From Phycisphaerae bacterium (lineage in GTDB: Bacteria; Planctomycetota; Phycisphaerae; UBA1845; UTPLA1): a DNA stretch of 64,000 bases. The first letter of the stretch is position 1; every line of letters begins with the position of its first letter. This document shows, one piece after another, positions 1 through 64,000 of this stretch. The DNA lies in the NCBI GenBank assembly GCA_035275405.1, contig DATEMU010000003.1:806001-870000 (forward strand), in the 5' to 3' direction. The notes under the pieces are model-generated. The model did not search any database. It was not told the origin of the DNA and saw only the letters and a program-made list of their open reading frames with translations. The position numbers and the translations under genes are program-made.

Positions 1-567
1 GTCGCCCAGCGAATCGGCGCGCCGGTCATGCTCTACAACATCCCGGGCCGAACGGCGGTCGAGATTTCGGTCGAGACGATCGCCCGCTTGCACGCCGACC
101 ATCCCAACATCGTCGCCGTCAAGCACGCGACCGGGTCGGTCGATGGGGCGAGCGAACTCGCCAAGGCGAGCGACATCGCCATCCTCAGCGGGGACGATAC
201 GCTGACGCTTCCGCTGATGAGCATCAGGGCGGTCGGCGTCGTGAGCGTTGTCGCGAATTTGATGCCGGCGGAGATGTCAGCACTGACCAGCGCCGCCCTG
301 GATCGTGATTGGGACGAGGCGCGGCGTCGGCACGACGCGCTGTTCCCATTGATGCGCGACTTGCTGCGGCTGGATACGAATCCGATTCCGATCAAGACGG
401 CATTGGCCATCCGCGGGCAGATGGCCGAAGAGTTTCGTTTGCCGATGTGCCCGCTGGATGGCGTGAAGCGCAAGAAGCTGGAGGCCTTGTTGAAAAGGTA
501 CCCGCCGGCGAGCCGCGGCCGCGAGGTGGGCGCGAATCGGCCGACGGGTGTGAGGAACCCTGAATGA
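1..567 (+). CDS. dapA: 4-hydroxy-tetrahydrodipicolinate synthase, 3' part
   Basis: This is the C-terminal 188 residues of DapA; the 5' end lies outside the window and the frame is open from base 1. DapA condenses pyruvate with aspartate semialdehyde in the cytoplasm, the first committed step toward diaminopimelate and lysine. Visible family motifs are YNIPGRT (residues 12-18 of the fragment, containing the proton-relay Tyr) and VAVKHATG, whose Lys41 is the Schiff-base lysine, followed by a SGDD segment. The full enzyme is usually about 290 residues, so roughly the last two thirds is present. The stop overlaps the start of the next gene by ATGA, so the two are probably translationally coupled. 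Diaminopimelate is used by the MurE encoded at 37666-39159. Confidence 0.92.
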   Translation, partial: VAQRIGAPVMLYNIPGRTAVEISVETIARLHADHPNIVAVKHATGSVDGASELAKASDIAILSGDDTLTLPLMSIRAVGVVSVVANLMPAEMSALTSAALDRDWDEARRRHDALFPLMRDLLRLDTNPIPIKTALAIRGQMAEEFRLPMCPLDGVKRKKLEALLKRYPPASRGREVGANRPTGVRNPE

Positions 568-1541
568 CGAGCCCTGCGCAATCGACGGAGATGGACGTGA
601 CTCACGACGGCGCGCATCTGCATGGCGGTCGAACGCTGGTACTGCGGATTCGCTTTCTCTGTGCGATGTGGGTCGCGGCGGCGATCTTCTGGTATGTCGG
701 TCGCTGGGTGGCGGGCCCGGTGGATCCTGAGGGGCCGATTTCGCTCATCAGTGTCGACCAGGGCGTTATCGCGATGGCGGAGCTGCTCGGCCTGGCGGTC
801 GTGGCCAGCGGCCTGGCCGTGGCGATCTGCGGTCCCGGCTCGGCGGCACACGGGGCGCTGGCCATCGCCATCGGACTGGCGGCGCTGTCGATGCGCGGCA
901 CGCAGCTGGATTCACTGGTGCTGTACCGGTTGAGCGCGGAGGTGGGCGCAGGAGTTTCCCCTGACCCGTTTCCACGGGCGGCGCTGGTCGCGGAGACTTG
1001 GCTGTGGCTGGCGCTGATTGCCGTCGGGTTCGTCGTGGGCCGTTGGGTCGAGAGCTGGTTTCATGCCGATAGCGGCGCGATTCCGCGCGCACATCCCGTG
1101 GAGCGCGCGCCGGACGTTCGGCAGGGGTTCGGCGCGGTCGCCGTCGTGTCGCTCATCGCCTGGGTTCTCATTGCCTATACAATGGGGGGGGAGGCCATCC
1201 CGCTTCTTAAAGGGCAGATCTTCTTTTCCGTCGGCATCGCGTTCATGGTCGGGGCCATGATTGCCAGTTGGCTCTTCAGGCTGAATTCGCAGGTCTGGCT
1301 GCTGGCGGCCGTCGCGCTGGTTGCGACCGGTGCGTATCTTTTTGCCGGACCGGATGCGGCAACGCTCGAAGCGGCGCGTCAATCCGGGACCTACGTCACG
1401 CTGCGGCCGATCGTGCGGCCTTTGCCGATCGAGTACGCGTCGATGGGGGCGGTGGGGGCGCTGTTGGAGCAGGACGCGGCGAACTTCCTGCGCAGCCTGT
1501 TCGGGCTGCCGCCGGTTGATGGTTCGGAGGCGGAGGACTAA
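564..1541 (+). CDS. multi-pass membrane protein, function unknown
   Basis: The 325-residue product has about seven hydrophobic stretches long enough to cross the membrane (roughly residues 27-46, 68-85, 88-108, 140-160, 193-212, 220-240 and 245-263) and a soluble C-terminal tail. I do not recognise a family and see no catalytic motif. The ATG overlaps the dapA stop (ATGA) and the gene ends in a TAATG overlap with the following asparaginase gene, so the three form one tightly coupled transcription unit. A link to peptidoglycan precursors or amino-acid metabolism is only suggested by these neighbours. Confidence 0.72.
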   Translation: MTSPAQSTEMDVTHDGAHLHGGRTLVLRIRFLCAMWVAAAIFWYVGRWVAGPVDPEGPISLISVDQGVIAMAELLGLAVVASGLAVAICGPGSAAHGALAIAIGLAALSMRGTQLDSLVLYRLSAEVGAGVSPDPFPRAALVAETWLWLALIAVGFVVGRWVESWFHADSGAIPRAHPVERAPDVRQGFGAVAVVSLIAWVLIAYTMGGEAIPLLKGQIFFSVGIAFMVGAMIASWLFRLNSQVWLLAAVALVATGAYLFAGPDAATLEAARQSGTYVTLRPIVRPLPIEYASMGAVGALLEQDAANFLRSLFGLPPVDGSEAED

Positions 1542-2644
1542 TGGGCGAGTCCCGGTCGGATTGGACGCGGCGGCATTTTCTGCAGACGTCCGCCGGCGTG
1601 GTGGCGGGCGGGGCGCTCGCACAGGCGGCTGTCGCGCAAGACAAACCCAAAATCAGCGACCCGCGACCGGGCGCCGGGCCTCGGCCCGTTGTCATCTCCA
1701 GCGCCAACGGGTTGAAGGCGATCGACAAGGCGATGGATCTCCTGCGCGGCGGGAAAGACCCGCTCGACGCCGTCATCGCGGCCGTGAACATCGTCGAAGA
1801 CGATCCGAACGATCACTCTGTCGGCCTCGGCGGCCTGCCGAACGAAGATGGCGTGGTGGAACTGGATTCGTCGGTCATGCACGGGCCGACGCACAAGGCG
1901 GGGGCGGTCGCGGCGCTGCGGAATATCAAGAACCCGTCGAAGGTCGCGCGATTAGTCATGGGGCGGACGGACCACGTCCTGATTGTCGGCGAAGGGGCAT
2001 TGCGTTTTGCCAAAGCCCACGGCTTCAAGGAAGAGGAACTGCTGACGGAGGAGGCGCGGAAAATCTGGCTCAAGTGGAAGGAGTCGCACGCGCGGGACGA
2101 CGATTGGCTTTCGCCGGAAGAGGCGGGCGCGGCGAAGCGACCGGCGGGCGGGGCGCGCGGGCCGGAAGCGATTCTGCACACGTGGGGGACGATCAATTGC
2201 TGTGCGGTGGATGCAAAGGGCGATTTGGCGGGGGTGACGACGACGAGCGGGCTTTCGTACAAGATTCCGGGGCGCGTGGGGGATTCACCGATCATTGGCG
2301 CGGGGTTGTACGTCGATAATGCGGTCGGCGCGGCGGGCTCGACGGGGCGCGGTGAGGCGAACCTGCAGAACTGCACGTCGTTTCTCGTCGTCGAGTTCAT
2401 GCGTAGCGGAAAGTCGCCCGAGGAGGCCTGCGTGGCGGCGATGCAGCGCGTGGCCGATCATGCCGAGCCGCGGCTGCGCGACAAGATGGGGCGGCCGGAT
2501 TTCGATCTGAAGCTCTATGCCGTGGCCAAGGACGGGCGCTACGGCGGGGCGTCCATGTGGTTTGACAAAAAGCCGGCGCAGTTCGCGGTTCACGACGGCA
2601 CGACGGCTAGGCTGGTCGAGTGCCGGCACCTGTATCGGAAATAA
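1541..2644 (+). CDS. Tat-exported N4-(beta-N-acetylglucosaminyl)-L-asparaginase family hydrolase
   Basis: An Ntn-hydrolase of the glycosylasparaginase / isoaspartyl peptidase family (367 aa). Residues 1-33 form a Tat signal with the twin arginine in TRRHFLQ (Arg10-Arg11) and an Ala-rich hydrophobic core, so the enzyme is probably exported. The family motif SVGLGGLPNEDG lies at about 93-104. The autoproteolytic nucleophile should be Thr217 in the segment HTWGTINCC; the downstream TTTSGLSYKIPGRVGDSP matches the conserved segment of the small subunit that begins at that Thr. Members hydrolyse the amide bond of Asn-linked or isoaspartyl substrates. It is translationally coupled to the membrane protein upstream (TAATG). 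Substrate cannot be told from sequence alone. Confidence 0.9.
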   Translation: MGESRSDWTRRHFLQTSAGVVAGGALAQAAVAQDKPKISDPRPGAGPRPVVISSANGLKAIDKAMDLLRGGKDPLDAVIAAVNIVEDDPNDHSVGLGGLPNEDGVVELDSSVMHGPTHKAGAVAALRNIKNPSKVARLVMGRTDHVLIVGEGALRFAKAHGFKEEELLTEEARKIWLKWKESHARDDDWLSPEEAGAAKRPAGGARGPEAILHTWGTINCCAVDAKGDLAGVTTTSGLSYKIPGRVGDSPIIGAGLYVDNAVGAAGSTGRGEANLQNCTSFLVVEFMRSGKSPEEACVAAMQRVADHAEPRLRDKMGRPDFDLKLYAVAKDGRYGGASMWFDKKPAQFAVHDGTTARLVECRHLYRK

Positions 2645-2667
2645 CCTCACCGCCGAAGAAGTAGATT

Positions 2668-2760
2668 CACCACAGAGACACAGAGGCGCAGAGATTTGAT
2701 AAATTGATGAGAAGAATCTCCGTTCCATTCCCTGATTTCGTCTCTGAGCCTCTGTGGTGA
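2668..2760. repeat. inverted pair of the CCACAGAG repeat
   Basis: The 3' flank of the asparaginase gene has CACCACAGAGACACAGAGG at 2668-2686 (continuing to 2693) and its imperfect reverse complement CTCTGAGCCTCTGTGGTGA at 2742-2760, separated by about 50 bases. The arms could pair into a long imperfect hairpin between two convergent genes. Further copies occur at 4331, 4672 and as another inverted pair at 17328-17460. Confidence 0.8.
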
Positions 2761-2783
2761 TGAATTTGCTTCGCTGGCCCCCG

Positions 2784-3047
2784 TCATTTCTTCATAGTCC
2801 AATCTTTGAGGTGCGATGCGAGGAGTTCGGGGCGGCGCTCCTTGAGGATGTGCGCCGCCGTGGCCTCGGGGACCTTCAGGTTCTTCAGCGCCTTGGCGAC
2901 GCGGTCCCAGAGCTTGGCGCGTTTCGCGTCGGCGTCTGCGAGATAGAGTTCGCCGACGAGTTCGCCCAGCTTCGCGAGCATGATTCCGTCGCGATTGTCG
3001 TAGTATCGATCGATGATCTTGCGTTGTTGCGGTGAATAATCCGGCAT
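2784..3047 (-). CDS. small conserved-looking protein of unknown function
   Basis: An 87-residue charged, helical protein with no signal peptide or membrane segment. Near its N-terminus it has the segment KIIDRYYDNRDGIMLAKLGE; I do not recognise the family. The start at 3047 lies 4 bases from the stop of the PIN/TRAM gene (3052), which is transcribed in the same direction, so it is probably the downstream gene of a two-gene operon. Acidic and basic codons are used in a protein-like pattern, and no better reading is seen on the other strand. Confidence 0.6.
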   Translation of the reverse strand: MPDYSPQQRKIIDRYYDNRDGIMLAKLGELVGELYLADADAKRAKLWDRVAKALKNLKVPEATAAHILKERRPELLASHLKDWTMKK

Positions 3048-3051
3048 TGCA

Positions 3052-4137
3052 TCACGCGGTTTGTTGATTGGGCCGGCGGCGCGGTGGGGGCGGGCTCGTG
3101 CCTTCCAGGCGGCCGAAGATCATCCGACCTGCCGAGGTTTGCAGGACGCTGGTGACCGCGACTTCCACCACATTGCCGATCTGCTGGCGGCCCTGTTCGA
3201 TGACGACCATCGTGCCGTCGTCCAGGTAGCCGATGCCCTGGCCGGGCTCCTCGCCGGGCTTGATGACCTTTACGGTCATACCCTCACCGGGCAGGACGAC
3301 GGGCTTGAGCGCGCCGGCGAGGTCGTTGATGTTGATGATCTGGACGCCGCGGACCTTGGCGACTTTGTTGAGGTTGTAGTCGTTCGTCGCCACTCGGGCG
3401 TTGATCTGCTGGGCGTAGGCCAGGAGCTTCAGATCGACGCCTTCGTCCGCCTCCGGGCCGGTCAGGCGGGCCTCGGCGATCTCGACTTCGACGTTGGGGG
3501 TGCTTTGCAGGCGGTTGAGGATGTCCAGACCGCGGCGGCCGCGGATGCGCTTCAGCTTGTCGCCGGAGTCGGCGACCATCTGCAACTCCTGGAGGACAAA
3601 GCGCGGAACGACGAGCTTCTGATCGATGATGCCGGTGTCGCAGATGTCGGCGATACGGCCGTCGATGATGACGGAGGTGTCGAGGAGGATGGGCCGCTGG
3701 CCTTTGACCTGCTTGGCGAACTCGACGTAGGGGATGACGAAGCGGATGTCGTCCTTGGTCTGGAGGATGAAGCTGACGCAGAGGTAGCAGGTGATGATGC
3801 CGACGAGGACTTTGGTGATGGCGACGGCGGGCTGGTCCTTGCCGTCGATGGGGGCGAGATTGGGCCAGAAGGCCCAGACCAAGAGGTCGAGCACCAGGGT
3901 CAGGCCGTAGGTGATGAGCAGACCGACGGTGAGGCCGAAGAAGAGCCCGGCGAGGGCCTGGAGGCTCTTGCGGGAGATCATGGAATCGATGGCGATGACC
4001 AGGGCGGCGAGGACGACGGCGCCGAGGATCAGGCTCGTGCGGTATTCGCCGAGGACTTCTCCCTTTTCGGCATAGGAGATTCCGAGGGCGACGAGGGCGA
4101 GGATGAGAAAGGCGCGGAGGAAATAGTGGACCAACAT
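3052..4137 (-). CDS. PIN/TRAM-domain integral membrane protein (YacL-like)
   Basis: The 361-residue product has about four N-terminal membrane segments (roughly 5-22, 33-50, 61-92 and 105-125), then a PIN nuclease-fold domain (about 148-275) and a C-terminal TRAM domain (about 280-345). Candidate metal-binding acidic residues of the PIN domain are Asp153 in [10 protein letters not shown], Glu184 in VLQELQ, Asp235 and Asp253 in ATNDYNL. This order is that of the YacL family found in Gram-positive bacteria, Planctomycetes and others. The domain suggests an RNA-directed nuclease or RNA-binding role at the membrane, but its target is unknown. It heads a two-gene minus-strand unit with the small gene at 2784-3047. 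Confidence 0.9.
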
Positions 4138-4330
4138 GGCGGGCTCCCGGGGGATGAAAGGTTATACATGGGACGCTCCAGCGAGGGCGGCGTCGGGAAG
4201 ACGAAAGGCGGCGGGCCATGCCGCGGATGAACGAGAACGAATAATCGGCCCGGGACGCACACCGGCTCGACTGTATGACGCACAGCAGTATAGCCTTGAA
4301 TGGACAGGATTTACAGGATGAACAAGATTG

Positions 4331-4358
4331 CACCACAGAGGCACCGAGGACACAGAGG
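4331..4358 (+). repeat. CCACAGAG repeat, direct copy 1
   Basis: The unit begins CACCACAGAGGCACCGAGGA and ends with CACAGAGG. It is nearly identical to the copy at 4672-4699 in the same orientation and related to the inverted pairs at 2668-2760 and 17328-17460. Confidence 0.85.
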
Positions 4359-4671
4359 CTTTGTTGTTTGGTGGGAAAAGGCAGAGCGGGCCCATGCGGA
4401 ATTCGGAAGTCCCGCCGCTCGCCTCGGCGGGTGAACTCCGGCGCCGAGGGCACGGACAAGGGGATCGATCTTCGAGCCGGAAAATAATGGAAAATAATGG
4501 AAAAGGCTTGAGACCTGAGGCTTGAGGCCTGAGGGTCCGGGGGGGCCAGCATTCGAGCGGCGATGGCCGCAGATTTTTTTGAGGTGCAATCGGCCGCAAT
4601 CGAGCGCCAACGAGGGGCAGGTTTTTTTTGTTGGTGGAACAAGGCGGAACAGGACGGAACGGGAAGACGAT

Positions 4672-4699
4672 CACCACAGAGGCACCGAGGACACAGAGA
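4672..4699 (+). repeat. CCACAGAG repeat, direct copy 2
   Basis: Same unit and orientation as 4331-4358, starting CACCACAGAGGCACCGAGGA. Here the two copies are direct repeats about 340 bases apart rather than an inverted pair. Confidence 0.85.
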
Positions 4700-5182
4700 T
4701 TCATTTTTGGTGGGTGGAAGCCAGGGTTGAAGTTAATCATCATATCACCGGCGGCTCTGATTTCTGGCTGAACAGGCCCTCGCAACCTGAATTTTACTGA
4801 AATTCCCAGAACGACCGAGCCATGAGCCATTCGCCATAAGTCGTTGGCCTCAAGGTTGGCAGCGGGTTCGCCGCTTTTCTTGTTCTCTAAGCCCATCCTT
4901 GCTCGGCGTGCCCTTTAATCTGAGCAGGGGAGCAGGCGAACAGGTGAGCGGGGGGTCGGAGACTTGAGGCTTGAGGCTTGGGGCTTGGGGGGCGCGCCGG
5001 CTGGGATTGAGGGAACAGGGATGGAGTGGTGTTGGCTGCTTAGTGCTGGCGGGGCAAGGGGTTAGGCGCAGGACAACAGCTTTGGAAAAAAATCTTGCGA
5101 GCCAGGGCGTTGCGCAGGGAGGGTGATTTCCGACTAGCGTGTTAGGTAGAGGGAGCCGCGCGGGCGACTTGGAGATGATCAG

Positions 5183-5785
5183 GTGAGTGCGCCGAAAGCA
5201 TACGGTGTTCGCCGGGACCGCGCCTATCGGCGTCTGGCGTTTGTTGCCATCTTCGGGGCCGCGGCAACTCTCGTGGTCGCTGGTACGAGCGTTTGGCGTC
5301 CTTTTTCGGGGGAGTTCTGGATTGCGCCCTATCGAGGATTCGGCTGGAGCATCTCCAATACGCATTTGCGCTTTTGCTATTTGGCTTTTGATATTCCGCT
5401 GGGCGCGGTGCCAGCGACATTATCCTCCGTTGTCCCAACGGCAGAGCCTTCGCTGACCAGCGCGCAGTCGTGGGTCTATTTCGCATGGCAGCAAGCGCTT
5501 CCGTTTTACGACCTCAAGGGTGGAAGCTCAATGCACACACGATACAGCACTTTTTTCGGCCTGCCGCTCTGGATGCCCCTTGGGTTTTTCATCGTCGTGT
5601 TGATCCACTGCCGCATGGCGTTGGGCTCGTGGAAGTTCTGGCGAGGTACGCGGACAGGGTACTGTCCCAATTGCGGATACGATCTTATGGGGAATATCAG
5701 CGGGGTGTGCCCGGAATGCGGAATGTATCTGCGATCGTCGGACAAGCTGGTAGCCGTTCCCAATAAACTGCGGGAGGTCGAGTGA
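5183..5785 (+). CDS. membrane protein with C-terminal CPECG zinc ribbon
   Basis: The 200-residue protein has a membrane segment near the N-terminus (about 17-35), an extracytoplasmic middle, a second membrane segment (about 127-145) and a cytoplasmic zinc ribbon with Cys161, Cys164, Cys176 and Cys179 (CPNCGYDL...GVCPECG). This ribbon motif is very common in Planctomycete membrane proteins of unknown function. The GTG start at 5183 is preceded by GGAG at 5171. The stop overlaps the start of the lipoprotein gene at 5785. Two relatives of the ribbon occur at 8063-8545 and 21452-21751. Its role is unknown; the ribbon may mediate a protein contact rather than catalysis. Confidence 0.8.
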   Translation: MSAPKAYGVRRDRAYRRLAFVAIFGAAATLVVAGTSVWRPFSGEFWIAPYRGFGWSISNTHLRFCYLAFDIPLGAVPATLSSVVPTAEPSLTSAQSWVYFAWQQALPFYDLKGGSSMHTRYSTFFGLPLWMPLGFFIVVLIHCRMALGSWKFWRGTRTGYCPNCGYDLMGNISGVCPECGMYLRSSDKLVAVPNKLREVE

Positions 5786-7194
5786 TGACGTTACGTGCGG
5801 GAGCGTTGCTGGGGGTTTTTTGCGTTCAGGCGTGCTTCGCCGCGGGTTGCCAGGCACAGGCCAAGATCGAATCGCGCACGGTCGGCGTGCCGCCGGCGAA
5901 GGAACAGGAACTGATTGCTTCCTTTCATGAGCGTGCGCTTGATTCCATCGATGACAAGGAGCTTCTTGAGCACCTTGAGAAGGCCATGGCGACGAAGGAG
6001 CCTTTCCTCTTCATTGCAGCGATGTCGAGGGCGTGCGATTGGGTTCGCTATGGGACTGGCGAGGCGGAGAAGCGCGACGAGCGGATGGCGAAGGTCGCGC
6101 CGCTGGTCGATCGGTGCTTATCGTCTAAGGAGCCTTTTGAGCGACTGACCGGTGCGATGGCGCTGCTCGTCCTTGAAGAAAACGCGCGGCTGGAAAAAGA
6201 GTTGGCGCGGGATTCGACGTTCCTCCTGGTCCGGCCGGAACCCGAGCCGGGGGTGGACATATTCAGCGCGCCGACACCGGGCGAGGCCCGCGACGTCACC
6301 GAGAAGCGGTTCCGGGCGCTCATGGCGGTATCGGCGGTTGCGGATACCCGCAACAGAGTGATCGAGATGTGCGGGCGATTGAAAGTAGGAGCGGCAAAAA
6401 AGCATCTCGAGGCGATTGCGGCGGATTCGCATGGGCAGCTTGTCAAACAGACGGCAGAGGCGGCGCGGACGGCCCTTGCGGTCCTTGAGAACAGGAAGAC
6501 GCCATCCGAGTCGCCGGGGCTTGAGTCCGTCCCGTATGTTCCGGACGAACGGCCGGAACTCGTACTACCGAACGAAGTGGCCGCCATGATTGAGATCTCA
6601 GTAGCGCCGCTGACGGCTGAACAGGAAAGGATAGCACAGCAACTCCTAAAGCAATTCAGAAACGACAGTGCAATTGTGTCGGATATTGAGGATGGGATTC
6701 GCTCCGGCCATCCTTATCTGATGATCTGTGCCCTTGAGGCCGCAGGTCGGTGGTCCTATGGGTCATCGAGGCCCGACCGTGACGGGGCCAAACAGGCTTC
6801 CGCACTACGGCCTTACATTGAAAGGAGCTTGTCGTCACAGAGACCGTTAGAGCGTATGGCGGGAGCAATCGCTCTTCTCGAACTAGAAGAAGTCGGACGC
6901 TTTAGGGACGAATGTGATAAGGACTCCTCTTTTCTTCTAATCCGGCCGGTATCGTTATCGTCCTCCGAGGCCAAGGGAGAGACGACAAATAGAAGGGGGG
7001 CCCGCAAGGCGATCAACCCAAGGAAGGAAATCGAGTTCTATCAGTTTAGACTGATAAGCACTGCAGGGAGACTCAGAATAACGTCGACACGGCACAACTT
7101 GCAAAGTGTATTGCATGATGCCCGGGATAGAAAGGACCCAGGTGCTGTCTATAAGGCGACCAAAGCGCTCCGGTGTTTGGATGGATCTGAGTGA
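5785..7194 (+). CDS. lipoprotein with two large internal repeats, function unknown
   Basis: A 469-residue product starting at ATG 5785, placed 8 bases after GGGAGG; an in-frame GTG at 5782 is an alternative. The signal peptide ends in a lipobox (FAAGC, Cys22), so it is probably a lipoprotein. The rest consists of two helical repeats, about 70-232 and 308-465. Each contains a matching core: KEPFERLTGAMALLVLEE then STFLLVRP in the first, and QRPLERMAGAIALLELEE then SSFLLIRP in the second, followed by a GRL...A...A..AL segment. This looks like an ancient internal duplication of an alpha-helical, HEAT-like module. It overlaps the zinc-ribbon gene upstream. No catalytic motif is seen. Confidence 0.75.
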   Translation: MTLRAGALLGVFCVQACFAAGCQAQAKIESRTVGVPPAKEQELIASFHERALDSIDDKELLEHLEKAMATKEPFLFIAAMSRACDWVRYGTGEAEKRDERMAKVAPLVDRCLSSKEPFERLTGAMALLVLEENARLEKELARDSTFLLVRPEPEPGVDIFSAPTPGEARDVTEKRFRALMAVSAVADTRNRVIEMCGRLKVGAAKKHLEAIAADSHGQLVKQTAEAARTALAVLENRKTPSESPGLESVPYVPDERPELVLPNEVAAMIEISVAPLTAEQERIAQQLLKQFRNDSAIVSDIEDGIRSGHPYLMICALEAAGRWSYGSSRPDRDGAKQASALRPYIERSLSSQRPLERMAGAIALLELEEVGRFRDECDKDSSFLLIRPVSLSSSEAKGETTNRRGARKAINPRKEIEFYQFRLISTAGRLRITSTRHNLQSVLHDARDRKDPGAVYKATKALRCLDGSE

Positions 7195-7334
7195 TGGGTT
7201 TAGTCTTCAAGAAGTGCCGACGTGAGAGCCTATCTGTTGATAGCCTGCGCGCTAGTTCAAGCAAGTTTCTTGAGACGGAGTTGAGGCGGCTGAAGGTGGC
7301 GGGATGCACGAGCCAGGAGGGGGGCGACGAGTAG
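7194..7334 (+). pseudogene. 46-codon remnant matching the 3' end of the next gene
   Basis: A short open frame beginning ATG at 7194 (overlapping the previous stop as TGATG) ends SKFLETELRRLKVAGCTSQE then GGDE. The neighbouring lipoprotein gene ends KEFLEMELERLRAARCTGRE then GDEK, so about 24 C-terminal residues align almost without gaps, and the DNA is also alike. The upstream half shows no similarity. I read it as the tail left from a tandem duplication of the 7336-8061 gene after most of one copy was deleted; a real 46-aa peptide cannot be excluded. Confidence 0.6.
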
Positions 7335-7335
7335 C

Positions 7336-8061
7336 ATGACTACTTGGTCCTCCCGATTTGCCCTAGGTGTCGCACTACCGATGGCCAGCGTCCTTTGCAC
7401 AGGGTGCCTGATACCGGTTCCGCTGGCGGTTTTTCCGGCTGCGTGTAAGGGGAGCGGGCTTAAGCTGGAGTTTCGGGATTCCGCCGGAAACATGATTGAC
7501 AAGGATGGGTTGCTTATCGTTCAGCGACAGTATCGCGGCCTCATTCCGAGAGAGCCACAGACCTTCGATTGTCTGGTTGAGATCACGCACGGGACTGCTA
7601 CTTTGCCAGCTAGAACGAAGGTGGCGTGGCTCTGTTGGTGTCCCGGCTGGCCTTATCTGCCCTTGGGCCATCCCGTGGTGATGCCGATGGACTCATTTGA
7701 AATTGTTCCTCTCATCGCGGGCTATAGTGCGCGCGATGACGATCTAGCCGTGGAAACCGCCATCTGGGAGAATGGGACGCATGACTGCCTTACGCTTCTC
7801 AACCATCATATCTGCAAAGATGGACTGATTAGACTGTTGTCGAATGACCACGGCCAGGCCGAATCCTCTTGGGCACAAAGATACTATCAATACATCCATG
7901 ACCGCGTGATGTGTGATCGCGAAAGGTCCAAGCGCCGAGTGTATTACCTGGAGATCTTTCTTCCGGATGGGGACTATTGTCGGGTCAAAGAGTTTCTGGA
8001 AATGGAGTTGGAGCGGCTGAGGGCGGCCCGATGCACGGGCCGGGAGGGAGACGAAAAATAG
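7336..8061 (+). CDS. lipoprotein of unknown function
   Basis: The 241-residue product has a signal peptide ending in a lipobox (SVLCTGC, Cys24) and a soluble remainder with several Trp, Cys and aromatic residues (for example WLCWCPGWPYLPLGHP at about 98-113). I do not recognise a family. A truncated copy of its 3' end lies immediately upstream at 7194-7334. It is followed one base later by the zinc-ribbon membrane gene at 8063, so the two are probably co-transcribed. It belongs to a local cluster of small envelope proteins at 5183-8545. Confidence 0.7.
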   Translation: MTTWSSRFALGVALPMASVLCTGCLIPVPLAVFPAACKGSGLKLEFRDSAGNMIDKDGLLIVQRQYRGLIPREPQTFDCLVEITHGTATLPARTKVAWLCWCPGWPYLPLGHPVVMPMDSFEIVPLIAGYSARDDDLAVETAIWENGTHDCLTLLNHHICKDGLIRLLSNDHGQAESSWAQRYYQYIHDRVMCDRERSKRRVYYLEIFLPDGDYCRVKEFLEMELERLRAARCTGREGDEK

Positions 8062-8062
8062 A

Positions 8063-8545
8063 ATGTCCCCTGTGGTCGCCCTTTTCATTTTGGCGGATGG
8101 ACCAGTTTTTGGCTGTGTCGTGATAGGAGTGCTACTCCCTGTCGCGACATATATAGCCAAATTACTAGAAGCATGGCATAAGACCATAAAATCGTGGTGG
8201 ACTCCAATAGCCGTTGGATACTTCGCAGTTGCCTGCTTTATGATTTTCGTCGGGGCAGGTGGAAAACTCCCTCTAATCTCGACTAGTCAGCAGGACAGGG
8301 TACGTGAGTTCTTGTCGGTCCCCCTTTTGCTTATCGGTATAAGTGGATTGATAGTATCGCCATTGATGATTATCAAGTCCAAAGAATCAAATCCCGAACT
8401 GGCGATGCGATGTGCGTCTTGCAATTACGAGCTAAGAGGGAATGTGAGCGGGACTTGTCCAGAGTGTGGTTCGGTGATTCCCAACGAGCAAAAGAAGGCC
8501 ATCATGTTGGAAGCGGCGGGGCGGGACACAACCCCGTTGGGGTAG
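8063..8545 (+). CDS. membrane protein with C-terminal CPECG zinc ribbon
   Basis: A 160-residue protein with three or four hydrophobic segments (about 4-33, 46-66 and 85-104) followed by a cytoplasmic zinc ribbon with Cys117, Cys120, Cys132 and Cys135 (CASCNYELRGNVSGTCPECG). The same ribbon ends the protein at 5183-5785, with a similar short tail rich in charged residues. The start is one base after the stop of the preceding lipoprotein gene. The stop codon lies inside the first of a series of hairpins. Function unknown. Confidence 0.75.
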   Translation: MSPVVALFILADGPVFGCVVIGVLLPVATYIAKLLEAWHKTIKSWWTPIAVGYFAVACFMIFVGAGGKLPLISTSQQDRVREFLSVPLLLIGISGLIVSPLMIIKSKESNPELAMRCASCNYELRGNVSGTCPECGSVIPNEQKKAIMLEAAGRDTTPLG

Positions 8546-8729
8546 TGGCGCGATTACATTGCGTTGACCCAGGGTAGGTCGCCGCGGCGGGCAACCCTGG
8601 GCTAGGGGACGGAACGCCTTTGGCGTTGGGAGGATTTAATCCCTTCAGGATCGAAGAGAATCTTTTGGGGGCGGGACTTTTGTACAGGGGCGTTGCCCCT
8701 GCCTACTTTCGATCAGCCCTTCGGGCTGA
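8531..8729. repeat. chain of five short perfect hairpins
   Basis: Five perfect inverted repeats follow one another: ACCCC/GGGGT at 8531-8543 (3-base loop), CCCAGGGT/ACCCTGGG at 8568-8601, AACGCC/GGCGTT at 8613-8627 (loop TTT), AGGGGC/GCCCCT at 8686-8700 (loop GTT) and TCAGCCC/GGGCTGA at 8713-8729 (loop TTC). Four of the five have 3-base loops. No gene is supported between 8546 and 8824. The block could act as a bidirectional terminator between the converging gene at 8063-8545 and the epimerase gene, or be a repeat family; similar texts are, as far as I recall, frequent between genes in environmental Planctomycete genomes. Confidence 0.7.
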
Positions 8730-8824
8730 GAGTGAGCGGCGGGAGCGGCGATAGACATTACTCTATTCACTGCGGCTCGGCGGGAGCCTCGCCCTCCCGC
8801 GAACTCGATCTGCCCTACGTTGTG

Positions 8825-9766
8825 TCATCCAAACAAATCCGCGAGTGCGGCATCCAGGTCGGGGAATTTGAACTCGAATTCTTCCTCGCGGAGTCTTCGG
8901 GAAATGACATAGCGACCGTAGAGCGCGAGTTCGGGGTCGGTGCGCATCAAGAGCGGCGCGCCGAGGCGGACCATCCATCCGAATGCGGGCAGGCCGATGG
9001 GGATTTTCATGGCACGGCGCAGCGAGCGCATGAATTCGCGCTGGGAGACGGGATTGGGCGATGAGGCGATGTATGTGCCCTGCATTTGAGGGTCGCTGAG
9101 GGCGCGTTCGAAGAGGCGGTTCATGTCGGTTTCGTGTATCCAACTCATGCCGTGTTCGCCCGATCCGACCCTTCCGCCGAGGCCGAGGCGGACGAGCGTT
9201 TTCAGTCGTCTCAGAGCCCCGCCGCCCGCGCCGCGATCCCGTCCGATCACGAAGCTGGTTCGGAGGATAACCTTTCGCTGCGACGGCAACGCGCTTTGGT
9301 CGAAGGCCTCCTCCCACGCCCTACCGATGAACGGCGCGAATCCGACGCCTGAGGGTGAATCTTCAGTACACGTCACGCGGGGCGGGTCGCCGTAGATGTG
9401 GGCAGTGCTCATTTGCACCCAGACGGGCGGCGGGTGTTCAAGGGAACGCATCGCCTGGCCCAAGACTCGCGTCGCTTCCACGCGCGAGCGCAGGATTTCG
9501 TCCTGGTGATCGGGCGTCTTGATGCAGTCGACGGAACGGCCTACGAGATTTACGAGACCGGCCGCGCCGTTGAGTTCGCTCAACCATGTTCCGATCGAGC
9601 GTGCGTCCCAAGGGACATGCCGCCATGGACCGCGGATTCTGGGCGGTGTTCGAGACAGAATGATGATCGGGTTCGCCGTAGTCGCGAAATGGGTGGCGAG
9701 CGATATACCAAGAAAGCCGCTGCCGCCGGCAATCACGACCGGGCCGGATGGCGTGTGGTCGGTCAT
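8825..9766 (-). CDS. TIGR01777-type NAD-dependent epimerase (YfcH-like)
   Basis: A 313-residue short-chain dehydrogenase of the extended epimerase type. The N-terminal Rossmann motif is [15 protein letters not shown] (about 10-24), and STAHIYGD (about 120-127) holds the Ser and Tyr of the active site region. The C-terminal part with [15 protein letters not shown] and the DUF1731-like end place it in the TIGR01777 family (E. coli YfcH, cyanobacterial SulA-like). Substrate is unknown for this family. It is a single gene on the minus strand with divergent or unrelated neighbours. Confidence 0.88.
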
Positions 9767-9973
9767 GTAGACAATTTAGCGGCGATCAAGCGAGGGTGGG
9801 GTTGGCGATTGTCGTGAAAACAGTGAAAGAAGGCGGTGGGGAGGGCTGGCGCGGATGGAGCACGTGGTTGTCGAGCCCTCACCCCGGCCCTCGTGTGCAA
9901 TCGAAGGCTGCGCGCGGGGCGCATGTGGTGTTTGGACCCTCACCCCAACCCTCTCCCTGGGAGGGAGAAGGGG

Positions 9974-10609
9974 TCAGGGGGCGACGAAGGAGAAGTCGAC
10001 GCGGAAGCCGCCGGGGGCGGTCGCGTCCTGTTCGAAGGTGAAGATGACGAGACCGTTGCCGGTGAGTTGGTCGGGGTCGGTGCGGGCGCAGGTGTACTCG
10101 TTTCCTGCGGTAAGGACGGCGCCGTTGGCGGTACCTTCGGTGGGTTCGGCCTCGAGGGGATCGCCGAGGGGGGCGGAGGAGAAGTTGACGCCGACGATGA
10201 GGGCGTTTTCATCGGTGATGTTGATGGCGGGGTTCTCCTCGTTTTCCTCGATGAGGCGGATCAGTTCCGCGCCGCCGACGGAGAAGGTCTTGCGGCAAGG
10301 CTGGGCGATCTGGGCGCTGGAGGTGTTGCCCTCAAGCCGAAGCTGGCCGAAGTTGTTGGGAATCGTGTCGTTGTCGAGCTGGTCGTAGGCGCCAAAGGTG
10401 AAGATCGCGCGGAATGGCGTGTTGTTGACGAAGCCGACCTGAAGGGCGCGGGGCGACGGCACGCCAAACGGCGTGATGAAGTTGCTGGTCGCGGCGGAGT
10501 TGTTGAACAGGGCGCTCTGCGTTGCGCAGGAATGCGACAGCGCGGCGGCCGCGATGCACAGGACGAAGACGATGGTCTCGATCGGTTGGCGTTTCAGCGT
10601 TTTAATCAT
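9974..10609 (-). CDS. secreted lipoprotein, function unknown
   Basis: About 211 residues when started at ATG 10609, where a signal peptide begins (MIKTLKRQPIETIVFVLCIA) and ends in a lipobox-like LSHSC. A start 87 bases further upstream is open but adds a Pro/Ser-rich stretch without signal character, so the internal ATG is preferred. The mature part has a beta-rich pattern with Asn- and Asp-rich turns (ITDENALIVGVNFSSAPLG), as in Planctomycete envelope proteins of unknown role. A 16-base palindrome lies 40 bases upstream. Confidence 0.65.
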   Translation of the reverse strand: MIKTLKRQPIETIVFVLCIAAAALSHSCATQSALFNNSAATSNFITPFGVPSPRALQVGFVNNTPFRAIFTFGAYDQLDNDTIPNNFGQLRLEGNTSSAQIAQPCRKTFSVGGAELIRLIEENEENPAINITDENALIVGVNFSSAPLGDPLEAEPTEGTANGAVLTAGNEYTCARTDPDQLTGNGLVIFTFEQDATAPGGFRVDFSFVAP

Positions 10610-10648
10610 GAAGCGTACTCGCGATCGGTTCCCGAAGGATATCGGCGG

Positions 10649-10664
10649 TCCCGGCGCGCCGGGA
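10649..10664. repeat. 16-base perfect palindrome
   Basis: TCCCGGCGCGCCGGGA is a perfect palindrome 40 bases upstream of the start of the gene at 9974-10609. A copy with one difference (TCCCGGCGTGCCGGGA) lies 10 bases upstream of mraY at 40587-40602. It may be an operator or a dispersed repeat. Confidence 0.6.
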
Positions 10665-10810
10665 TCAGGCGAGGAATCGGTCTGGCAAGACCCCATTGAT
10701 TATAGATCGGCGGAGCAGCGCGGAGTTCTCAGTACAAGATGCGCGAGGCACCGTCCGGCGGATTTCGCGCGAGTCGGCGCAGATAATGCGGCTATGGCCG
10801 ACCGCGACGA

Positions 10811-11734
10811 TTACTGGGGAATGGGGGCGTCTTCGGGGCCCTGGTCCACGTGGCGATTGTAGAAATCGATGATGGCGGCGGTGTCCAAGGTCTGGAAGGC
10901 GTGCTGGACGTCCCAGGAAATCGCGAGGTAGGGGCCGGAAGCCGGAAACGTCGTTGTGCCGGTGCAGGAGGCGCTGATCCCGTCGTACCGGCAGATCACC
11001 ATCTTTTTCTCGTCGAACCGCGGCGAGGGCGGGAGGGCGTCGAAGAGCGCCTGCAACTGAGCCTTGGTTTCGTCGGAGCAGGGACCGCCGCAGTCGTATA
11101 GCAGCACGACCGTTCCGTGTTCGAGGTTGTGGACATAAACTTCTGGCGCCACAGCCTCGTCGTAGAAGCCGGGCGCGACGGGCGACACGCCCGCCGACGA
11201 ATAGTGCGCTCCGGAGGCCGGGGGATTGTTGCTGTAGCAAATGATTGTGCCGTTCGCGACATGGGTGCGGCCCTCATCGAAAACGCAGGTGTCGCCGCCG
11301 GGCTCGGGGCCGCCGTCGGGCGTGCCGCGCATGGGAATCTCGATCGTCCGCGTGACGACGTCGGTTCCCACGGTCGCGGTGACGTCGAAGTTGATCGGAT
11401 CATGATCTTCGGTGTTGCCGGAGACGTCGGCCGCTTCCTGTGCAGCGGTCTTAAAGGTCTTGACGATGCTGACGCCCGTTCCGGTGGTTCCGTCGGAGAA
11501 TGACCATTGCACGAGTGCATTCGCAGGGACGCCCGAGGCAGTGAAGGTGACGGACCAGCTGACGGTTTCGGTCGAGGAGACCTTGACGCCGCAGCCGGTC
11601 GGGGTGGCGAGAATCTCGAAGGCCCCGGGCGGCGGGGGATTGAAGCCATCGCAGCTCGCGAGGAACAGTGCAAGGGCGACAGCGCACACAAGAAATAACC
11701 TGGTTGGAAAAAGGGGCTTATTTATCAGATCCAT
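10811..11734 (-). CDS. DUF3105-domain lipoprotein
   Basis: The 307-residue product starts with a signal peptide and lipobox (LFLASC, Cys28). Residues about 40-150 look like a PKD/Ig-like beta domain (WSVTFTASGVPANALVQWSF). The C-terminal half carries the DUF3105 signature: YSNNPPASGAHYSSAG, then PEVYVHNLEHGTVVLLYDC. DUF3105 proteins are secreted or membrane-anchored and their function is not known; the paired His residues suggest metal binding. It is followed on the same strand, after a 200-base gap, by another lipoprotein gene. Confidence 0.85.
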   Translation of the reverse strand: MDLINKPLFPTRLFLVCAVALALFLASCDGFNPPPPGAFEILATPTGCGVKVSSTETVSWSVTFTASGVPANALVQWSFSDGTTGTGVSIVKTFKTAAQEAADVSGNTEDHDPINFDVTATVGTDVVTRTIEIPMRGTPDGGPEPGGDTCVFDEGRTHVANGTIICYSNNPPASGAHYSSAGVSPVAPGFYDEAVAPEVYVHNLEHGTVVLLYDCGGPCSDETKAQLQALFDALPPSPRFDEKKMVICRYDGISASCTGTTTFPASGPYLAISWDVQHAFQTLDTAAIIDFYNRHVDQGPEDAPIPQ

Positions 11735-12164
11735 GAAAAGGCGGCTCCATCAGTCGGCGAGGGTTGTGGGTAATGATAGGCGAGGCGGGCATTATGGCGA
11801 GGAGGGTTTTGGGCCGACGGACATCATACAAGACTAGGAATCGTTTGGGGGAAGGTCAATAACGACCAGGGCGTTGGATTATCGGCCAGAACGGCGGAAT
11901 TTGGGGCACCAAACATGGATTGGGTCGCCCCGACTCATCGGAACAGCCCATAAACATTGACAAACTCCGATGAAGCGGCAAAGAATGTTGTGGATCGGGG
12001 CCGAATTGCCGATCCGGTAACGGCGAAATGGGGGACCGTACCAGGGAGTGCCGGGCGTACTCCTCTCCTCGCAGGCTGGAAGACCATCGCCAAAGTTGAG
12101 CGCGAAAGAGCGCACCGGGGGGTGCTTTCGCATGATGAGAGTGAACGATCGAAGGGGAGCTGTG
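11735..12164. other. 430-base divergent intergenic region
   Basis: No coding frame is supported between the DUF3105 gene (minus) and the lipoprotein gene at 12165 (plus). The only regulatory signal I can point to is a TTGACA at 11957 with an AAGAAT 18 bases later. An AAGGGGAG ribosome-binding sequence lies just before the 12165 start. Confidence 0.5.
11957..11986 (+). promoter_or_regulatory. possible sigma-70-type promoter
   Basis: TTGACA at 11957-11962 matches the -35 consensus exactly, and AAGAAT 18 bases downstream matches the -10 consensus in four of six positions. It points toward the lipoprotein gene at 12165, leaving a leader of about 170 bases. Consensus promoters are not well defined for this phylum. 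Confidence 0.25.
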
Positions 12165-13022
12165 ATGCGCCTGTGCAAGGTGGTGTGTCTGGTTGCGCTG
12201 ACGGCGACGGTGGGCTGCACGGGCGATATTTGGCTTTACGGCGCGGAGTCCATTCCCGTCGAGATTATCAGCGATACCGAGCTTGAATTGGGGATTGCGG
12301 TCGTGCATCCGGTCGGCGTCGAGACGGTGGCTGCCGGCGCGATGGCGACCGTTCAATGGGCGGATATCGCGAGCGTCGCGGGGACGGGCGTGCGCGTGCA
12401 GGCGCAGCGAAATGCAACCACCGGCAATACCACGCTTCCAGACGCCCCTACCGGGCCGGTTATCTTCCTGATCGGGGATGCGACGCCGGGGACGGGGCGC
12501 GACGCTATTGCGGACGGCGAGAACGATATTTTCCATTGGGACACGACCGGCGTTCGCGTGGGTCGCTATATCATTACGATGACCATTGAGGCGCCGGACG
12601 GGACGAGCGAGACGGTCATGTCGCTCGATCCGGATCGCGGGACAACGGGCGTGGTGAACATCACGACGACGCTGCCGGTGCCGACATTGAACTTCACCGC
12701 ACCGGGGGCGACGGACGAGACGGTGACGACCGGGAATACGTTCAACATCACGTGGACGGACAACGGAAGCGCGAACGCCGACGCGCGAATGACGCTGGGG
12801 CTGGATCCCGATGACAACCCCGACAACGGCAACGAGGTGATCCTGCTGAGCAATGAACCGCTGAGCACGGATGGGAACAACGGGTCGTTCACGTTTAATT
12901 TCCTCGATCAAGATGGCAACGGGGTGGCGGACGGGACGTACACGGTCTTCGCGCAGCTGGACGACAACGCGAACGATGTCGTGACGGTCGAGGCCACGGG
13001 GCAGCTTATTCTGAACCCGTAG
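12165..13022 (+). CDS. lipoprotein with two Ig-like domains
   Basis: About 285 residues from ATG 12165, which follows AAGGGGAG by 5 bases and begins a lipoprotein signal (MRLCKVVCLVALTATVGC). In-frame ATGs further upstream lack a signal peptide. The mature protein reads as two beta-sandwich repeats, the first with GVETVAAGAMATVQWADIAS and the second with TVTTGNTFNITWTDNG, each starting with the pattern 'value above a threshold, then W'. The last part has Asp/Asn-rich calcium-binding-like loops (DPDDNPDNGNE, DQDGNGVADG). It is a surface protein of unknown role. Confidence 0.7.
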   Translation: MRLCKVVCLVALTATVGCTGDIWLYGAESIPVEIISDTELELGIAVVHPVGVETVAAGAMATVQWADIASVAGTGVRVQAQRNATTGNTTLPDAPTGPVIFLIGDATPGTGRDAIADGENDIFHWDTTGVRVGRYIITMTIEAPDGTSETVMSLDPDRGTTGVVNITTTLPVPTLNFTAPGATDETVTTGNTFNITWTDNGSANADARMTLGLDPDDNPDNGNEVILLSNEPLSTDGNNGSFTFNFLDQDGNGVADGTYTVFAQLDDNANDVVTVEATGQLILNP

Positions 13023-13024
13023 AT

Positions 13025-13060
13025 GGGAATGCGGAATTGGGAATTCGGAATGCGGAATTG
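13025..13060. repeat. GGAATTCGGAATGC simple repeat
   Basis: Alternating GGAATTG / GGAATTCGGAATGC units directly follow the stop of the lipoprotein gene. They form partial self-complementary arms around GAATTC. A shorter fragment of the same text occurs near 4397 in the repeat-rich gap. Confidence 0.65.
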
Positions 13061-13075
13061 AAAAACCCGCCGACG

Positions 13076-13495
13076 CTATTCATCTCCTGAAAATCTACGG
13101 TATTGCTTTCGCGCCTTACGGGCGGCTTTCTCGGCGAGGCGTTTTTCTTTTGACGCTTTCGTGGGGCGGGTCTTTTTGCGCACCGCGCGGGGGCGGAGGG
13201 CGTCGGCGAGCAGGCGGATGAAACGCGCTCGTGCTTCGCGCTGGTTGGCGGATTGCGTTCGCTCGCGGCTACTGCTAAGGGAGAGGACGCCGTGTTTGTC
13301 CAGGCGGGGGGCGAGTTCTTCCTGAATCCGGCGGCGCTGCCAGTCGGAGAGCGACGGGCTGCCGGCCACGTCGAAGCGGAGCGTCGCTTTGGTCGCAACC
13401 TTGTTGACGTTCTGACCGCCGGGGCCGGGGCTGCGGCTGAAGGTGAAGACGAGTTCGTCGTCGGGGAGGGTGAGGTGGTGGTTGATGCGGATCAT
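13076..13495 (-). CDS. arfB: ArfB/YaeJ-like peptidyl-tRNA hydrolase of the release-factor family
   Basis: The 139-residue protein contains the peptidyl-tRNA hydrolysing GGQ motif (Gly26-Gly27-Gln28 in SRSPGPGGQNVNKV) and a Lys/Arg-rich C-terminal tail, but no codon-recognition domains. This is the layout of ArfB/YaeJ (ICT1-like) factors that release stalled ribosomes, with the basic tail entering the empty mRNA channel. The start at 13495 is chosen because the core begins MIRINHHLTLPDDEL; an ATG 45 bases upstream is also open. It is divergent from the isomerase gene, with only 46 bases between starts. Confidence 0.88.
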   Translation of the reverse strand: MIRINHHLTLPDDELVFTFSRSPGPGGQNVNKVATKATLRFDVAGSPSLSDWQRRRIQEELAPRLDKHGVLSLSSSRERTQSANQREARARFIRLLADALRPRAVRKKTRPTKASKEKRLAEKAARKARKQYRRFSGDE

Positions 13496-13541
13496 CGATG
13501 CGCATTCAACCGCAGGCGGCTCATTGCTACAATCCGCCACG

Positions 13542-14639
13542 ATGCAAATCTCTCCCCTGATTTTTGAGCCGATCTATCGACACAAGGTGTGGGGTGGGCG
13601 GAATCTGGAGCGGGTGTTGGGGAAGATGCTGCCGCCGGGGGAGGCGATTGGGGAGAGTTGGGAGTGCGCGGATGTGGAGAGCGCGCAATCCGTTGTCGCG
13701 AGAGGGCCGGCGAAGGGGCGGTCGCTGCGCGAGCTGGTGGCGGAGTGGGGGGCGGGTTTGACGGGGCGGGCGGAGCTTTGCGAGGGGCGGTTTCCCCTGC
13801 TGATCAAGTTTCTGGACGCGACCGAGGCGCTGAGCATTCAGGTGCATCCGGGCGATGGGGCGGACGAGGCCTCGGGGCGCAAAAAGCATGAAGCATGGTT
13901 TGTGCTGGATGCCGCGCCAGGGGCCGTAGCTTATCGCGGGTTGGCGAGCGGAGTCACGCTGGATCATTTTCGAGAAGTCTGCCGGCGCGAGCCGCAGCGC
14001 GTGCCGGAGCTATTGAATAAAATCGGCGTCCGTGCAGGCGATACGTTTTATGTCCCCGGCGGAACCGTGCATGCGCTGGGAGCGGGCGTGGTGGTTGCGG
14101 AGGTGCAAACGCCGTCGGAGGTGACGTATCGGCTCTACGACTGGGGGCGGACTCGGGCCGCGGAGGATGGCGGATTGAATGTGGAGAAGGGGCTGGCTTG
14201 CGTGCGCGCGGATGCGGATTGGGCGGCGTGTGAGAGGCGGTCGCATGTGACGAGTTTTTTCACGACGGTGACGCGGCTGGTGAGCTGCCCGAGATTTGTC
14301 ATCGAGCGGGTGCGGTTTTCGGGGGAGATGGAGCAGGAGATACCGTACGCGGAATTGGTGTGCTGGATGGTGTTGGAGGGGCGCGGGGAGATTGCATACG
14401 GGAAGGGTGGCGTAGAGAGCTTTGGACGCGGCGAGGTCGTGGTCCTACCGGCGGGCTTGGAAAAGCCTAAGCTGCGGACGAAGACGGATTGCGTTTGGCT
14501 GGAAGTGACGGTGCCGGTGAAGTCGGATCTGGCGGGGTATGAGCATCCGGATGCGGCGGCGCTTCGCGCTGCGGAGGGTGGTCCCGGCGCGCCGGTGCAG
14601 ATCAATATCAGCAGGCTTCACAGGCCGACGAATCGGTAG
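13542..14639 (+). CDS. manA: mannose-6-phosphate isomerase, class I
   Basis: A 365-residue type I phosphomannose isomerase that interconverts mannose-6-phosphate and fructose-6-phosphate. Zinc ligands are visible as Gln100 and His102 in IQVHPGD, Glu117 in KKHEAW, and His177 in VPGGTVHALG. The N-terminal FEPIYRHKVWGGRNLERVL is typical of the short class found in Bacillus and Planctomycetes. ATG 13542 was chosen because the family sequence starts there (MQISPLIFEP); upstream in-frame starts overlap the divergent arfB gene. The product would feed mannose sugars into glycans or lipopolysaccharide. Confidence 0.92.
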   Translation: MQISPLIFEPIYRHKVWGGRNLERVLGKMLPPGEAIGESWECADVESAQSVVARGPAKGRSLRELVAEWGAGLTGRAELCEGRFPLLIKFLDATEALSIQVHPGDGADEASGRKKHEAWFVLDAAPGAVAYRGLASGVTLDHFREVCRREPQRVPELLNKIGVRAGDTFYVPGGTVHALGAGVVVAEVQTPSEVTYRLYDWGRTRAAEDGGLNVEKGLACVRADADWAACERRSHVTSFFTTVTRLVSCPRFVIERVRFSGEMEQEIPYAELVCWMVLEGRGEIAYGKGGVESFGRGEVVVLPAGLEKPKLRTKTDCVWLEVTVPVKSDLAGYEHPDAAALRAAEGGPGAPVQINISRLHRPTNR

Positions 14640-14793
14640 CCCATTTCTTCAAATTGGCTTGGAGAGAGCCGTTTTTCAGTCGTAATCTTCTCTGCTGGCA
14701 CTATTTAGCGAAAATCGAGATTTGCCCGTTGCGCAGAGCCGGTTAGGGCGACTAGTTGGATAGTAGCAGTCTGCGCTTAGAAAGGAGCGTCGT

Positions 14794-15810
14794 ATGTCTT
14801 CTCGTAATTATTTTCTATGTCGGCTGGTCGTGGTACCGGTACTCAGCTTGATTCCAGGATGCGCGGCGAGCGGTCCTGGCGAGGCAAGCGGCCCCCTTTC
14901 GTTGCAATCAGCTTTCGGTGCGATGAAATCGGCCGAAGCTATTCATATCAAAAACGAACTGGACAAGGGCAAGGGAACACCAGTTACGCAGAGTTGGGAC
15001 TGTTGGAGTGCGTCGGGACTCGGATATCGATCAGACTTGCCTGGCCATACGGAGATTTATGACGAGAAGTCGCGGCGAATGTATCGAGGAGGGCCGGAAG
15101 GTGGCGCGGTTGTTGAAAGGTATGAAACAAGCATCGGCACTGAACTCCTTCGGCGGGGGCGGCAAGAGGAGAGCATTGAGTATCTGATCGCGCGGCAGCG
15201 ATGCGGAGACGCAAACGTGCGCCATGAGCGGATCGAAGCAAATGGGAAACTCATTCACAGGATTTCTTGCAGCGATGACGCATCGCGACCGCTCGTAGTT
15301 GAATTCGATCCGGCCGAGATGAGAATTCTCAAAACAGAGTCATGGACAAGGCGTGACAAAACGACTGGCGAAGAGCCCACCCGCGTGGTTACGACTTACG
15401 AATACCCTTCTCTTGCCCAACTCGATCCAAAGCTTTTTGAGATTCCTGATGGGAATCAGCGAGCGGGGGTACATGTTGTGCCTTCCGACCAGGCGGCGCT
15501 GGAGCAATGTTTGACCAATCTCAGGGACATCGCCGGCCAGATGATGAAGTACGAGGAGCATCACCCGGAAGGACTGCCGGCGGATTTGGAAAAAGCGATT
15601 CGAAGCGAAGAAGGATTTCGCGAGAGCATGCTCCATTGCCCGCTGATACCAACGAACGGCAGATTGCAGTATGAATCGAAGTTAAAGCCCGGCACCAAAT
15701 CCTTCGCGGAAATGCCATTTGACAGTGTGGTTTTTGAATGCAGGAATCATGGTGGTCGCGTGGCCCAAGTTTACGGCGGTGGACATGCCATGGTAAAGGT
15801 TGCAAAGTAG
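14794..15810 (+). CDS. lipoprotein, LolA/outer-membrane-carrier-like fold possible
   Basis: The 338-residue product begins with a signal peptide ending in a lipobox (LSLIPGC, Cys23) and follows an AAAGGAGCG ribosome site. Residues about 45-220 show a pattern seen in LolA-like proteins: WSASGLGYRSDLPG, then VVEFDPAEMRILKTESW and a TTYEYPSLAQLDPKLFEIP ending. The C-terminal third contains LTNLRDIAGQMMKYEEHHPE and a FECRNHGGRVAQVYGGGHAM stretch like the display region of Planctomycete prepilin-type proteins. These resemblances are from memory of patterns only and the function is unknown. It is monocistronic. Confidence 0.65.
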   Translation: MSSRNYFLCRLVVVPVLSLIPGCAASGPGEASGPLSLQSAFGAMKSAEAIHIKNELDKGKGTPVTQSWDCWSASGLGYRSDLPGHTEIYDEKSRRMYRGGPEGGAVVERYETSIGTELLRRGRQEESIEYLIARQRCGDANVRHERIEANGKLIHRISCSDDASRPLVVEFDPAEMRILKTESWTRRDKTTGEEPTRVVTTYEYPSLAQLDPKLFEIPDGNQRAGVHVVPSDQAALEQCLTNLRDIAGQMMKYEEHHPEGLPADLEKAIRSEEGFRESMLHCPLIPTNGRLQYESKLKPGTKSFAEMPFDSVVFECRNHGGRVAQVYGGGHAMVKVAK

Positions 15811-15864
15811 AACATTATCCTCATTCGTGAGCAAACGCGCGATCGAGCGCAACGCGACGCTCCC

Positions 15865-16413
15865 TTACGGTCGCGGCTCTGATCGGTGGGCGTGGTTCGG
15901 ATATTTGCCCGCCGCGTGCAGGCGGCCGAGGTGGAGGTAGCTTTCGATGACTTCGCGGATGTAGAGCCGCTCTTCGTCTTTCACGTCGCGGGCGATCTTG
16001 CCGGGCAGGCCCATGACGAGCTTGCCGTCGGGGATTTTGGTGTTGGGCGGAAGAAGTGCCCCGGCGGCGATAATGCAGCCCGCGCCGATTTCGCAGTCGT
16101 CGAGGACGATGGAGCCGATGCCGATGAGCGTGCCGGGGCCGACGCTGCGGCAGTGGACGACGGCGCGATGACCGACGGCCACGTCGTCGGCGATGTCGAG
16201 GGGGACGCCGCGGTTGGTGTGGACGATCGCGCCATCCTGGATGTTGCAGCGGCGACCGATGCGGATGGCGGAGACGTCGCCGCGGATGACGACGTGGTGC
16301 ATGATGGTGCAGCCGTCGCCGAGGGTGACTTCGCCGCCGATGTAGGCGGTCGGGGCGATGTAGATGTCGCGGCCGAGGGTGACGCGGTCAGGGAGGTCCT
16401 GGAAATCGAACAT
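15865..16413 (-). CDS. gamma-carbonic-anhydrase-like hexapeptide-repeat protein
   Basis: A 182-residue left-handed beta-helix protein with imperfect hexapeptide repeats across about residues 15-150 (YIGGEVTLGDGCTIMHHVVI, then ...IGIGSIVLDDCEIGAG). It contains the gamma-class pattern IRGDVSAIRIGRRCNIQDGA, a conserved Arg/Asp/Gln signature, and the metal-ligand His positions HTN and HCR (GHRAVVHC). This is the YrdA/CaiE/PaaY family; whether this member hydrates CO2 is uncertain. A short tandem repeat lies directly upstream of its start. Confidence 0.88.
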   Translation of the reverse strand: MFDFQDLPDRVTLGRDIYIAPTAYIGGEVTLGDGCTIMHHVVIRGDVSAIRIGRRCNIQDGAIVHTNRGVPLDIADDVAVGHRAVVHCRSVGPGTLIGIGSIVLDDCEIGAGCIIAAGALLPPNTKIPDGKLVMGLPGKIARDVKDEERLYIREVIESYLHLGRLHAAGKYPNHAHRSEPRP

Positions 16414-16425
16414 GGGGGCATTGAA

Positions 16426-16465
16426 AAGTCAAAACGTCGAAACGTCAAAAAGTCAAAAAGTCAGA
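16426..16465. repeat. tandem GTCAAAA-type octamers
   Basis: Five degenerate units of about 8 bases (GTCAAAAC, GTCGAAAC, GTCAAAAA, GTCAAAAA, GTCAGAG) directly upstream of the minus-strand start at 16413. The array is too short-period for CRISPR. It could affect expression of the hexapeptide-repeat gene, or be neutral simple sequence. Confidence 0.6.
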
Positions 16466-16470
16466 GTTTT

Positions 16471-16498
16471 CCACAGATGACGCAGATAACGCAGATGA
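16471..16498. repeat. CACAGATGACGCAGATAACGCAGAT repeat
   Basis: A short three-unit text with period about 10 (CACAGATGAC, GCAGATAAC, GCAGATGA) between the hexapeptide-repeat gene and the selenoprotein gene. As far as I recall, this text is dispersed between genes in many environmental bacterial genomes, without known function. Confidence 0.55.
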
Positions 16499-16563
16499 AT
16501 TGGACTGAGCTTAATGTGGTGGAGCCTAATCGTCCGGTTTAGGATTACTCGGGGAGGATGATT

Positions 16564-16914
16564 ATGGAGAAGAGAGTCAAATGGTATTATCACCGTAAGG
16601 GGTGAGGGTCTTGTGGCAAGTCGCAAGGGTTCCTTGCGAAACAGAAAATCGAGCCGGCGGAAGTCGTGGATGCGAAGAAAGTCCGATTGGGCAGAGCGGA
16701 GGCGCTGGCGCTCGCGAAATCGGCGGCGCGGGTCGTCGTGGCCAAGGGCCAGTCAATCGTTACGTTCGACATGAAGACGCCGCCGAGCGATGCGGAACTC
16801 TTGCAGGCGATTCTCGGGCCGACGGGGAATTTGCGGGCGCCGACGTTGCGCGTGGGGCGCACGTTGCTCGTGGGATTCGATCTGGACACATATCAAGCAC
16901 ATCTCGGAAAATGA
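16564..16914 (+). CDS. ArsC/Spx-like thioredoxin-fold selenoprotein (TGA read as selenocysteine)
   Basis: The reading frame runs from ATG 16564 to TGA 16912 with one internal TGA at 16603-16605. A ribosome site GGGGAGG sits 6 bases before the ATG, while the GTG at 16666, the first start after the TGA, has none. Read through, the protein has 116 residues; residues 5-20 are VKWYYHRKGUGSCGKS, so the TGA gives U14 in a U-x-x-C pair (U14, C17). That is where ArsC/Spx-family thioredoxin-fold proteins carry their redox Cys. The C-terminal GPTGNLRAPTLRVGRTLLVG, with the cis-Pro-like RAPT, also fits the family often named 'ArsC family (seleno)protein'. A perfect 8-bp hairpin follows the TGA (listed separately). 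The stop overlaps the VOC gene (ATGA). Redox activity is inferred; a Cys-to-stop mutation is the main alternative. Confidence 0.85.
16621..16639 (+). promoter_or_regulatory. bacterial SECIS-like hairpin
   Basis: TCGCAAGG pairs perfectly with CCTTGCGA around the 3-base loop GTT. The loop lies 23 bases after the in-frame TGA (16603-16605) and begins with G. Bacterial SECIS elements are hairpins inside the coding sequence just after the UGA, with a G at the start of the apical loop, which SelB binds. The helix is formed by codons 20-26 of the gene. Confidence 0.75.
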
Positions 16915-17327
16915 GAGACGAACCGGTTGGACAGCGGATTGCACAGGTGACCCTCGTGGTGCGAGAGTATGACGAGGCGATTCGGTTTTACACCGAAACG
17001 TTGGGGTTTGTCCTGCTGGAGGACACGGATTTAGGGGGCGGGAAGCGGTGGGTACGGGTTGCGCCGGCGGGTGGGGCGGGCGTTGAATTGTTGCTGGCGC
17101 GGGCGGTGACGGAGGAGCAGCGGGGCCGCGTGGGCGATCAGACTGGTGGGCGGGTGTTCTTGTTCCTGGAGACCGACGATTTTTGGCGGGATTACGAGGC
17201 CTTGCGGGCGAAGGGAATTGAGTTCGTGCGACCGCCGCGCGAGGAAGTGTATGGGACGGTGGCGGTGCTTCAGGATTTGTACGGCAACAAGATTGATTTG
17301 ATCGAGCCAAAAGAAAAAGAAGATTAA
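16911..17327 (+). CDS. VOC (glyoxalase/dioxygenase superfamily) protein
   Basis: A 138-residue single-domain protein of the vicinal-oxygen-chelate superfamily: IAQVTLVVREYDEAIRFYTE at the start, then LGFVLLEDTD, and a second beta-alpha-beta-beta-beta unit ending VLQDLYGNKIDLIEP. The usual first metal ligand (His in HVTLVV) is Gln here, so metal use may differ. Translation is coupled to the selenoprotein by an ATGA overlap, which suggests a shared pathway, perhaps detoxification or thiol chemistry, but the substrate is unknown. A start within the selenoprotein gene is possible but would shadow it. Confidence 0.85.
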   Translation: MRDEPVGQRIAQVTLVVREYDEAIRFYTETLGFVLLEDTDLGGGKRWVRVAPAGGAGVELLLARAVTEEQRGRVGDQTGGRVFLFLETDDFWRDYEALRAKGIEFVRPPREEVYGTVAVLQDLYGNKIDLIEPKEKED

Positions 17328-17460
17328 CCACAGAGACACAGAGGCACGGAGACGACGCAGAAAAATGTCGATAAGGCGCGAGCGATCAACTTCGAGGTTG
17401 ATTAATGGAAGATCCAATAGCCGTTGTGGTTTTCTCTGTGTCTCAGTGCCTCTGTGGTGA
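17328..17460. repeat. inverted pair of the CCACAGAG repeat
   Basis: ACCACAGAGACACAGAGGCA at 17328-17347 begins one arm. The imperfect reverse complement CTCTGTGTCTCAGTGCCTCT, extending to 17460, begins at 17434. About 80 bases lie between. The pair sits between the convergent VOC gene and CPBP gene, as the similar pair at 2668-2760 sits between convergent genes. Confidence 0.8.
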
Positions 17461-17502
17461 TTCAGGCTTCTTAAACCGAGGCGTTGGCAAGGGGAGGGAG
17501 CG

Positions 17503-18288
17503 TTACACCAGGAAGGCCATGACGTCGTAGGTGACGTGGCAACCGACGGCGAGGCCGAAGCCGCGCATGACGAAGACGGCGGCGAGGTAGGCGCCGGCGG
17601 CGGCGCGGAAGGCGAATTCCTTGGAGGACCAGGGATCGGCGCCGACGGGGTAGTAATGGTGCGCGGCGAAAGCGAGCGAGGAGAGGATGACGGCGAGGGC
17701 CACGCCCGTCACTTGGCGGAGGCGGAGCACATCAACGAGGAGAATAGTGAGCAGCGTGATGATGATGAGGCGGAAGAGGAGTTCTTCGTAGAGACCGGCG
17801 CCGACGGAGAGGAGGAGATCGTCCCAGCGACTTCCGGAGGAATGCGTGGTGCCGTCGGTCGTCGCCTGGAGGACGGGCAGCCAGCGGTTGAGCAGGAGGA
17901 GCGGGATGGAGAGGAGGATGCTCTCGCCCGCCATTCCGGCGAGGGGCTGACCAGCGACGCGCCAGGGATTGCGGCTGGCCAGGTGCCAGACCAGGAGCAC
18001 GGCGACGAGGGCCGCGCCGGGGAGGTAGTAGCCAGTCGCGCCGAAGAGGCTGAAGAACCACTTGAGAAGTTGTTGGGCGGCAAGGGCGGGGCGCTCGCCT
18101 TCGGGGAGGCTGCCGTGGAGGATGGCCATGCCGATCTCGTAGGCGAGGACCATGGGCAGGAGGAAGACGAGGCATTGCAGCGGACGATGGGTGATGTCCC
18201 AATAGTCGTCGGAGGCGCCGGGCCGCTTCCGGGCGGGCTTGCGCGCTAAGGTCTTGGGTGGCTTTCGCCTGGTCCGTGGCTTGGCCAT
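17503..18288 (-). CDS. CPBP-family intramembrane protein (CAAX-protease-like)
   Basis: A 261-residue integral membrane protein. After a basic N-terminal stretch (MAKPRTRRKPPKTLARKPAR) there are about seven or eight membrane segments. The three CPBP motifs are present: EE-x3-R in YEELLFR, an H-x3 motif in FAAHHYYP, and a final His in VGCHVTYD. These are the putative glutamyl-protease residues of the Abi/CAAX family. The start at 18288 (ATG, 7 bases after AAGGA) is preferred to an ATG 132 bases upstream. Substrate unknown; bacterial members have been linked to bacteriocin immunity or membrane-protein processing. Confidence 0.85.
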   Translation of the reverse strand: MAKPRTRRKPPKTLARKPARKRPGASDDYWDITHRPLQCLVFLLPMVLAYEIGMAILHGSLPEGERPALAAQQLLKWFFSLFGATGYYLPGAALVAVLLVWHLASRNPWRVAGQPLAGMAGESILLSIPLLLLNRWLPVLQATTDGTTHSSGSRWDDLLLSVGAGLYEELLFRLIIITLLTILLVDVLRLRQVTGVALAVILSSLAFAAHHYYPVGADPWSSKEFAFRAAAGAYLAAVFVMRGFGLAVGCHVTYDVMAFLV

Positions 18289-18348
18289 GGCGGTATCCTT
18301 ACCGCGCCGGGGGAGAGACCGCAATAAAGTGGAAGCGCCGGACACCTT

Positions 18349-19017
18349 ATGACATCGACTACCGGGGAATTGTTGCAGGAGTTCTACACGGCGCTGTACC
18401 GCGCCTATGGCCCGCAGCACTGGTGGCCGGGGGAGGGACCGACGGAGATCGTGATCGGGGCGATCCTGACGCAGAACACGAACTGGCAGAATGTGGAGAA
18501 GGCGATCGCCCAGTTACGGGCGGCGAGGATGATCGATTGGGCGGCGCTTCGCGATATTGAGATCGAGCGGCTGGCGGAGTTGATCCGGCCGGCGGGGTAT
18601 TACAATGTGAAGGCCAAGCGGTTGAAGAACTTTGTCGGGTGGTTGTGGGAGCGTTACGAAGGCGATCTGACCCGGCTGCGCGACGTGCCGCTGGAGCAGC
18701 TCCGTGAAGAATTGCTTAGCGTCAACGGCATCGGGCGCGAGACGGCGGATTCGATTCTCCTATACGCGCTGGATCGGCCGAGCTTCGTCGTGGATGCGTA
18801 CACGGCGCGACTCGCGCGGCGGCATCGGCTGATCGATGAGGACGCGGACTACGAGCGGCTCAAGGCGTTATTCGAGGATGCGCTGCCGGCTGATGTGGCG
18901 CTCTTCAATGAGTATCACGCGTTGATCGTGGCGGTCGGCAAGCGGCACTGCAAATCCAAGGCGCAGTGCGCAGGCTGTCCGTTGGAGCAGTTCGAACACG
19001 AGGTGGAGAGCTGCTGA
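18349..19017 (+). CDS. HhH-GPD DNA glycosylase of the endonuclease III family, non-canonical catalytic residue
   Basis: A 222-residue helix-hairpin-helix glycosylase with an iron-sulfur cluster. The HhH motif is LLSVNGIGRETADSILLYAL (about 122-141), and the conserved catalytic Asp is Asp149 in FVVDAYTAR. The catalytic Lys of endonuclease III, expected in the sequence GVGRKTA, is Glu131 here. This 'ING-IG-x-E-(S/T)AD' form recalls the MagIII 3-methyladenine glycosylases rather than the bifunctional AP lyase. Cys201, Cys207, Cys210 and Cys222 could bind a [4Fe-4S] cluster, although the spacing (C-x5-C-x2-C-x11-C) differs from the usual C-x6-C-x2-C-x5-C. It probably removes damaged bases without lyase activity. 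Confidence 0.85.
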   Translation: MTSTTGELLQEFYTALYRAYGPQHWWPGEGPTEIVIGAILTQNTNWQNVEKAIAQLRAARMIDWAALRDIEIERLAELIRPAGYYNVKAKRLKNFVGWLWERYEGDLTRLRDVPLEQLREELLSVNGIGRETADSILLYALDRPSFVVDAYTARLARRHRLIDEDADYERLKALFEDALPADVALFNEYHALIVAVGKRHCKSKAQCAGCPLEQFEHEVESC

Positions 19018-19110
19018 TCGAAAGGCAACCGAAGCGCGAGGCGAGATCGCACCTTTTCCCTGGGAGGGGGGTTGACGCCGCGTAGCGATGAAGGAGCGAC
19101 GGACGGCCCG

Positions 19111-19239
19111 TTAGCTCATCATCTTCTTTTGATACATCCGGTAGGCGACGAGGATGATCACCAACGCGCCGGCACTGACCCAGGTGTACCAGGGAAACCA
19201 GTCGGTGATGCCGGCCAAAAGCGTGAGATGGGGACTCAT
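19111..19239 (-). CDS. 42-residue single-pass membrane peptide
   Basis: A small frame on the minus strand starts at ATG 19239, 7 bases after AGGAG, and stops at 19111. The product has a Trp-rich amphipathic start (DWFPWYTW), one membrane helix (about 18-33, SAGALVIILVAY) and a positively charged tail (RMYQKKMMS). It lies between two supported genes where no other frame competes. I do not recognise a homologue; it may be a small membrane regulator or accessory subunit, and a chance frame cannot be excluded. Confidence 0.6.
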   Translation of the reverse strand: MSPHLTLLAGITDWFPWYTWVSAGALVIILVAYRMYQKKMMS

Positions 19240-19353
19240 TTATTAGCTCCTGCGATTCCAAACGCCACGTACCGTAAAGAACCCGATGCCGAGCAGCCTT
19301 TGGCCCCGCGGCATCCCAACGTCGGTTTGTTCTATCCCGCGCCTTTGCGCCTG

Positions 19354-19887
19354 TCAAGTGCTGTATTCACGCGATCTTAGCTGTGACCGCAGCGCGGTTT
19401 CCAGCTCCACGATCGTACGACAATCCACGATTTTGTCGGTTCGACGATGGTCGATGCTTTGGCCGGCGAGCCGCTGCGCCCAGCCGCCGCCGGGCGACAA
19501 GGCGATGATCGGCCGGTCGTACATCCAGGCGAAGGCGATCTCGCTGAGGGTGCCCGCTGCGCCGCCGATGGCGAGGATCACGTCGCCGGCGATGGCGGTG
19601 ATGACATTCCGCGCCCAGCCGAGGCCGGTGGGGATGACATAGTGGGAGTGGCCGTTGGCCTCGTCCATTCCGGTGCCGGGGACGACGGCGATGACGATGC
19701 CTCCGGCCTCGGCGCAGCCTTTGGAAGCGGCGTCCATGATGCCATCGCGACCGCCGGTGACGAGTGCGGCGTTGAGTTTGGCGATGACCGCGCCGGCTTC
19801 GTAGGCGAGCTTCATGAGGGCGTCGTCGGCTTCGGAGGAACCGATGATGGCGATTTGGGGGCGGCGGAGGGATTTTGGATTGGTCAT
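19354..19887 (-). CDS. LOG/TIGR00725-like Rossmann-fold nucleotide-binding protein
   Basis: About 177 residues from ATG 19887. Motifs are VTGGRDGIMDAASKGCAEAG and AIGGAAGTLSEIAFAWMYDRP, typical of the TIGR00725 branch of the LOG/YpsA-like family. In the cytokinin-activating LOG proteins a PGGxGTxxE motif is present; here it is replaced by GGAAGTLSE, so phosphoribohydrolase activity is doubtful. It lies 25 bases downstream of gatB on the same strand, so it is probably the last gene of that operon. Confidence 0.82.
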   Translation of the reverse strand: MTNPKSLRRPQIAIIGSSEADDALMKLAYEAGAVIAKLNAALVTGGRDGIMDAASKGCAEAGGIVIAVVPGTGMDEANGHSHYVIPTGLGWARNVITAIAGDVILAIGGAAGTLSEIAFAWMYDRPIIALSPGGGWAQRLAGQSIDHRRTDKIVDCRTIVELETALRSQLRSREYST

Positions 19888-19912
19888 TGTTCGAGCACCT
19901 CTTTCGTATTGT

Positions 19913-21409
19913 CTACCCACCCTTGGATATTCGTAGCTCCCCAAGCTTCTTTTCGATGAATTCGCCCGCGAGCTTCGGATCGGCCTTGCCTTGGGAGATC
20001 TTCATGATCTGGCCGCGGAGGAAGCCGGGGGCGGCCTTGGATTTCTTGGGATTGTCGCCTAAGGCGTCGGCCACGGCCTGGGGGTTTTCGGCGAAGGCCT
20101 GATCGACCCAGGCGAGCGTGGCGGATTCGTCGCGGACCTGAAGGAGACCGAGGCGGCGGGCGACAGTGAGCGGCGGTTCGGCGGCGTCGGCGGGGAGAGT
20201 GCAGATTTCGGCGGCGACCTGGGCGGCGGCAGTGGCGCTGATGGAGCCGTCTTGCACAATCTTGGCTAATTCGGTAACGGCGAGCGCTGTGATACCCAAG
20301 CGGCTGATCGTGGCGCCGCGGGCGGAGGCGAGGTTGTTCCAGATTCCGACGAAGTGCTTGGTTAGCAGCTTGGCATCGGCGCCGGCCTTCAGCGCGTCCT
20401 CATAAAGGGCGGCCGTTTCGCGGTCCGCCAGGATGACTTCGCAGTCCTTCGCGGTCATGCCGAATTCGGCGATGAAGCGGCGCTCCTTTATCGACGGCAG
20501 CTCGCCGATTTCACCGCGCAAGCGCTCCAGCCAGGCCGCGTCCACCTTGACCGGCACGAGGTCGGGGTCGGGGAAGTAGCGGTAGTCGTGGGACTCTTCC
20601 TTGCCGCGCTGGAACTCGGTGACCTCGCGGACGTCGTCCCAGCCGAAGTTCATTTTGCCCTTCTTGGCGAGCGTATAGTCGGGGTCGGCCTTCCAGGCGG
20701 CGATCTGGCGGTCGATCTCGTACTGGATCGCGCTACGGACCGAGCGGAAGCTGTTGAGGTTCTTGATCTCGCTGATGGGTGTGCGGTGTTCGACGCCGCC
20801 CTCCGTGATGGCGACGTTGACGTTCGGCTCGAAGCGCATCTGGCCCTTCTGCATGTTGGCCTGGGAGATGCCGAGGTAGCGGACGAGCCGCTGCAACTCG
20901 ACGCAGAAGGTGTAGGCCTCGTCCGCGTCGGAGAGGTCGGGCTTGGTGACAATTTCGAGGAGCGGCGTGCCGGCGCGGTTGAGGTCGACGCGGGTGTGGT
21001 CGAGTCCTTCGTGCAGATTCTTGCCGGCGTCTTCTTCCAGGTGCGCTCGGATGATGCCGATTTTTTTTAATGAACCGTCGGGCTTCGCGATTTCAAACGC
21101 CCCATCCGCCGAGAGCGGCAGGTCGTACTGGCTGATCTGGTAGTTCTTGGGCATGTCGGGGTAGTAGTAGCTCTTGCGGTCCCACTTGGTGAACGGGGCG
21201 ATGCGGCAGCCGAGGGCGAGACCGGCCTTGATGGCGAAGTCGACGGCAAGGCGGTTCATGACCGGGAGCGCGCCGGGTAGGCCCAGGCAGACGGGGCACG
21301 TGAGGCTGTTGGGTTCGGCGGCGAACTCAACCGGGCAGCGGCAGAACATCTTCGTCCGCGTGGCAAGCTGGACGTGGATCTCGAGGCCGATGATGGGGCG
21401 GGTTTGCAT
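19913..21409 (-). CDS. gatB: Asp/Glu-tRNA amidotransferase subunit B
   Basis: A 498-residue GatB. Subunit B binds the misacylated tRNA and activates the side chain of Glu-tRNA(Gln) or Asp-tRNA(Asn), while GatA supplies ammonia. Family motifs: GLEIHVQLATRTKMFCRCP (zinc-ligand Cys pair with TCPVCLGLPGALPV), KNYQISQYDLPL, and LEEDAGKN. The C-terminal about 150 residues form the YqeY-like tRNA-binding domain. gatA and gatC are not next to it, so the complex must be encoded elsewhere. It is downstream of the zinc-ribbon and cinA genes in a minus-strand run. Confidence 0.96.
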   Translation of the reverse strand: MQTRPIIGLEIHVQLATRTKMFCRCPVEFAAEPNSLTCPVCLGLPGALPVMNRLAVDFAIKAGLALGCRIAPFTKWDRKSYYYPDMPKNYQISQYDLPLSADGAFEIAKPDGSLKKIGIIRAHLEEDAGKNLHEGLDHTRVDLNRAGTPLLEIVTKPDLSDADEAYTFCVELQRLVRYLGISQANMQKGQMRFEPNVNVAITEGGVEHRTPISEIKNLNSFRSVRSAIQYEIDRQIAAWKADPDYTLAKKGKMNFGWDDVREVTEFQRGKEESHDYRYFPDPDLVPVKVDAAWLERLRGEIGELPSIKERRFIAEFGMTAKDCEVILADRETAALYEDALKAGADAKLLTKHFVGIWNNLASARGATISRLGITALAVTELAKIVQDGSISATAAAQVAAEICTLPADAAEPPLTVARRLGLLQVRDESATLAWVDQAFAENPQAVADALGDNPKKSKAAPGFLRGQIMKISQGKADPKLAGEFIEKKLGELRISKGG

Positions 21410-21451
21410 GGCCTAGAGAATAAGGGATTGAGGGATTTAGGGAATGAGGGA

Positions 21452-21751
21452 TTAAGGGGGTGGTCCGTCGGCGTTGCTCGGAGTTCCGCATTCCGGGCAG
21501 ATGCCGGACTGGTTTCCGGTCAGATTGTAACCGCAGGATTTGCAACACATGGGAGACCGTTCGACGACGTTTATTTCCCGTAGAAAAGGAAGAATTTGGA
21601 ACAAGGCGTAAAGGAAAGGGATCCGGGCTTCAAACGCGTTACCGCGCTTCAGAAGAGATTGGCAATTCGTACAGCGTTTGCTGCTGAATGGACTGATGGG
21701 TATATCGGTCTGGTGCTCACAAACCGGGCATTTGGAACGCATAGTGAGCAT
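21452..21751 (-). CDS. small protein with two zinc ribbons
   Basis: A 99-residue protein. The N-terminal CPVC (Cys8, Cys11) with CTNC (Cys27, Cys30) can form a first zinc site. The C-terminal CKSCGYNLTGNQSGICPECG (Cys70, Cys73, Cys85, Cys88) is the Planctomycete ribbon seen also at 5183-5785 and 8063-8545. It has no membrane helix. The ATG at 21751 lies one base after the cinA stop, so translation is probably coupled. Function unknown. Confidence 0.78.
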   Translation of the reverse strand: MLTMRSKCPVCEHQTDIPISPFSSKRCTNCQSLLKRGNAFEARIPFLYALFQILPFLREINVVERSPMCCKSCGYNLTGNQSGICPECGTPSNADGPPP

Positions 21752-21752
21752 T

Positions 21753-23006
21753 TCATCGCTGGATGTTTTTAAGCAGTTCCAGCCGCAGCAAATTCAGCGC
21801 GCATTTGGCCGTGCGGTCGCGAATCTCCGAGCGGGTTAGGATTTCGCCGAGGCGGAGTTCCTTGACGACGACGTTCGCCAGTGTCGCCAGAGTGATGTAA
21901 ACCAACCCGACGGGCTTTTCGGGGGTACCGCCGGTCGGGCCCGCCACGCCAGTTGCCGAGAGGGCGTAGTATGTGTCGCTGATCTCGCGGCACTTCTGCG
22001 CCATGACTTCGGCGACGGCGGCGCTCACCGCGCCGTGTTGCCCGATCAGTTCGGCGGGAATACCGAGCAGGCGGTGCTTGGACTCGTTTGCGTAGGTAAT
22101 GAACGACTGCGTGAAATACGCGCTGCTGCCGGAAACGTCGGTTAGCATTTTGGCGATGAGACCGCCGGTGCAGGATTCGGCAGTGGAAATCGTCTTTTTC
22201 TGGTCGATGAGCAGCTTGGCGACGGCATCGGCCAGCGTCTCGTCGCCCTCGCCATAAACGACGTTTCCCAGGCGCGAGATCAGCTCGAAGACATCGACGT
22301 CCGCCAGGCGGGCGGCCTCGTCGTGCGTCGCGCCTTGGGCATTCACGCGAATGGAGATGATCAGGTCGGCGGCGCTGGTGCCGACGGCGGGGTTGCGACC
22401 GCGCTCCATCAAATCGGCGATCTTCTCGCCGACTTCGGCCTCGGGCATGCCGAAGGTGTGAAGCGTGCGCTGGACGATTGTCTCGCCGGCCGCTGCCTCC
22501 TCGATGAACGGAAGGACGTACTGCTCGAACATCATCTTCATTTCGCGCGGGACACCGGGCATGACGTAGATATCCGTGAGACCGACGACGGCGTGAAAGC
22601 CAGGGGCGGTGCCGAAATGGTTGCGGATCGGCTTGGCCCCGTCGGGGAACATCGCCTGCGTTCGATTTTCGGGGTGCATGGCCCGCTTGCGCGCTCGAAA
22701 ATATTCCTCGATGTACTTGAATGACTGTTCGTCGAATCGGAGCTGGACATCCATCGCCGCGGCGACCGCCTGGCGGGTCACGTCGTCCGGCGTGGGGCCG
22801 AGACCGCCGGTGACGAGGACCAGCTCGGTCTCGTTGGCGGCGGTGCGGATCGCCTGCTCGATAGCGGCCTGCTGGTCGTCAATCGTCACGTGCTTCGCGC
22901 AGGCGACGCCCACCGCGGCGAGCTTCTGTGCGAGCCAGGCCGTGTTGGTGTCGACGGTCTGACCGAGGGCGAGTTCGGTGCCGATGCTGATGATCTGGGC
23001 GTTCAT
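21753..23006 (-). CDS. cinA: CinA-family NMN amidohydrolase / competence-damage protein
   Basis: A 417-residue two-domain CinA. The N-terminal COG1058 domain has GTELALGQTVDTNTAWLAQ and GGLGPTPDDVTRQA (ADP-ribose pyrophosphatase-like, MoaB fold). The C-terminal PncC domain has TAESCTGGLIAKMLTDVSGS, including the nucleophile-region Ser-Cys and the SAYF strand. The protein recycles NMN to nicotinic acid mononucleotide. It overlaps the membrane-protein gene upstream (ATGA) and is followed by the zinc-ribbon gene one base later. Confidence 0.92.
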   Translation of the reverse strand: MNAQIISIGTELALGQTVDTNTAWLAQKLAAVGVACAKHVTIDDQQAAIEQAIRTAANETELVLVTGGLGPTPDDVTRQAVAAAMDVQLRFDEQSFKYIEEYFRARKRAMHPENRTQAMFPDGAKPIRNHFGTAPGFHAVVGLTDIYVMPGVPREMKMMFEQYVLPFIEEAAAGETIVQRTLHTFGMPEAEVGEKIADLMERGRNPAVGTSAADLIISIRVNAQGATHDEAARLADVDVFELISRLGNVVYGEGDETLADAVAKLLIDQKKTISTAESCTGGLIAKMLTDVSGSSAYFTQSFITYANESKHRLLGIPAELIGQHGAVSAAVAEVMAQKCREISDTYYALSATGVAGPTGGTPEKPVGLVYITLATLANVVVKELRLGEILTRSEIRDRTAKCALNLLRLELLKNIQR

Positions 23007-24691
23007 GGGCGAGGGATATCATACGCCGCCCGGGCGGATTTGAGGTACTTGTCCTCCCAGTTGGGGCCCAGGCGAGTGGGGAATTCGTCGAGGCGGGCCT
23101 GCGCGGCGTGGTCCATCCAGCGACGATCCTGTATGCGGTGATACTGAAGAAGGCCTAGTGCGGAGAACGTTGTTGTCATCCAGATTAATGCTGCGGTACG
23201 TGCGAGCAATCGCCAATTCTTGAGCATTAGTACGGATGACGACAGCGCCAGGAGGCCGATGGTCGCCAATATGAGAGTGAAGTTTCCCGTCGCGAGGCCA
23301 ATTCGCCTCAGAGCAATCGCGATAGGCGCGGGGGCCGACGCAGCGAGGCTCCATAGTCCGACCATTGCCAATGCGGCGACGACAAGCTGAACGACGCGCG
23401 GCTTCCCTCCGGACATTACGTCCGAGCTCATCGTCAACGCGACGGTCAGCACGCCCCACGCGATGATGGCCAGGGACAGCAAGGCCGCCCACGCCATCGA
23501 GTACGGGCCGTACGACATGGCTCGAACGCACACGACCGCCATCAACGCCGCGAAGGCCGCGCCGAGCCCTGCCGATCGGAGCATCGTCGGCCCGCGCACT
23601 TGCGCCGGGATTTTGTTTTTGCCCGCGATGGCTCGCGCCGCCAGGGCCGATACGGCGACGCCCAGCACGATGAGCGCGCCGATGGATGTCAGAAAAACCG
23701 CCGCCGCCGCTATGAAAGGGGTCCAGACTCGCCGGAATTCCTCGGTGCCGACGACCGGCGGCCGAGAGGGATGCGTCGGGTCCATCGGCGCGGCGGACGC
23801 GCCGGCGTGGTAGGCTTCGCGCAAAGAGGCGAGATCGGTAGCGACCTGACGGTCGGGGCCGGCTATTTTTCCCAACAACTCGACGCATAGCAGCCGCGTG
23901 CCGGCGTCTTTTTCCGAGTCGATGACGCCGAGGAGGGCCTGGCCCAGCCAGAGGATACAGGCATCGGCATTGGCCGCATTTCCCTGAGCGCGAAGCTGGG
24001 CGGAAAGATCCGATAGCCGCCGCTGCAGCTTGGGCAAGGCGGCGAAATGATCGACGATTTGATAGTGATTCAGAGTGACCGCCGCGGAGGCCGCGACGTC
24101 GGCGCGGCGAATGTGCTTTTTGAGCACCTCGAACCACGCCCGCGTGTATTCCTCGTTGTAGAGGCGTGCGCCCTGGGCCTGCGGAAGGGCGTCCATCAGG
24201 CGGCGGATTTTGTTGAAGCGATCGTGGCACGACCTGTCGGCGGCGGCTTCAAAGTCCGGCAGGGTGGCATAAGTCAGACGGCTCAGGAGGTTGTCGAAAT
24301 CGGAGCGGATCAGGTAGGTGGCCTCGTTTTTGAGTTCCGCCGGGAGCGGCCCCGGTTCGACCTTCGCCATGGCACTGATGAGTTTGTCGGCAGCGTCGTG
24401 CTTGAGGGCGACGGGATCGGCGGCCATCCGAGATCGAAGATCTGTGTAAATTTTTTCCCATGAGGCGCGGGGGATGGCGTTGAACTCCACGCCACGGACG
24501 GCGGAGAGGAAACTCGTCGGTTCGAGGATTTGGAATAGAAACAGGGCGCCGGCGATCGCGGCCAGGATTGCGGGGATGGCGATCGATTTGATGGATACAG
24601 CCGGCGGACTCGCTCTAAGCGGGTGGGCCGAGGGCGGCGGTTTTCCGCGATCCGGTCGGCGTTGGGATGGGGAGGGCCTTCGGCGCGACAT
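23003..24691 (-). CDS. large membrane protein with helical extracytoplasmic domain, function unknown
   Basis: About 562 residues from ATG 24691. A basic Pro/Arg-rich N-terminus is followed by a membrane helix (SIAIPAILAAIAGALFLFQI), a soluble mainly helical domain of about 270 residues, and then about seven membrane segments (from FIAAAAVFLTSIGALIVLGV onward). The start is uncertain: the chosen ATG overlaps the previous gene by about 77 bases and lacks a clear ribosome site; no good start exists closer to the first helix. The stop overlaps cinA (ATGA). No family recognised. Confidence 0.65.
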   Translation of the reverse strand: MSRRRPSPSQRRPDRGKPPPSAHPLRASPPAVSIKSIAIPAILAAIAGALFLFQILEPTSFLSAVRGVEFNAIPRASWEKIYTDLRSRMAADPVALKHDAADKLISAMAKVEPGPLPAELKNEATYLIRSDFDNLLSRLTYATLPDFEAAADRSCHDRFNKIRRLMDALPQAQGARLYNEEYTRAWFEVLKKHIRRADVAASAAVTLNHYQIVDHFAALPKLQRRLSDLSAQLRAQGNAANADACILWLGQALLGVIDSEKDAGTRLLCVELLGKIAGPDRQVATDLASLREAYHAGASAAPMDPTHPSRPPVVGTEEFRRVWTPFIAAAAVFLTSIGALIVLGVAVSALAARAIAGKNKIPAQVRGPTMLRSAGLGAAFAALMAVVCVRAMSYGPYSMAWAALLSLAIIAWGVLTVALTMSSDVMSGGKPRVVQLVVAALAMVGLWSLAASAPAPIAIALRRIGLATGNFTLILATIGLLALSSSVLMLKNWRLLARTAALIWMTTTFSALGLLQYHRIQDRRWMDHAAQARLDEFPTRLGPNWEDKYLKSARAAYDIPRP

Positions 24692-25451
24692 CGACGTGGT
24701 GCTCGGGCGGCGTGTAGTGGTAGGGCGACAGGGCCGCCTTGCGACACAACCGCACGATACGTTGGACCAGCCGGTCGTAGTTGTCAATCGTCTCATGTGT
24801 CACGCCCATGTCCGTCAGGTCGTGGGCAAGGTGCTGACCGGTCACTTCGCGGCGGATCCAGTAGTCGTCGTACCAGTAGAAGGGATGCTCCTCGGCGATG
24901 TTTGAGGCCCGCGTGGAGACAAGGTCGCTGCCCCATTTGGTGCTGTCGGGATTTTGCTGGACGTAGTTGCGGACCTTGATGGCGTTGTGACCGATCGGGA
25001 TCGGCATGGGCGGCTCATGCGGGTCATCGTCGCCGCGCTCCTGGGCGTTGTGGGGCCAGTCCTTTTTGTAGGCATCGATGGTGAAGACGGCGTCGATGTG
25101 CTTCATCTTGTGGCATTGGGCGTAATGGCGGACGACCTGGGTGCATAGAAACGCGCCGTGACCGTGGCCGACGAGGATGACCTCCTCGTCCGGATTCGCG
25201 TCAATGTCGACGACGATCTTGAGCCAGTTGTCGGGGGTATAGACTTGGGCGTTGATTTCCTGGCAGGTCAGTTCGTGGGCGATGGATTTCAAGGCATCGG
25301 ATCGTTCGTTCGGCGTGCCTTCAATCAGATAGACGCGCGGGCCGGTGTAACACCATTGTTCCGGCTGATGGCAGCCGGAACTGCCGAGTATCGCTGCGAA
25401 AAGACACACGATGAGTTCGGCCCAAGAATGAACTTTGGAACTGACGTTCAT
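24615..25451 (-). CDS. lipoprotein with alpha/beta-hydrolase-like fold
   Basis: A 278-residue product with a lipoprotein signal (ILGSSGC, Cys27). The segment VYLIEGTPNE near residue 40 and EEVILVGHGHGAFLCTQVV (89-107) look like the beta-strand and nucleophile elbow of an alpha/beta hydrolase. The elbow is G-H-G-H-G (95-99), so the Ser of G-x-S-x-G is Gly97 and no nucleophile is present there. It is the first gene of a minus-strand operon that continues to cinA and gatB. It may bind rather than cleave its ligand. Confidence 0.7.
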   Translation of the reverse strand: MNVSSKVHSWAELIVCLFAAILGSSGCHQPEQWCYTGPRVYLIEGTPNERSDALKSIAHELTCQEINAQVYTPDNWLKIVVDIDANPDEEVILVGHGHGAFLCTQVVRHYAQCHKMKHIDAVFTIDAYKKDWPHNAQERGDDDPHEPPMPIPIGHNAIKVRNYVQQNPDSTKWGSDLVSTRASNIAEEHPFYWYDDYWIRREVTGQHLAHDLTDMGVTHETIDNYDRLVQRIVRLCRKAALSPYHYTPPEHHVDVAPKALPIPTPTGSRKTAALGPPA

Positions 25452-25713
25452 CTTGCTCCCAACACGTCACCTACCAGGGGTGAACTCCTCAGCAATGCGG
25501 CGGGCCGACATCGCTGGGCCGCGCCGAATCGGAAATGTTCTTCCGGCACCAATTCTATCCAGCGACGTCGGTGCCTATCGACTCTTTTTTTCGAATCGCA
25601 TTTTGCGGTGGCGGGCAATTCCGGCCGCGGTATCGGGCGTTACCGGACGGCGTCATTGACACCAGCGAACCTGTCGCTAGGTTGGCGGGCTTGAGAATTG
25701 GTGGAGGCGGCGA

Positions 25714-26517
25714 TTGAACGTTTCGCTGGCGATTGAATCCGTTGAGAACGCCGAGGCGCTCGCCCAGACCGCGCACGTAGCGGCCCGCGCCGGCTTTCAG
25801 GGGCTGGAACTGCCCGTTGGAGCAAGCGGATTGCTTTCGCTCGATACCCCTCCGGCGGAATGTCACGAAATATGCCGGAGGGTCGTCGATGCCGGACTCG
25901 GAATCTCGGCACTGTCCCTGCGCCGGTCGGCGGAGGACCCGCACCTGGCGTCGTCCGATGCCGCCGATCGCCGCCGGGCCCAGGAGCGCGTTATTGCGGC
26001 GCTTGATCGTGCCGGATGGCTCAACACCTCTCTGCTTGTCTTCGCTCCTGTCGTCCTTGGCGCGCCCGAAGCCCGCTACGAGGAGGCATATGGGCGGGCC
26101 GTCGAGGGCCTGTTGGCTCTGCGCTTCGAGGCGCAGCAGCGCGGCGTGCACATTGCCTGCGCGATTCGGGATACGCGTTTTCTGCTTTCGCCGACGGAGG
26201 CGCGGACGTTTATCGACCGTGTTAATTCGCCATTCGTGGGCCTGAGCCTGGATATCGGATCGCTCTTGGCTTTCGGCTATCCGGAGGATTGGATCGCGTC
26301 GCTGGGGCATCGCGCATTCCATGTTTATCTCACTGATCATTGCCGAGGGAAATTGGCGAATCCTGCCGGAATCGGCGAGGGGGATGGGGATTGGCCGACA
26401 GTTGTCGGAGCACTAAGGGCCGCGCGATATACGGGGCCGCTGACCGTGCCTCCCTCGAACGATCCGCTTGAGAGTTTTGGAAAAGCGATTCGGATTTTAG
26501 GAGAGCCGGCGAAATGA
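25714..26517 (+). CDS. xylose-isomerase-like TIM-barrel protein
   Basis: A 267-residue (beta/alpha)8 protein of the sugar phosphate isomerase/epimerase (AP endonuclease family 2-like) superfamily. Segments FQGLELPVGASGLLSL, the central GLSLDIGSLLAFG, and the ending HVYLTDHCRGKLANP follow the family pattern; acidic residues of this fold bind metal. A TTG start at 25714 follows GGAGGCGG. Only a general superfamily assignment is possible, and the substrate is not evident. It is upstream of hsp20-lon with 130 bases between. Confidence 0.75.
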   Translation: MNVSLAIESVENAEALAQTAHVAARAGFQGLELPVGASGLLSLDTPPAECHEICRRVVDAGLGISALSLRRSAEDPHLASSDAADRRRAQERVIAALDRAGWLNTSLLVFAPVVLGAPEARYEEAYGRAVEGLLALRFEAQQRGVHIACAIRDTRFLLSPTEARTFIDRVNSPFVGLSLDIGSLLAFGYPEDWIASLGHRAFHVYLTDHCRGKLANPAGIGEGDGDWPTVVGALRAARYTGPLTVPPSNDPLESFGKAIRILGEPAK

Positions 26518-26539
26518 GTATGGGCTGGATTCGTAGAAA

Positions 26540-26557
26540 GCAGCCGTGGGCGGCTGC
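26540..26557. terminator. GC-rich hairpin after the isomerase-like gene
   Basis: GCAGCCG pairs with CGGCTGC around the loop TGGG, 23 bases after the stop at 26517. It has no T-run afterwards, so it is only a possible terminator or an RNA-stabilising hairpin. Confidence 0.35.
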
Positions 26558-26609
26558 ACTCCATCTAAATTGACGGGCGGGACGGCCCATCCTAGACTTT
26601 GAGCGCGCG

Positions 26610-26625
26610 CCCGCGTCGGCGCGGG
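26610..26625. promoter_or_regulatory. GC hairpin in the hsp20 leader
   Basis: CCCGCG pairs with CGCGGG around TCGG, 25 bases before the hsp20 start. No CIRCE (TTAGCACTC-N9-GAGTGCTAA) is present, so if the operon is heat-controlled it is not by HrcA at this site. The hairpin could act as an RNA structure, which is speculative. Confidence 0.3.
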
Positions 26626-26650
26626 TGACGGACTTTCCTGGATTCGCAAG

Positions 26651-27052
26651 ATGAGTAAGAACAGCCATTTCCAGCGCCTCACAGCCCGCGGAGAGATCAC
26701 CTCGGAAGAAATGATCACGCGGCAATACATCCGCTTCAGTCAGGCGGACGCGTGGCGGCCGGATGTGAACATCTATGAAACGAGCCGGGCTCTGATCGTA
26801 TGCGTCGACGTGGCGGGCATGAAGGCCGACGATTTCGAAGTAGACGTGGTGGAGGGTGCGCTGGTGATTCGCGGCCGCCGGTCGGCGCCGGTGCCCGACG
26901 CGCACGGCGGCGATATCGGCGTTCATTTGATGGAGATTGATAACGGTCCGTTCTGCCGGCAGATCGCCCTGCCGTCTTCGATCGATCGCGAGGGAATCAG
27001 CGCCGATTATCGCGACGGGCTGCTGTGGATTAATCTGCCCAAAACGACGTAG
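26651..27052 (+). CDS. small heat-shock protein (Hsp20/alpha-crystallin)
   Basis: A 133-residue ATP-independent holdase of the alpha-crystallin family. The core domain is present: DVNIYETSRALIVCVDVAGM (39-58), then FEVDVVEGALVIRGRRSAPV, and the last core strand GLLWINLPK (about 122-130). The short N-terminal arm carries MSKNSHFQRLTARGEITSEE. It lies 33 bases upstream of lon, so both are probably co-transcribed, linking a chaperone with a protease. Confidence 0.88.
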   Translation: MSKNSHFQRLTARGEITSEEMITRQYIRFSQADAWRPDVNIYETSRALIVCVDVAGMKADDFEVDVVEGALVIRGRRSAPVPDAHGGDIGVHLMEIDNGPFCRQIALPSSIDREGISADYRDGLLWINLPKTT

Positions 27053-27085
27053 TCGCCGCCGCGCGGCCGCAGGGAGCCTTTCCGC

Positions 27086-29671
27086 ATGAGCGCCACCGAC
27101 CCGGACCTCGAACTCCTCACCGCGGAAAGTGGCGGGGGCGAACACGAAGGCGGGGAATCTCAAATCGCGGTGATCCCCGTCGATCCGGAATCGGCCAAAC
27201 GACTTCAAATCCCGGAGCTGTTGCCTGTCCTCCCCGTTCGTGAGACGGTTATTTTTCCGGGGACGATCATTCCCCTTGCCGTGGGCCGGGACAAATCGAA
27301 AAAGCTGATCGACGCCGTCATTACCGGTAACAAGATCCTCGGCGTCGTCGCGCAGCGCAGCTCGGAGACGGACGACCCGGGATTGGAGGATCTTTACCGC
27401 GTCGGGACGGTCGTCAGCATCCTCAAGCTGCTGAACCTGGCGGAGGGTCAGCAATCGATCATCGTTCATGGGCTGCTTCGGTTCGGCATCGAGCGAATCG
27501 ACCAGACCGATCCGTTTCTGATCGCGCGGGCGCATACCCGGGAGGACACCTACGCGAACACGACGGAGCTGGATGCGCTCAAGGATACGGCCAAGACCCA
27601 GGCGGCGCGGGTCATCGAGTTGACGCCCGGCGTGCCGGACGATGCGGTCATTGTGCTCAAGAGCATCGACCGGCCCAGCACGCTGGCGGACTTTCTCGCG
27701 GCGAATCTGTCGCTCGGCCTGGTGGAGAAGCAGGAGATTCTGGAGACGTTTGACGTCACGGACCGGCTGCGGAAGATCAATCACCACCTGGCGCATCAGG
27801 TCGAGGTGCTGGAGCTCTCGGGCAAGATTCAACAACAGGTGAAGAGCGAGATCGACAAGACGCAGCGGGAGTACTACCTGCACGAGCAACTTCGCGCGAT
27901 CCAGAAGGAGCTGGGGGAGACCGACGGTCGCGAGGTGGAATTGCAGGAGATCAAGAAGGCGCTGGCCGAGGCGAAGATGCCGGAAGTCGTGGAAAAGGAG
28001 GCCAAGCGGGAGTTGGATCGCCTTCAGAGGACGCCGCAGGCATCGCCCGAATACAGCGGAAGTCTGGATTACCTGCACTGGCTGTGCGAACTGCCGTGGT
28101 CAAAGTCGACCGAGGACAAGTTGGGCATCTCTCATGCCGAGGAGGTCCTGAACGCCGATCATTACGATTTGGACAAGGTGAAGAAGCGCATCCTCGAGTT
28201 TCTCGCCGTGCGCAAACTCAAGCCTGACGGGCGAGGCCCGATCCTGTGCTTCACTGGGCCGCCCGGCGTGGGCAAGACGTCGCTCGGCAAGTCGATCGCC
28301 CGGGCTCTGGGGCGGGAATTCATCCGCATGTCCGTCGGCGGCGTGCGCGACGAGGCGGACATCCGTGGCCATCGCCGGACCTATATCGGGTCCTTACCGG
28401 GGCGAATCATCCAGGAGATCCGCAAGGCCGGGGCGAACAACCCGGTCTTCATGATCGACGAAGTGGACAAGATCGGGGCGGATTTTCGGGGCGATCCGTC
28501 CTCGGCGCTGCTGGAAGTGCTCGATCCGGAGCAGAACAACACATTTCAGGATCACTACCTGGGGGTGCCGTTCGATTTGACTCGGGTCTTTTTCATCTGC
28601 ACTTCGAATTACATGGAAGCCGTGCCGCCGCCGCTTCGTGATCGGATGGAAGTGATCGAAATCCCGGGCTACACGCGGTTGGACAAGCTGTTCATCGCCA
28701 AGAAATATCTCGTGCCGCGGCGGCGCAATGAATCCGGGCTCAAGCAGAGCGACATTAGTTTTTCCGATCGAGCGCTGGAGACGATCATCGATTCCTACAC
28801 GGCGGAGGCGGGCGTTCGAAACCTGGAACGGGAAATCGGCGCCGTTTGTCGCGGCGTGGCAGCGCAAGTGGCGCGCCGCAAGAAGCACCCGACGACGATC
28901 ACGCCCAAAAATCTCCCCGAATACCTCGGGCCGATCAAGTATGAGCCGGAGTTGGCTCTGCGCACCAGTGTTCCCGGCGTGGTGACGGGCCTGGCCTGGA
29001 CGCCGGTCGGGGGGGACATCCTCTTTGTCGAAGCGACGAGCATGGTGGGCAAGGGCAATTTTCAGCTTACCGGTCAACTCGGCGATGTGATGAAAGAGAG
29101 TGTGCAGGCGGCGTACAGCTTGATCCGTTCGCGGGCAGCGAAATATGGAGTCGATCCAAAAAGACTTACCGAGCAGGATATTCACGTTCACGTCCCCGCC
29201 GGCGCAATTCCCAAGGACGGCCCCTCCGCCGGCGTTACGATGTTCACGGCACTCGTTTCCCTATTGACGAATCGCCCGTGTCGTAGCGAAGTGGCGATGA
29301 CCGGTGAGATTACGCTGCGCGGGCTGGTGTTGCCGATTGGCGGCTTGAAGGAAAAAGCTCTGGCGGCGCATCGCGCGGGAATTAAGACGGTGATCATTCC
29401 TTTTCGCAATTCAAAGGATTTAGTGGAGATTCCAGCCGACGTTCGCAAGCAGATCAAGTTTGTGCCGTGCAAGGACGTGGACGAAGTGCTGGCCGCGTCC
29501 CTGGAATCGATCAAGCGCAAGATTCAGAAACAACGCGCCGCGAAAAGGCCGGCGGCAGGTCCGCGCCGCCCTGCCACGCGCGCAGCGGCGCCAGCGGTGC
29601 GGACCGGGCCCAAACGAAGTCCTTCCCCCTCGCGCATTGCGGTGCATCGACCGGCGCGGGCCTCGACATAG
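27086..29671 (+). CDS. lon: ATP-dependent Lon protease
   Basis: A 861-residue LonA type protease that degrades misfolded and regulatory proteins in the cytoplasm. Domains in order: LAN substrate-binding domain (about 45-240, starting LPVLPVRETVIFPGT), AAA+ module with Walker A GPPGVGKTSLGKS (about 391-403) and Walker B FMIDEVDKIG, and the Ser/Lys protease domain with the Ser in KDGPSAGVTM (about 711-719) and the Lys in GLKEKALAAHRAG (about 752-764). The C-terminal about 50 residues form an unusual basic Ala/Pro/Lys/Arg-rich tail not found in E. coli Lon. It is preceded by hsp20 33 bases upstream. Confidence 0.95.
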   Translation: MSATDPDLELLTAESGGGEHEGGESQIAVIPVDPESAKRLQIPELLPVLPVRETVIFPGTIIPLAVGRDKSKKLIDAVITGNKILGVVAQRSSETDDPGLEDLYRVGTVVSILKLLNLAEGQQSIIVHGLLRFGIERIDQTDPFLIARAHTREDTYANTTELDALKDTAKTQAARVIELTPGVPDDAVIVLKSIDRPSTLADFLAANLSLGLVEKQEILETFDVTDRLRKINHHLAHQVEVLELSGKIQQQVKSEIDKTQREYYLHEQLRAIQKELGETDGREVELQEIKKALAEAKMPEVVEKEAKRELDRLQRTPQASPEYSGSLDYLHWLCELPWSKSTEDKLGISHAEEVLNADHYDLDKVKKRILEFLAVRKLKPDGRGPILCFTGPPGVGKTSLGKSIARALGREFIRMSVGGVRDEADIRGHRRTYIGSLPGRIIQEIRKAGANNPVFMIDEVDKIGADFRGDPSSALLEVLDPEQNNTFQDHYLGVPFDLTRVFFICTSNYMEAVPPPLRDRMEVIEIPGYTRLDKLFIAKKYLVPRRRNESGLKQSDISFSDRALETIIDSYTAEAGVRNLEREIGAVCRGVAAQVARRKKHPTTITPKNLPEYLGPIKYEPELALRTSVPGVVTGLAWTPVGGDILFVEATSMVGKGNFQLTGQLGDVMKESVQAAYSLIRSRAAKYGVDPKRLTEQDIHVHVPAGAIPKDGPSAGVTMFTALVSLLTNRPCRSEVAMTGEITLRGLVLPIGGLKEKALAAHRAGIKTVIIPFRNSKDLVEIPADVRKQIKFVPCKDVDEVLAASLESIKRKIQKQRAAKRPAAGPRRPATRAAAPAVRTGPKRSPSPSRIAVHRPARAST

Positions 29672-29694
29672 TAGTCCGTCTCAAGCGACAGTTC

Positions 29695-29777
29695 GGGTGG
29701 CACGGTCTCGCAGCAGCGAGGCCGTGGTGCGCATGTCCAACACGGCCTGCCCGCTTCGCGGTCAGACCGTGCCACCC
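29695..29777. repeat. nested perfect inverted repeats after lon
   Basis: GGGTGGCACGGTCT at 29695-29708 pairs perfectly with AGACCGTGCCACCC at 29764-29777. Inside it, AGGCCGTG (29719-29726) pairs with CACGGCCT (29741-29748). The structure lies between the convergent lon and TPR-lipoprotein genes. It may be a bidirectional terminator or a miniature repeat element; there is no T-run. Confidence 0.75.
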
Positions 29778-29808
29778 CTGAACACATATGTTCAACGGAG
29801 ATGTTGCA

Positions 29809-30711
29809 CTATGGCGTGGCGTCATCGATCGCGGAGAGCGGTTCGGTCGTGGATTGCAATTCGGCCAGGACCATGCGGACGCTGGGCTGGTCGGGGTCGA
29901 GTTGAAGCGAGCGGCGGCAGTGGGCGGCGGCGCGTTCACGGGCGAGGGCGGCGTTCTCGCGGCCGCTGCGGGCCATCGCCAGATTCAGGGCGGCGAGGCT
30001 GTTGTGCACGGCAGGGTCGTCGCGGTCGAACTTCAGGGCGAGTTTGTATTCCTCCATGGCGGCGTCGAAATGCTGGGACGATTCGTAGACGGCGGCCAAC
30101 ATCGTGTGCGCCTGCGGATTGGAGGGGTCGATTTTCTGGGCGCGACGAAGCGTCTGGACGGCGCGATCGAATTCACCCCGTTGCCGATAGCATTGCGCGA
30201 GTCCCAGCGCGGCGACGTAATTATCCGGGGCCAGCGACAGCGTGTGACGATAGGCGCGGATGGCGGATTCCAGCAACTTGCGCCGATCGAGCGAGGTCGC
30301 GGCCAGGTGGCGCAGCGCATCGGCGAGGGCGAGCGCGTAGGTGCTATTTTCCGGCGCGTATTTCAGCGCGGCGCCATGATACGCAATGGCCTCTTCGAGT
30401 TGTCCTTGTTTCTCGGCGACGCGGCCGAGACCGGCGAGGGCCGATGCGTTGTTGGGATCGCAGCGCTCGGCGGATGCGAAGCATTTTCGGGCGCCGTCCA
30501 GATCGCCCCGCGCGAGAAGCTGGTCTCCGTGCTGAACGTGATGCTCCGCAGATTGAAAGATGTTTTGGAACGTCATGCGCGAGGGGATTTGACAACCGCC
30601 GAGCAGCGCCGCGAGCAGGACGAGGCTCGAACGAGCCGGCAGCGCGAATTGGCGCGGCGCACCGCGGCGCCGGCCGTCGGTCAGCGGTTCGCTGTTGAAC
30701 GGAAAATTCAC
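29809..30711 (-). CDS. TPR-repeat lipoprotein
   Basis: A 300-residue protein with a signal peptide and lipobox (LLAALLGGC, Cys40) followed by about six tetratricopeptide repeats, for example EHHVQHGDQLLARGDLDGAR, ASALAGLGRVAEKQGQLEEA and AALGLAQCYRQRGEFDRAVQ. TPRs mediate protein contacts at the envelope. The GTG start at 30711 is taken because the signal peptide follows it directly. It is divergent from the glycosyltransferase gene with 183 bases between, and convergent with lon. Confidence 0.88.
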   Translation of the reverse strand: MNFPFNSEPLTDGRRRGAPRQFALPARSSLVLLAALLGGCQIPSRMTFQNIFQSAEHHVQHGDQLLARGDLDGARKCFASAERCDPNNASALAGLGRVAEKQGQLEEAIAYHGAALKYAPENSTYALALADALRHLAATSLDRRKLLESAIRAYRHTLSLAPDNYVAALGLAQCYRQRGEFDRAVQTLRRAQKIDPSNPQAHTMLAAVYESSQHFDAAMEEYKLALKFDRDDPAVHNSLAALNLAMARSGRENAALARERAAAHCRRSLQLDPDQPSVRMVLAELQSTTEPLSAIDDATP

Positions 30712-30894
30712 GCGCGCACCTGGAGCCTCCCTGTGCGATATATCGGCCAGATTCGCGGCCGTGAAACTGCACCGGAGGGCACGAACCTCCGAAAACCGCG
30801 AGAATTTGACTTTTTCGGCCGCGCAAATATGATCCTTCGCTCCTCATCGGAGGGATTGCGAGGGCGATCCGATGGGGCTCCCGAGGCTTTCTTC

Positions 30895-31644
30895 ATGCGT
30901 GTCTTGGTCGCCGTCCCAGTGTTTAACGAGGCGCGTTATGTCCAGGGCGTGCTTTCCGAGCTTCGCCAATTGGGACATGACGTGCTCGTCGTGGACGACG
31001 GTTCGACGGATGAGACTCCTGAACTGTTGAAAAAGGCCCCCGGCATCGCCGTCATCCGCCATCCGGAAAATCGCGGCTACGGACAGAGCCTCATCGACGC
31101 ATTTGGTTACGCTGACCGGCAGGGCTACGACTGGATCATCACCATTGACTGCGACGACCAGCACGAGCCGGCAAGAATTCCGCTTTTTGTCGAGCGCGCC
31201 GCGCGCGATGACGTGGACATCATCTCCGGTTCGCGATACCTGACCGCACTGCCGGGGAGCACCCCCGCGCCGGAGGATCGACGGCGGATCAACGAGAAGA
31301 TCACGCGGATGCTCAATCGTGTGCTGGGGCTTTCGCTGACGGATGGGTTTTGCGGCTTCAAGGCGTATCGCGTTTCCAGGATCGCGCGGCTGCCCTTGTC
31401 CATACCGGGCTACGCGTTTCCGCTGCAGTTCTGGGTGCAGGCGGTCCGCTACGGTCTGCGGATTTGTGAACTGCCGGTGCCGCTGATCTACAACGATCCG
31501 AATCGCCACTTCGGCGGAATGCTGGACGACCCCACGTCCCGGCTGGAACACTACCTTGAGGTATTCTGTGCCGAACTGGGTAAGGAGCGGCAGGAGGCGC
31601 AGGCGGGACGGCCGTCCGTCGAGTGCCTTTCCGGCTGCGAGTAA
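30895..31644 (+). CDS. family 2 glycosyltransferase (dolichyl-phosphate-mannose-synthase-like)
   Basis: A 249-residue GT-A fold enzyme that probably transfers a sugar from a nucleotide donor to a polyprenyl lipid. The N-terminal VLVAVPVFNEARYVQGVLSE is the family start, VVDDGSTDETPELL and the DCDDQHEPARIP (DxD-type, metal and donor binding) follow, and GYGQSLIDAFG lies between. There is no C-terminal membrane domain, as in the short DPM1-like subset. The ATG at 30895 is chosen because it begins the fold; earlier in-frame starts have no family sequence. Confidence 0.85.
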   Translation: MRVLVAVPVFNEARYVQGVLSELRQLGHDVLVVDDGSTDETPELLKKAPGIAVIRHPENRGYGQSLIDAFGYADRQGYDWIITIDCDDQHEPARIPLFVERAARDDVDIISGSRYLTALPGSTPAPEDRRRINEKITRMLNRVLGLSLTDGFCGFKAYRVSRIARLPLSIPGYAFPLQFWVQAVRYGLRICELPVPLIYNDPNRHFGGMLDDPTSRLEHYLEVFCAELGKERQEAQAGRPSVECLSGCE

Positions 31645-31676
31645 CTTCCTTTCACGATCGGCTATAACTTCCGGTG

Positions 31677-33245
31677 ATGGCGTCCGCGTCCAGCAGCCCG
31701 ATTGACGATCTAGCGGCTCCGACCGGCGATGCGGAGCATCTAATCTGGCCGTCGCCGGAGCGGTTGGCGCAGCTCGTCGAAGAGAACCGCAGCCTGCTGG
31801 ATGGATCATCGGCGAAGATACTCAATCGAACGATTGGAGAGTGGCGGGAACCACCGGGTCGGGGTCCGGTCATTTTCACCGGCCATCAGCCGGCGTTTTA
31901 TCATCCGGGCGTTTGGGCCAAAAACGTCGTATCGACGGCACTGGCGCGGCGGCTGGGCGGAGAGGCGGTGTTCCTGGCGGTCGACAGCGATGCGCCCGAT
32001 CGACTGGAGCTGGAATGGCCGGTACAAGACTCCGGTCACTATGAGATTGCCCGCGCAGCCGTGTTGCCGCAGTTGCAAGGGCGGAGTTACGAACAACTTC
32101 CACCGCTGTCGTTGGGGGACTGCGCGGCATTCGCGACACAAGTGTTCAACGGGGTAGATCATGATGGGACGACGCCGCTGCGCGCGTTCCTCAAGTCTTT
32201 TGGTGAGTCCCAAACGGCGGATTACGTTTCGCGGTGGGCGGCAGGCATGCAGGCGATCGATCAGACCGTCGGCGCGGCGACGCCGACGATCGAGCGGGTC
32301 AGCGATCGGTTTGATACGAGCCGGTCGACCGAGGCCGCCGCCTTTGTAGGGCATCTCCTGATTCATGCCGACTCGTTCTCGTCGGCCTATAACGGGGCCC
32401 TTCAGGCGTATCGGGCCGCGCGGGGCATCAGGGGCGATCGCCACCCTATTCCGGATTTGTTGGTGACGGATGAAAGATTCGAGCTTCCGTTCTGGGTGCT
32501 GGGGCGGACGGAATCCCGGCGAAGGTTTTTCGTCTCGCGTAGTAGGACCGCTTCGGATGCCGTCGTCCTCTGGGCCGGTCAGGAACGGATCGGCGACGTC
32601 GATCGAGCGAAGGTGATGAACGACCCTCAGAACGCGCTGGGCGTCGATCTCGGCTCGCCTCAGATTCGGCCGCGGGCGCTGGCTTTGACGATCTATGCCC
32701 GGATACTGGCGTGCGATTTGTTCATCCACGGCATCGGCGGGGCGAAGTACGATCAGATCGCGGATGAGATTATCCACCGATTCTTTGGTATCGAGCCGCC
32801 CGCCTACGCCTGCGTTTCGGCGACGATGCGATTGCCGCTGCGGCGTCACGCGGTGACCCGCGACGACGAGCGGGCGTGTCGCCGCCGACTGCGCGACCTG
32901 CGCTACAACCCTCAGCGGTACCTGGATGGGGGGCCCTATGCGCCCATGCTCGACACATTGACAAGGGAACGTGAACAGGCCATCGCGCTTCAGGATCGTT
33001 TGCGTGCGGAGTCTCCGACGGACCATGCCGCACGGCGGGCGGCGTTCCTGGCGATCCGGAGGGCGAACAAGACTCTGTCGTCGGCGGTGGGGGACTTGCC
33101 TCACGAGTTTCAGAAAGAGGCCGCCAGCGTATCGGCCGCTCTTTCTGAGAATCGGATCGCGGAGCATCGGGAGTGGTTTATGGGTCTCTTTCCAACGGCT
33201 CGGCTGGTCGAATTGCAGGACAGCATCGTCGGGAGCCTGTCTTGA
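31677..33245 (+). CDS. BshC-like protein (bacillithiol cysteine-adding enzyme family, distant)
   Basis: A 522-residue protein. The segment FTGHQPAFYHPGVWAKNVV at about 67-85, followed by EAVFLAVDSDAPD, resembles the N-terminal nucleotide-binding region of BshC (TGQQPG..., WVATEDHDFE), and the middle has FIHGIGGAKYDQIADEI. BshC adds Cys to the glucosamine-malate precursor of bacillithiol. The place is suggestive: in Bacillus subtilis bshC lies directly upstream of mraZ-rsmH, and here it precedes rsmH and overlaps it by 4 bases. The overall likeness is weak, so function is tentative; it may be a Planctomycete-specific relative. Confidence 0.55.
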   Translation: MASASSSPIDDLAAPTGDAEHLIWPSPERLAQLVEENRSLLDGSSAKILNRTIGEWREPPGRGPVIFTGHQPAFYHPGVWAKNVVSTALARRLGGEAVFLAVDSDAPDRLELEWPVQDSGHYEIARAAVLPQLQGRSYEQLPPLSLGDCAAFATQVFNGVDHDGTTPLRAFLKSFGESQTADYVSRWAAGMQAIDQTVGAATPTIERVSDRFDTSRSTEAAAFVGHLLIHADSFSSAYNGALQAYRAARGIRGDRHPIPDLLVTDERFELPFWVLGRTESRRRFFVSRSRTASDAVVLWAGQERIGDVDRAKVMNDPQNALGVDLGSPQIRPRALALTIYARILACDLFIHGIGGAKYDQIADEIIHRFFGIEPPAYACVSATMRLPLRRHAVTRDDERACRRRLRDLRYNPQRYLDGGPYAPMLDTLTREREQAIALQDRLRAESPTDHAARRAAFLAIRRANKTLSSAVGDLPHEFQKEAASVSAALSENRIAEHREWFMGLFPTARLVELQDSIVGSLS

Positions 33246-34165
33246 ATATCGGATCTGTTGTGTCTGAAATCGACCATCTGCCCGTCATGGCGGATGAGAT
33301 CGTCGCCGCGCTGGTTCGGCCGGAAGTAGAAGTTTTCGTGGATGCCACTCTGGGCCTGGGGGGGCATACTCGGCGGGTTTTGGAGTTGTCGCCCCGAATT
33401 CGCGTCATTGGGCTCGACGTCGATCCGGTCAACCTCGCTGCGGCAGAGAATTCCCTGGCCGAGTTTGCTGCTCGCATTACGCTGCAGAGGGCCAATTTCG
33501 CGGAATTGGAGGAGGTCCTCCATGCACTTGGAACCCCCCACGTGGGGGGGATTCTTGCGGACCTGGGGGTTAGTAGCAATCAAATCGCCGGCCCCGCCAA
33601 GGGACTCAGCTTCGATGTGGACGGTCCGTTGGATATGCGGCTGGATGATCGGCTGAGGACGACCGCGGCGGACCTCGTCAACGGGCTTTCCGAGGGTGAA
33701 TTGGCCGATTTACTTTACTTTCAGAGCCAGGAATCGGGAAGCCGAAGAATCTCTAAGCGGATCTGCCAGGCCCGCCGGCACGGGCGCATCCAAAGTACGG
33801 TCCAACTTGCGCGGCTGGTGGCGTCGGCCCTCGGCCAGGACCCGGACGCGCGCCGCGGCCGCATCCACCCGGCGACCCGCACGTTCATGGCCCTGCGTAT
33901 GGCGGTCAATCAGGAGTTGGATTCGCTGCGTCAGTTTCTGGCGCAGGCGCCCGGCGTCCTGCAACCGGGCGGGCGGTTGGCGGTGATCAGCTTCCACAGT
34001 GGAGAGGACCGGATCGTGAAGGAGGACTTCCGCCGCAGGGCGAACGAGGGCGTTTATCAGTTGTTGACGAAGAAGCCCATGACCGCAAGGGCTGACGAGA
34101 AGGAACGGAACCCGCGAAGCCGCTCGGCGAAGCTGCGGGTGGTTGAAAAGCGCCGGGACACTTGA
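33242..34165 (+). CDS. rsmH: 16S rRNA (cytosine-1402-N4)-methyltransferase
   Basis: A 307-residue RsmH (MraW) that methylates N4 of C1402 in 16S rRNA, the usual first gene of dcw clusters after mraZ. Motifs: VDATLGLGGHTRRVLE (SAM site), LDVDPVNLAAAE, ILADLGVSSNQ, and VISFHSGEDRIVKEDF near the C-terminus. The TTG start at 33242 is preferred: it overlaps the preceding stop by 4 bases (TTGA) and follows GGGAG by 6 bases; GTG 33260 is an alternative. mraZ, often found before it, is absent. Confidence 0.93.
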   Translation: MNIGSVVSEIDHLPVMADEIVAALVRPEVEVFVDATLGLGGHTRRVLELSPRIRVIGLDVDPVNLAAAENSLAEFAARITLQRANFAELEEVLHALGTPHVGGILADLGVSSNQIAGPAKGLSFDVDGPLDMRLDDRLRTTAADLVNGLSEGELADLLYFQSQESGSRRISKRICQARRHGRIQSTVQLARLVASALGQDPDARRGRIHPATRTFMALRMAVNQELDSLRQFLAQAPGVLQPGGRLAVISFHSGEDRIVKEDFRRRANEGVYQLLTKKPMTARADEKERNPRSRSAKLRVVEKRRDT

Positions 34166-34220
34166 GGACGATTTTTTTTCTGCTATCCTGTAGCAGCCGC
34201 ACGCACACGGAGGTGCATCT

Positions 34221-35414
34221 ATGACCAAGGAAACCAAGATCGGTCTGCTGGTCGGTCTCGCATTCATCATCCTTTTTGCCATTATCCTCTCGGAGAAAGG
34301 CACGCCGCAGCGAAGCACGGCTTCGTTCACCGTGGCCGACGGTTCCAAGCCCGCGTCACCTCTCGGGGGATCGGAACAACCGCTCGGCAGCGCGGGCCGG
34401 CTGCAGGTGACCTCTCAGCTCCCGCCGATTGTTCAGCCGAAGCCGCAACAGGTCACGATCGCGCCGCCCTCTGCCCCGGTCGCGATGAGTGAAGAGCTTG
34501 TCACCCAAGCGGCGCCGAAGAAGGATGAGTCGATCGCGCCGCTTCCCGAGGCCGTCGTAAAGGCCCTGAATAGCATTCCCATCAAGGACGAATCACGCGG
34601 GAAGTCCGATGGCGGGGCGTTGGAACCCCAATCCGCGCCGAAGTCCGTTATCACCACGCCATCGCTTGCGTCCGCGGAAAAGGCGAATGCAGAACCGGCG
34701 ATCACGCCGCCTGCGTCCACCACCGAGATGGCCTCCGTAGCGCCGACTTCGCCACCGGCCCCCAAGCCCACGCCGGAAAAGCCTCCGGTGATCCGAACGG
34801 TCCACACCGTTCAGTCCGGCGAGAGTCTCGGCAAGATCGCAGCGAAGTATTACGGGCGCTCGACTCCCGCGCGGATAGAGGCGATCTTCAAAGCGAATCG
34901 CGATCGGTTGAAGGCCACCCACCAGGTCAAGGCCGAGCAAAAGCTGGACATCCCCGATCTCGGTGAGGCGAACTCCGCGTTCGAGCCCGTTACGGTATTT
35001 TCGATGTCGGATTTCAGCGCGGTGAAGGCGCCGCCGTCGACGTCGGACGCGATCCGCATTCCTATTCCCATTCGAGAGTCGGCGGCCACGGCCGGACCGG
35101 GCCTCCGAAAGCTCGACACGCAGGCTCCCACTATCCAAACCGCCTCGGTGACGACCGCATCGAAAAAGAACAAGTCGGCGGATGCGTCGTATCAGTGGTA
35201 CGAAGTCCGGCCGAAGGACACGCTTAGCAGAATCGCCCGAAAAATGCTCGGCAGCGAAAAGCACACGAGCGAACTATTCAAGCTGAACAAGGACCGCATG
35301 GCGAACAAGAACAGCCTGAAACCCGGAATGAAGCTGCGAATCCCCGTGAAATCGGCGGCGATGCTCGAACCGCAAACGGCGGTCTCGTCGAGCGGGTTTG
35401 AAGGTGCCGATTAG
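34221..35414 (+). CDS. membrane-anchored protein with two LysM domains
   Basis: A 397-residue protein with one N-terminal membrane helix (about 7-24, IGLLVGLAFIILFAIILSE), a long Pro/Ala/Ser linker (about 30-190) and two LysM domains. The first starts HTVQSGESLGKIAAKYYG (about 194-211); the second starts YEVRPKDTLSRIARKMLG (about 329-346). LysM domains bind peptidoglycan glycans. It replaces nothing known in the canonical dcw order, sitting between rsmH and the ftsL-like gene, so it probably acts in division-site wall synthesis. A LysM protein in this place may be lineage-specific. Confidence 0.88.
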   Translation: MTKETKIGLLVGLAFIILFAIILSEKGTPQRSTASFTVADGSKPASPLGGSEQPLGSAGRLQVTSQLPPIVQPKPQQVTIAPPSAPVAMSEELVTQAAPKKDESIAPLPEAVVKALNSIPIKDESRGKSDGGALEPQSAPKSVITTPSLASAEKANAEPAITPPASTTEMASVAPTSPPAPKPTPEKPPVIRTVHTVQSGESLGKIAAKYYGRSTPARIEAIFKANRDRLKATHQVKAEQKLDIPDLGEANSAFEPVTVFSMSDFSAVKAPPSTSDAIRIPIPIRESAATAGPGLRKLDTQAPTIQTASVTTASKKNKSADASYQWYEVRPKDTLSRIARKMLGSEKHTSELFKLNKDRMANKNSLKPGMKLRIPVKSAAMLEPQTAVSSSGFEGAD

Positions 35415-35447
35415 CTGACGCCGGCCACGGGCCGAGAGGATGTCGAG

Positions 35448-35759
35448 ATGACCGTCTCGCGCTCATTGTATGTGCTGCTGATGATGGTGGTCCTCGGGGT
35501 AGGGATCGTGGGGATTCGCGGTGAGTCCGCCAAGGCCGCGAACCGGGTGCAGCGGTTGCACCTGCGTCAGATCGATTTGGAACAATCGCTGTGGACCCAC
35601 GAAATGGAATTGGCCACGCTGCGCGGACCGAACGCGATTCGCCGGCGAACCAGTGAACTCGGCCTGGATTTAATGCCGCCGATGGCCGAACCGCCCGGCG
35701 TCAAGCCGTCGTCTAACAAGCCGGATGATGGGGACAGCGGACCCGTCATCGCTGATTGA
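35448..35759 (+). CDS. ftsL: FtsL-like division protein
   Basis: A 103-residue bitopic protein: short N-terminus, one membrane helix (about 8-24, VLLMMVVLGVGIVGI), then a helical coiled-coil-like segment (AANRVQRLHLRQIDLEQSL) and a short tail. Position just upstream of ftsI and length fit FtsL, which with FtsB and FtsQ recruits the septal wall synthase. FtsL has low sequence conservation, so the name rests mainly on position and topology. Confidence 0.72.
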   Translation: MTVSRSLYVLLMMVVLGVGIVGIRGESAKAANRVQRLHLRQIDLEQSLWTHEMELATLRGPNAIRRRTSELGLDLMPPMAEPPGVKPSSNKPDDGDSGPVIAD

Positions 35760-35795
35760 GTCGTCCGCTGATCGCGCCCCTATGCGGACGCGGGA

Positions 35796-37556
35796 ATGGA
35801 TGCCTTGCGGTCGCGCCGTTCAAATCTCGCCGGCCAAGCGTTGATCGCGCTGGTCCTCGTCGCCTTGGTCGGCCTGGCGGGCCGCTTGGTCTATATCAAC
35901 TCTTATCAGGGCTCGGCACTGCTGGCCCGGGCAGAACGTCAGCAGCGTTCGACCATACCTCTCAAGCATCGGCGCGGCCTGATCGTGGATTGCTGCGGCC
36001 GCCTTATCTCCGGGACGATGCTCCAGAAGAGCGTCTTTGCCGATCCGAAGGTGATCCCCGACAAGGCGATTGCGGCACAAAAGGTCTCTGAAATCCTCGG
36101 CATCCCCGCGGAGGAGATCGCTCCGGACCTGCTTTCGGCGGAAGAGGAGCGGTTCTTCGTCATTCGTCGCGGGGTGTCGGAGGACCAGGCCCGCCGAATC
36201 AGCGAGGAGGGGCTTTATGGCCTGGGCGTCTTTGACGAGCCGTATCGCACCTATCCGATGAACTCGCTGGCGGCCGCCCTGATTGGCTTCGTCGCGCCCG
36301 ACGGCCACGGCGTCAGCGGTCTTGAACATCAGTGCAACGCGTGGCTGACCGGCTCCAATGGCATCAAATCGATTATTCGCGATGCGCGGCGCAAGGCTTT
36401 TTGGCTGGCGGAGGGAGGATACCGACCGCCGCGCGACGGTTTCCATCTGATCCTGACCATCGATGCCGAAATACAGGCGACGGTGGAGCGGGAGCTGGCC
36501 GTTTCCGTGGAGAAATACCACGCGGAAAGCGGTGTGGCGATTGTGATGCATCCCAAGACCGGCGCGATCCTGGCGATGGCCAACGTTCCGGGCTTCGACC
36601 CCAATCGCTACAGCGATTACGGGGCCAATCGGTATCGCAATCGGGCCATCACGGACCCGTTTGAGCCGGGCAGCACGTTTAAGCCGTTTATCGCCGCGGC
36701 GGCGCTGGCGGAAAAGGTGGTGCGTCTGGGCGAAGGATTTGATTGCGAGAATGGCGCGTGGACGGACGGCGTTCGCACGCTGCACGATCACCACCCCTAC
36801 GGACTGCTCAGTTTTGAAGATGTCGTCATCAAGTCCAGCAACGTCGGGATGGCCAAGATCGGGAAGCGTCTCGGCAACAAGAAACTCTACGATTATGTCA
36901 AAGCTTTTGGGTTTGGCCGCAAGACCGGCATCGATCTGGAGGGAGAGGACCCGGGCATTCTGCAATCGTTCAATCGCTGGGGACCGTTCTCGACGACGAG
37001 TATTCCGATCGGCCAGGAGATCGGCGCGACGCCGTTGCAGATGGCGAGGGCGTTCTGTGCCTTTGCCAACGGCGGGCTTTTGGTGCAGCCCTACGTCGTC
37101 CGGGCGGTGGTGACGCCGGACGGGCGGCTGGTGAGCGACTTTTCCAATCCGCCGTCGGAAGGCCGGGCCCTGCCGGAAGCCGTAGCCAACACGATGAGGG
37201 ACCGGATTCTCTGCGGCGTCGTGGAACAGGGTACGGGCAGCAAATCCCGGCTGGCCCATTACCAGGTATTCGGCAAGACCGGGACGGCGCAGATCGCCCG
37301 CAAGGGTGGCGGCGGTTACGAGCCGGACGCCTATGTCGGATCGTTTGTCGCCGCCGCGCCGGCCGCCGATCCGCAACTGGTGGTTTTCGTGGGCATCTCC
37401 CGCCCCAAGAAGAGCATTGGCTATTACGGCGGCACGGTCGCCGCGCCGGTCGTGAAGGAAATCTTGACGCACGCGTTGGCGTATTTGCAGATTCCGCCCG
37501 ACCGGGCGGATGCACCGACGCCGACGATTACGGCGCTGGGAGAGGATCACGATTAG
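35796..37556 (+). CDS. ftsI: class B penicillin-binding protein (FtsI/PBP3-like)
   Basis: A 586-residue septal transpeptidase. One N-terminal membrane helix (about 9-28), a dimerisation domain (about 50-215), and the transpeptidase domain with the three active-site motifs: S-x-x-K in EPGSTFKP (about 289-296, Ser near 293), SSN in KSSNVGM (about 346-352), and KTG in GKTGTAQIA (about 492-500). It cross-links peptidoglycan at the division site with FtsW. No PASTA domain is seen, unlike Gram-positive members. A single FtsW gene in the same cluster fits. Confidence 0.93.
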   Translation: MDALRSRRSNLAGQALIALVLVALVGLAGRLVYINSYQGSALLARAERQQRSTIPLKHRRGLIVDCCGRLISGTMLQKSVFADPKVIPDKAIAAQKVSEILGIPAEEIAPDLLSAEEERFFVIRRGVSEDQARRISEEGLYGLGVFDEPYRTYPMNSLAAALIGFVAPDGHGVSGLEHQCNAWLTGSNGIKSIIRDARRKAFWLAEGGYRPPRDGFHLILTIDAEIQATVERELAVSVEKYHAESGVAIVMHPKTGAILAMANVPGFDPNRYSDYGANRYRNRAITDPFEPGSTFKPFIAAAALAEKVVRLGEGFDCENGAWTDGVRTLHDHHPYGLLSFEDVVIKSSNVGMAKIGKRLGNKKLYDYVKAFGFGRKTGIDLEGEDPGILQSFNRWGPFSTTSIPIGQEIGATPLQMARAFCAFANGGLLVQPYVVRAVVTPDGRLVSDFSNPPSEGRALPEAVANTMRDRILCGVVEQGTGSKSRLAHYQVFGKTGTAQIARKGGGGYEPDAYVGSFVAAAPAADPQLVVFVGISRPKKSIGYYGGTVAAPVVKEILTHALAYLQIPPDRADAPTPTITALGEDHD

Positions 37557-37665
37557 GGATGGCGAGGCCGGGCCAGGGGAGCATAAGATGCTCCGACTCG
37601 AGTCGGTGGTCCGTGGACGGATCGCCCCGCGGAATGGACTTCGCTTCGGGAGGGGCGACGGATCG

Positions 37666-39159
37666 ATGATCCAGCTCTCGACATTAATTGAGAAATCCAT
37701 TGGAGCGTGCGAGCTGCCGCGCGATACCGGTTCGCTGGTTGTGACCGGCGTGTGTGAAGATTCGCGCCACGTCAGTGCGGGAAGCGTTTTTGTCGCCGTC
37801 GCCGGCGCGAAGGCCGACGGCGCGGCGTTTGTCCAGGACGCGCTTAGCCGAGGGGCGATTGCGATCGTGGCCGCCCGCGAGGCAAGGGTAGAGGCATCCT
37901 GCCCCGTGATTCGCGTCGCTGATCCGCGCGAGGCGCTCGCGAGTCTGGCCGCGGTCTATCACGGTCTGAGCGCCGACGGGGGCCTTTGCACTATCGGTGT
38001 AACGGGGACGAACGGCAAAAGCACTGTCACGTACATGATCCGGTCGCTGCTCCGTACGGCGGGTTTCCGGCCGGCGCTATTGGGGACGATTGAATACGAT
38101 CTGGTTGGCCGGCGTGTGACGTCGAGTTTGACGACGCCGGATGCCGTGACGCTGACGAAGCATCTAGTCGAAGCGAAGCAGGCTGGCGCATCCCATGCCG
38201 TGATGGAGGTGTCGTCGCACAGCCTTCAGCAGCGCCGCGTGGACGGTATAAACTTTGGCGTCGCGGTCTTCACCAACCTGACGCAGGACCATCTCGATTA
38301 TCACGGCACCCTGGAGGAATACCGGGTCGCCAAGCGGCGTCTTTTCGATCGCCTGTCGCCCGACACAACTGCAATTATCAATGCGGACGATCCCGTCGGC
38401 GGGAGCATGGTGGAGAATTGCCGCGCCCGTGTGATCCGCTTCGGCATCGATCAGCCGGCGGAGGTACGCGGGAAGGTGCTGGGTGAGGATCGTCGGGGCG
38501 GGCGATTCCTCCTGCACTACCGCGATGAAGCGGTCGAAGTCCGCACGCCGTTGGTCGGCCGCCACAATATCAGCAATGCGCTGGCCGCCGCGTCCGTTGG
38601 ATTGGCGCTCGGGCTGGATTTACAGGCGATTCGCGGCGGGATCGAATCGCTCGACCGCGTGCCGGGGCGGCTGGAGCGAGTGGATACTGCGGAATTGGGT
38701 TTCGACATCTTCGTGGATTACGCACACACGGACGACGCTTTGCGAAATGTCCTCCGCTCGCTGCGACCGCTGACGGGCGGGCGGCTGTGGTGTGTGTTCG
38801 GATGCGGTGGGGATCGGGACCGCTTAAAGCGACCGTTGATGGCGCGGGCCGTCGCCGAGGGGGCCGATGCGTTCGTGATTACCAGCGACAATCCGCGGAC
38901 CGAAGATCCTTACAGGATTCTGGCCGACATCGAGCGGGGACTATCGGCAGAGGCCCAGGGGCGCGGCGTGACGATCCCGGACCGCGCCAGGGCCATCCAG
39001 CACGCCATCGACGAATTGAACGAGGGCGACACGCTGGTCATCGCGGGCAAGGGGCACGAAGATTATCAGATTCTGGCCACGGGGAAGATTCACTTTGACG
39101 ATGGCGAGGTTGCCCGCGCGGCGCTCGCGCGGAGGGGGGCTCCGGCATGCGCCCGCTAA
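37666..39159 (+). CDS. murE: UDP-MurNAc-L-Ala-D-Glu:meso-diaminopimelate ligase
   Basis: A 497-residue MurE that adds the third residue of the stem peptide. ATP-binding GVTGTNGKSTVTYM lies at about 112-125, the central Mur ligase domain has VMEVSSHSLQQRR and NLTQDHLDYHGT, and the C-terminal DNPRTEDP (about 408-415) carries the DNPR signature that selects meso-diaminopimelate rather than lysine. ATG 37666 follows GGGAGGGG by about 9 bases; earlier in-frame starts precede no family sequence. It overlaps murF by 13 bases. Confidence 0.94.
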   Translation: MIQLSTLIEKSIGACELPRDTGSLVVTGVCEDSRHVSAGSVFVAVAGAKADGAAFVQDALSRGAIAIVAAREARVEASCPVIRVADPREALASLAAVYHGLSADGGLCTIGVTGTNGKSTVTYMIRSLLRTAGFRPALLGTIEYDLVGRRVTSSLTTPDAVTLTKHLVEAKQAGASHAVMEVSSHSLQQRRVDGINFGVAVFTNLTQDHLDYHGTLEEYRVAKRRLFDRLSPDTTAIINADDPVGGSMVENCRARVIRFGIDQPAEVRGKVLGEDRRGGRFLLHYRDEAVEVRTPLVGRHNISNALAAASVGLALGLDLQAIRGGIESLDRVPGRLERVDTAELGFDIFVDYAHTDDALRNVLRSLRPLTGGRLWCVFGCGGDRDRLKRPLMARAVAEGADAFVITSDNPRTEDPYRILADIERGLSAEAQGRGVTIPDRARAIQHAIDELNEGDTLVIAGKGHEDYQILATGKIHFDDGEVARAALARRGAPACAR

Positions 39160-40547
39160 CGCTCATGGAGATGGCCGCCGCGATGGGCGGCCGGATCGTC
39201 GGCGATGTCACGATTCCCGGCGTCACGAACGTCTGCACCGACTCCCGCGCCGTCACGCCGGGCGCGCTCTTCTTCGCTCTCAAGGGAGAGAATCACGACG
39301 GTCATGCGTTCGTCAATGATGTACTGGATCAGGGGGCCACGGCCGCCGTCGTTACGGAAATTACTAGCGTCGCCGCCAAGCATCACGTCAGCGGCCGGCT
39401 CGTTCATGTCCCCGACACGTCGGCGGCGCTGGGGCGTCTGGCGGCATGGTATCGGCGGCAGTTCGCCGCCCAGGTGATCGCCGTCGTGGGTAGCAACGGC
39501 AAGACCACGACGAAGGACATGATTTCCGCCGTGCTCGGCGCGAAGCGGCGCGGCCGCGCCGCCAAGGCGAGTTTCAATAATTCCATCGGCGTGCCGCTGA
39601 CGCTTCTCACGGTGGAGCCGGCCGATGAGTTCGTTGTTGTTGAGATCGGGACGAACCATCCCGGCGAGATCGTCGCCCTGGGGCGGATCGCCCAGCCCGA
39701 CATGGTGGTCATTACCAGCATCGGCGAGGAGCACCTCGAATTCTTCGGCGATGTGGAGACGGTCGCCAGCGAGGAGTTTTCGATTCTCACGTGTCTTCGC
39801 GGGCGGGCGTTTGTCGTCCTCAGCAAACAGGCCGCGCAGTTCGCGCCGGACGAGCCGACGTTGCCCTACACCAAACTCACGTACGGCCTAGAGCCGGACG
39901 CCGATCTGCGGGCGTCGGATATCACCCCGACCGGCGAAGGGCAGCGCTTCAAGGTGAACGGGCGGACGGAATACGTCATGCCGGTCCTGGGGCGGCATAA
40001 TGTCATCAACGCGCTCGCCGCCGTCGCCATCGGCGCGCGGTTTCGCATGGCGCCGGAAGATATCGCGGCGGGGCTGCGGAGCGTGCGATTGCCGCCGATG
40101 CGCATGCAGCGGGTGGAATTCGGCGACGTGAGCGTCATAAACGACGCCTACAACGCGAACCCGTCGAGCATGGCCGTGGCCCTAGAGGTCCTCGATCGGC
40201 TCGATGAGCCGCGGCGCAAGGTGCTGATCCTCGGCGATATGCGCGAATTGGGCGAGCGATCCAAGGGATGCCATCAGGAACTGGGGCGCCTGGCGGGGCG
40301 GTCGACGGCGCAGTTGATCGTCGCCGTGGGGGCGTATTCGCGGAGCGTGGCCGATGCGGCGGTCTCCATTGCGAGCACGACAAAACGGATTTACTCGTAC
40401 CCCACAGTGGAGCATGCCGCGGAAAAGATCCCCAGCCTGGTGCGGCCGGGGGATATTGTCCTGCTGAAGGCGTCGCGGGCGATCCGGCTGGAGCGGCTGC
40501 TGGAGCCGATCGGACAGGTCGGCGCGAAAACACCGATACCGGTATAG
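39147..40547 (+). CDS. murF: UDP-MurNAc-tripeptide:D-Ala-D-Ala ligase
   Basis: A 466-residue MurF that adds the D-Ala-D-Ala dipeptide to the UDP-MurNAc-tripeptide. Domains: the N-terminal UDP-binding domain (about 1-100, with TDSRAVTPGALFFALKGENH), the ATP-binding AVVGSNGKTTTKDM (about 112-125), and the central VVEIGTNHPGEIVALG. The C-terminal part has INDAYNANPSSM, which with NP is the family motif. The start overlaps the murE stop by 13 bases. Confidence 0.94.
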   Translation: MRPLTLMEMAAAMGGRIVGDVTIPGVTNVCTDSRAVTPGALFFALKGENHDGHAFVNDVLDQGATAAVVTEITSVAAKHHVSGRLVHVPDTSAALGRLAAWYRRQFAAQVIAVVGSNGKTTTKDMISAVLGAKRRGRAAKASFNNSIGVPLTLLTVEPADEFVVVEIGTNHPGEIVALGRIAQPDMVVITSIGEEHLEFFGDVETVASEEFSILTCLRGRAFVVLSKQAAQFAPDEPTLPYTKLTYGLEPDADLRASDITPTGEGQRFKVNGRTEYVMPVLGRHNVINALAAVAIGARFRMAPEDIAAGLRSVRLPPMRMQRVEFGDVSVINDAYNANPSSMAVALEVLDRLDEPRRKVLILGDMRELGERSKGCHQELGRLAGRSTAQLIVAVGAYSRSVADAAVSIASTTKRIYSYPTVEHAAEKIPSLVRPGDIVLLKASRAIRLERLLEPIGQVGAKTPIPV

Positions 40548-40586
40548 GGTCGGTGTTGCACCTTTGTTGGAATTCTTACTTTTGAA

Positions 40587-40602
40587 TCCCGGCGTGCCGG
40601 GA
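40587..40602. repeat. near-palindrome upstream of mraY
   Basis: TCCCGGCGTGCCGGGA lies 10 bases upstream of the mraY start in the 65-base gap after murF. It matches the palindrome at 10649-10664 at 15 of 16 positions. It can form a 7-bp stem and might affect mraY translation. Confidence 0.5.
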
Positions 40603-40612
40603 GTTTTGACTT

Positions 40613-41746
40613 TTGATTTATCACCTCCTTCAGTACTGGCTCGGAAGCCAAGGCCATTACGGGTATGAGAATCCCCTTTTTCGCGGTACGGTCGCCATCC
40701 TCGTTTCCTTCCTGATTGTTTGGCTTAGCGGGCCGCGCGTCATTCGATTCCTCATCGCCAAACGGCTCGGGGACATCCCCGACTTCGATCACCAGATGCT
40801 GAACGAAATGACTCAGCACAAGGCGAACATCCCGACGATGGGGGGATTGCTGATCCTCGCCGCGGTCGCGTCGTCAGTAGTGCTCCTGGCGAATCTGACC
40901 GTCTATTATGTGTATCTCGCATTGGCGTGTATGTTATGGCTCGCGGCGCTGGGGGGGATCGACGATTGGATCAAGCTCACGTCCAAGGGGCGGGAAGGCA
41001 CCCGCGATGGCCTGAAGTTTTATCAAAAGCTGCTCTTTCAGATCGCCCTTGGAGTGATGCTGGCCTATTGCGTGTACCGGCGCGGCGAGGAGACGTTTGC
41101 CGGTTTTGAGCATCAGCACTACCGCATCCTGACGCTGCCGTTTTTCAAGGGAGAGCAATCCCACGGGCTGCTGCTTTCGCTTTCTCTTTTCTATGTTATT
41201 ACGGTCCTCGTCGTGACGGGGACATCCAACGCAGTAAACCTGACCGACGGGATGGACGGGCTGGCCAGTGGCTGCGTGGCCATTTGCGCATTTGTGTTCA
41301 TGTTGCTGTCGTACGCGGTGGGCGATGCGCGGGTGGCGGATTATCTGTTGTTTCCCCACATTCCGCAGGCGGGCGAACTGTCTGTCCTGTGCGGGGCGAT
41401 GATGGGGGCCTGCATGGGATTCCTCTGGTACAACTGCCATCCCGCGCAGGTGTTCATGGGCGATACCGGCTCGCTGCCGCTGGGCGGGCTAATCGGGTTT
41501 GTTGCGATCGTCATCCGCCAGGAGGTGATGCTCTTCATCGTCGGCGGCGTGTTCGTCATGGAGGCCCTGTCGGTCATGCTCCAGGTGGCGTGTTTCAAGA
41601 CGACCGGCAAACGGATCTTCCGCATGTCGCCGATCCACCACCACTTTCATCTGAAGGGCTGGCATGAGACACAGGTGGTAACGCGGTTCTGGCTGCTGGC
41701 GGTGCTGTTCGCGGCGCTGGCGCTGGCGACGACGAAGCTGCGCTAA
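40613..41746 (+). CDS. mraY: phospho-N-acetylmuramoyl-pentapeptide transferase
   Basis: A 377-residue MraY with about ten membrane segments, making lipid I from undecaprenyl phosphate. Motifs: GGIDDWIKL (about 117-125, DDxxK/Mg site), NLTDGMDGLASG (about 207-218), CHPAQVFMGDTGSLPLGG (about 278-295) and the cytoplasmic His cluster HHHFHLKG (about 342-349). The start is TTG at 40613 (no closer ATG exists in frame before the first helix). The gene ends only 4 bases before the stop of the convergent PIN toxin gene. Confidence 0.94.
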   Translation: MIYHLLQYWLGSQGHYGYENPLFRGTVAILVSFLIVWLSGPRVIRFLIAKRLGDIPDFDHQMLNEMTQHKANIPTMGGLLILAAVASSVVLLANLTVYYVYLALACMLWLAALGGIDDWIKLTSKGREGTRDGLKFYQKLLFQIALGVMLAYCVYRRGEETFAGFEHQHYRILTLPFFKGEQSHGLLLSLSLFYVITVLVVTGTSNAVNLTDGMDGLASGCVAICAFVFMLLSYAVGDARVADYLLFPHIPQAGELSVLCGAMMGACMGFLWYNCHPAQVFMGDTGSLPLGGLIGFVAIVIRQEVMLFIVGGVFVMEALSVMLQVACFKTTGKRIFRMSPIHHHFHLKGWHETQVVTRFWLLAVLFAALALATTKLR

Positions 41747-41750
41747 AGAA

Positions 41751-42248
41751 CTATCGTGGTTTCCACACTGTCAAGCCATGAATTCGGTCAAAGTCGTTAT
41801 CATTCGTAACCAAGTGTACCAAGCCGTTTCGGCGCATGAGCGCGACCGAGATTGCATCGTTCGTTAGCAAAGACATATCCGTTGCGATGTCGGCCGCGAG
41901 AGGGAAATCCGCCAATTGAATAGGTAGATTGATGATGGGGAGCGCCGCCAATTCACCGACGACTTCACGAAACTCCGACAATTCGTTGATCCGCGGCCGA
42001 TTGCTTTGCAGCCAGTTTACGAGCGACGTGCGTTGGAGCCTAAATCTCGCGGCAGCCTCCGCAAGCATGATTTTGTGCATCGCTTCGGCAAGGACATGCG
42101 TTGAAGCGAATGCCGTAATCTGGCCGGCCGCAACGCGTTCGAGCAAATCCGTGCACGCGTCGGAAAAGGGGGGCGTTTCAACAAAGTGATAATAGAAGAT
42201 GTTCGCGTCGATGAAACAAGTGTCGCCATCCGGAAGGTTAAGCGGCAT
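41751..42248 (-). CDS. PIN-domain toxin (VapC-like)
   Basis: A 165-residue PIN ribonuclease-like toxin. The acidic metal site is visible as Asp14 in CFIDANIFYYH, Glu55 in HVLAEAMHK, Asp131 in LLTNDAIS and Asp150/Asp152 in VTNDNDFDRI. Partner is the 68-residue protein encoded 3 bases upstream. The pair lies inside the dcw cluster between mraY and ftsW, opposite strand to all neighbours. The likely target would be RNA; which one is unknown. A stand-alone stress or addiction module is the most natural reading. Confidence 0.88.
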   Translation of the reverse strand: MPLNLPDGDTCFIDANIFYYHFVETPPFSDACTDLLERVAAGQITAFASTHVLAEAMHKIMLAEAAARFRLQRTSLVNWLQSNRPRINELSEFREVVGELAALPIINLPIQLADFPLAADIATDMSLLTNDAISVALMRRNGLVHLVTNDNDFDRIHGLTVWKPR

Positions 42249-42251
42249 CGC

Positions 42252-42458
42252 TTACGACTCTTCGGGCTGAAAATCTGGCATAGAAGCAATCTGGCGGGCT
42301 AGTTCCGGGTCGAGGCTGATTCGGCGCGCACGCCGTGAGCGCACCACATGATGCTGGCCATTTCCAACAACCTCGACGTAGACCTCGGCCCCTTCCGGCA
42401 GATTGAGAGGCTCATCGAAGGCGATCTGGCCGTTTCTGATATGACCGCGGACCGTCAT
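42252..42458 (-). CDS. antitoxin, AF2212-like (DUF104)
   Basis: A 68-residue protein starting VRGHIRNGQIAFDEPLNLPE, which has the beta-hairpin pattern of AF2212-like antitoxins (DUF104, a swapped-hairpin-like DNA-binding fold). The C-terminus is acidic and Pro/Ser rich (SMPDFQPEES), the kind of tail that binds the toxin. It is upstream of the PIN toxin gene with 3 bases between, and has GGAG 7 bases before its ATG. 204 bases separate its start from the divergent ftsW. Confidence 0.8.
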   Translation of the reverse strand: MTVRGHIRNGQIAFDEPLNLPEGAEVYVEVVGNGQHHVVRSRRARRISLDPELARQIASMPDFQPEES

Positions 42459-42662
42459 CAGTACTCTCCAAATCTATTCTATCAGGATACCGGCTGGAGT
42501 AAACTCGTGTCGGCGCACCCCTCACCTTTCGGTACCGCCCTTGCCGATGTACAAATATGCCTTGGCCTGCGCAGGGACTGCGCGGTCAAGTCCGGCCCGG
42601 GGTCGGCAAGCCCCACACCTCCCTCTTCTTGACAAGGGGAGGGAATCACGCACGGAGGCGTC

Positions 42663-43910
42663 ATGTTTCGGCTTGATAGCAGGCCTTCTCCAGCCAGCAC
42701 GACCATTACGATCCTCGCCGCCGCGCTGATGGCCGTGGGCGTCGTGATGGTCTTTTCGGCCAGCGCCAGCCTGACGGCCCCGCCGCCTACGCAGAATGTC
42801 CTCGCCAACTCCTCGTTCCGGCAAGCGATGTTCACCTTTGCGGCCCTGGTGACCATGCTCATGGTCGGGCTTTGTCCTTATGAGTCGTGGCGTTTGCGCT
42901 GTGCCGAATCGGGCACCAATAGACTCTCCTGGTTTCAGCCCTCAGTACTCCTGGCCCTCGTTGCGATCGCCCTGCTCGTCGCTGTCCTGATACCAGGCAT
43001 CGGCGAAGAGCGGAATGGCGCTCGGCGCTGGATCAGTCTTGGCCCCTCGGCACTGGGATTGGGTTTTCAGCCTTCGGAGTTGGCCAAGCTTTCGCTCGTC
43101 GTGCTCCTGGCTGCTGTCGCCGGGCACATCGGCGAGGGCATCCGCCGTTTCTGGACCGGGTTGCTCCCGTTAATCCTGCTCTTGGGAATCGTTTGCGGTC
43201 TCGTCGGCATTGAGGACTTCGGCACCGCTGCTCTTCTTGCTGTGGTCGGCGGGTGCATGTTGGTCGGCGCTGGGGCAAAGATCTGGCACATGTTCCTGGT
43301 GTGCCTGCCTGGAGTCGCGGGACTGGTTTACCTGGTCGTATCCAAGCCCTACCGGGTAACCCGTGTACTGTCTTTCCTCGACCCCTACGCTGACCCACAG
43401 GGGGCCGGCTATCACCAGGTTCAGTCGCTGATCACGATCGCCTCCGGGGATTGGTGGGGGCGCGGCCTGGGCGCGGGGATTCAGAAGTACGGCTACCTTC
43501 CGGAGAGCCGCAGCGACTTCATCTTTGCGGTCATCTGCGAGGAACTCGGGATCATCGGCGGGGTCGCGGTGCTGGCCCTTTTCGCCATCCTGTTGTGGAA
43601 CGGCCGAATTGCCATGCTCCGGGCCTCCAGCGAGTTCGGACGGCTGATCGCCCTCGGCGCGACGCTGACCATCGGCTTCCAGGCGGCCATGAATGTCGCC
43701 GTGGTGACGGTCTCCGTTCCGACGAAGGGGATCGGCCTACCGTTCGTTTCGGCGGGGGGGTCTGGAGTTATTCTCTTCGCGGTTCTCGTCGGATTGCTGG
43801 TCAATGTCGCCCGGAATCGGGGCGATGTGGCGGTCACCGCGCCGGCTCTGTCTCGACCACCCACGGCGCTTGAATTGGGCTTGCCGTTTCACGGAACCCT
43901 CGCACACTAG
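42663..43910 (+). CDS. ftsW: FtsW/RodA/SpoVE-family peptidoglycan polymerase
   Basis: A 415-residue SEDS-family protein with about ten membrane segments; it polymerises lipid II at the septum together with FtsI. Motifs: ARRWISLGPSALGLGFQPSE and ELAKLSLVVLL (about 119-146), and the C-terminal VPTKGIGLPFVSAGGSGVIL (about 349-368). The ATG follows GGAGG by 5 bases. It is the next gene after the toxin-antitoxin pair and lies 6 bases before murG. Confidence 0.93.
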   Translation: MFRLDSRPSPASTTITILAAALMAVGVVMVFSASASLTAPPPTQNVLANSSFRQAMFTFAALVTMLMVGLCPYESWRLRCAESGTNRLSWFQPSVLLALVAIALLVAVLIPGIGEERNGARRWISLGPSALGLGFQPSELAKLSLVVLLAAVAGHIGEGIRRFWTGLLPLILLLGIVCGLVGIEDFGTAALLAVVGGCMLVGAGAKIWHMFLVCLPGVAGLVYLVVSKPYRVTRVLSFLDPYADPQGAGYHQVQSLITIASGDWWGRGLGAGIQKYGYLPESRSDFIFAVICEELGIIGGVAVLALFAILLWNGRIAMLRASSEFGRLIALGATLTIGFQAAMNVAVVTVSVPTKGIGLPFVSAGGSGVILFAVLVGLLVNVARNRGDVAVTAPALSRPPTALELGLPFHGTLAH

Positions 43911-43916
43911 TCGTTC

Positions 43917-45032
43917 ATGGCTCGACCCTGGTTTGTCATCGCCGGCGGGGGAACCGGCGGGCATCTTTATCCCGGCCTGGCCGTCGCGCAGGCCATCCAG
44001 AACGTCCAGCCCGATTTCGAAGTGACGGTCTTCGGGACGCGGCGGCCGATCGACCACAAGCTGGTGTCCGCCTGTGCCTACGAACTTGTGCAACAAAGCG
44101 TCCAGCCGTTTCCGGCTAAGTTCTGGCGCTGGCCGAAATTTTTGCTGTCGTGGCAACAATCCGTCCGTGCGGCCCGCGGGCGGTTTTCGGAACGAAAACC
44201 CGTCGCGGTGCTGGGTCTGGGCGGGTACGCAGCCGGACCGCCGATTGTTGCCGCCGCGAAGTTGGGAATCCCCACGGCACTCTTTAACCCCGACGCCCTG
44301 CCCGGTCGGGCCAATCGCAATCTCGCCCCCAAGGTCCATTGTGTGTTCGTGCAGTGGCACGAGACGGTCGAACACTTCCCGAAGGTACACGAAATCAAAG
44401 TGACCGGTTGCCCGATTCGGCCGGAATTCGCGGCGGCGACGCGCAAGGCCGGAAGCCGCGCTTTTAAGATCGACGAAGACCGCCCGACCCTGTTGATTAC
44501 GGGCGCCTCACAGGGCGCGCGGTCGATCAATGCCGCCTGCATGGAGATGTTCGATCTATGGCGCGTGGCGTCGCAATGGCAGATTATCCATCTGACGGGC
44601 GAGGCGGATTTGGAAACGTGCCGCGCCAAGTACAAGGAGGCGGGCGTCGAGGCGCGGACGCTGGCGTATACCGATCACATGGCGCTGGCGATGGCCTCGG
44701 CCGACATCGTGGTCTCCCGGGCCGGGGCGTCGACGCTGGCGGAAATCACGGCCATGGGCATTCCCGCGGTTCTGGTGCCGTACCCGTTTGACAAGAAGCA
44801 GCACCAACTCGCCAACGCGAAAATTCTGGAGGAATCACGCGCCGCCCTCGTCGTGCAGGATAAAAACAATCCCAAGGACAATGCCCGGCGGCTGCGGGAT
44901 GCGCTGCGCGATCTGATGAAGTCGGACTTGCGGCGGAGCAAGATGGCGCAGGCCTCGGCCGCTTTGGGGCGGACGCACGCGGCGGAGGATATTGCTTCTG
45001 AATTGATCGAATTAGCGAAGCGCCGGACCTAA
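43917..45032 (+). CDS. murG: UDP-GlcNAc:undecaprenyl-PP-MurNAc-pentapeptide GlcNAc transferase
   Basis: A 371-residue GT-B fold enzyme that makes lipid II from lipid I on the cytoplasmic face. Motifs: GGGTGGHLYPGLAVAQAIQ (about 9-27), GLGGYAAGPPI (about 100-110), NPDALPGRANRNLA and TGASQGARSINAA (about 195-207), and the C-terminal SRAGASTLAEITAMGIPAVL. It is six bases after ftsW. It ends the cluster here: no murC, ddl, ftsQ, ftsA or ftsZ follows; the next gene is convergent. Confidence 0.95.
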   Translation: MARPWFVIAGGGTGGHLYPGLAVAQAIQNVQPDFEVTVFGTRRPIDHKLVSACAYELVQQSVQPFPAKFWRWPKFLLSWQQSVRAARGRFSERKPVAVLGLGGYAAGPPIVAAAKLGIPTALFNPDALPGRANRNLAPKVHCVFVQWHETVEHFPKVHEIKVTGCPIRPEFAAATRKAGSRAFKIDEDRPTLLITGASQGARSINAACMEMFDLWRVASQWQIIHLTGEADLETCRAKYKEAGVEARTLAYTDHMALAMASADIVVSRAGASTLAEITAMGIPAVLVPYPFDKKQHQLANAKILEESRAALVVQDKNNPKDNARRLRDALRDLMKSDLRRSKMAQASAALGRTHAAEDIASELIELAKRRT

Positions 45033-45099
45033 CGATCGCTTTTTCAATCAGCAGGGTCAGTGGGGGATACGCTGACTTTGAGGAGCTCGCTTGCCCGTT

Positions 45100-46713
45100 T
45101 TAGGGCGGCAGAAGCGCATTGATAAATTGCGGCGCGTCCGCCAGATCGACGATTTGGTCGCCGGTGAAATCTCCGCGCGCAATGGGATCGAGCGTTGGAA
45201 ATGTGGCGTGGTAATTCGCCGGGCCGTGGACGACAAGATCGGTGTACCAGGCAATATCCAGTCCGTCCACGCGGGTGTCGCCATTCAAGTCGCCCTTGGG
45301 CAGGCCGGGGTCGTTAAGAATGGTCGTCTTTCCCAGAGGATCGCCGAGCACGACGTGGTGCCAGCTCAGCGCCGGAATCGAGGTATACGCCGCCTCCCCC
45401 CACGTCAGGCCGTTCACCAACATGCCCGTCATCATGAATTCGTTGTCCGGCAGGGTAAAGGTGAATGGTTCCCAAACCATGCCGATGGCAAAAGTCCCGC
45501 CCGCCGAGACGAAGTCGGCGACCTGTTCCTGGTTGAAAAACGTCGTCAGCCCATTCAGCGCCCGTCCGTTGTAGGACTCCACGGTGTTAAACATTGCCCC
45601 GGGGGCGAAATTGTAGTTATCGATGTAGGCGGCCCCGCCCGGGGGACTTTCGCCGAGACCACTGAGGCTGTGGTTCCCTCCGTAGGATGCATAGCCGATC
45701 AGGAAATTCGTTTCCTGTGTACTGTCGATGAATTCGGCCGTGCCGTCGTAGCGGACGTCCCAACCAGCCGCCTGCAACGCTGTGGTGGTCTCTTCGTAGT
45801 CATCCCCTGCCCAGAAGCGATCCGTCGCGTCGTTGGAAAGCAGGCCGTCGTCGTCGAGATCCTGATTGGTCGCAACGTTGAATTCGTCCAGCAGAATACG
45901 CGTGGTCGCCTGGTTGACGTAAAGGTCCTCGGCGCGATCAATCGTCGCCACGGCGTCGGCGAGCGAGTTGCCGTCAATCCGACACACCAGGTACATGTCG
46001 CCCGGCGTGAGCAGGGTCGCGCCCGTCCCGCCGAGCCGCCAATACACGGCGGCGGTCGACAAAAACGTCTTGGCGGTCTGGATGTTCACGCGCGAGAAAG
46101 CACCGATCTGACTGCTCAGTTGATGGTAGGGGTTGTCGATCATGTTGTCGGACTTGCTGTCCATCGTGCCGCCCGCCTCACCGGTGATGAGATCCTGCCA
46201 CAATAACACGAGTTCGGCGTCGACCGATGCGTTGTTCGAGTCCCCCGCGAGCAGCTCGTCATCGGCAATGCCAGGGTTATCGCCGACGAGCGCATTGTCC
46301 GTATCCCGGATGCGATGGGGAAACGGCCGGATGAGCACGATGGCGACAATGTCGGCCGGTGCCGGAGGGCCGGCGGCCAGAAGATAGCTCCGGATCTGGT
46401 CGCGAACGAGCGTCACGAAGTTTGCCGAGGTGAGGTCGGCGACATTCAGTGCCGCATTGTTGAGATTCACCACATTTGCCGCGGGGATTCCCGGATGTGC
46501 GGCGAGGTAGGCATCTTTAAGCGTCGTCGCGTCGGTTGCCGCGGAGTTGTAGACGACCAGAACCTGCGATTCGCTGATGGCGGCAAGGAGCCGAGAAGGA
46601 GTGAGCCAGAGCCCACCCAGTACGAACGCAGCAATGGCCGCCCTCCCAAAAACCCGAGCCGGCCGCTGCCGGGAATTCACTTTCCGGTCTGTTAGAATGA
46701 AAGACGTAACCAT
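45100..46713 (-). CDS. secreted TIGR03790-like protein with dockerin-like C-terminus
   Basis: A 537-residue product. Residues 20-45 form a signal or membrane helix (GRAAIAAFVLGGLWLTPSR). The following QVLVVYNSAATDATTLKDAY...GIPAANVVNLN is the start of the TIGR03790 family, whose function is unknown. The last about 65 residues are a dockerin-like pair with Ca-binding loops KGDLNGDTRVDGLDIAWYTD and RGDFTGDQIVDLADA. In many Planctomycetes such a C-terminus is common on secreted proteins, and cellulosome assembly is unlikely. It is convergent with murG and divergent from the GH31 gene. Confidence 0.78.
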   Translation of the reverse strand: MVTSFILTDRKVNSRQRPARVFGRAAIAAFVLGGLWLTPSRLLAAISESQVLVVYNSAATDATTLKDAYLAAHPGIPAANVVNLNNAALNVADLTSANFVTLVRDQIRSYLLAAGPPAPADIVAIVLIRPFPHRIRDTDNALVGDNPGIADDELLAGDSNNASVDAELVLLWQDLITGEAGGTMDSKSDNMIDNPYHQLSSQIGAFSRVNIQTAKTFLSTAAVYWRLGGTGATLLTPGDMYLVCRIDGNSLADAVATIDRAEDLYVNQATTRILLDEFNVATNQDLDDDGLLSNDATDRFWAGDDYEETTTALQAAGWDVRYDGTAEFIDSTQETNFLIGYASYGGNHSLSGLGESPPGGAAYIDNYNFAPGAMFNTVESYNGRALNGLTTFFNQEQVADFVSAGGTFAIGMVWEPFTFTLPDNEFMMTGMLVNGLTWGEAAYTSIPALSWHHVVLGDPLGKTTILNDPGLPKGDLNGDTRVDGLDIAWYTDLVVHGPANYHATFPTLDPIARGDFTGDQIVDLADAPQFINALLPP

Positions 46714-46921
46714 GAAAAACGGAAATCTCCCCTCGCCGCCCGTTCCTCCCCCTCATCGGCGGGCTGCCCCTCCCGCTTTGAAATTCGCAGGGGTGTACCT
46801 CCTATCGTAGCCCAAATTCAGAAGTGTTTCACGCCCGGGTTCTTGAAAAAGTCGGCAGGAACCCACCGAACGTCCGTAACTACCGTTAGGATAATCATCT
46901 CGGCGTTTTTTGGGAGCGGTT

Positions 46922-49150
46922 ATGGAAATGGGCGTTAACTCACAGTTCATGGGTCGCCGAGGACCTCTAAACGAGCGGATCGGATTGATTTTCCTTGTGG
47001 GCCTGCTAACGGCGGTGGCGCTGCGGGCTGACGAACCGCTGTCGAAGAACCGTGTCGAAGTTCGCCTTGATGCAGAATCGGGGCGAATAAGGGCCAAATT
47101 CTACGATCGTGAGGGACGCCAGCGCGACGAATTGACGTTACCGCCGATCGAATTTGATGGTCAGCGGCGAACGGATTCTTCAGACATCACCATCGAGCTT
47201 GATTCAATCAGCTCAGCCTCTGCGGCCATCACTTGGAAGTCGCTCGACGGCACGCCCCATGATTTCATCGTTTCAATCGAGGACAATTCAGCTTACTTCG
47301 GGTGCGGGGAGCGGTTCACGTCGCTCAATCACAAGGGGCTGATCCTCCCGATGGTCAGCATCGACCGGCCGGAGGACAAGGGCACCTGCACATATAAACC
47401 CGTCCCGTTTTTCATGAGCACGCGCGGTTACGCGGCATGGCTCGACCACTCCGCGGCGGGCACGTTCGATATGAACGCGACGGAGCGCGATCGCGTGTTG
47501 ATGAAGTACCGCGCGTCGAAAATTCGGCTGGTACTCATCGACGGCCCGGATATGGCGGCGATGCTGGCCGAGTTCACGCGGCTGACCGGCCGGCCGCGCG
47601 TGCCGCCGGCGTGGTCGTTCGCGCCGTGGAAGAGCCGCAACGTCCACAACAACCGAAGGGAAGTATTGGACGACGCCGAGCTGACGCGGAAACACGACCT
47701 GCCTGGCTCCGTCATCGTTCTGGATAGCCCGTGGGAGACGGGCTACAACGATTTTCGGCTGAACGAGACTCAATTTACCGAACCGGAAGCAATGTTTCGC
47801 CGAATTCGTGAGTTGGGTTTTTATCCGTGCTTGTGGCTGACGCCGATGATCAATAGCGAAAATCTGCTGGATATGCCCGGCATCGACAAGGGGCCGAGCC
47901 GCAATTTTGCGCAGGCCGTCGAGCGGGGCTTTCTCGTCAAACAGCCCGACGGCAAACCCATGATCGTCGATTGGTGGAAAGGCCGCGGCGGGCTCCTCGA
48001 TTTTACCAACCCCGCCGCTGTCACATGGTGGCATGAACAAATCGACCAGGCCCGACATTGGGGCTTGCGGGCCATTAAGTGCGACGATGGCGAGGGGAAC
48101 TTCGTGCAGGACGCCGTCTTCCACGACGGCACACCCGCGGCGGAAATGAAAAACCGATACGCATCGCTGTACCTCAAGGCAGCGCAGGAGTACATCGACA
48201 GGAAACTCGACGGTGATGGCGTACTTTTTGCCCGTTGCGGTTTCACCGGCACGCAGGCACAGCCGTTTTGCTGGGCTGGCGATAACGAGGCCAGTTTTTC
48301 CTTTGAAAACGGATTACCCACAGCCATTCTCGCCGGTCAAAATGCCGCGCTGTCCGGCATTCCTTTCTGGGGCCACGACATTGCCGGCTACATCGGCACG
48401 CCCTCGAAAGAACTCTTCATCCGCTGGACGCAGTTCGGGGCGCTGTCGCCGCTCATGCAGGTCCACATGACCAGCAACCTCGGCCCGTGGGATTTTGATA
48501 AGCAGACGCTCGACATCTATCGCACGTTCGCGAAGCTGCATACATCGCTCTTTCCGTACATCTACGACGCCGCGCACGAGGCCGCGAAGACCGGCATGCC
48601 GATCATCCGACCCATGGTTCTGGCATTTCCGAACGATGCCGAGGCAGCGGCTCATCGGTATCAATACTTGTTTGGCCCCGATCTGCTCGTCGCGCCGATG
48701 TATCAGCCCGGTACATATCGGTCAGTTTATCTGCCCCGAAACTCCGACGGCGCTGGGTGGATCGACTATTGGTCCGGCGCGTCGCACAAGGGCGGTCAAA
48801 CGCTTAAGGTCTATGCGCCGCTGGAGCGGATGCCACTCTTTGTCCGGGGCGGGGCGATCCTTTGCATGCTGCCAGACGACATCGATACCTTGATCCCTCG
48901 GCACCATAAGATGTCGCCCGATGTCGTCACGATGGACGATCGCCGGGTCCTGCAAATCTGGCCAGGGGCTTATCGCTCCATCACCACATTCGATGGATTG
49001 CATGTGACGGCACGCAAGCAGTCGTTGTGGATTGTGTCGATCAAGCCGCGATCGATCGAAATTGGGCGGAGGGGCAATAGAGTTTTCGCCTCGCGACGAC
49101 CGATGATGGTTGGACCCGAGGGCGGGATGGTCACCTGGACGGAGCCATGA
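46922..49150 (+). CDS. secreted glycoside hydrolase family 31 (alpha-glycosidase)
   Basis: A 742-residue GH31 enzyme with an N-terminal signal peptide (RIGLIFLVGLLTAVALRADEP). Domains: N-terminal beta-sandwich (about 35-210) and catalytic barrel with the WSFAPWKSRNVHNNRREV entrance, the nucleophile Asp in RAIKCDDGEGNF (about 383-394, D in KxDxGE) and the acid/base Asp in FCWAGDNEASF. GH31 members include alpha-glucosidases, alpha-xylosidases and transglycosidases; the exact sugar is not evident. The ATG at 46922 follows GGGAG by about 5 bases. A 208-base gap to the divergent dockerin gene probably contains both promoters. Confidence 0.9.
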   Translation: MEMGVNSQFMGRRGPLNERIGLIFLVGLLTAVALRADEPLSKNRVEVRLDAESGRIRAKFYDREGRQRDELTLPPIEFDGQRRTDSSDITIELDSISSASAAITWKSLDGTPHDFIVSIEDNSAYFGCGERFTSLNHKGLILPMVSIDRPEDKGTCTYKPVPFFMSTRGYAAWLDHSAAGTFDMNATERDRVLMKYRASKIRLVLIDGPDMAAMLAEFTRLTGRPRVPPAWSFAPWKSRNVHNNRREVLDDAELTRKHDLPGSVIVLDSPWETGYNDFRLNETQFTEPEAMFRRIRELGFYPCLWLTPMINSENLLDMPGIDKGPSRNFAQAVERGFLVKQPDGKPMIVDWWKGRGGLLDFTNPAAVTWWHEQIDQARHWGLRAIKCDDGEGNFVQDAVFHDGTPAAEMKNRYASLYLKAAQEYIDRKLDGDGVLFARCGFTGTQAQPFCWAGDNEASFSFENGLPTAILAGQNAALSGIPFWGHDIAGYIGTPSKELFIRWTQFGALSPLMQVHMTSNLGPWDFDKQTLDIYRTFAKLHTSLFPYIYDAAHEAAKTGMPIIRPMVLAFPNDAEAAAHRYQYLFGPDLLVAPMYQPGTYRSVYLPRNSDGAGWIDYWSGASHKGGQTLKVYAPLERMPLFVRGGAILCMLPDDIDTLIPRHHKMSPDVVTMDDRRVLQIWPGAYRSITTFDGLHVTARKQSLWIVSIKPRSIEIGRRGNRVFASRRPMMVGPEGGMVTWTEP

Positions 49151-49205
49151 GCGCCGCTCCCTGTTTTGACCTCCCTGAACTACACTCTTTAGAATCTGAG
49201 GCAGA

Positions 49206-49248
49206 GCGCCCGTAGCTCAGTTGGATAGAGCAACGGTTTCCTAAACCG
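49206..49248 (+). pseudogene. truncated tRNA-Arg(CCU), 5' half
   Basis: The sequence folds as the 5' half of a tRNA: acceptor GCGCCCG (49206-49212), D-arm GCTC/GAGC, and an anticodon arm with loop TTCCTAA (49238-49244) whose anticodon is CCT (Arg). Homology stops at position 42 or 43 of the tRNA: what follows has no variable loop, T-arm (GGTTCGAATCC type) or CGGGCGC acceptor 3' strand within the next 500 bases. It is probably what remains after insertion of an element at this gene. Confidence 0.85.
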
Positions 49249-49249
49249 C

Positions 49250-49462
49250 TGTGACCATTCCCCAAACTCCGGCGATGCAACGACTTGCGATGATCTGCGA
49301 AAATGTCTTGGCGTTCTGCTTGGCGCTCTTTCACCGGACTCACGCGAATTGCTTGCCTCCTGGTTCAGGTTGCCTGAGGCGGTTAGGCAATCCATCGTGA
49401 TGATGATTCAGTCGCTTGCACCGACTCTGAACAACGGGTGTGACGCTCGCGACGAGCGATGA
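49250..49462 (+). pseudogene. gene remnant directly after the broken tRNA
   Basis: A frame open from the tRNA junction to a stop at 49460 reads as the 3' end of a protein: LSPDSRELLASWFRLPEA followed by VRQSIVMMIQSL. This tail pattern (leucine, a Trp, 'LPEAVRxxI', 'MVxxL') is one I associate with short proteins near tyrosine-recombinase genes in integrated elements. It has no start codon and begins at the junction, so it looks like the 3' remnant of such a gene. The resemblance is from memory and unverified. Confidence 0.35.
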
Positions 49463-49489
49463 AGCCGGGTCCCGAGTGCGTCCGGCTGC

Positions 49490-49735
49490 TCACTTCATCG
49501 CTTCGGCTGCGGCGTGACGGCAGATGGCCAATAGGCGTTTCCTCGTGGCGGCGCTCACGCCCGCCTTGTCGGCCGCTCGAAGATCCTTCACCAACTCAGC
49601 ATTGGCGTGGAGGGTTCGTAGAGTCTCGCTGCAACGCGGGCAAGATGCCATGTGCTCATGGATCGCCGGATCGGAGCTTGTGCCGACTACAAGCGCTTCC
49701 AGGTCCTCAGCCGACGGACATGGATCTGATCGCAT
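49490..49735 (-). CDS. zinc-finger anti-sigma-like protein
   Basis: An 81-residue protein with H28-x3-C32-x2-C35 (HMASCPRC), the core of zinc-binding anti-sigma (ZAS) domains. There is no membrane helix, so it may be a soluble anti-sigma or accessory protein. It is 2 bases downstream of the ECF sigma gene, whose activity it would restrain by a zinc-dependent contact; this is inference from gene order and motif. Confidence 0.78.
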   Translation of the reverse strand: MRSDPCPSAEDLEALVVGTSSDPAIHEHMASCPRCSETLRTLHANAELVKDLRAADKAGVSAATRKRLLAICRHAAAEAMK

Positions 49736-49737
49736 CG

Positions 49738-50337
49738 TTACGCCTCCCCTTGTTCAGCATCGAGTTGTTCACGGATTATTCGCAGCCGCTGGATCTGCTC
49801 GTGCTTGATCGTGTAGAGGCGACCCTTGGTGATGCCTAGCCGCTTGGCGACGGCCTCAGCAGGCTGGCAGCGGAGGACGTATGACTCAAACGCCTCCATG
49901 TCCCGTGGCGAGACCACCGACGAGTTTCGCAGCCGTTCCACGCATGCTTGCCAGCGCTCCTCGCGTTCGGCCTGCTCCCATTCCGCATCCGGTAACAAGT
50001 CGTCGCTGGCCAGGTCGTCCAACGGGTATCCATCCGCAACGACCGCCGGCACGCCGTTTCTAACGCGCCGAATCACGTTGTTGGTTGCCCGACGCAAATA
50101 GTGGTGAAACGGCCTGCGTGCCGCATCGAAGCGCCCCTTGGCGACCGACGCGAAGAAATACCGCATGACAACTTGAACGACTTCTTCGGCATCATGTTCA
50201 TGCAATCCGCGGTGAAGGCCCATGCGGTAGATCACTGGGCCATAGACAGCAAAGAACTCGTCCCAGGCCTTCGCTTTAGGGTCAGAAAGGCGGAAAAGCA
50301 AGGTAGTTCGCGTCGTAGGAAAAATGTCGACTTGCAT
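49738..50337 (-). CDS. ECF RNA polymerase sigma factor (Planctomycete type)
   Basis: About 199 residues from ATG 50337. Region 2 is FPTTRTTLLFRLSDPKAKAW followed by DEFFAVYGPVIYRMGLHRG, the classic start of Planctomycete ECF factors, with the DAEEVVQVVMRYFF helix. Region 4 is the helix-turn-helix QPAEAVAKRLGITKGRLYTI. An ATG 51 bases upstream is open but precedes no family sequence. The sigma is directly followed by a zinc-finger anti-sigma-like gene. It probably activates a set of genes, perhaps including the lipase-surface operon upstream on the same strand. Confidence 0.88.
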   Translation of the reverse strand: MQVDIFPTTRTTLLFRLSDPKAKAWDEFFAVYGPVIYRMGLHRGLHEHDAEEVVQVVMRYFFASVAKGRFDAARRPFHHYLRRATNNVIRRVRNGVPAVVADGYPLDDLASDDLLPDAEWEQAEREERWQACVERLRNSSVVSPRDMEAFESYVLRCQPAEAVAKRLGITKGRLYTIKHEQIQRLRIIREQLDAEQGEA

Positions 50338-50648
50338 TGGGGATGTCGCTACAGCGATTCGCCGCTCGCGTCGAAAGCCATTGTCCATACCCGCATATAG
50401 CGCTGGGCGATGGCTTTCTTCGTATCCAATATACGCTCAATCCGGCGCGGCTCAAAGGGAGGGTGCGCTCCGACGTTACCTCCGCCGACGCCGGGCAAGT
50501 CGTCATCTTCGGCCAGCTTCACATCGGGCTCGTGCCGCGGGCACAACGCGGCTCAACGGAAGTCGGCCGCGTGGGGCTTGCCTGCGTGAGTGGCACACCC
50601 TCAGAACCGGCCGTCCAGATGGTCGGCGGCCCGCGAGCCGGCAGTCTT
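50338..50648. other. 311-base gap upstream of the sigma gene
   Basis: No gene is supported here. Both strands are open in several short frames that overlap without protein-like sequence. The sigma gene's promoter should lie here; a self-regulated ECF promoter (AAC near -35) cannot be pinpointed. Confidence 0.4.
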
Positions 50649-51815
50649 TCACCCCGGTGACGGCGTAACAGGTGTTTGAGATCCCCGCGCCCCTTCCTGG
50701 CAGCCACCGCCGTCGATCAGGTGAACGCAATCACTTGCCTGGAAGTAGCCCCCGTCGTTGAATCGACCCTGGATCGCGACAAGTACGCTCGCCCCCGAAG
50801 GCTCCCCGAGGGCGAAAGCAGCTCCGGCTACCGCCGACCCGTCAAATTGCAATACCAAATCCTGAAGATTATCCGGAGCACGCTCCTCACAGACGCAAGG
50901 ATCGGCAGAATTCGCAGCCGAACTTTCATCACGCATTTGGAAGCCAATAGGTCTCACGCGGCGTCCATTTCCAAACACCATCTGAACGGTTTCCCGGTCA
51001 ATTGCGTTGAGATCTACGTCCGCCGACCCGACAAGGGCTACGTCGAACCTTTGCTGACCGTTCCTTCGACATCGATGAGAAAGATTCAAGTCGTTCGGGC
51101 ATTGCCCGGGGCGCATATCCACCTTTACATCCCTGACTGAAACCAGTTGGGCATCGCCTTCGGCATCCACTCCGGTGACTCGGATAGTCCAATCAGGCTG
51201 GTCGCCTCGCCCTGGAGCAAGCGCCGGCGGCTGCCTGGGCTCGGTAGCGCTAGCCAGCGTTGGTACAAATCGTACGCCAAGAACCCGTAAGACTCCGCTC
51301 CCATGCTCTGGAACCTGGACGCCAATCCCACCACCCAGTGCCTCGGGCAAAATATACACATCGCCATCTCTCACTGGATCACCTGTGCTATTCGGCGTTG
51401 TGATTATGCAAAGTGGCTCCCGGTAGAACCCCAGCACCAGCGGCGGTACGAGTTCGTTCACGAACGCGACGAAGAGCACTTCGATCGATGTCAGTTCGGT
51501 GCCGAGGCGCGTGACGCCGTTCCCGAGGAAGATCCGCCCGACGATGAACTCCTGACCGAGCGGCGGAAGCAGCTGAGTTGCACCAAGGATGAAGGCTGTA
51601 CTTTGTTGGTCGGCCCCGGAGAGCGGGACTCCCCATTGGACGCTGGCTGGCCCAAGTTGCTGGAAGGATAGCTGGAAGGTGCAGCTCATCGAGCACGACG
51701 ACCGGACACAAGGGTTCTGAAAAGCGCCGCTTGTGATAAGCGTCAGGTCTGGCTCCCCAGTGGCCGACGACCACCCCATAGCGGCAATCAGGATCAAGTC
51801 AAACAAGCTAAACAT
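50649..51815 (-). CDS. secreted surface protein with choice-of-anchor K-like domain
   Basis: About 388 residues from ATG 51815, which follows AAGGAG by 6 bases, with a signal helix (FSLFDLILIAAMG). Residues about 30-190 have the 'VQWGVPLSG...TAFILG...FIVGRIFLGNGVTRLGTELTS' pattern of choice-of-anchor K domains. The C-terminal half contains VDMRPGQCPNDLNLSHR followed by VALVGSADVDLNAIDRETVQ, which recalls the 'DIKPGSCPNPLN' domain found in many bacterial surface proteins. It is upstream of the sigma gene and downstream of the lipase-like lipoprotein, so the three probably form one unit. Function unknown; extracellular adhesion or binding is possible. Confidence 0.72.
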   Translation of the reverse strand: MFSLFDLILIAAMGWSSATGEPDLTLITSGAFQNPCVRSSCSMSCTFQLSFQQLGPASVQWGVPLSGADQQSTAFILGATQLLPPLGQEFIVGRIFLGNGVTRLGTELTSIEVLFVAFVNELVPPLVLGFYREPLCIITTPNSTGDPVRDGDVYILPEALGGGIGVQVPEHGSGVLRVLGVRFVPTLASATEPRQPPALAPGRGDQPDWTIRVTGVDAEGDAQLVSVRDVKVDMRPGQCPNDLNLSHRCRRNGQQRFDVALVGSADVDLNAIDRETVQMVFGNGRRVRPIGFQMRDESSAANSADPCVCEERAPDNLQDLVLQFDGSAVAGAAFALGEPSGASVLVAIQGRFNDGGYFQASDCVHLIDGGGCQEGARGSQTPVTPSPG

Positions 51816-51893
51816 ATGGACTCCTTCGGTTTCGGGTGTGAAGAACTCTGCAAGACGGTGATACCAGTTACTCCTCATGCAGCCCATTGGACA

Positions 51894-54800
51894 TTAGCGA
51901 TCGCCCACTCCGACGAGCACGCGCGGAGTATAGCTAATCTGCTGTTGTGTTGAATTTGTAAACTCCAACGTAATTCTGAACTTCTCACTGGACTTCCAAA
52001 TTCCATCCGTTCCGGCGTCGGTGTTGACGTAGGGGCTGCCCGTAGGTGGCTGTCGAACGGTGGTCACTCCTGTGGCGTTGAAAAGGACGACACCAGCCGA
52101 CAGTCGATCCAGGACCAATGATACCGGTGCCGCACATGGTATATCCATGCTGGAAACGTTCTTCATGACAATGACTTGCTCGTACCGCTGGGTGTGTCGC
52201 CTAAACCGTATCGGCCCCCGCTCCACGGCGATCATCGTAGTGACGTTTGATGCGAACTGTGCTTCGCCGCGGTTTGCGATGAAACTACTACGATTTCCGA
52301 CATTGTCCGTTGCGTCGGCGTAGACAACGGTCGTAACGATTGGATCAATAGAGAACGGCCCGGTGTAAGGGGCGATGTGTACGCCATCAACCGAGTAGTT
52401 GATGTCATGCACACCCGAGTCAACGTCGCTGGCATAGATGGTCACAAGCTGCGATGTTCCAGCTACTGAACGGCAGAATCGTACCGTGGGAGATTGAGAA
52501 TCCGCCGCAGCGGCACCAGACACAGCGGCGAATGGGGCGATTAGCGCTTCCGGCGTACCGTCTGCGTCAGCGTCGTTCAGAAGAGTCGAAGCACCGTCCG
52601 CCGACACGACAAGCCGCGTAATAGTCGATGGCGGGAGGGCCAGGTCTAACCATCGGGTTGCTATGACCGGCGAACGCTCATCTTGCCCGAGGAGAACCTG
52701 TATCCCCACTGACGTTGAAGGTGCGCTGAACTGCACGGTATACGTCTGATTCGCGGGCATCACGAAGTCGTGGCTATTGGGGCCGATGAAACTATGCGAC
52801 ACGTGGGGAACGGCGAGTGCCGCTTGTCCTACTATCGTCCCTGTGTGCCCAGCAGAATCCGAGATAACCGGGTCGGGCACCCCCGTAAGCCGAATGTACA
52901 GGGAGGGTCTGATAGCGGGGGCAGCAGGTTGGCATTCTAGGATTTCCCCGGTGGACAAGAAGTGCGTAGCATTACGTAGCACGTTTCTGTTCCCAGTTAG
53001 TGCGGTGTGCTCAACATCAGACTCCGTATTGCCCTGAATTCCTGCGCGCTGAACGCAAAGGGTTGCACCCGGTGCGTTCAAGTCGTCGCCAAAGATGTTG
53101 ATTCTTGTCGCACTTAGCAGCGGAACCGTCTGATCACCGCGTCCTCTCGACTCTTCGAGATGTGGCTCGAAGCCAAGGTTATTCCGCCGCAGTGCAGCGC
53201 GCACCTGGACGACCGTGTCATTGCAAGCTCCGTCGCCGATGACGTGCAGAAGTTCAACGCCGCTCGAATCGCTTCGCCAATCGTCCTGTCCCACAAGGTG
53301 AAACAATTCGTTTGTAGTGCCTGGATGGTTTGGAATATACTTACTATCAAGAGTGGCTCTAAGCGTCTCATAGTCGTACGTGTCGAATGGATTGCCGTTG
53401 TTATTAAAATCCCATCCGTCCTCAATAAATGGCGGCAACTCGGAATCCCTCCCTAAGAGGTAGTAAGCAGGGCTCGTAATTAGCTCGTGTGCTCCGGCAA
53501 AACCGCCTACGACATCGCGAATTGGCGCTCGCGGAAGCCACCCGTAGCCGAATTTTTCAACATTGAACCACTCACCATGCTCGAGGATCAGTGGGACCTT
53601 CGGCGCACCGAGGAACGGTGAGCCGATTGTAACCAAGCGCGAGACAACATTCTCTCCTGGGTGGTCGAGTAGGTAACGTCGGGCAACCAAACCACCCATG
53701 CTGTGGGCAATGATTTGGACGTTAACATCCAGGTCAGGGTCATCATAGATGCGGCGATAGGCATCCTGAATAGCCAAGACATATTCGTGGAGGTCGTTGG
53801 CCGTAGCATAATTGCTCTTCCTCCAATCATATGCGAAAGGGAAGAAATTCGGGTGTTGCATATCCTGCGAAATATCCCAACCCGCGCGAGTCCGCCGCCC
53901 GGGAATCTTATCAACCATATACTCTCGATAGCCTTGCTGATGTAGCACCGTGTCGATCAACACGTTATAGACCGGCTGTCCTAAGAATGTGCGCCCCACG
54001 TCTGTTGCGATCACAAATGGCTCGGAAATTGATAGACCGCAGATTCCACAGCAAGGAAGCGGAGGTCCAATCAGCGTACGACCTCCAAACCATAAAATCG
54101 AGGCATCGGCCGTGAGACCACAAGGAACCGATTCGAGGTAGCTGGCACCACTTCCTGGAACAAAGATCACCGGCTGTCGTATCAGCTCTGCTGCGATAAC
54201 CGCCTGCTGGTCAAGCGCTGTGCGGCACCACAGGACAATATCGCCAGAGTCACCTCGATTGCTTAGGGAGTCGTATATGTCGATATCGGTGATGGCTCCG
54301 TCCAATCCCGCGACGGCATCTCCAATTCCCAAAACCCTAAGTGGCGTGGAAACCGGGTATTGCATGTTCTCGCGATTGACACGGCAAAGAAAGGCGGACT
54401 TGTTACCGGCTGCATCGTCTGCCAAAAAAAGGACATAGCCGTTATTGTTAGCGCAGACGCGAGCATCTACGTGAAACGCTGAAATCGGGCCGTCGTCGGT
54501 TTCGCTGCCGCCCGGCGGCGGATCGAAGATGCCGTTGAAGTTTGTATCCTGATACCACTCACCGGGATCAACGACGGCGTTCTCCCTCAAGCCGGCGGCA
54601 CGTACCACGCGCACATTGCCCTGCGAATCGACAAATCGCGCAAAAACACCACGACCAGGTCGGTGCATCGGCTGGTCCGGCCCCGCGTAACCAGGCTGCA
54701 AAGCGTCGGCGCCGACCTGAGTTAGGTCGCCACAGAAGACAATCAGCTGACCATCATCACTAAGGCCTGGTCTCGTTCCCACTGTGCTATAGTACGGTGC

Positions 54801-55823
54801 CTCAGCGATTGGCGTGAGCGAGGTCAGATCATAGGTGTAGAGCCTTACATGGCCCGTCCCGCCCTCCCGTTCAAAGAGAACGAGGGTCTCGTTATCGGCC
54901 AAGACGGGATTAAGGTTTTCGAGCGTGGTATCGCCCGTCGGAATGTGCTCGAAGTAAAAATACGGCGCGGCCAGAGGAGTGGCAAGCACATTCTGAAACG
55001 ACTGGGTGAGTCCGACAAAAACACATTGTCCAAGATTGTTAATACTAAAATGCGGCTGTAGGCCAGCATAAGGCGACAATGGCACGAACGGCGTTGGAAG
55101 ACTTCCCGCAGAAATTGGATTAAGGAAAAAAAGAAAGACCCATGCAGGCCCGATGCCGGCATCGCCACCAGCGAATTGGTCAGGGATATGAAGAACTCCA
55201 TTTTGATCTTGGTGGGGCAAGGCCAGATTGGCATCCCAACCTTCGATATACGTCAGTGGCATATCTAGGATTTGACCGAACGGAAACCCTATCTGAACAC
55301 GCGCGGTAAGATACCTCCTTGTTACAACCTCCCCTGAATTGTTGATCTGAATCCTTGGTGTAAAGGTCTGCCACGGCGTCGATGATTGAGAGTTCTGCAA
55401 GGCGAATCCGTCCTTGCATAGTTGTCGCAGAGGGGGCGATGATGGGGACGAAGGATCGTAGGAGAACAAGTTGTCAGACACCACATTGAGCCCCGGATTT
55501 TGATACGCAGCAGCAAATGCGACTACACCATGATCATTAACTGAGGGAAAACGGTGGATCGACGTGATTCCCTGATCTCCGCTTTTTGCAATCACCTTAC
55601 ACCTCGTGATGTAGGAAGGTTCCGGTTGCGGAACGGCCTGGTCGCTCGGCTGCGGTTGAGCGGTGGTGTCAATTCGCATTTCAACAGTGCGGTTCTGAGG
55701 AATGGACTCGTCGAGAATTTGCGGAACAGATGGACTGGGAACTGGCTCAACCCCGCAGGAACAGAAAAAACTGGTTGCGATTACACAGCTAATGATGTTC
55801 AATAAGGTGGTGCTTCGCGCCAT
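51894..55823 (-). CDS. large lipoprotein with lipase-like alpha/beta hydrolase domain
   Basis: A 1309-residue product. A lipoprotein signal (SFFCSCGV, lipobox near Cys23) and AAGGAGG 9 bases before the ATG mark the start. The N-terminal about 500 residues look like repeated beta units (YDLTSLTPIAEAPYYSTVG). Residues about 590-850 form an alpha/beta hydrolase with VPGSGASYLE near the oxyanion and IIAHSMGGLVARRYLLDHPG, nucleophile Ser708, and SRLVTIGSPFLGAP. This resembles PGAP1/lecithin:acyl-transferase-like lipases. The C-terminal about 350 residues look like Ig-like domains (VTIYASDVDSGVHDINYSVD). Substrate is probably a lipid or ester at the cell surface. It is the first gene of the run toward the sigma gene. 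Confidence 0.85.
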   Translation of the reverse strand: MARSTTLLNIISCVIATSFFCSCGVEPVPSPSVPQILDESIPQNRTVEMRIDTTAQPQPSDQAVPQPEPSYITRCKVIAKSGDQGITSIHRFPSVNDHGVVAFAAAYQNPGLNVVSDNLFSYDPSSPSSPPLRQLCKDGFALQNSQSSTPWQTFTPRIQINNSGEVVTRRYLTARVQIGFPFGQILDMPLTYIEGWDANLALPHQDQNGVLHIPDQFAGGDAGIGPAWVFLFFLNPISAGSLPTPFVPLSPYAGLQPHFSINNLGQCVFVGLTQSFQNVLATPLAAPYFYFEHIPTGDTTLENLNPVLADNETLVLFEREGGTGHVRLYTYDLTSLTPIAEAPYYSTVGTRPGLSDDGQLIVFCGDLTQVGADALQPGYAGPDQPMHRPGRGVFARFVDSQGNVRVVRAAGLRENAVVDPGEWYQDTNFNGIFDPPPGGSETDDGPISAFHVDARVCANNNGYVLFLADDAAGNKSAFLCRVNRENMQYPVSTPLRVLGIGDAVAGLDGAITDIDIYDSLSNRGDSGDIVLWCRTALDQQAVIAAELIRQPVIFVPGSGASYLESVPCGLTADASILWFGGRTLIGPPLPCCGICGLSISEPFVIATDVGRTFLGQPVYNVLIDTVLHQQGYREYMVDKIPGRRTRAGWDISQDMQHPNFFPFAYDWRKSNYATANDLHEYVLAIQDAYRRIYDDPDLDVNVQIIAHSMGGLVARRYLLDHPGENVVSRLVTIGSPFLGAPKVPLILEHGEWFNVEKFGYGWLPRAPIRDVVGGFAGAHELITSPAYYLLGRDSELPPFIEDGWDFNNNGNPFDTYDYETLRATLDSKYIPNHPGTTNELFHLVGQDDWRSDSSGVELLHVIGDGACNDTVVQVRAALRRNNLGFEPHLEESRGRGDQTVPLLSATRINIFGDDLNAPGATLCVQRAGIQGNTESDVEHTALTGNRNVLRNATHFLSTGEILECQPAAPAIRPSLYIRLTGVPDPVISDSAGHTGTIVGQAALAVPHVSHSFIGPNSHDFVMPANQTYTVQFSAPSTSVGIQVLLGQDERSPVIATRWLDLALPPSTITRLVVSADGASTLLNDADADGTPEALIAPFAAVSGAAAADSQSPTVRFCRSVAGTSQLVTIYASDVDSGVHDINYSVDGVHIAPYTGPFSIDPIVTTVVYADATDNVGNRSSFIANRGEAQFASNVTTMIAVERGPIRFRRHTQRYEQVIVMKNVSSMDIPCAAPVSLVLDRLSAGVVLFNATGVTTVRQPPTGSPYVNTDAGTDGIWKSSEKFRITLEFTNSTQQQISYTPRVLVGVGDR

Positions 55824-55992
55824 AGATCTATCCTCCTTACATCCCGTTGCTAAGATTAAACGCTTGTAGAATTTGGGAACCTCAAACTGGTTTCAGTGGA
55901 CGAGCTTGCGGTACGACGCTGAGAGTATCAAGGTACCCGTGTCACTTTCAAGCTACATGTTCATGTAGGTCGCACCGTTCGCTCCGACACGC

Positions 55993-56283
55993 TTACGTGG
56001 CCTGCTTCCTTCCGCGACTGTCATGCAGCAGGCATAGCACCACACCTAGTCGCGTGTTGACCGACAGCTTTATGAACAGCTCCTTGGAGTGATGGCGGAC
56101 CGAATCAAGCGAGAGTGACAGCTCGCGGGCGATCGTTCCGGCTTTCAGGTCGCGGCAGAGACACTCGGCCACCTGTGACTGGCGGCGCGTTAGACGCAAT
56201 CGCCCAACGAGTCGCTTCCATTGCCGCTCGCTAAATAGCGGCGGCCAGCGGGGGTTGCGGGCTGCATCTCTTGCTGGCGCCAT
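55993..56283 (-). CDS. LuxR-type helix-turn-helix regulator, stand-alone
   Basis: A 96-residue protein that is nearly only a GerE/LuxR DNA-binding domain: LTRRQSQVAECLCRDLKAGT and IARELSLSLDSVRHHSKELF followed by KLSVNTRLGVVL. No receiver or ligand domain is attached. It lies 169 bases upstream of the lipase gene and 190 bases downstream of the kinase, same strand. It may control the lipase-surface-sigma operon. The first 20 residues are not typical of the family and its start is uncertain. Confidence 0.82.
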   Translation of the reverse strand: MAPARDAARNPRWPPLFSERQWKRLVGRLRLTRRQSQVAECLCRDLKAGTIARELSLSLDSVRHHSKELFIKLSVNTRLGVVLCLLHDSRGRKQAT

Positions 56284-56472
56284 CAGTTAGCAATTCGACG
56301 GGTTCGCCGATTTGTGTATCCCACATGTACTGGCAGACCATCCGCCATCGGCCCCATATAGCGCGGAGGCTGGCGAATCTTTGTCGGAATTCAGATTATT
56401 TTTTGAGCGGGACCTGAACTGCGACTCGTAGACGCGAATCTATGAGCAATTCACAGCCGGGGTGTGTGGTCA

Positions 56473-59034
56473 CTACTGCTCGGGAAGCGTAGCGAGCAGG
56501 TCTTCGATTTGTTTCCGCATGGGAGTTGGGACGGGCCGCAGCAGGGCGAGGGCCTCCTCCGCCGTCCGCCGGGCCTGTGAAATCTGGCCGCTTTCTCGCT
56601 GGGTGATGGCAAGGACAAGAAGTAGGGTTGGCGAATGGCGGAGGGAGCGTTCGACGGCTTTTTGCGCGAGTTCTATCGCCAAGACGGGTTCGCGCAGCTC
56701 CTCGACCGGACACGTCGCCAGCCATTCGGCCAGCAGGCCGTAGTGGCCCGGTTCGGCGCCCGGGTGGGCGACGCACTGTTTGAACAAGCGAATCGCTTCG
56801 GCAAATTGCGTGTGGGCCTCGTCCGTGCGGCTCTCGCGCCAAAGAGTTTTCGCAAGCTCGATCCTCGCATCGCCCTGTAGGGTGGTGAGGTTCACGTCCG
56901 CCGGAAGCCGACTGCCGAGAGTCGTTGCTTGATCCAGGGCCTGTGAATACAAATCCCGTGCTGCTCCATACTCGGACTCATTCAGCGCGTAGGAACCAAG
57001 CTCGCGGAATGCAACGATTCGTCTCCCGCCCCAATCGCGATTTTCTGGTTCGGCGGCCAGAATGCGATTTGCGATGGCGACCGCTTCCAGCGTCGAGGAC
57101 CGCGCATCGGCCAGCCGTGCCTCCTGTTTCGCTATTTCTGCACGAAGCATGTGCAGGGTATAGGCATGGGCCAAATAATCTGGATTGTCCGGCTCTACGG
57201 CGAGCAGACTCGCGAGAAGCGGATCCGCCTCCGCGGCACGCTCGACTAGTGTCGGACCCTCCGCTGGCGGGCCGAGCGTGTTCGTCGTTCCGGTCTGTAA
57301 TAGGGCCGCCAGCAAATTCTTCCTGTGCACAGTGCTCGCGTGGTCGATCTCGAAAAGGCGCCGTGCCAGTTTCAGCCGCTTTTCATGGAGGTTCGCCGCG
57401 TGCGGCCAATCTTGGTTTAAGATCGCCGCCCAGCAAAGCCGGTCATAGCTCCAGCTCAACTGTTCAAGCCACTTGGCCTTGTCCGGTTCCCGAGCGACGA
57501 GGCCCTCGTCGATCACCAGCGCCTGTTCGTACAGTTCGTGGCCGCGTCGTGAATCGCCTCGTGCAACGGCGATGTCCCCTACTCGCACCAGGGCGATCGA
57601 CAGGTGGGCTTGTGCTTCGGCATCGGCGGAGTTGGGGGCAGCCAGCTTGCGCCGGAGGTCCAGTGCGGCCGCTGCTGCGCTCGCGGCTTTTTCCGGTCGC
57701 CCCAGCGACTGAGCGATGTCGGCAAGTCGCGTATGCGTCTTGGCGAGGTCGGCCTGAAGCTGCGGGTCATCGTTCTTTTCCTCCAGGAATGCCTCCAGCT
57801 GGAAATAGGCCTTTTCCAGCAGACTCCGCCGCAGGCTGGAGGCCCCGGCGAACTTGGTCAGTTCCGTATCGATTTGAGAAAGGGTGAAGTCGAGCATGTC
57901 GCGTGCGGCGCGGAACTTGGTGCGAGCGTCCGCGGCATTCGCCTCGGCCCTGCGATACAGGTGCGTCACGCTGACGAGGTAGGCCGCGGTGAGGGCTATG
58001 CCGAACACGATGGATGCCGCCAGCACGCGATTGCGGGCAACGAACTTGGTCAGCTTATACATGCGGCTCGGCGGACGGGCAGTGATGGGCCGACCGGCCT
58101 GGTAAAGCAGGATATCGTTGCGAAGTGCTTCGACGGTTGAATAGCGACGATTCTTGTCCCTCGCAATGGCAGTCAGGACGATGGTCTGTAAGTCGGCATC
58201 GATGAAGGAGCGGATCTCTCGCGGGGGAATTATCTTAGCCGTCCGAATTTCTACGGGAAGCAGCGTCTCCTGATTCGTGTCAAAGGGGAAGGCCCCAGTC
58301 ATCGCGTAATAGAGCATCATGCCGATGGAATAAACATCGGTCCGAACATCGATCAGCGATGGCCGCGCTTCGAGCTGTTCGGGTGAACTCCAAACCAGCG
58401 AGCCCATGAATTCGCCCGTCATACTGGCGGCGTCCGGGCTGCCGTGCCACGGGCTGCGAGCGATGCCGAAATCGAGGACGTGCGGAACGCCATCAACGTC
58501 GACGAGGATATTGGCCGGCTTGAGGTCGCGATGTATCACACCTGCACGATGAGCCGCCTCTACGGCCTCGCAGATCTGCACAAAGAGTTCCAGGACTTTT
58601 TTCAAAGGGAACTCAGGACGGGAGGATGAACTTTTCTCTGCCAAGGCCGCTCGGTCAAGGGCATGCACATACTCATTGACCGGCACGCCGTCGATGTATT
58701 CCGCCGCGAACCAAAGTTCGCCGGATTCCAGGCTCCCCTGGTCGACCACGCGGACAACGCTGCGATGCTTCAGCAATTCAAGGGTTTGCCTTTCCTTCTC
58801 GAAAATGGCGCGTGCGCGACTGTCATGACCGTGGCTCGGCAATATGAACTTGATGGCGACTTTGAGGCCGTCGGCCCCGCGAATCGCCTGAAACACATAC
58901 CCTTGCCCACCATGCCCGAGCGACCTGATTACATGGTATCCAGCCACCCGCGGGAATGTTTGTGTCTTGGCCTGCGATTCACTGTGGCTCGCCAGCTTTT
59001 CCTGCTCGCCGGTTGTGAGGAGCGTTGTGTCCAC
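56473..59034 (-). CDS. Ser/Thr protein kinase with membrane helix and TPR-like C-terminus
   Basis: An 853-residue Hanks-type kinase. N-lobe GHGGQGYVFQA (about 40-50) and the ATP Lys62 in VAIKF; catalytic HRDLKPANIL (168-177); DFG Asp188; substrate segment SSPEQ. Then one membrane helix (about 335-355, VLAASIVFGIALTAAYLVSV) and about 480 residues of repeated helices (LADIAQSLGRPEKAASAAAA, and later TPR-like units). This is the typical Planctomycete sensor kinase layout, with the TPR part outside the cytoplasm. It starts with GTG 59034; an ATG 10 bases upstream is in another frame and lies next to a strong AAGGAGG (listed separately). Together with LuxR, lipase and sigma genes it may form one regulatory locus. 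Confidence 0.9.
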   Translation of the reverse strand: MDTTLLTTGEQEKLASHSESQAKTQTFPRVAGYHVIRSLGHGGQGYVFQAIRGADGLKVAIKFILPSHGHDSRARAIFEKERQTLELLKHRSVVRVVDQGSLESGELWFAAEYIDGVPVNEYVHALDRAALAEKSSSSRPEFPLKKVLELFVQICEAVEAAHRAGVIHRDLKPANILVDVDGVPHVLDFGIARSPWHGSPDAASMTGEFMGSLVWSSPEQLEARPSLIDVRTDVYSIGMMLYYAMTGAFPFDTNQETLLPVEIRTAKIIPPREIRSFIDADLQTIVLTAIARDKNRRYSTVEALRNDILLYQAGRPITARPPSRMYKLTKFVARNRVLAASIVFGIALTAAYLVSVTHLYRRAEANAADARTKFRAARDMLDFTLSQIDTELTKFAGASSLRRSLLEKAYFQLEAFLEEKNDDPQLQADLAKTHTRLADIAQSLGRPEKAASAAAAALDLRRKLAAPNSADAEAQAHLSIALVRVGDIAVARGDSRRGHELYEQALVIDEGLVAREPDKAKWLEQLSWSYDRLCWAAILNQDWPHAANLHEKRLKLARRLFEIDHASTVHRKNLLAALLQTGTTNTLGPPAEGPTLVERAAEADPLLASLLAVEPDNPDYLAHAYTLHMLRAEIAKQEARLADARSSTLEAVAIANRILAAEPENRDWGGRRIVAFRELGSYALNESEYGAARDLYSQALDQATTLGSRLPADVNLTTLQGDARIELAKTLWRESRTDEAHTQFAEAIRLFKQCVAHPGAEPGHYGLLAEWLATCPVEELREPVLAIELAQKAVERSLRHSPTLLLVLAITQRESGQISQARRTAEEALALLRPVPTPMRKQIEDLLATLPEQ

Positions 59035-59044
59035 GAGTCGCCAT
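58979..59044 (-). CDS. 21-codon ORF overlapping the kinase start
   Basis: An ATG at 59044 follows AAGGAGG by 7 bases and reads 21 codons (starting MATRGHNAPHNRR) to a stop at 58979, in a frame shifted from the kinase. The kinase GTG at 59034 is 10 bases downstream and has no such signal of its own. It may be a leader peptide whose translation couples to the kinase, or an indel in the assembly. It is listed for inspection rather than as a confident gene. Confidence 0.3.
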   Translation of the reverse strand: MATRGHNAPHNRRAGKAGEPQ

Positions 59045-59764
59045 TATACCGCCTCCTTCCGAAAACCCGGAGCGAAACTGCCAATACTGCGCCGCAAAGG
59101 ACCCTGCAGGATACCCAAGGACATCGCGATCGTCGCCCGGATCGCCGTACGCTCTGAATCGTCGCGAGCGACATGAACCATCACAGGTGTCAATGATCCG
59201 CGCCCCTGCTCGCCCTTCGAGTGCCCTGACGAAGTGGTGTCAAGACACGTTTCCGTGCGGCATCCTCATCCCCTTGTTCTGCGAAGTGCCAGAGCCCTCG
59301 ACGGACAAGTGCCGAGTCGCTCACTCTTCGGGCCGATTCCGATTCGCGCTCTGAGGGCAGTTTGAGGGCAAACGGGAAGTCTATGATTGAGAAGCTTTGC
59401 AACGGGAGTTTCAAGAGCTTGTGAACTGCCTCGAAACAATAACGGAAAGGGAGGGATTCAATCTGCCCCGATTTACCAACCTCTTCCGAATGCTCACTTT
59501 ATCGCCGAACTTGCGAAACGACAACGACTTCGCTCGTCTCGCAGATGTCCTGTTCCTACACGGTTTCTTACCGTGTCGTGATGCGTTTTGAGGGCAGGTT
59601 GAGGGCAGTTTCCGACGGTTCAACAACCGTTGGCCGTCGCAGTTCTCCCGCCCCCGCAACCCCTCAGTGCTGCCACCTGCATAAAGCTCCCGGTTGAGTG
59701 CAAGTGTTGCCTGTTAGAGCGGCTCCTGGACAATCGCCCGGTAGCCCCATAGCATCAACGAGTG
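59045..59764. other. 720-base gap with short repeats, no supported gene
   Basis: No frame here looks coding; a 64-codon frame at 59397-59591 has protein-like composition but no recognised family. A doublet TGAGGGCAG-TTTGAGGGCA occurs at 59352-59370 and again as TTGAGGGCAGGTTGAGGGCA at 59588-59607. Near 59560 the text ACGGTTTCTTACCG resembles the anticodon arm at 49233-49248 (ACGGTTTCCTAAACCG) and forms a hairpin. Promoters for the kinase and for the efflux locus probably lie here. Confidence 0.45.
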
Positions 59765-60271
59765 ATGTTCGGGGTACTCGGGACCAACACGGCAACGCAA
59801 CCCGCGCGAGCACTCTTCGTATGCTTGCTGGCTCCACTTCTGGCCTTTAGACCAGCCGGGATCGGCGCCGTTCTATTTCACGACCACGGCTCGGAGGGCC
59901 GCCATTTTCATGCCGTCAGCGGCTCAGATTTCAGCCAGGTGAAAGATGAGCACGCGGCATTGCACGATCTTGAGCATGGGCAGCAAGGCCCCCTTTCGTT
60001 ACCTCACGTCGATGTGACGGAACACAGCGAGGACTGCGGATCGCTGCTCCTCGTTTTCGGTGAAAGCCTCACGGTCCGGGCAACGAATAATTCGCGTACT
60101 GTCTTGGATCATTTGCCGATCGAATTGGATTCGGCCAACACGTTGGCCGTGCTCGATATCTACTCGCGATTGGCCGTACCGACGAAATCTCGCCCTCCGG
60201 GTTCATCAATCCCACGCGGCGAGCGGGTCATCTCCAGCATTCTGCTGAGCAGTAATTCCCTTCTGATCTGA
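59765..60271 (+). CDS. secreted His-rich protein at the head of a metal efflux locus
   Basis: About 168 residues from ATG 59765 (GTG 59762 is also open). There is a signal helix (about 15-35, ALFVCLLAPLLAFRPAG) and a mature part rich in His and acidic residues (FHDHGSEGRHFHAVSGSDF, KDEHAALHDLEHG), which may bind metal ions. No known family. It precedes the TolC-like gene by 117 bases, in the same direction, so it may be the first gene of the metal efflux operon. Confidence 0.55.
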   Translation: MFGVLGTNTATQPARALFVCLLAPLLAFRPAGIGAVLFHDHGSEGRHFHAVSGSDFSQVKDEHAALHDLEHGQQGPLSLPHVDVTEHSEDCGSLLLVFGESLTVRATNNSRTVLDHLPIELDSANTLAVLDIYSRLAVPTKSRPPGSSIPRGERVISSILLSSNSLLI

Positions 60272-60388
60272 TCCCTTTCGTTTTGATTCCGCGTCAGGGT
60301 CTCCGTGCGCGCAATTGCGTCACGCACGTCCCCTTCGCATCGCCAGCGATCGAATTGCCGGTTCATTGGAACGATAGGACCACCGCGA

Positions 60389-61963
60389 ATGTCGAAAAGA
60401 ACGCCGCTGCGAATCGGTTTGAATCTCGTGATGTTGATTCCGACCGGCTGCGCGCAGGTAAACCCGAGCGCAGATTACCGGCGGGCCGCCACCGAAGTCA
60501 TCGCGGCGACGGGGCAGGCCGCGGTTTACGACCCAACCGATGATGCGCGAGCGCGGCAAATGGTTTCCGAGCTTCTTGGCAACGGGATGACAGCCGAAGA
60601 CTCAGTACGCATCGCGCTCCTCAACAATCCGACGCTTCAGGCGGCGTTCTTTCGCATCGGAATGGCGCGGGCCGACTTGGTTCAGTCCGGTCTTTTCTCG
60701 AATCCCTCATTGGCGTTCTCTCTCCAGTTCCCCGAGGGCGGCGGGCGTAGCAATCTTCAGGCGAGCTTGGCTCAAAATATCGTGGACCTGTGGCAGGTTC
60801 CAGTTCGCAGGAGGGTTGCCGAGGGCACGCTGACAGAAACCGTTCTCACGATTGCCCGCGAGGGCACTCAGCTCGCAGCCGACGCGAAGGCAGCCTACTT
60901 CGCCGCCGTTGCCGCCGACCGAAACCTTTCGATCGTGAAAGAAAACCTTGATGTCGCCCAAGGGCTGCTGAAGGCCACCTTGGCACGTCAAAAGGCCGGT
61001 GCTGTCGGTGAACTCGACGTGAATTTGGCGCGAAGCCCAGCACTGAACGCAGAATTGGAAGTACGCACGGCTCGCCTGGACGTTGGCACCGCGCGACGAC
61101 GGCTGGCGACACTTCTCGGCCTAACAATCAAGGCCGAGGATCTGAACTTGACCGACCCTCTTCCGCAGCCGCCGGAATCGAGCTTGTCCCCGGACCAAGT
61201 CGTCGAAGTTGCGCTCTCGGCGCGTCTGGACCTCAAGGCCGCGCGGCAGGCCACGTCGGTCGCGGAGGAGCGAGTTCGCGAAGAATACCTCCAGGTGTTT
61301 CCCAACATCGAGGTTGGCCCCTTCCTGGAAAGGACTGAACGGCGGGCACTTCCGGGCCGAAACATCCTTGCCGATACCGCTCGTTCGTCCGTCGCTGCGG
61401 GATCGTTAACCGCCCCAGACATTCAATCTCGCGGTCAACGGAATCAAGAACGGCGTCAGGAGATCGACTCCATACTGGGACCGGCGCTAACAATGACCCT
61501 TCCGATCTTCGATCAGAACCAAGCTCAAATCGCAAAAGCAGAATACGCCTACCAGCAGGCTTTGAGGCAACTCGACGCGATTGAACGATCTGTCGTGCAG
61601 GAGACACGACAAGCGGTTGATCGGGCGATGACCGCATGGGAAGTCGCTCGCTTTTATGAAACGCAAATTGTGCCACAGGCGCAGAAGAGTCTGGACCTGT
61701 CGGATACATCTTACCAAGCGGGCAAGACTTCTATCGTTACCGTTCTTGAGGCCCAACGAACACTCTTGGCGACGCGTCGAATCGCGATAGATGCGCTGCG
61801 GACCGCCGCTGTAACCATCGCGGATCTGGAGCGGATCACCGGGCGTCCCGCGACCGTCCTGTTGTCGAAGGCGACAACCGCATCTCAGCCGACGACGGAT
61901 CAGGATGCCAAACCGACGCAGGAACGAACACCGGCACAATCAAGCTCGGAGGTACAACCGTGA
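60389..61963 (+). CDS. TolC-family outer membrane efflux protein (CusC/CzcC-like)
   Basis: About 524 residues from ATG 60389, with a lipoprotein signal (MLIPTGCAQ, Cys near 21). Two outer-membrane-efflux repeats are present (about 65-260 and 290-490): AEDSVRIALLNNPTLQAAFF starts the first and ILGPALTMTLPIFDQNQAQI belongs to the second. Such proteins form the outer-membrane channel of tripartite RND pumps. An in-frame ATG 84 bases upstream precedes no signal peptide. The stop overlaps the GTG of the next small gene (GTGA). Confidence 0.88.
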   Translation: MSKRTPLRIGLNLVMLIPTGCAQVNPSADYRRAATEVIAATGQAAVYDPTDDARARQMVSELLGNGMTAEDSVRIALLNNPTLQAAFFRIGMARADLVQSGLFSNPSLAFSLQFPEGGGRSNLQASLAQNIVDLWQVPVRRRVAEGTLTETVLTIAREGTQLAADAKAAYFAAVAADRNLSIVKENLDVAQGLLKATLARQKAGAVGELDVNLARSPALNAELEVRTARLDVGTARRRLATLLGLTIKAEDLNLTDPLPQPPESSLSPDQVVEVALSARLDLKAARQATSVAEERVREEYLQVFPNIEVGPFLERTERRALPGRNILADTARSSVAAGSLTAPDIQSRGQRNQERRQEIDSILGPALTMTLPIFDQNQAQIAKAEYAYQQALRQLDAIERSVVQETRQAVDRAMTAWEVARFYETQIVPQAQKSLDLSDTSYQAGKTSIVTVLEAQRTLLATRRIAIDALRTAAVTIADLERITGRPATVLLSKATTASQPTTDQDAKPTQERTPAQSSSEVQP

Positions 61964-62169
61964 ACGGCACGACTACTTCATCGCGACACCGCAGGCGAGC
62001 TTGGCTGTTCTCGATGCCAGCCAGTCTATTCCTGCATATAGGCTGCACGCCGGATGAGCAACAAAGCCTCGTCGATTCGGTCGGCGCCGCGTTGGGCGAT
62101 GAAGCGGTTCAACTCATCGGCTTCGCAGCCGCCTTTGCGCGGAGCCTGCTTGCCGCTTTCTTGTTTTGA
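61960..62169 (+). CDS. small lipoprotein-like peptide in the efflux operon
   Basis: A 69-residue product with a signal-like start, a lipobox (SLFLHIGC, Cys29) and a hydrophobic C-terminus (LIGFAAAFARSLLAAFLF). GTG 61960 overlaps the stop of the TolC-like gene (GTGA), and its own stop overlaps the TTG at 62166. These overlaps argue for real translation. It is reminiscent of small membrane proteins in metal efflux operons. Function unknown. Confidence 0.62.
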   Translation: MNGTTTSSRHRRRAWLFSMPASLFLHIGCTPDEQQSLVDSVGAALGDEAVQLIGFAAAFARSLLAAFLF

Positions 62170-62189
62170 GTGAAATCCACTTGGCTGGA

Positions 62190-63788
62190 ATGAAGGTCAT
62201 GAAAATACTCACGAGAACAGGTCGCGTTCTTCCTCTGTTGGTCGTGCTTGTCATCGGCGTCGCTGGCGGCGTGTATATCCTCCGATCGGATGTGCAGTCC
62301 GTCAGAAACGATGCTCATCAACATAAAGCAGGCGACGACCACGGACACACGGAAGATCACTCGGGGCACGACGAAGAGGCCGCAAAAGGACCGCACGGCG
62401 GCCGTATGCTGGCCGATGGCGACTTTGCTGTCGAAGTCACCATCTTCGAGCGCGGTGTGCCGCCGCAGTTTCGCGTTTACGCCTCCGATTCTGGAAAGCC
62501 CGTCCCGCCGGAGCAGATCAACCTTTCAATGAAGCTTCATCGGCTCGGCGGACGCGTGGACGAGTTTTCTTTTGCCAAGGACGCCGACTACCTAAAAGGC
62601 GACAAGACCGTCGAGGAGCCACACTCGTTTGACGTTGAGGTCGAGGCCAAACACGCCGGCAAATCACATCGTTGGGAATACTCGACCTACGAAGGCCGGG
62701 TGACTCTCACAACGCAGATGGTGAAAGAGGCCGGAATCGAGATTCAGACCGCCGGGCCGGCCACGATCAAGTCGTCGCTCGGCCTGCCCGGCCAGATCGC
62801 CTTAAACACGAATCGACTGGCCCATGTGGTGCCTCGGTTGGCAGGGGTAACTACAAGTGTGAACAAGAATCTAGGTGATCACGTCAAGGCCGGTGAAGTC
62901 CTCGCCAGCATTGAGAGTCGAGAATTCGCTGAGGCGACAAGCGAATACGTCGAGGCCGTCCACAAACACGAATACGCACAACTCGCCTTCGTTCGAACCG
63001 TGGAGCTGTGGAAGCAGAAGATCACACCGGATCAAGAGTACCACACCACTCGCCACGCGCTGGAGGAGTCGGAGATCGCCAAGCAGGTTGCCGCCCAAAA
63101 GCTCCTTTCGCTCGGCCTCTCTCGGGAAGACCTCGAACTGCTCGCCAAGGAGCCCGGAGGCGAGGTCGTGCCCTTCAAAGTTCGCTCGCCGCTTCCTGTG
63201 GGCTTGCTGACCCGTTTCGACATCAAGGCCCCGATCGACGGCCAGATTATCGAAAAGCACATCACCCTCGGCGAGGCAGTGAAGGCCGATGCGGATGTAT
63301 TCATGATTGCCGACCTTTCATCGGTCTGGGTCGAGATCATGGTCTATGCCGACGACGTGTCTCGTGTGAGCGCAGGCCAGTCCGTCATCATCCGATCCAA
63401 GTCCGTCGGCCGAGAGGCCACCGGACGAATCTGGTACGTCAGTCCCATCGTCGGTGAGGAGACCCGCAGCGCCAAGGCGATCGTCGATCTACCCAATTCC
63501 GATGGCGTCTGGCGACCGGGGCTGTTCGTCTCGGCGGAAACTCTTGGCAACGAGACCAATGTACCCATCGCCGTATCGGTCGATGCGATCCAGACCCTCC
63601 GCGATTGGTCGGTGGTCTTCGTCAACTACGGCGACATTTTTGAGGCACGGCCATTGGAACTCGGACGCAGAGACAGCCAGTGGGTGGAGGTGCTCAGTGG
63701 CTTGTCGCCGGGCGAACGGTATGCCGCGAAGAACAGCTTCATTCTCAAGGCCGATGTCGGAAAATCGGGAGCGACCCACGACCATTGA
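62190..63788 (+). CDS. RND efflux periplasmic adaptor with His-rich N-terminus (CusB/CzcB-like)
   Basis: About 532 residues from ATG 62190; TTG 62166 and ATG 62199 are alternatives. A membrane helix (about 11-31, LLVVLVIGVAGGVYIL) is followed by a His/Asp/Glu stretch (HQHKAGDDHGHTEDHSGHDE, about 43-62), likely metal binding. Then a domain starting KGPHGGRMLADGDFAVEVTI, and the hairpin-lipoyl-barrel adaptor core (VVPRLAGVTTSVNKNLGDHV; RFDIKAPIDGQIIEKHITLG; VWVEIMVYADDVSRV). The protein joins an inner-membrane RND pump with the outer channel. The RND pump gene should follow beyond the window. Confidence 0.88.
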   Translation: MKVMKILTRTGRVLPLLVVLVIGVAGGVYILRSDVQSVRNDAHQHKAGDDHGHTEDHSGHDEEAAKGPHGGRMLADGDFAVEVTIFERGVPPQFRVYASDSGKPVPPEQINLSMKLHRLGGRVDEFSFAKDADYLKGDKTVEEPHSFDVEVEAKHAGKSHRWEYSTYEGRVTLTTQMVKEAGIEIQTAGPATIKSSLGLPGQIALNTNRLAHVVPRLAGVTTSVNKNLGDHVKAGEVLASIESREFAEATSEYVEAVHKHEYAQLAFVRTVELWKQKITPDQEYHTTRHALEESEIAKQVAAQKLLSLGLSREDLELLAKEPGGEVVPFKVRSPLPVGLLTRFDIKAPIDGQIIEKHITLGEAVKADADVFMIADLSSVWVEIMVYADDVSRVSAGQSVIIRSKSVGREATGRIWYVSPIVGEETRSAKAIVDLPNSDGVWRPGLFVSAETLGNETNVPIAVSVDAIQTLRDWSVVFVNYGDIFEARPLELGRRDSQWVEVLSGLSPGERYAAKNSFILKADVGKSGATHDH

Positions 63789-63803
63789 CAAGGAGAAACA
63801 CAG

Positions 63804-64000
63804 ATGAGTTGGATACGGACCGTTGAAGAGAAGGATGCCCAGGGCGTGCTCGGGACGATCTACCAGGAGAGTCGTGCGAAGTTCGGATACGTCATGAATC
63901 TCGTAAGGATACAAAGCCTTCGCCCGGAGACGATGGTGCTTGGACGGCAGATGTACCGTCATCTCATGGACAGCCCGGGCGGACTCACGCGGCTTCAGCG
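63804..64000 (+). CDS. carboxymuconolactone decarboxylase / AhpD-like protein, 5' part
   Basis: The first 65 residues of an all-helical protein are visible; the rest is outside the window. The start MSWIRTVEEKDAQGVLGTIY and the YVMNLVRIQSLRPETMVLGR segment are typical of the peroxidase-related branch of the CMD/AhpD family. The Cys-x-x-Cys active site would come later and cannot be checked. ATG 63804 follows AAGGAG by 8 bases, and the adaptor gene ends 15 bases upstream, so it is probably part of the efflux operon. Such a gene between an RND adaptor and its pump is unusual and may protect against peroxide or toxic organic compounds. Confidence 0.8.
   Translation, partial: MSWIRTVEEKDAQGVLGTIYQESRAKFGYVMNLVRIQSLRPETMVLGRQMYRHLMDSPGGLTRLQ

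Follow-up and report, generated by a model that had tools for sequence, protein, structure and literature searches.

The broken tRNA-Arg(CCU) gene at positions 49206–49248 of the window is very probably the left junction of an integrated element of ~101.7 kb, whose integrase would recombine at an attachment site (attP) within its own gene, such that integration severs the tail of that gene. The window is the whole stretch of 64,000 nucleotides that was analysed (G000:C3:806001-870000, where C3 is contig DATEMU010000003.1), and it belongs to a genome of 5.29 Mb in 19 contigs. It is quite possible, though short of probable, that in a whole family of Planctomycetota integrases the enzyme's own gene serves as an integration-state switch: a conserved C-terminal module would be translated only from the circle, each integration would remove it, and without it the enzyme would change in direction, activity or stability.

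Integration site

The initial annotation described the site as the 5' half of a tRNA-Arg(CCU) broken after the anticodon arm, and explained it as the scar of a tyrosine-recombinase element inserted into a tRNA gene. Both statements were borne out. Positions 1–43 of the tRNA are present at the site, and ARAGORN found no complete tRNA in the 64-kb window. In a BLAST search of the genome with the site, the best non-self match (C3:956947-956994, 94%, E 6e-14) belonged to an intact tRNA-Arg(CCT) gene at C3:956952-957025; a further match of 27 nt was found at C3:956794-956820. The annotation had proposed a search for an intact copy; this copy sits on the same contig, 101.7 kb further downstream, where it immediately follows a tyrosine integrase gene. 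The identity between the site and the downstream copy ends after tRNA position 43, and the two ends of the element carry identical 22-bp cores that are 101,746 bp apart.

49206–49248, + strand: displaced 5' half of the host tRNA-Arg(CCU), positions 1–43, the probable left junction of the element (from sequence comparison)
49227–49248, + strand: identical 22-bp core AGAGCAACGGTTTCCTAAACCG in the anticodon arm, the putative crossover region; partner at C3:956973-956994
49249–64000: left 14.8 kb of the element, which continues to C3:956994
C3:955484-957001: tyrosine integrase gene, PF00589 at residues 220–392 of 506

The intact tRNA and the displaced fragment have the same orientation and bracket the integrase gene, which is the arrangement by which tRNA-targeted genomic islands are recognized. 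When the flanks were joined in silico, ARAGORN recovered tRNA-Arg(CCU) (anticodon CCT as DNA), and the rebuilt attP yielded no tRNA. A group I intron in the anticodon loop was ruled out, as no Rfam family reached its gathering score within the window. A split tRNA was ruled out because the partner is a whole tRNA rather than a lone 3' half, and a chance match of the half tRNA by the E value of 6e-14 together with the independent tail profile described below.

The displaced half is a 5' half, the less usual kind. Reverse integration via the near-palindromic CGGTTTCCTAAACCG was rejected, since its three middle bases mismatch when the sequence is reversed; for this reason we prefer the reading that the attP core was inverted in the course of evolution. 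The D-loop of the displaced host half is GGATAG, which contains a stop in the integrase frame, and that of the element's half is GGACAG. Because the tRNA-Arg(CCU) genes of relatives show both versions (GGATAG in 23/26, GGACAG in 3/26), this contrast is suggestive only.

Integration on the 5' side leaves the original tRNA promoter with the displaced half, and the element would then have to supply a new promoter, presumably from the end of its integrase gene. At C3:956794-956952 the end of the integrase gene precedes the tRNA, and either a new promoter within that gene or read-through of the tRNA could operate.

Borders and content of the element

Base composition was calculated in 2-kb bins. 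The interior of the element has a GC content of 0.593 and a GC skew of −0.028, as compared to 0.616 and +0.110 in the left flank and 0.622 and +0.057 in the right flank (Mann-Whitney p 4e-12 for the skew of element versus flanks). One gene of the left flank could be placed in relatives:

45100–46713, − strand: left-flank host gene, with a relative upstream of an intact tRNA-Arg(CCU) in 2/5 relatives examined

The relatives of this gene are 59–61% identical to it and lie ~2.5 kb and 9 kb upstream of tRNA-Arg(CCU). None of the right-flank genes was matched in the same relatives (n=5). The left flank is host DNA, as supported by the synteny of this one gene. The 19-contig assembly and the right flank without synteny to relatives could point to an assembly or binning artefact in which two tRNA ends and the intervening element were misjoined. 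We consider this extremely unlikely, as a single contig carries both ends, whose cores and repeats match, the GC skew shifts between flanks and element, and the layout is repeated at other tRNA genes in assemblies made independently. The arrangement that the annotation had named as refuting an insertion, a half tRNA followed by the same genes with no mobile genes nearby, was not seen, nor was a natural empty site found in a close relative; the 16 family members searched are all from other genera.

The element contains 96 predicted genes, 32 of which were covered by a Pfam scan. The scanned genes include three RND efflux pumps with their partners, a multicopper oxidase, a lipase-like hydrolase, a protein kinase, a ParA-like ATPase, an AbiE pair and a TraG/TraD-like coupling protein, a possible component of a conjugation machinery, as well as the following:

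C3:955204-955446: AlpA/HTH_17 gene, upstream of the integrase (Pfam)
C3:954374-955144: IrrE-type peptidase gene, upstream of the integrase (Pfam)
C3:953970-954356: helix-turn-helix regulator gene, upstream of the integrase (Pfam)
C3:874676-875197: sigma-70-type factor (Pfam)
C3:942551-943525: second tyrosine recombinase, XerC-like, with a SAM-like N-terminal domain

The genes following the half tRNA had been called accessory, and they do lie within the element; the 'ECF sigma' gene named among them (window 49738-50388) gave no Pfam match. With its three RND pumps, a multicopper oxidase, and fusion and outer-membrane proteins, the cargo at C3:870406-911468 has the appearance of a metal-efflux set. 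Near the integrase, a predicted protein of 1466 residues (C3:949002-953399) resembles, by eye, a methyltransferase plus helicase. The XerC-like second recombinase adjoins the AbiEi/AbiEii pair (C3:942551-945113), possibly as a nested element. The element may be composite.

Split integrase gene

In the integrated element no stop interrupts the integrase frame within the element's tRNA half; the frame ends at a TAG in the 3' half contributed by the host, yielding 506 residues. With the element ends rejoined at the core, the frame runs ~70 codons further, to a TGA at window 49460-49462, yielding 574 residues. The integrase frame crosses its own tRNA half and is continuous when rejoined, which places attP inside the integrase gene. 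The frame that is open from the junction, previously noted as resembling the tail of a recombinase-associated gene, proved to be the severed 3' end of the element's own integrase, the TGA matching the end noted at the time.

49229–49462, + strand: severed 3' end of the integrase gene, open through the core and ~70 codons past it
49304–49330, + strand: putative arm-type tandem repeat on the tail side; partner at C3:956794-956820, inside the integrase gene

The PF00589 match, which was the sole Pfam match above cut-off in the four family members scanned, lies entirely before att, and the frame continues through the att core into the opposite arm. The integrated form thus keeps its catalytic domain and only the C-terminus is altered, as in the layout of phage Mx8 (see below). 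The same tandem repeat, in direct orientation, flanks the core on both sides in 14/14 elements (described below), and in each element 0 of 200 shuffles reached the observed score. The repeat units are roughly 7–12 bp and lie 34–146 nt from the core on the integrase side and 27–77 nt on the tail side; they vary among the 14 elements and sit within the reading frame. These repeats presumably represent arm-type sites of the integrase.

The arrangement suggests the following cycle. The integrase would recombine the anticodon arm of tRNA-Arg(CCU) with an attP located between the catalytic domain and a C-terminal module, and the attP DNA (repeats, tRNA half, repeats) would be translated as a linker. 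On the circle, the gene would encode the enzyme of 574 residues. Integration would strand the last ~70 codons beside the displaced half of the host tRNA, at the distant left end of the element, and the integrated gene would end within the host tRNA half, giving an enzyme of 506 residues with a whole catalytic domain; excision would restore the tail. In this hypothesis the loss of the tail would report the integrated state and shift the direction, activity or stability of the enzyme. From the sequence we infer formation of the circle, present or past mobility of the element, and production of the enzyme in both lengths.

Occurrence in other genomes

Genome contigs were scanned for the integrase family, and the best 80 of 393 loci, nearly all from Planctomycetota, were inspected. 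In 61 of these best 80 a tRNA lies ≤900 nt from the catalytic motif. At 57/61 of these loci (among the best 80 of 393) the integrase frame continues into the tRNA without a stop, as compared to 8 and 1 in the other two frames and an expectation of 4.2 from composition; the open stretch tested was about 89 codons. The 57 loci (again within the best 80 of 393) represent 12 tRNA isotypes, with the integrase on the 3' side of the tRNA in 53/57 and on the 5' side, as in the window's element, in 4/57. At 4/61 loci (L083, L090, L095 and L115; best 80 of 393) the frame ends soon after the catalytic domain, before the tRNA. These loci form a tail-less class for comparison.

We regard it as very unlikely that these are ordinary tRNA-targeted islands in which the frame enters the tRNA for want of a stop and the tail-like frame is a product of chance or an untranslated att arm. 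Stops are often absent from an antisense tRNA 3' half, whichever frame is read: over the initial 43 nt of the tRNA the integrase frame was open at 61/61 loci, and the other frames at 32 and 38 of the 61 (best 80 of 393). The four loci that do not enter the tRNA likewise show that the tail is not universal. Chance openness of this kind would nevertheless leave unexplained the 57/61 frames that are open over about 89 codons where 4.2 are expected, the protein motif that is common to 14 elements in the same frame, and the uninterrupted gene carried by viral contig L134 (see below).

An upstream tRNA match was found at 13 of the 61 loci, and 11/13 rejoin into the conserved tail (10 by pattern and L118 by eye, WASLNPAIK). 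L115 and L128 were excluded from the rebuilt junctions, as the integrase of L115 ends before the tRNA and the match of L128 is a whole tRNA. Four more elements (G013, G014, G019 and G030), found via displaced fragments in relatives, rejoin to a continuous integrase-plus-tail frame and displace 3' halves. With L093 repeating G030 and L121 repeating G014, the number of distinct elements with a tail is 14. Every distinct element that carried a family integrase and allowed a reconstruction shows the layout (14/14), and the 5' half is displaced in 3/14 (G000, L077 and L080).

Five displaced halves of relatives (L048-L052) were left out of the 14 because the fetched stretch had no family integrase. 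L051 was the only one of the five with the tail (E 5e-13); L048 and L050 have no tail, and at L052 the contig ends. The displaced half L049, on another contig, continues as an open frame of 72 codons whose tail sequence is unrelated. A more distant integrase, L034 (G011; 29% identity), also reads through a tRNA-Arg(CCU). Judging from L034 and L049, the layout may extend beyond the elements that have the conserved tail.

C-terminal tail

49340–49423, + strand: conserved tail module SRELLASWFRLPEAVRQSIVMMIQSLAP, identified by alignment and by a profile from 14 other tails

In the alignment of 15 tails (14 elements plus L134) the motif reads W..LPEAIRAGI.AMV, with W and L invariant. A profile was built from 14 tails without that of the window. 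The window frame was its sole significant match (E 3.6e-8) among 3586 peptides of a 164-kb region. A profile including the window tail matched 64/294 Planctomycetota genomes (E 1e-4 or better). A tRNA-like stretch was present ≤450 nt upstream at 21/30 tail loci, one of which is the window, as compared to 1/28 control windows. No match to the tail was found in Pfam, NCBIfam or PHROGs. An ssrA-like degradation tag was ruled out, as the terminal residues are not common to the tails. Long open frames at tail matches (for instance G260, 608 aa) were checked and are not uninterrupted integrases. At L185 (G126) a stretch of 88 nt identical to a complete tRNA-Leu lies in frame before the tail, possibly a tandem or reassembled site.

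The uninterrupted gene was found whole in L134 and partially in L156, both of which are viral contigs other than the window's element. L134 (IMGVR_UViG_3300025162_000083, 43 kb) carries a single gene of 573 residues that runs from the integrase to the tail motif and contains between them, by eye, an antisense tRNA 3' half. L156 begins inside the sequence of this gene and is 100% identical to it over residues 453–573. The L134 integrase had no match in named phage and plasmid collections. The L134 protein was modelled with AlphaFold2 (mean pLDDT 79.4): residues 1–425 form a folded body, residues 426–536 have pLDDT <50, and a C-terminal helix pair occupies residues 537–568 (pLDDT about 67–82). 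The Brujita integrase, XerA, the Tn1549 integrase and the lambda integrase were among the first ranked in a Foldseek search with this model. The att-encoded linker is thus predicted to be disordered in L134, the one member modelled. A disordered linker of this kind could let the family move to nearly any tRNA gene as a new target and still keep the switch.

The anatomy may be right and the tail still be a mere structural leftover, attP residing in the gene as a compact cassette of gene plus site with no regulatory role. We find this somewhat doubtful but a serious possibility. It would fit the low pLDDT (<50) of the L134 model in the stretch before the tail, the absence of the extension from a few family members, and the Mx8 enzyme, which according to PMC6070905 is active after the change of its end. 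On the other hand, the motif is kept across elements whose integrases are about 30–45% identical, and it recurs in the 64/294 genomes, which suggests that the tail is under selection as a protein.

Comparison with known systems

In the open-licence PMC literature we found no account of a split-integrase layout in Planctomycetota. Self-disrupting integrases of the SSV type ('suicidal') are called exclusive to Archaea in a review (PMC8371274); here the layout appears common in a bacterial phylum. If confirmed, it would provide a general model for an integrase that senses whether its element is integrated. Annotation is affected as well: in integrated elements these integrase genes close with codons of host tRNA sequence, and their true end is to be sought at the opposite end of the element, a feature that can help to map element borders.

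With the SSV-type integrases, the Planctomycetota family shares a target site carried in the integrase gene and a gene that is split by integration (PMC8371274). In the SSV type, as that review describes it, the gene is cut into inactive N and C parts with the catalytic domain in the C part, whereas in the Planctomycetota family PF00589 lies whole and entirely before att, and the C-terminal tail alone is lost. The position of the catalytic match upstream of att sets the enzyme apart from a suicidal integrase of the SSV type, and Phage_integr_3 (PF16795, name as given in PMC8371274) was absent in Pfam scans of four family members.

The lost C-terminus also recalls mycobacteriophage BPs, where, as stated in PMC4557955, attP lies inside a gene, the integrated product is shorter at its C-terminus and the part lost carries an ssrA-like tag. 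There, however, the repressor is trimmed; in the Planctomycetota family the integrase is the protein shortened, and its tails have no terminal residues in common. The tRNA islands of the Islander collection resemble the element in having a complete tRNA at one end, a fragment at the other and the integrase between them. A 5' fragment, as in the window's element, is uncommon among them (159/3919 islands in PMC4383910); the same paper allows for integrases that extend across attP, citing Mx8 and SSV.

Myxococcus phage Mx8 shares the layout. Its attP lies within the coding sequence of int, and through integration the gene acquires a different 3' end with the catalytic domain untouched; the enzyme is not inactivated but its specificity is modified (PMC6070905). 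The likeness extends to the excisionase gene Uoi directly upstream of int and, by eye, to an antisense-tRNA-like peptide inside the protein. Sequence comparison with Mx8 Int showed no homology above noise (best pairwise E 0.32, family profile 1.2 bits), and Mx8 Int gave no match to the tail profile. Mx8 is a single phage, whereas the Planctomycetota family has a shared tail module and 12 tRNA isotypes. The principle is already known from Mx8 and the SSV-type integrases; in the Planctomycetota it is common, and it comes with many tRNA targets and a conserved module that can be detached.
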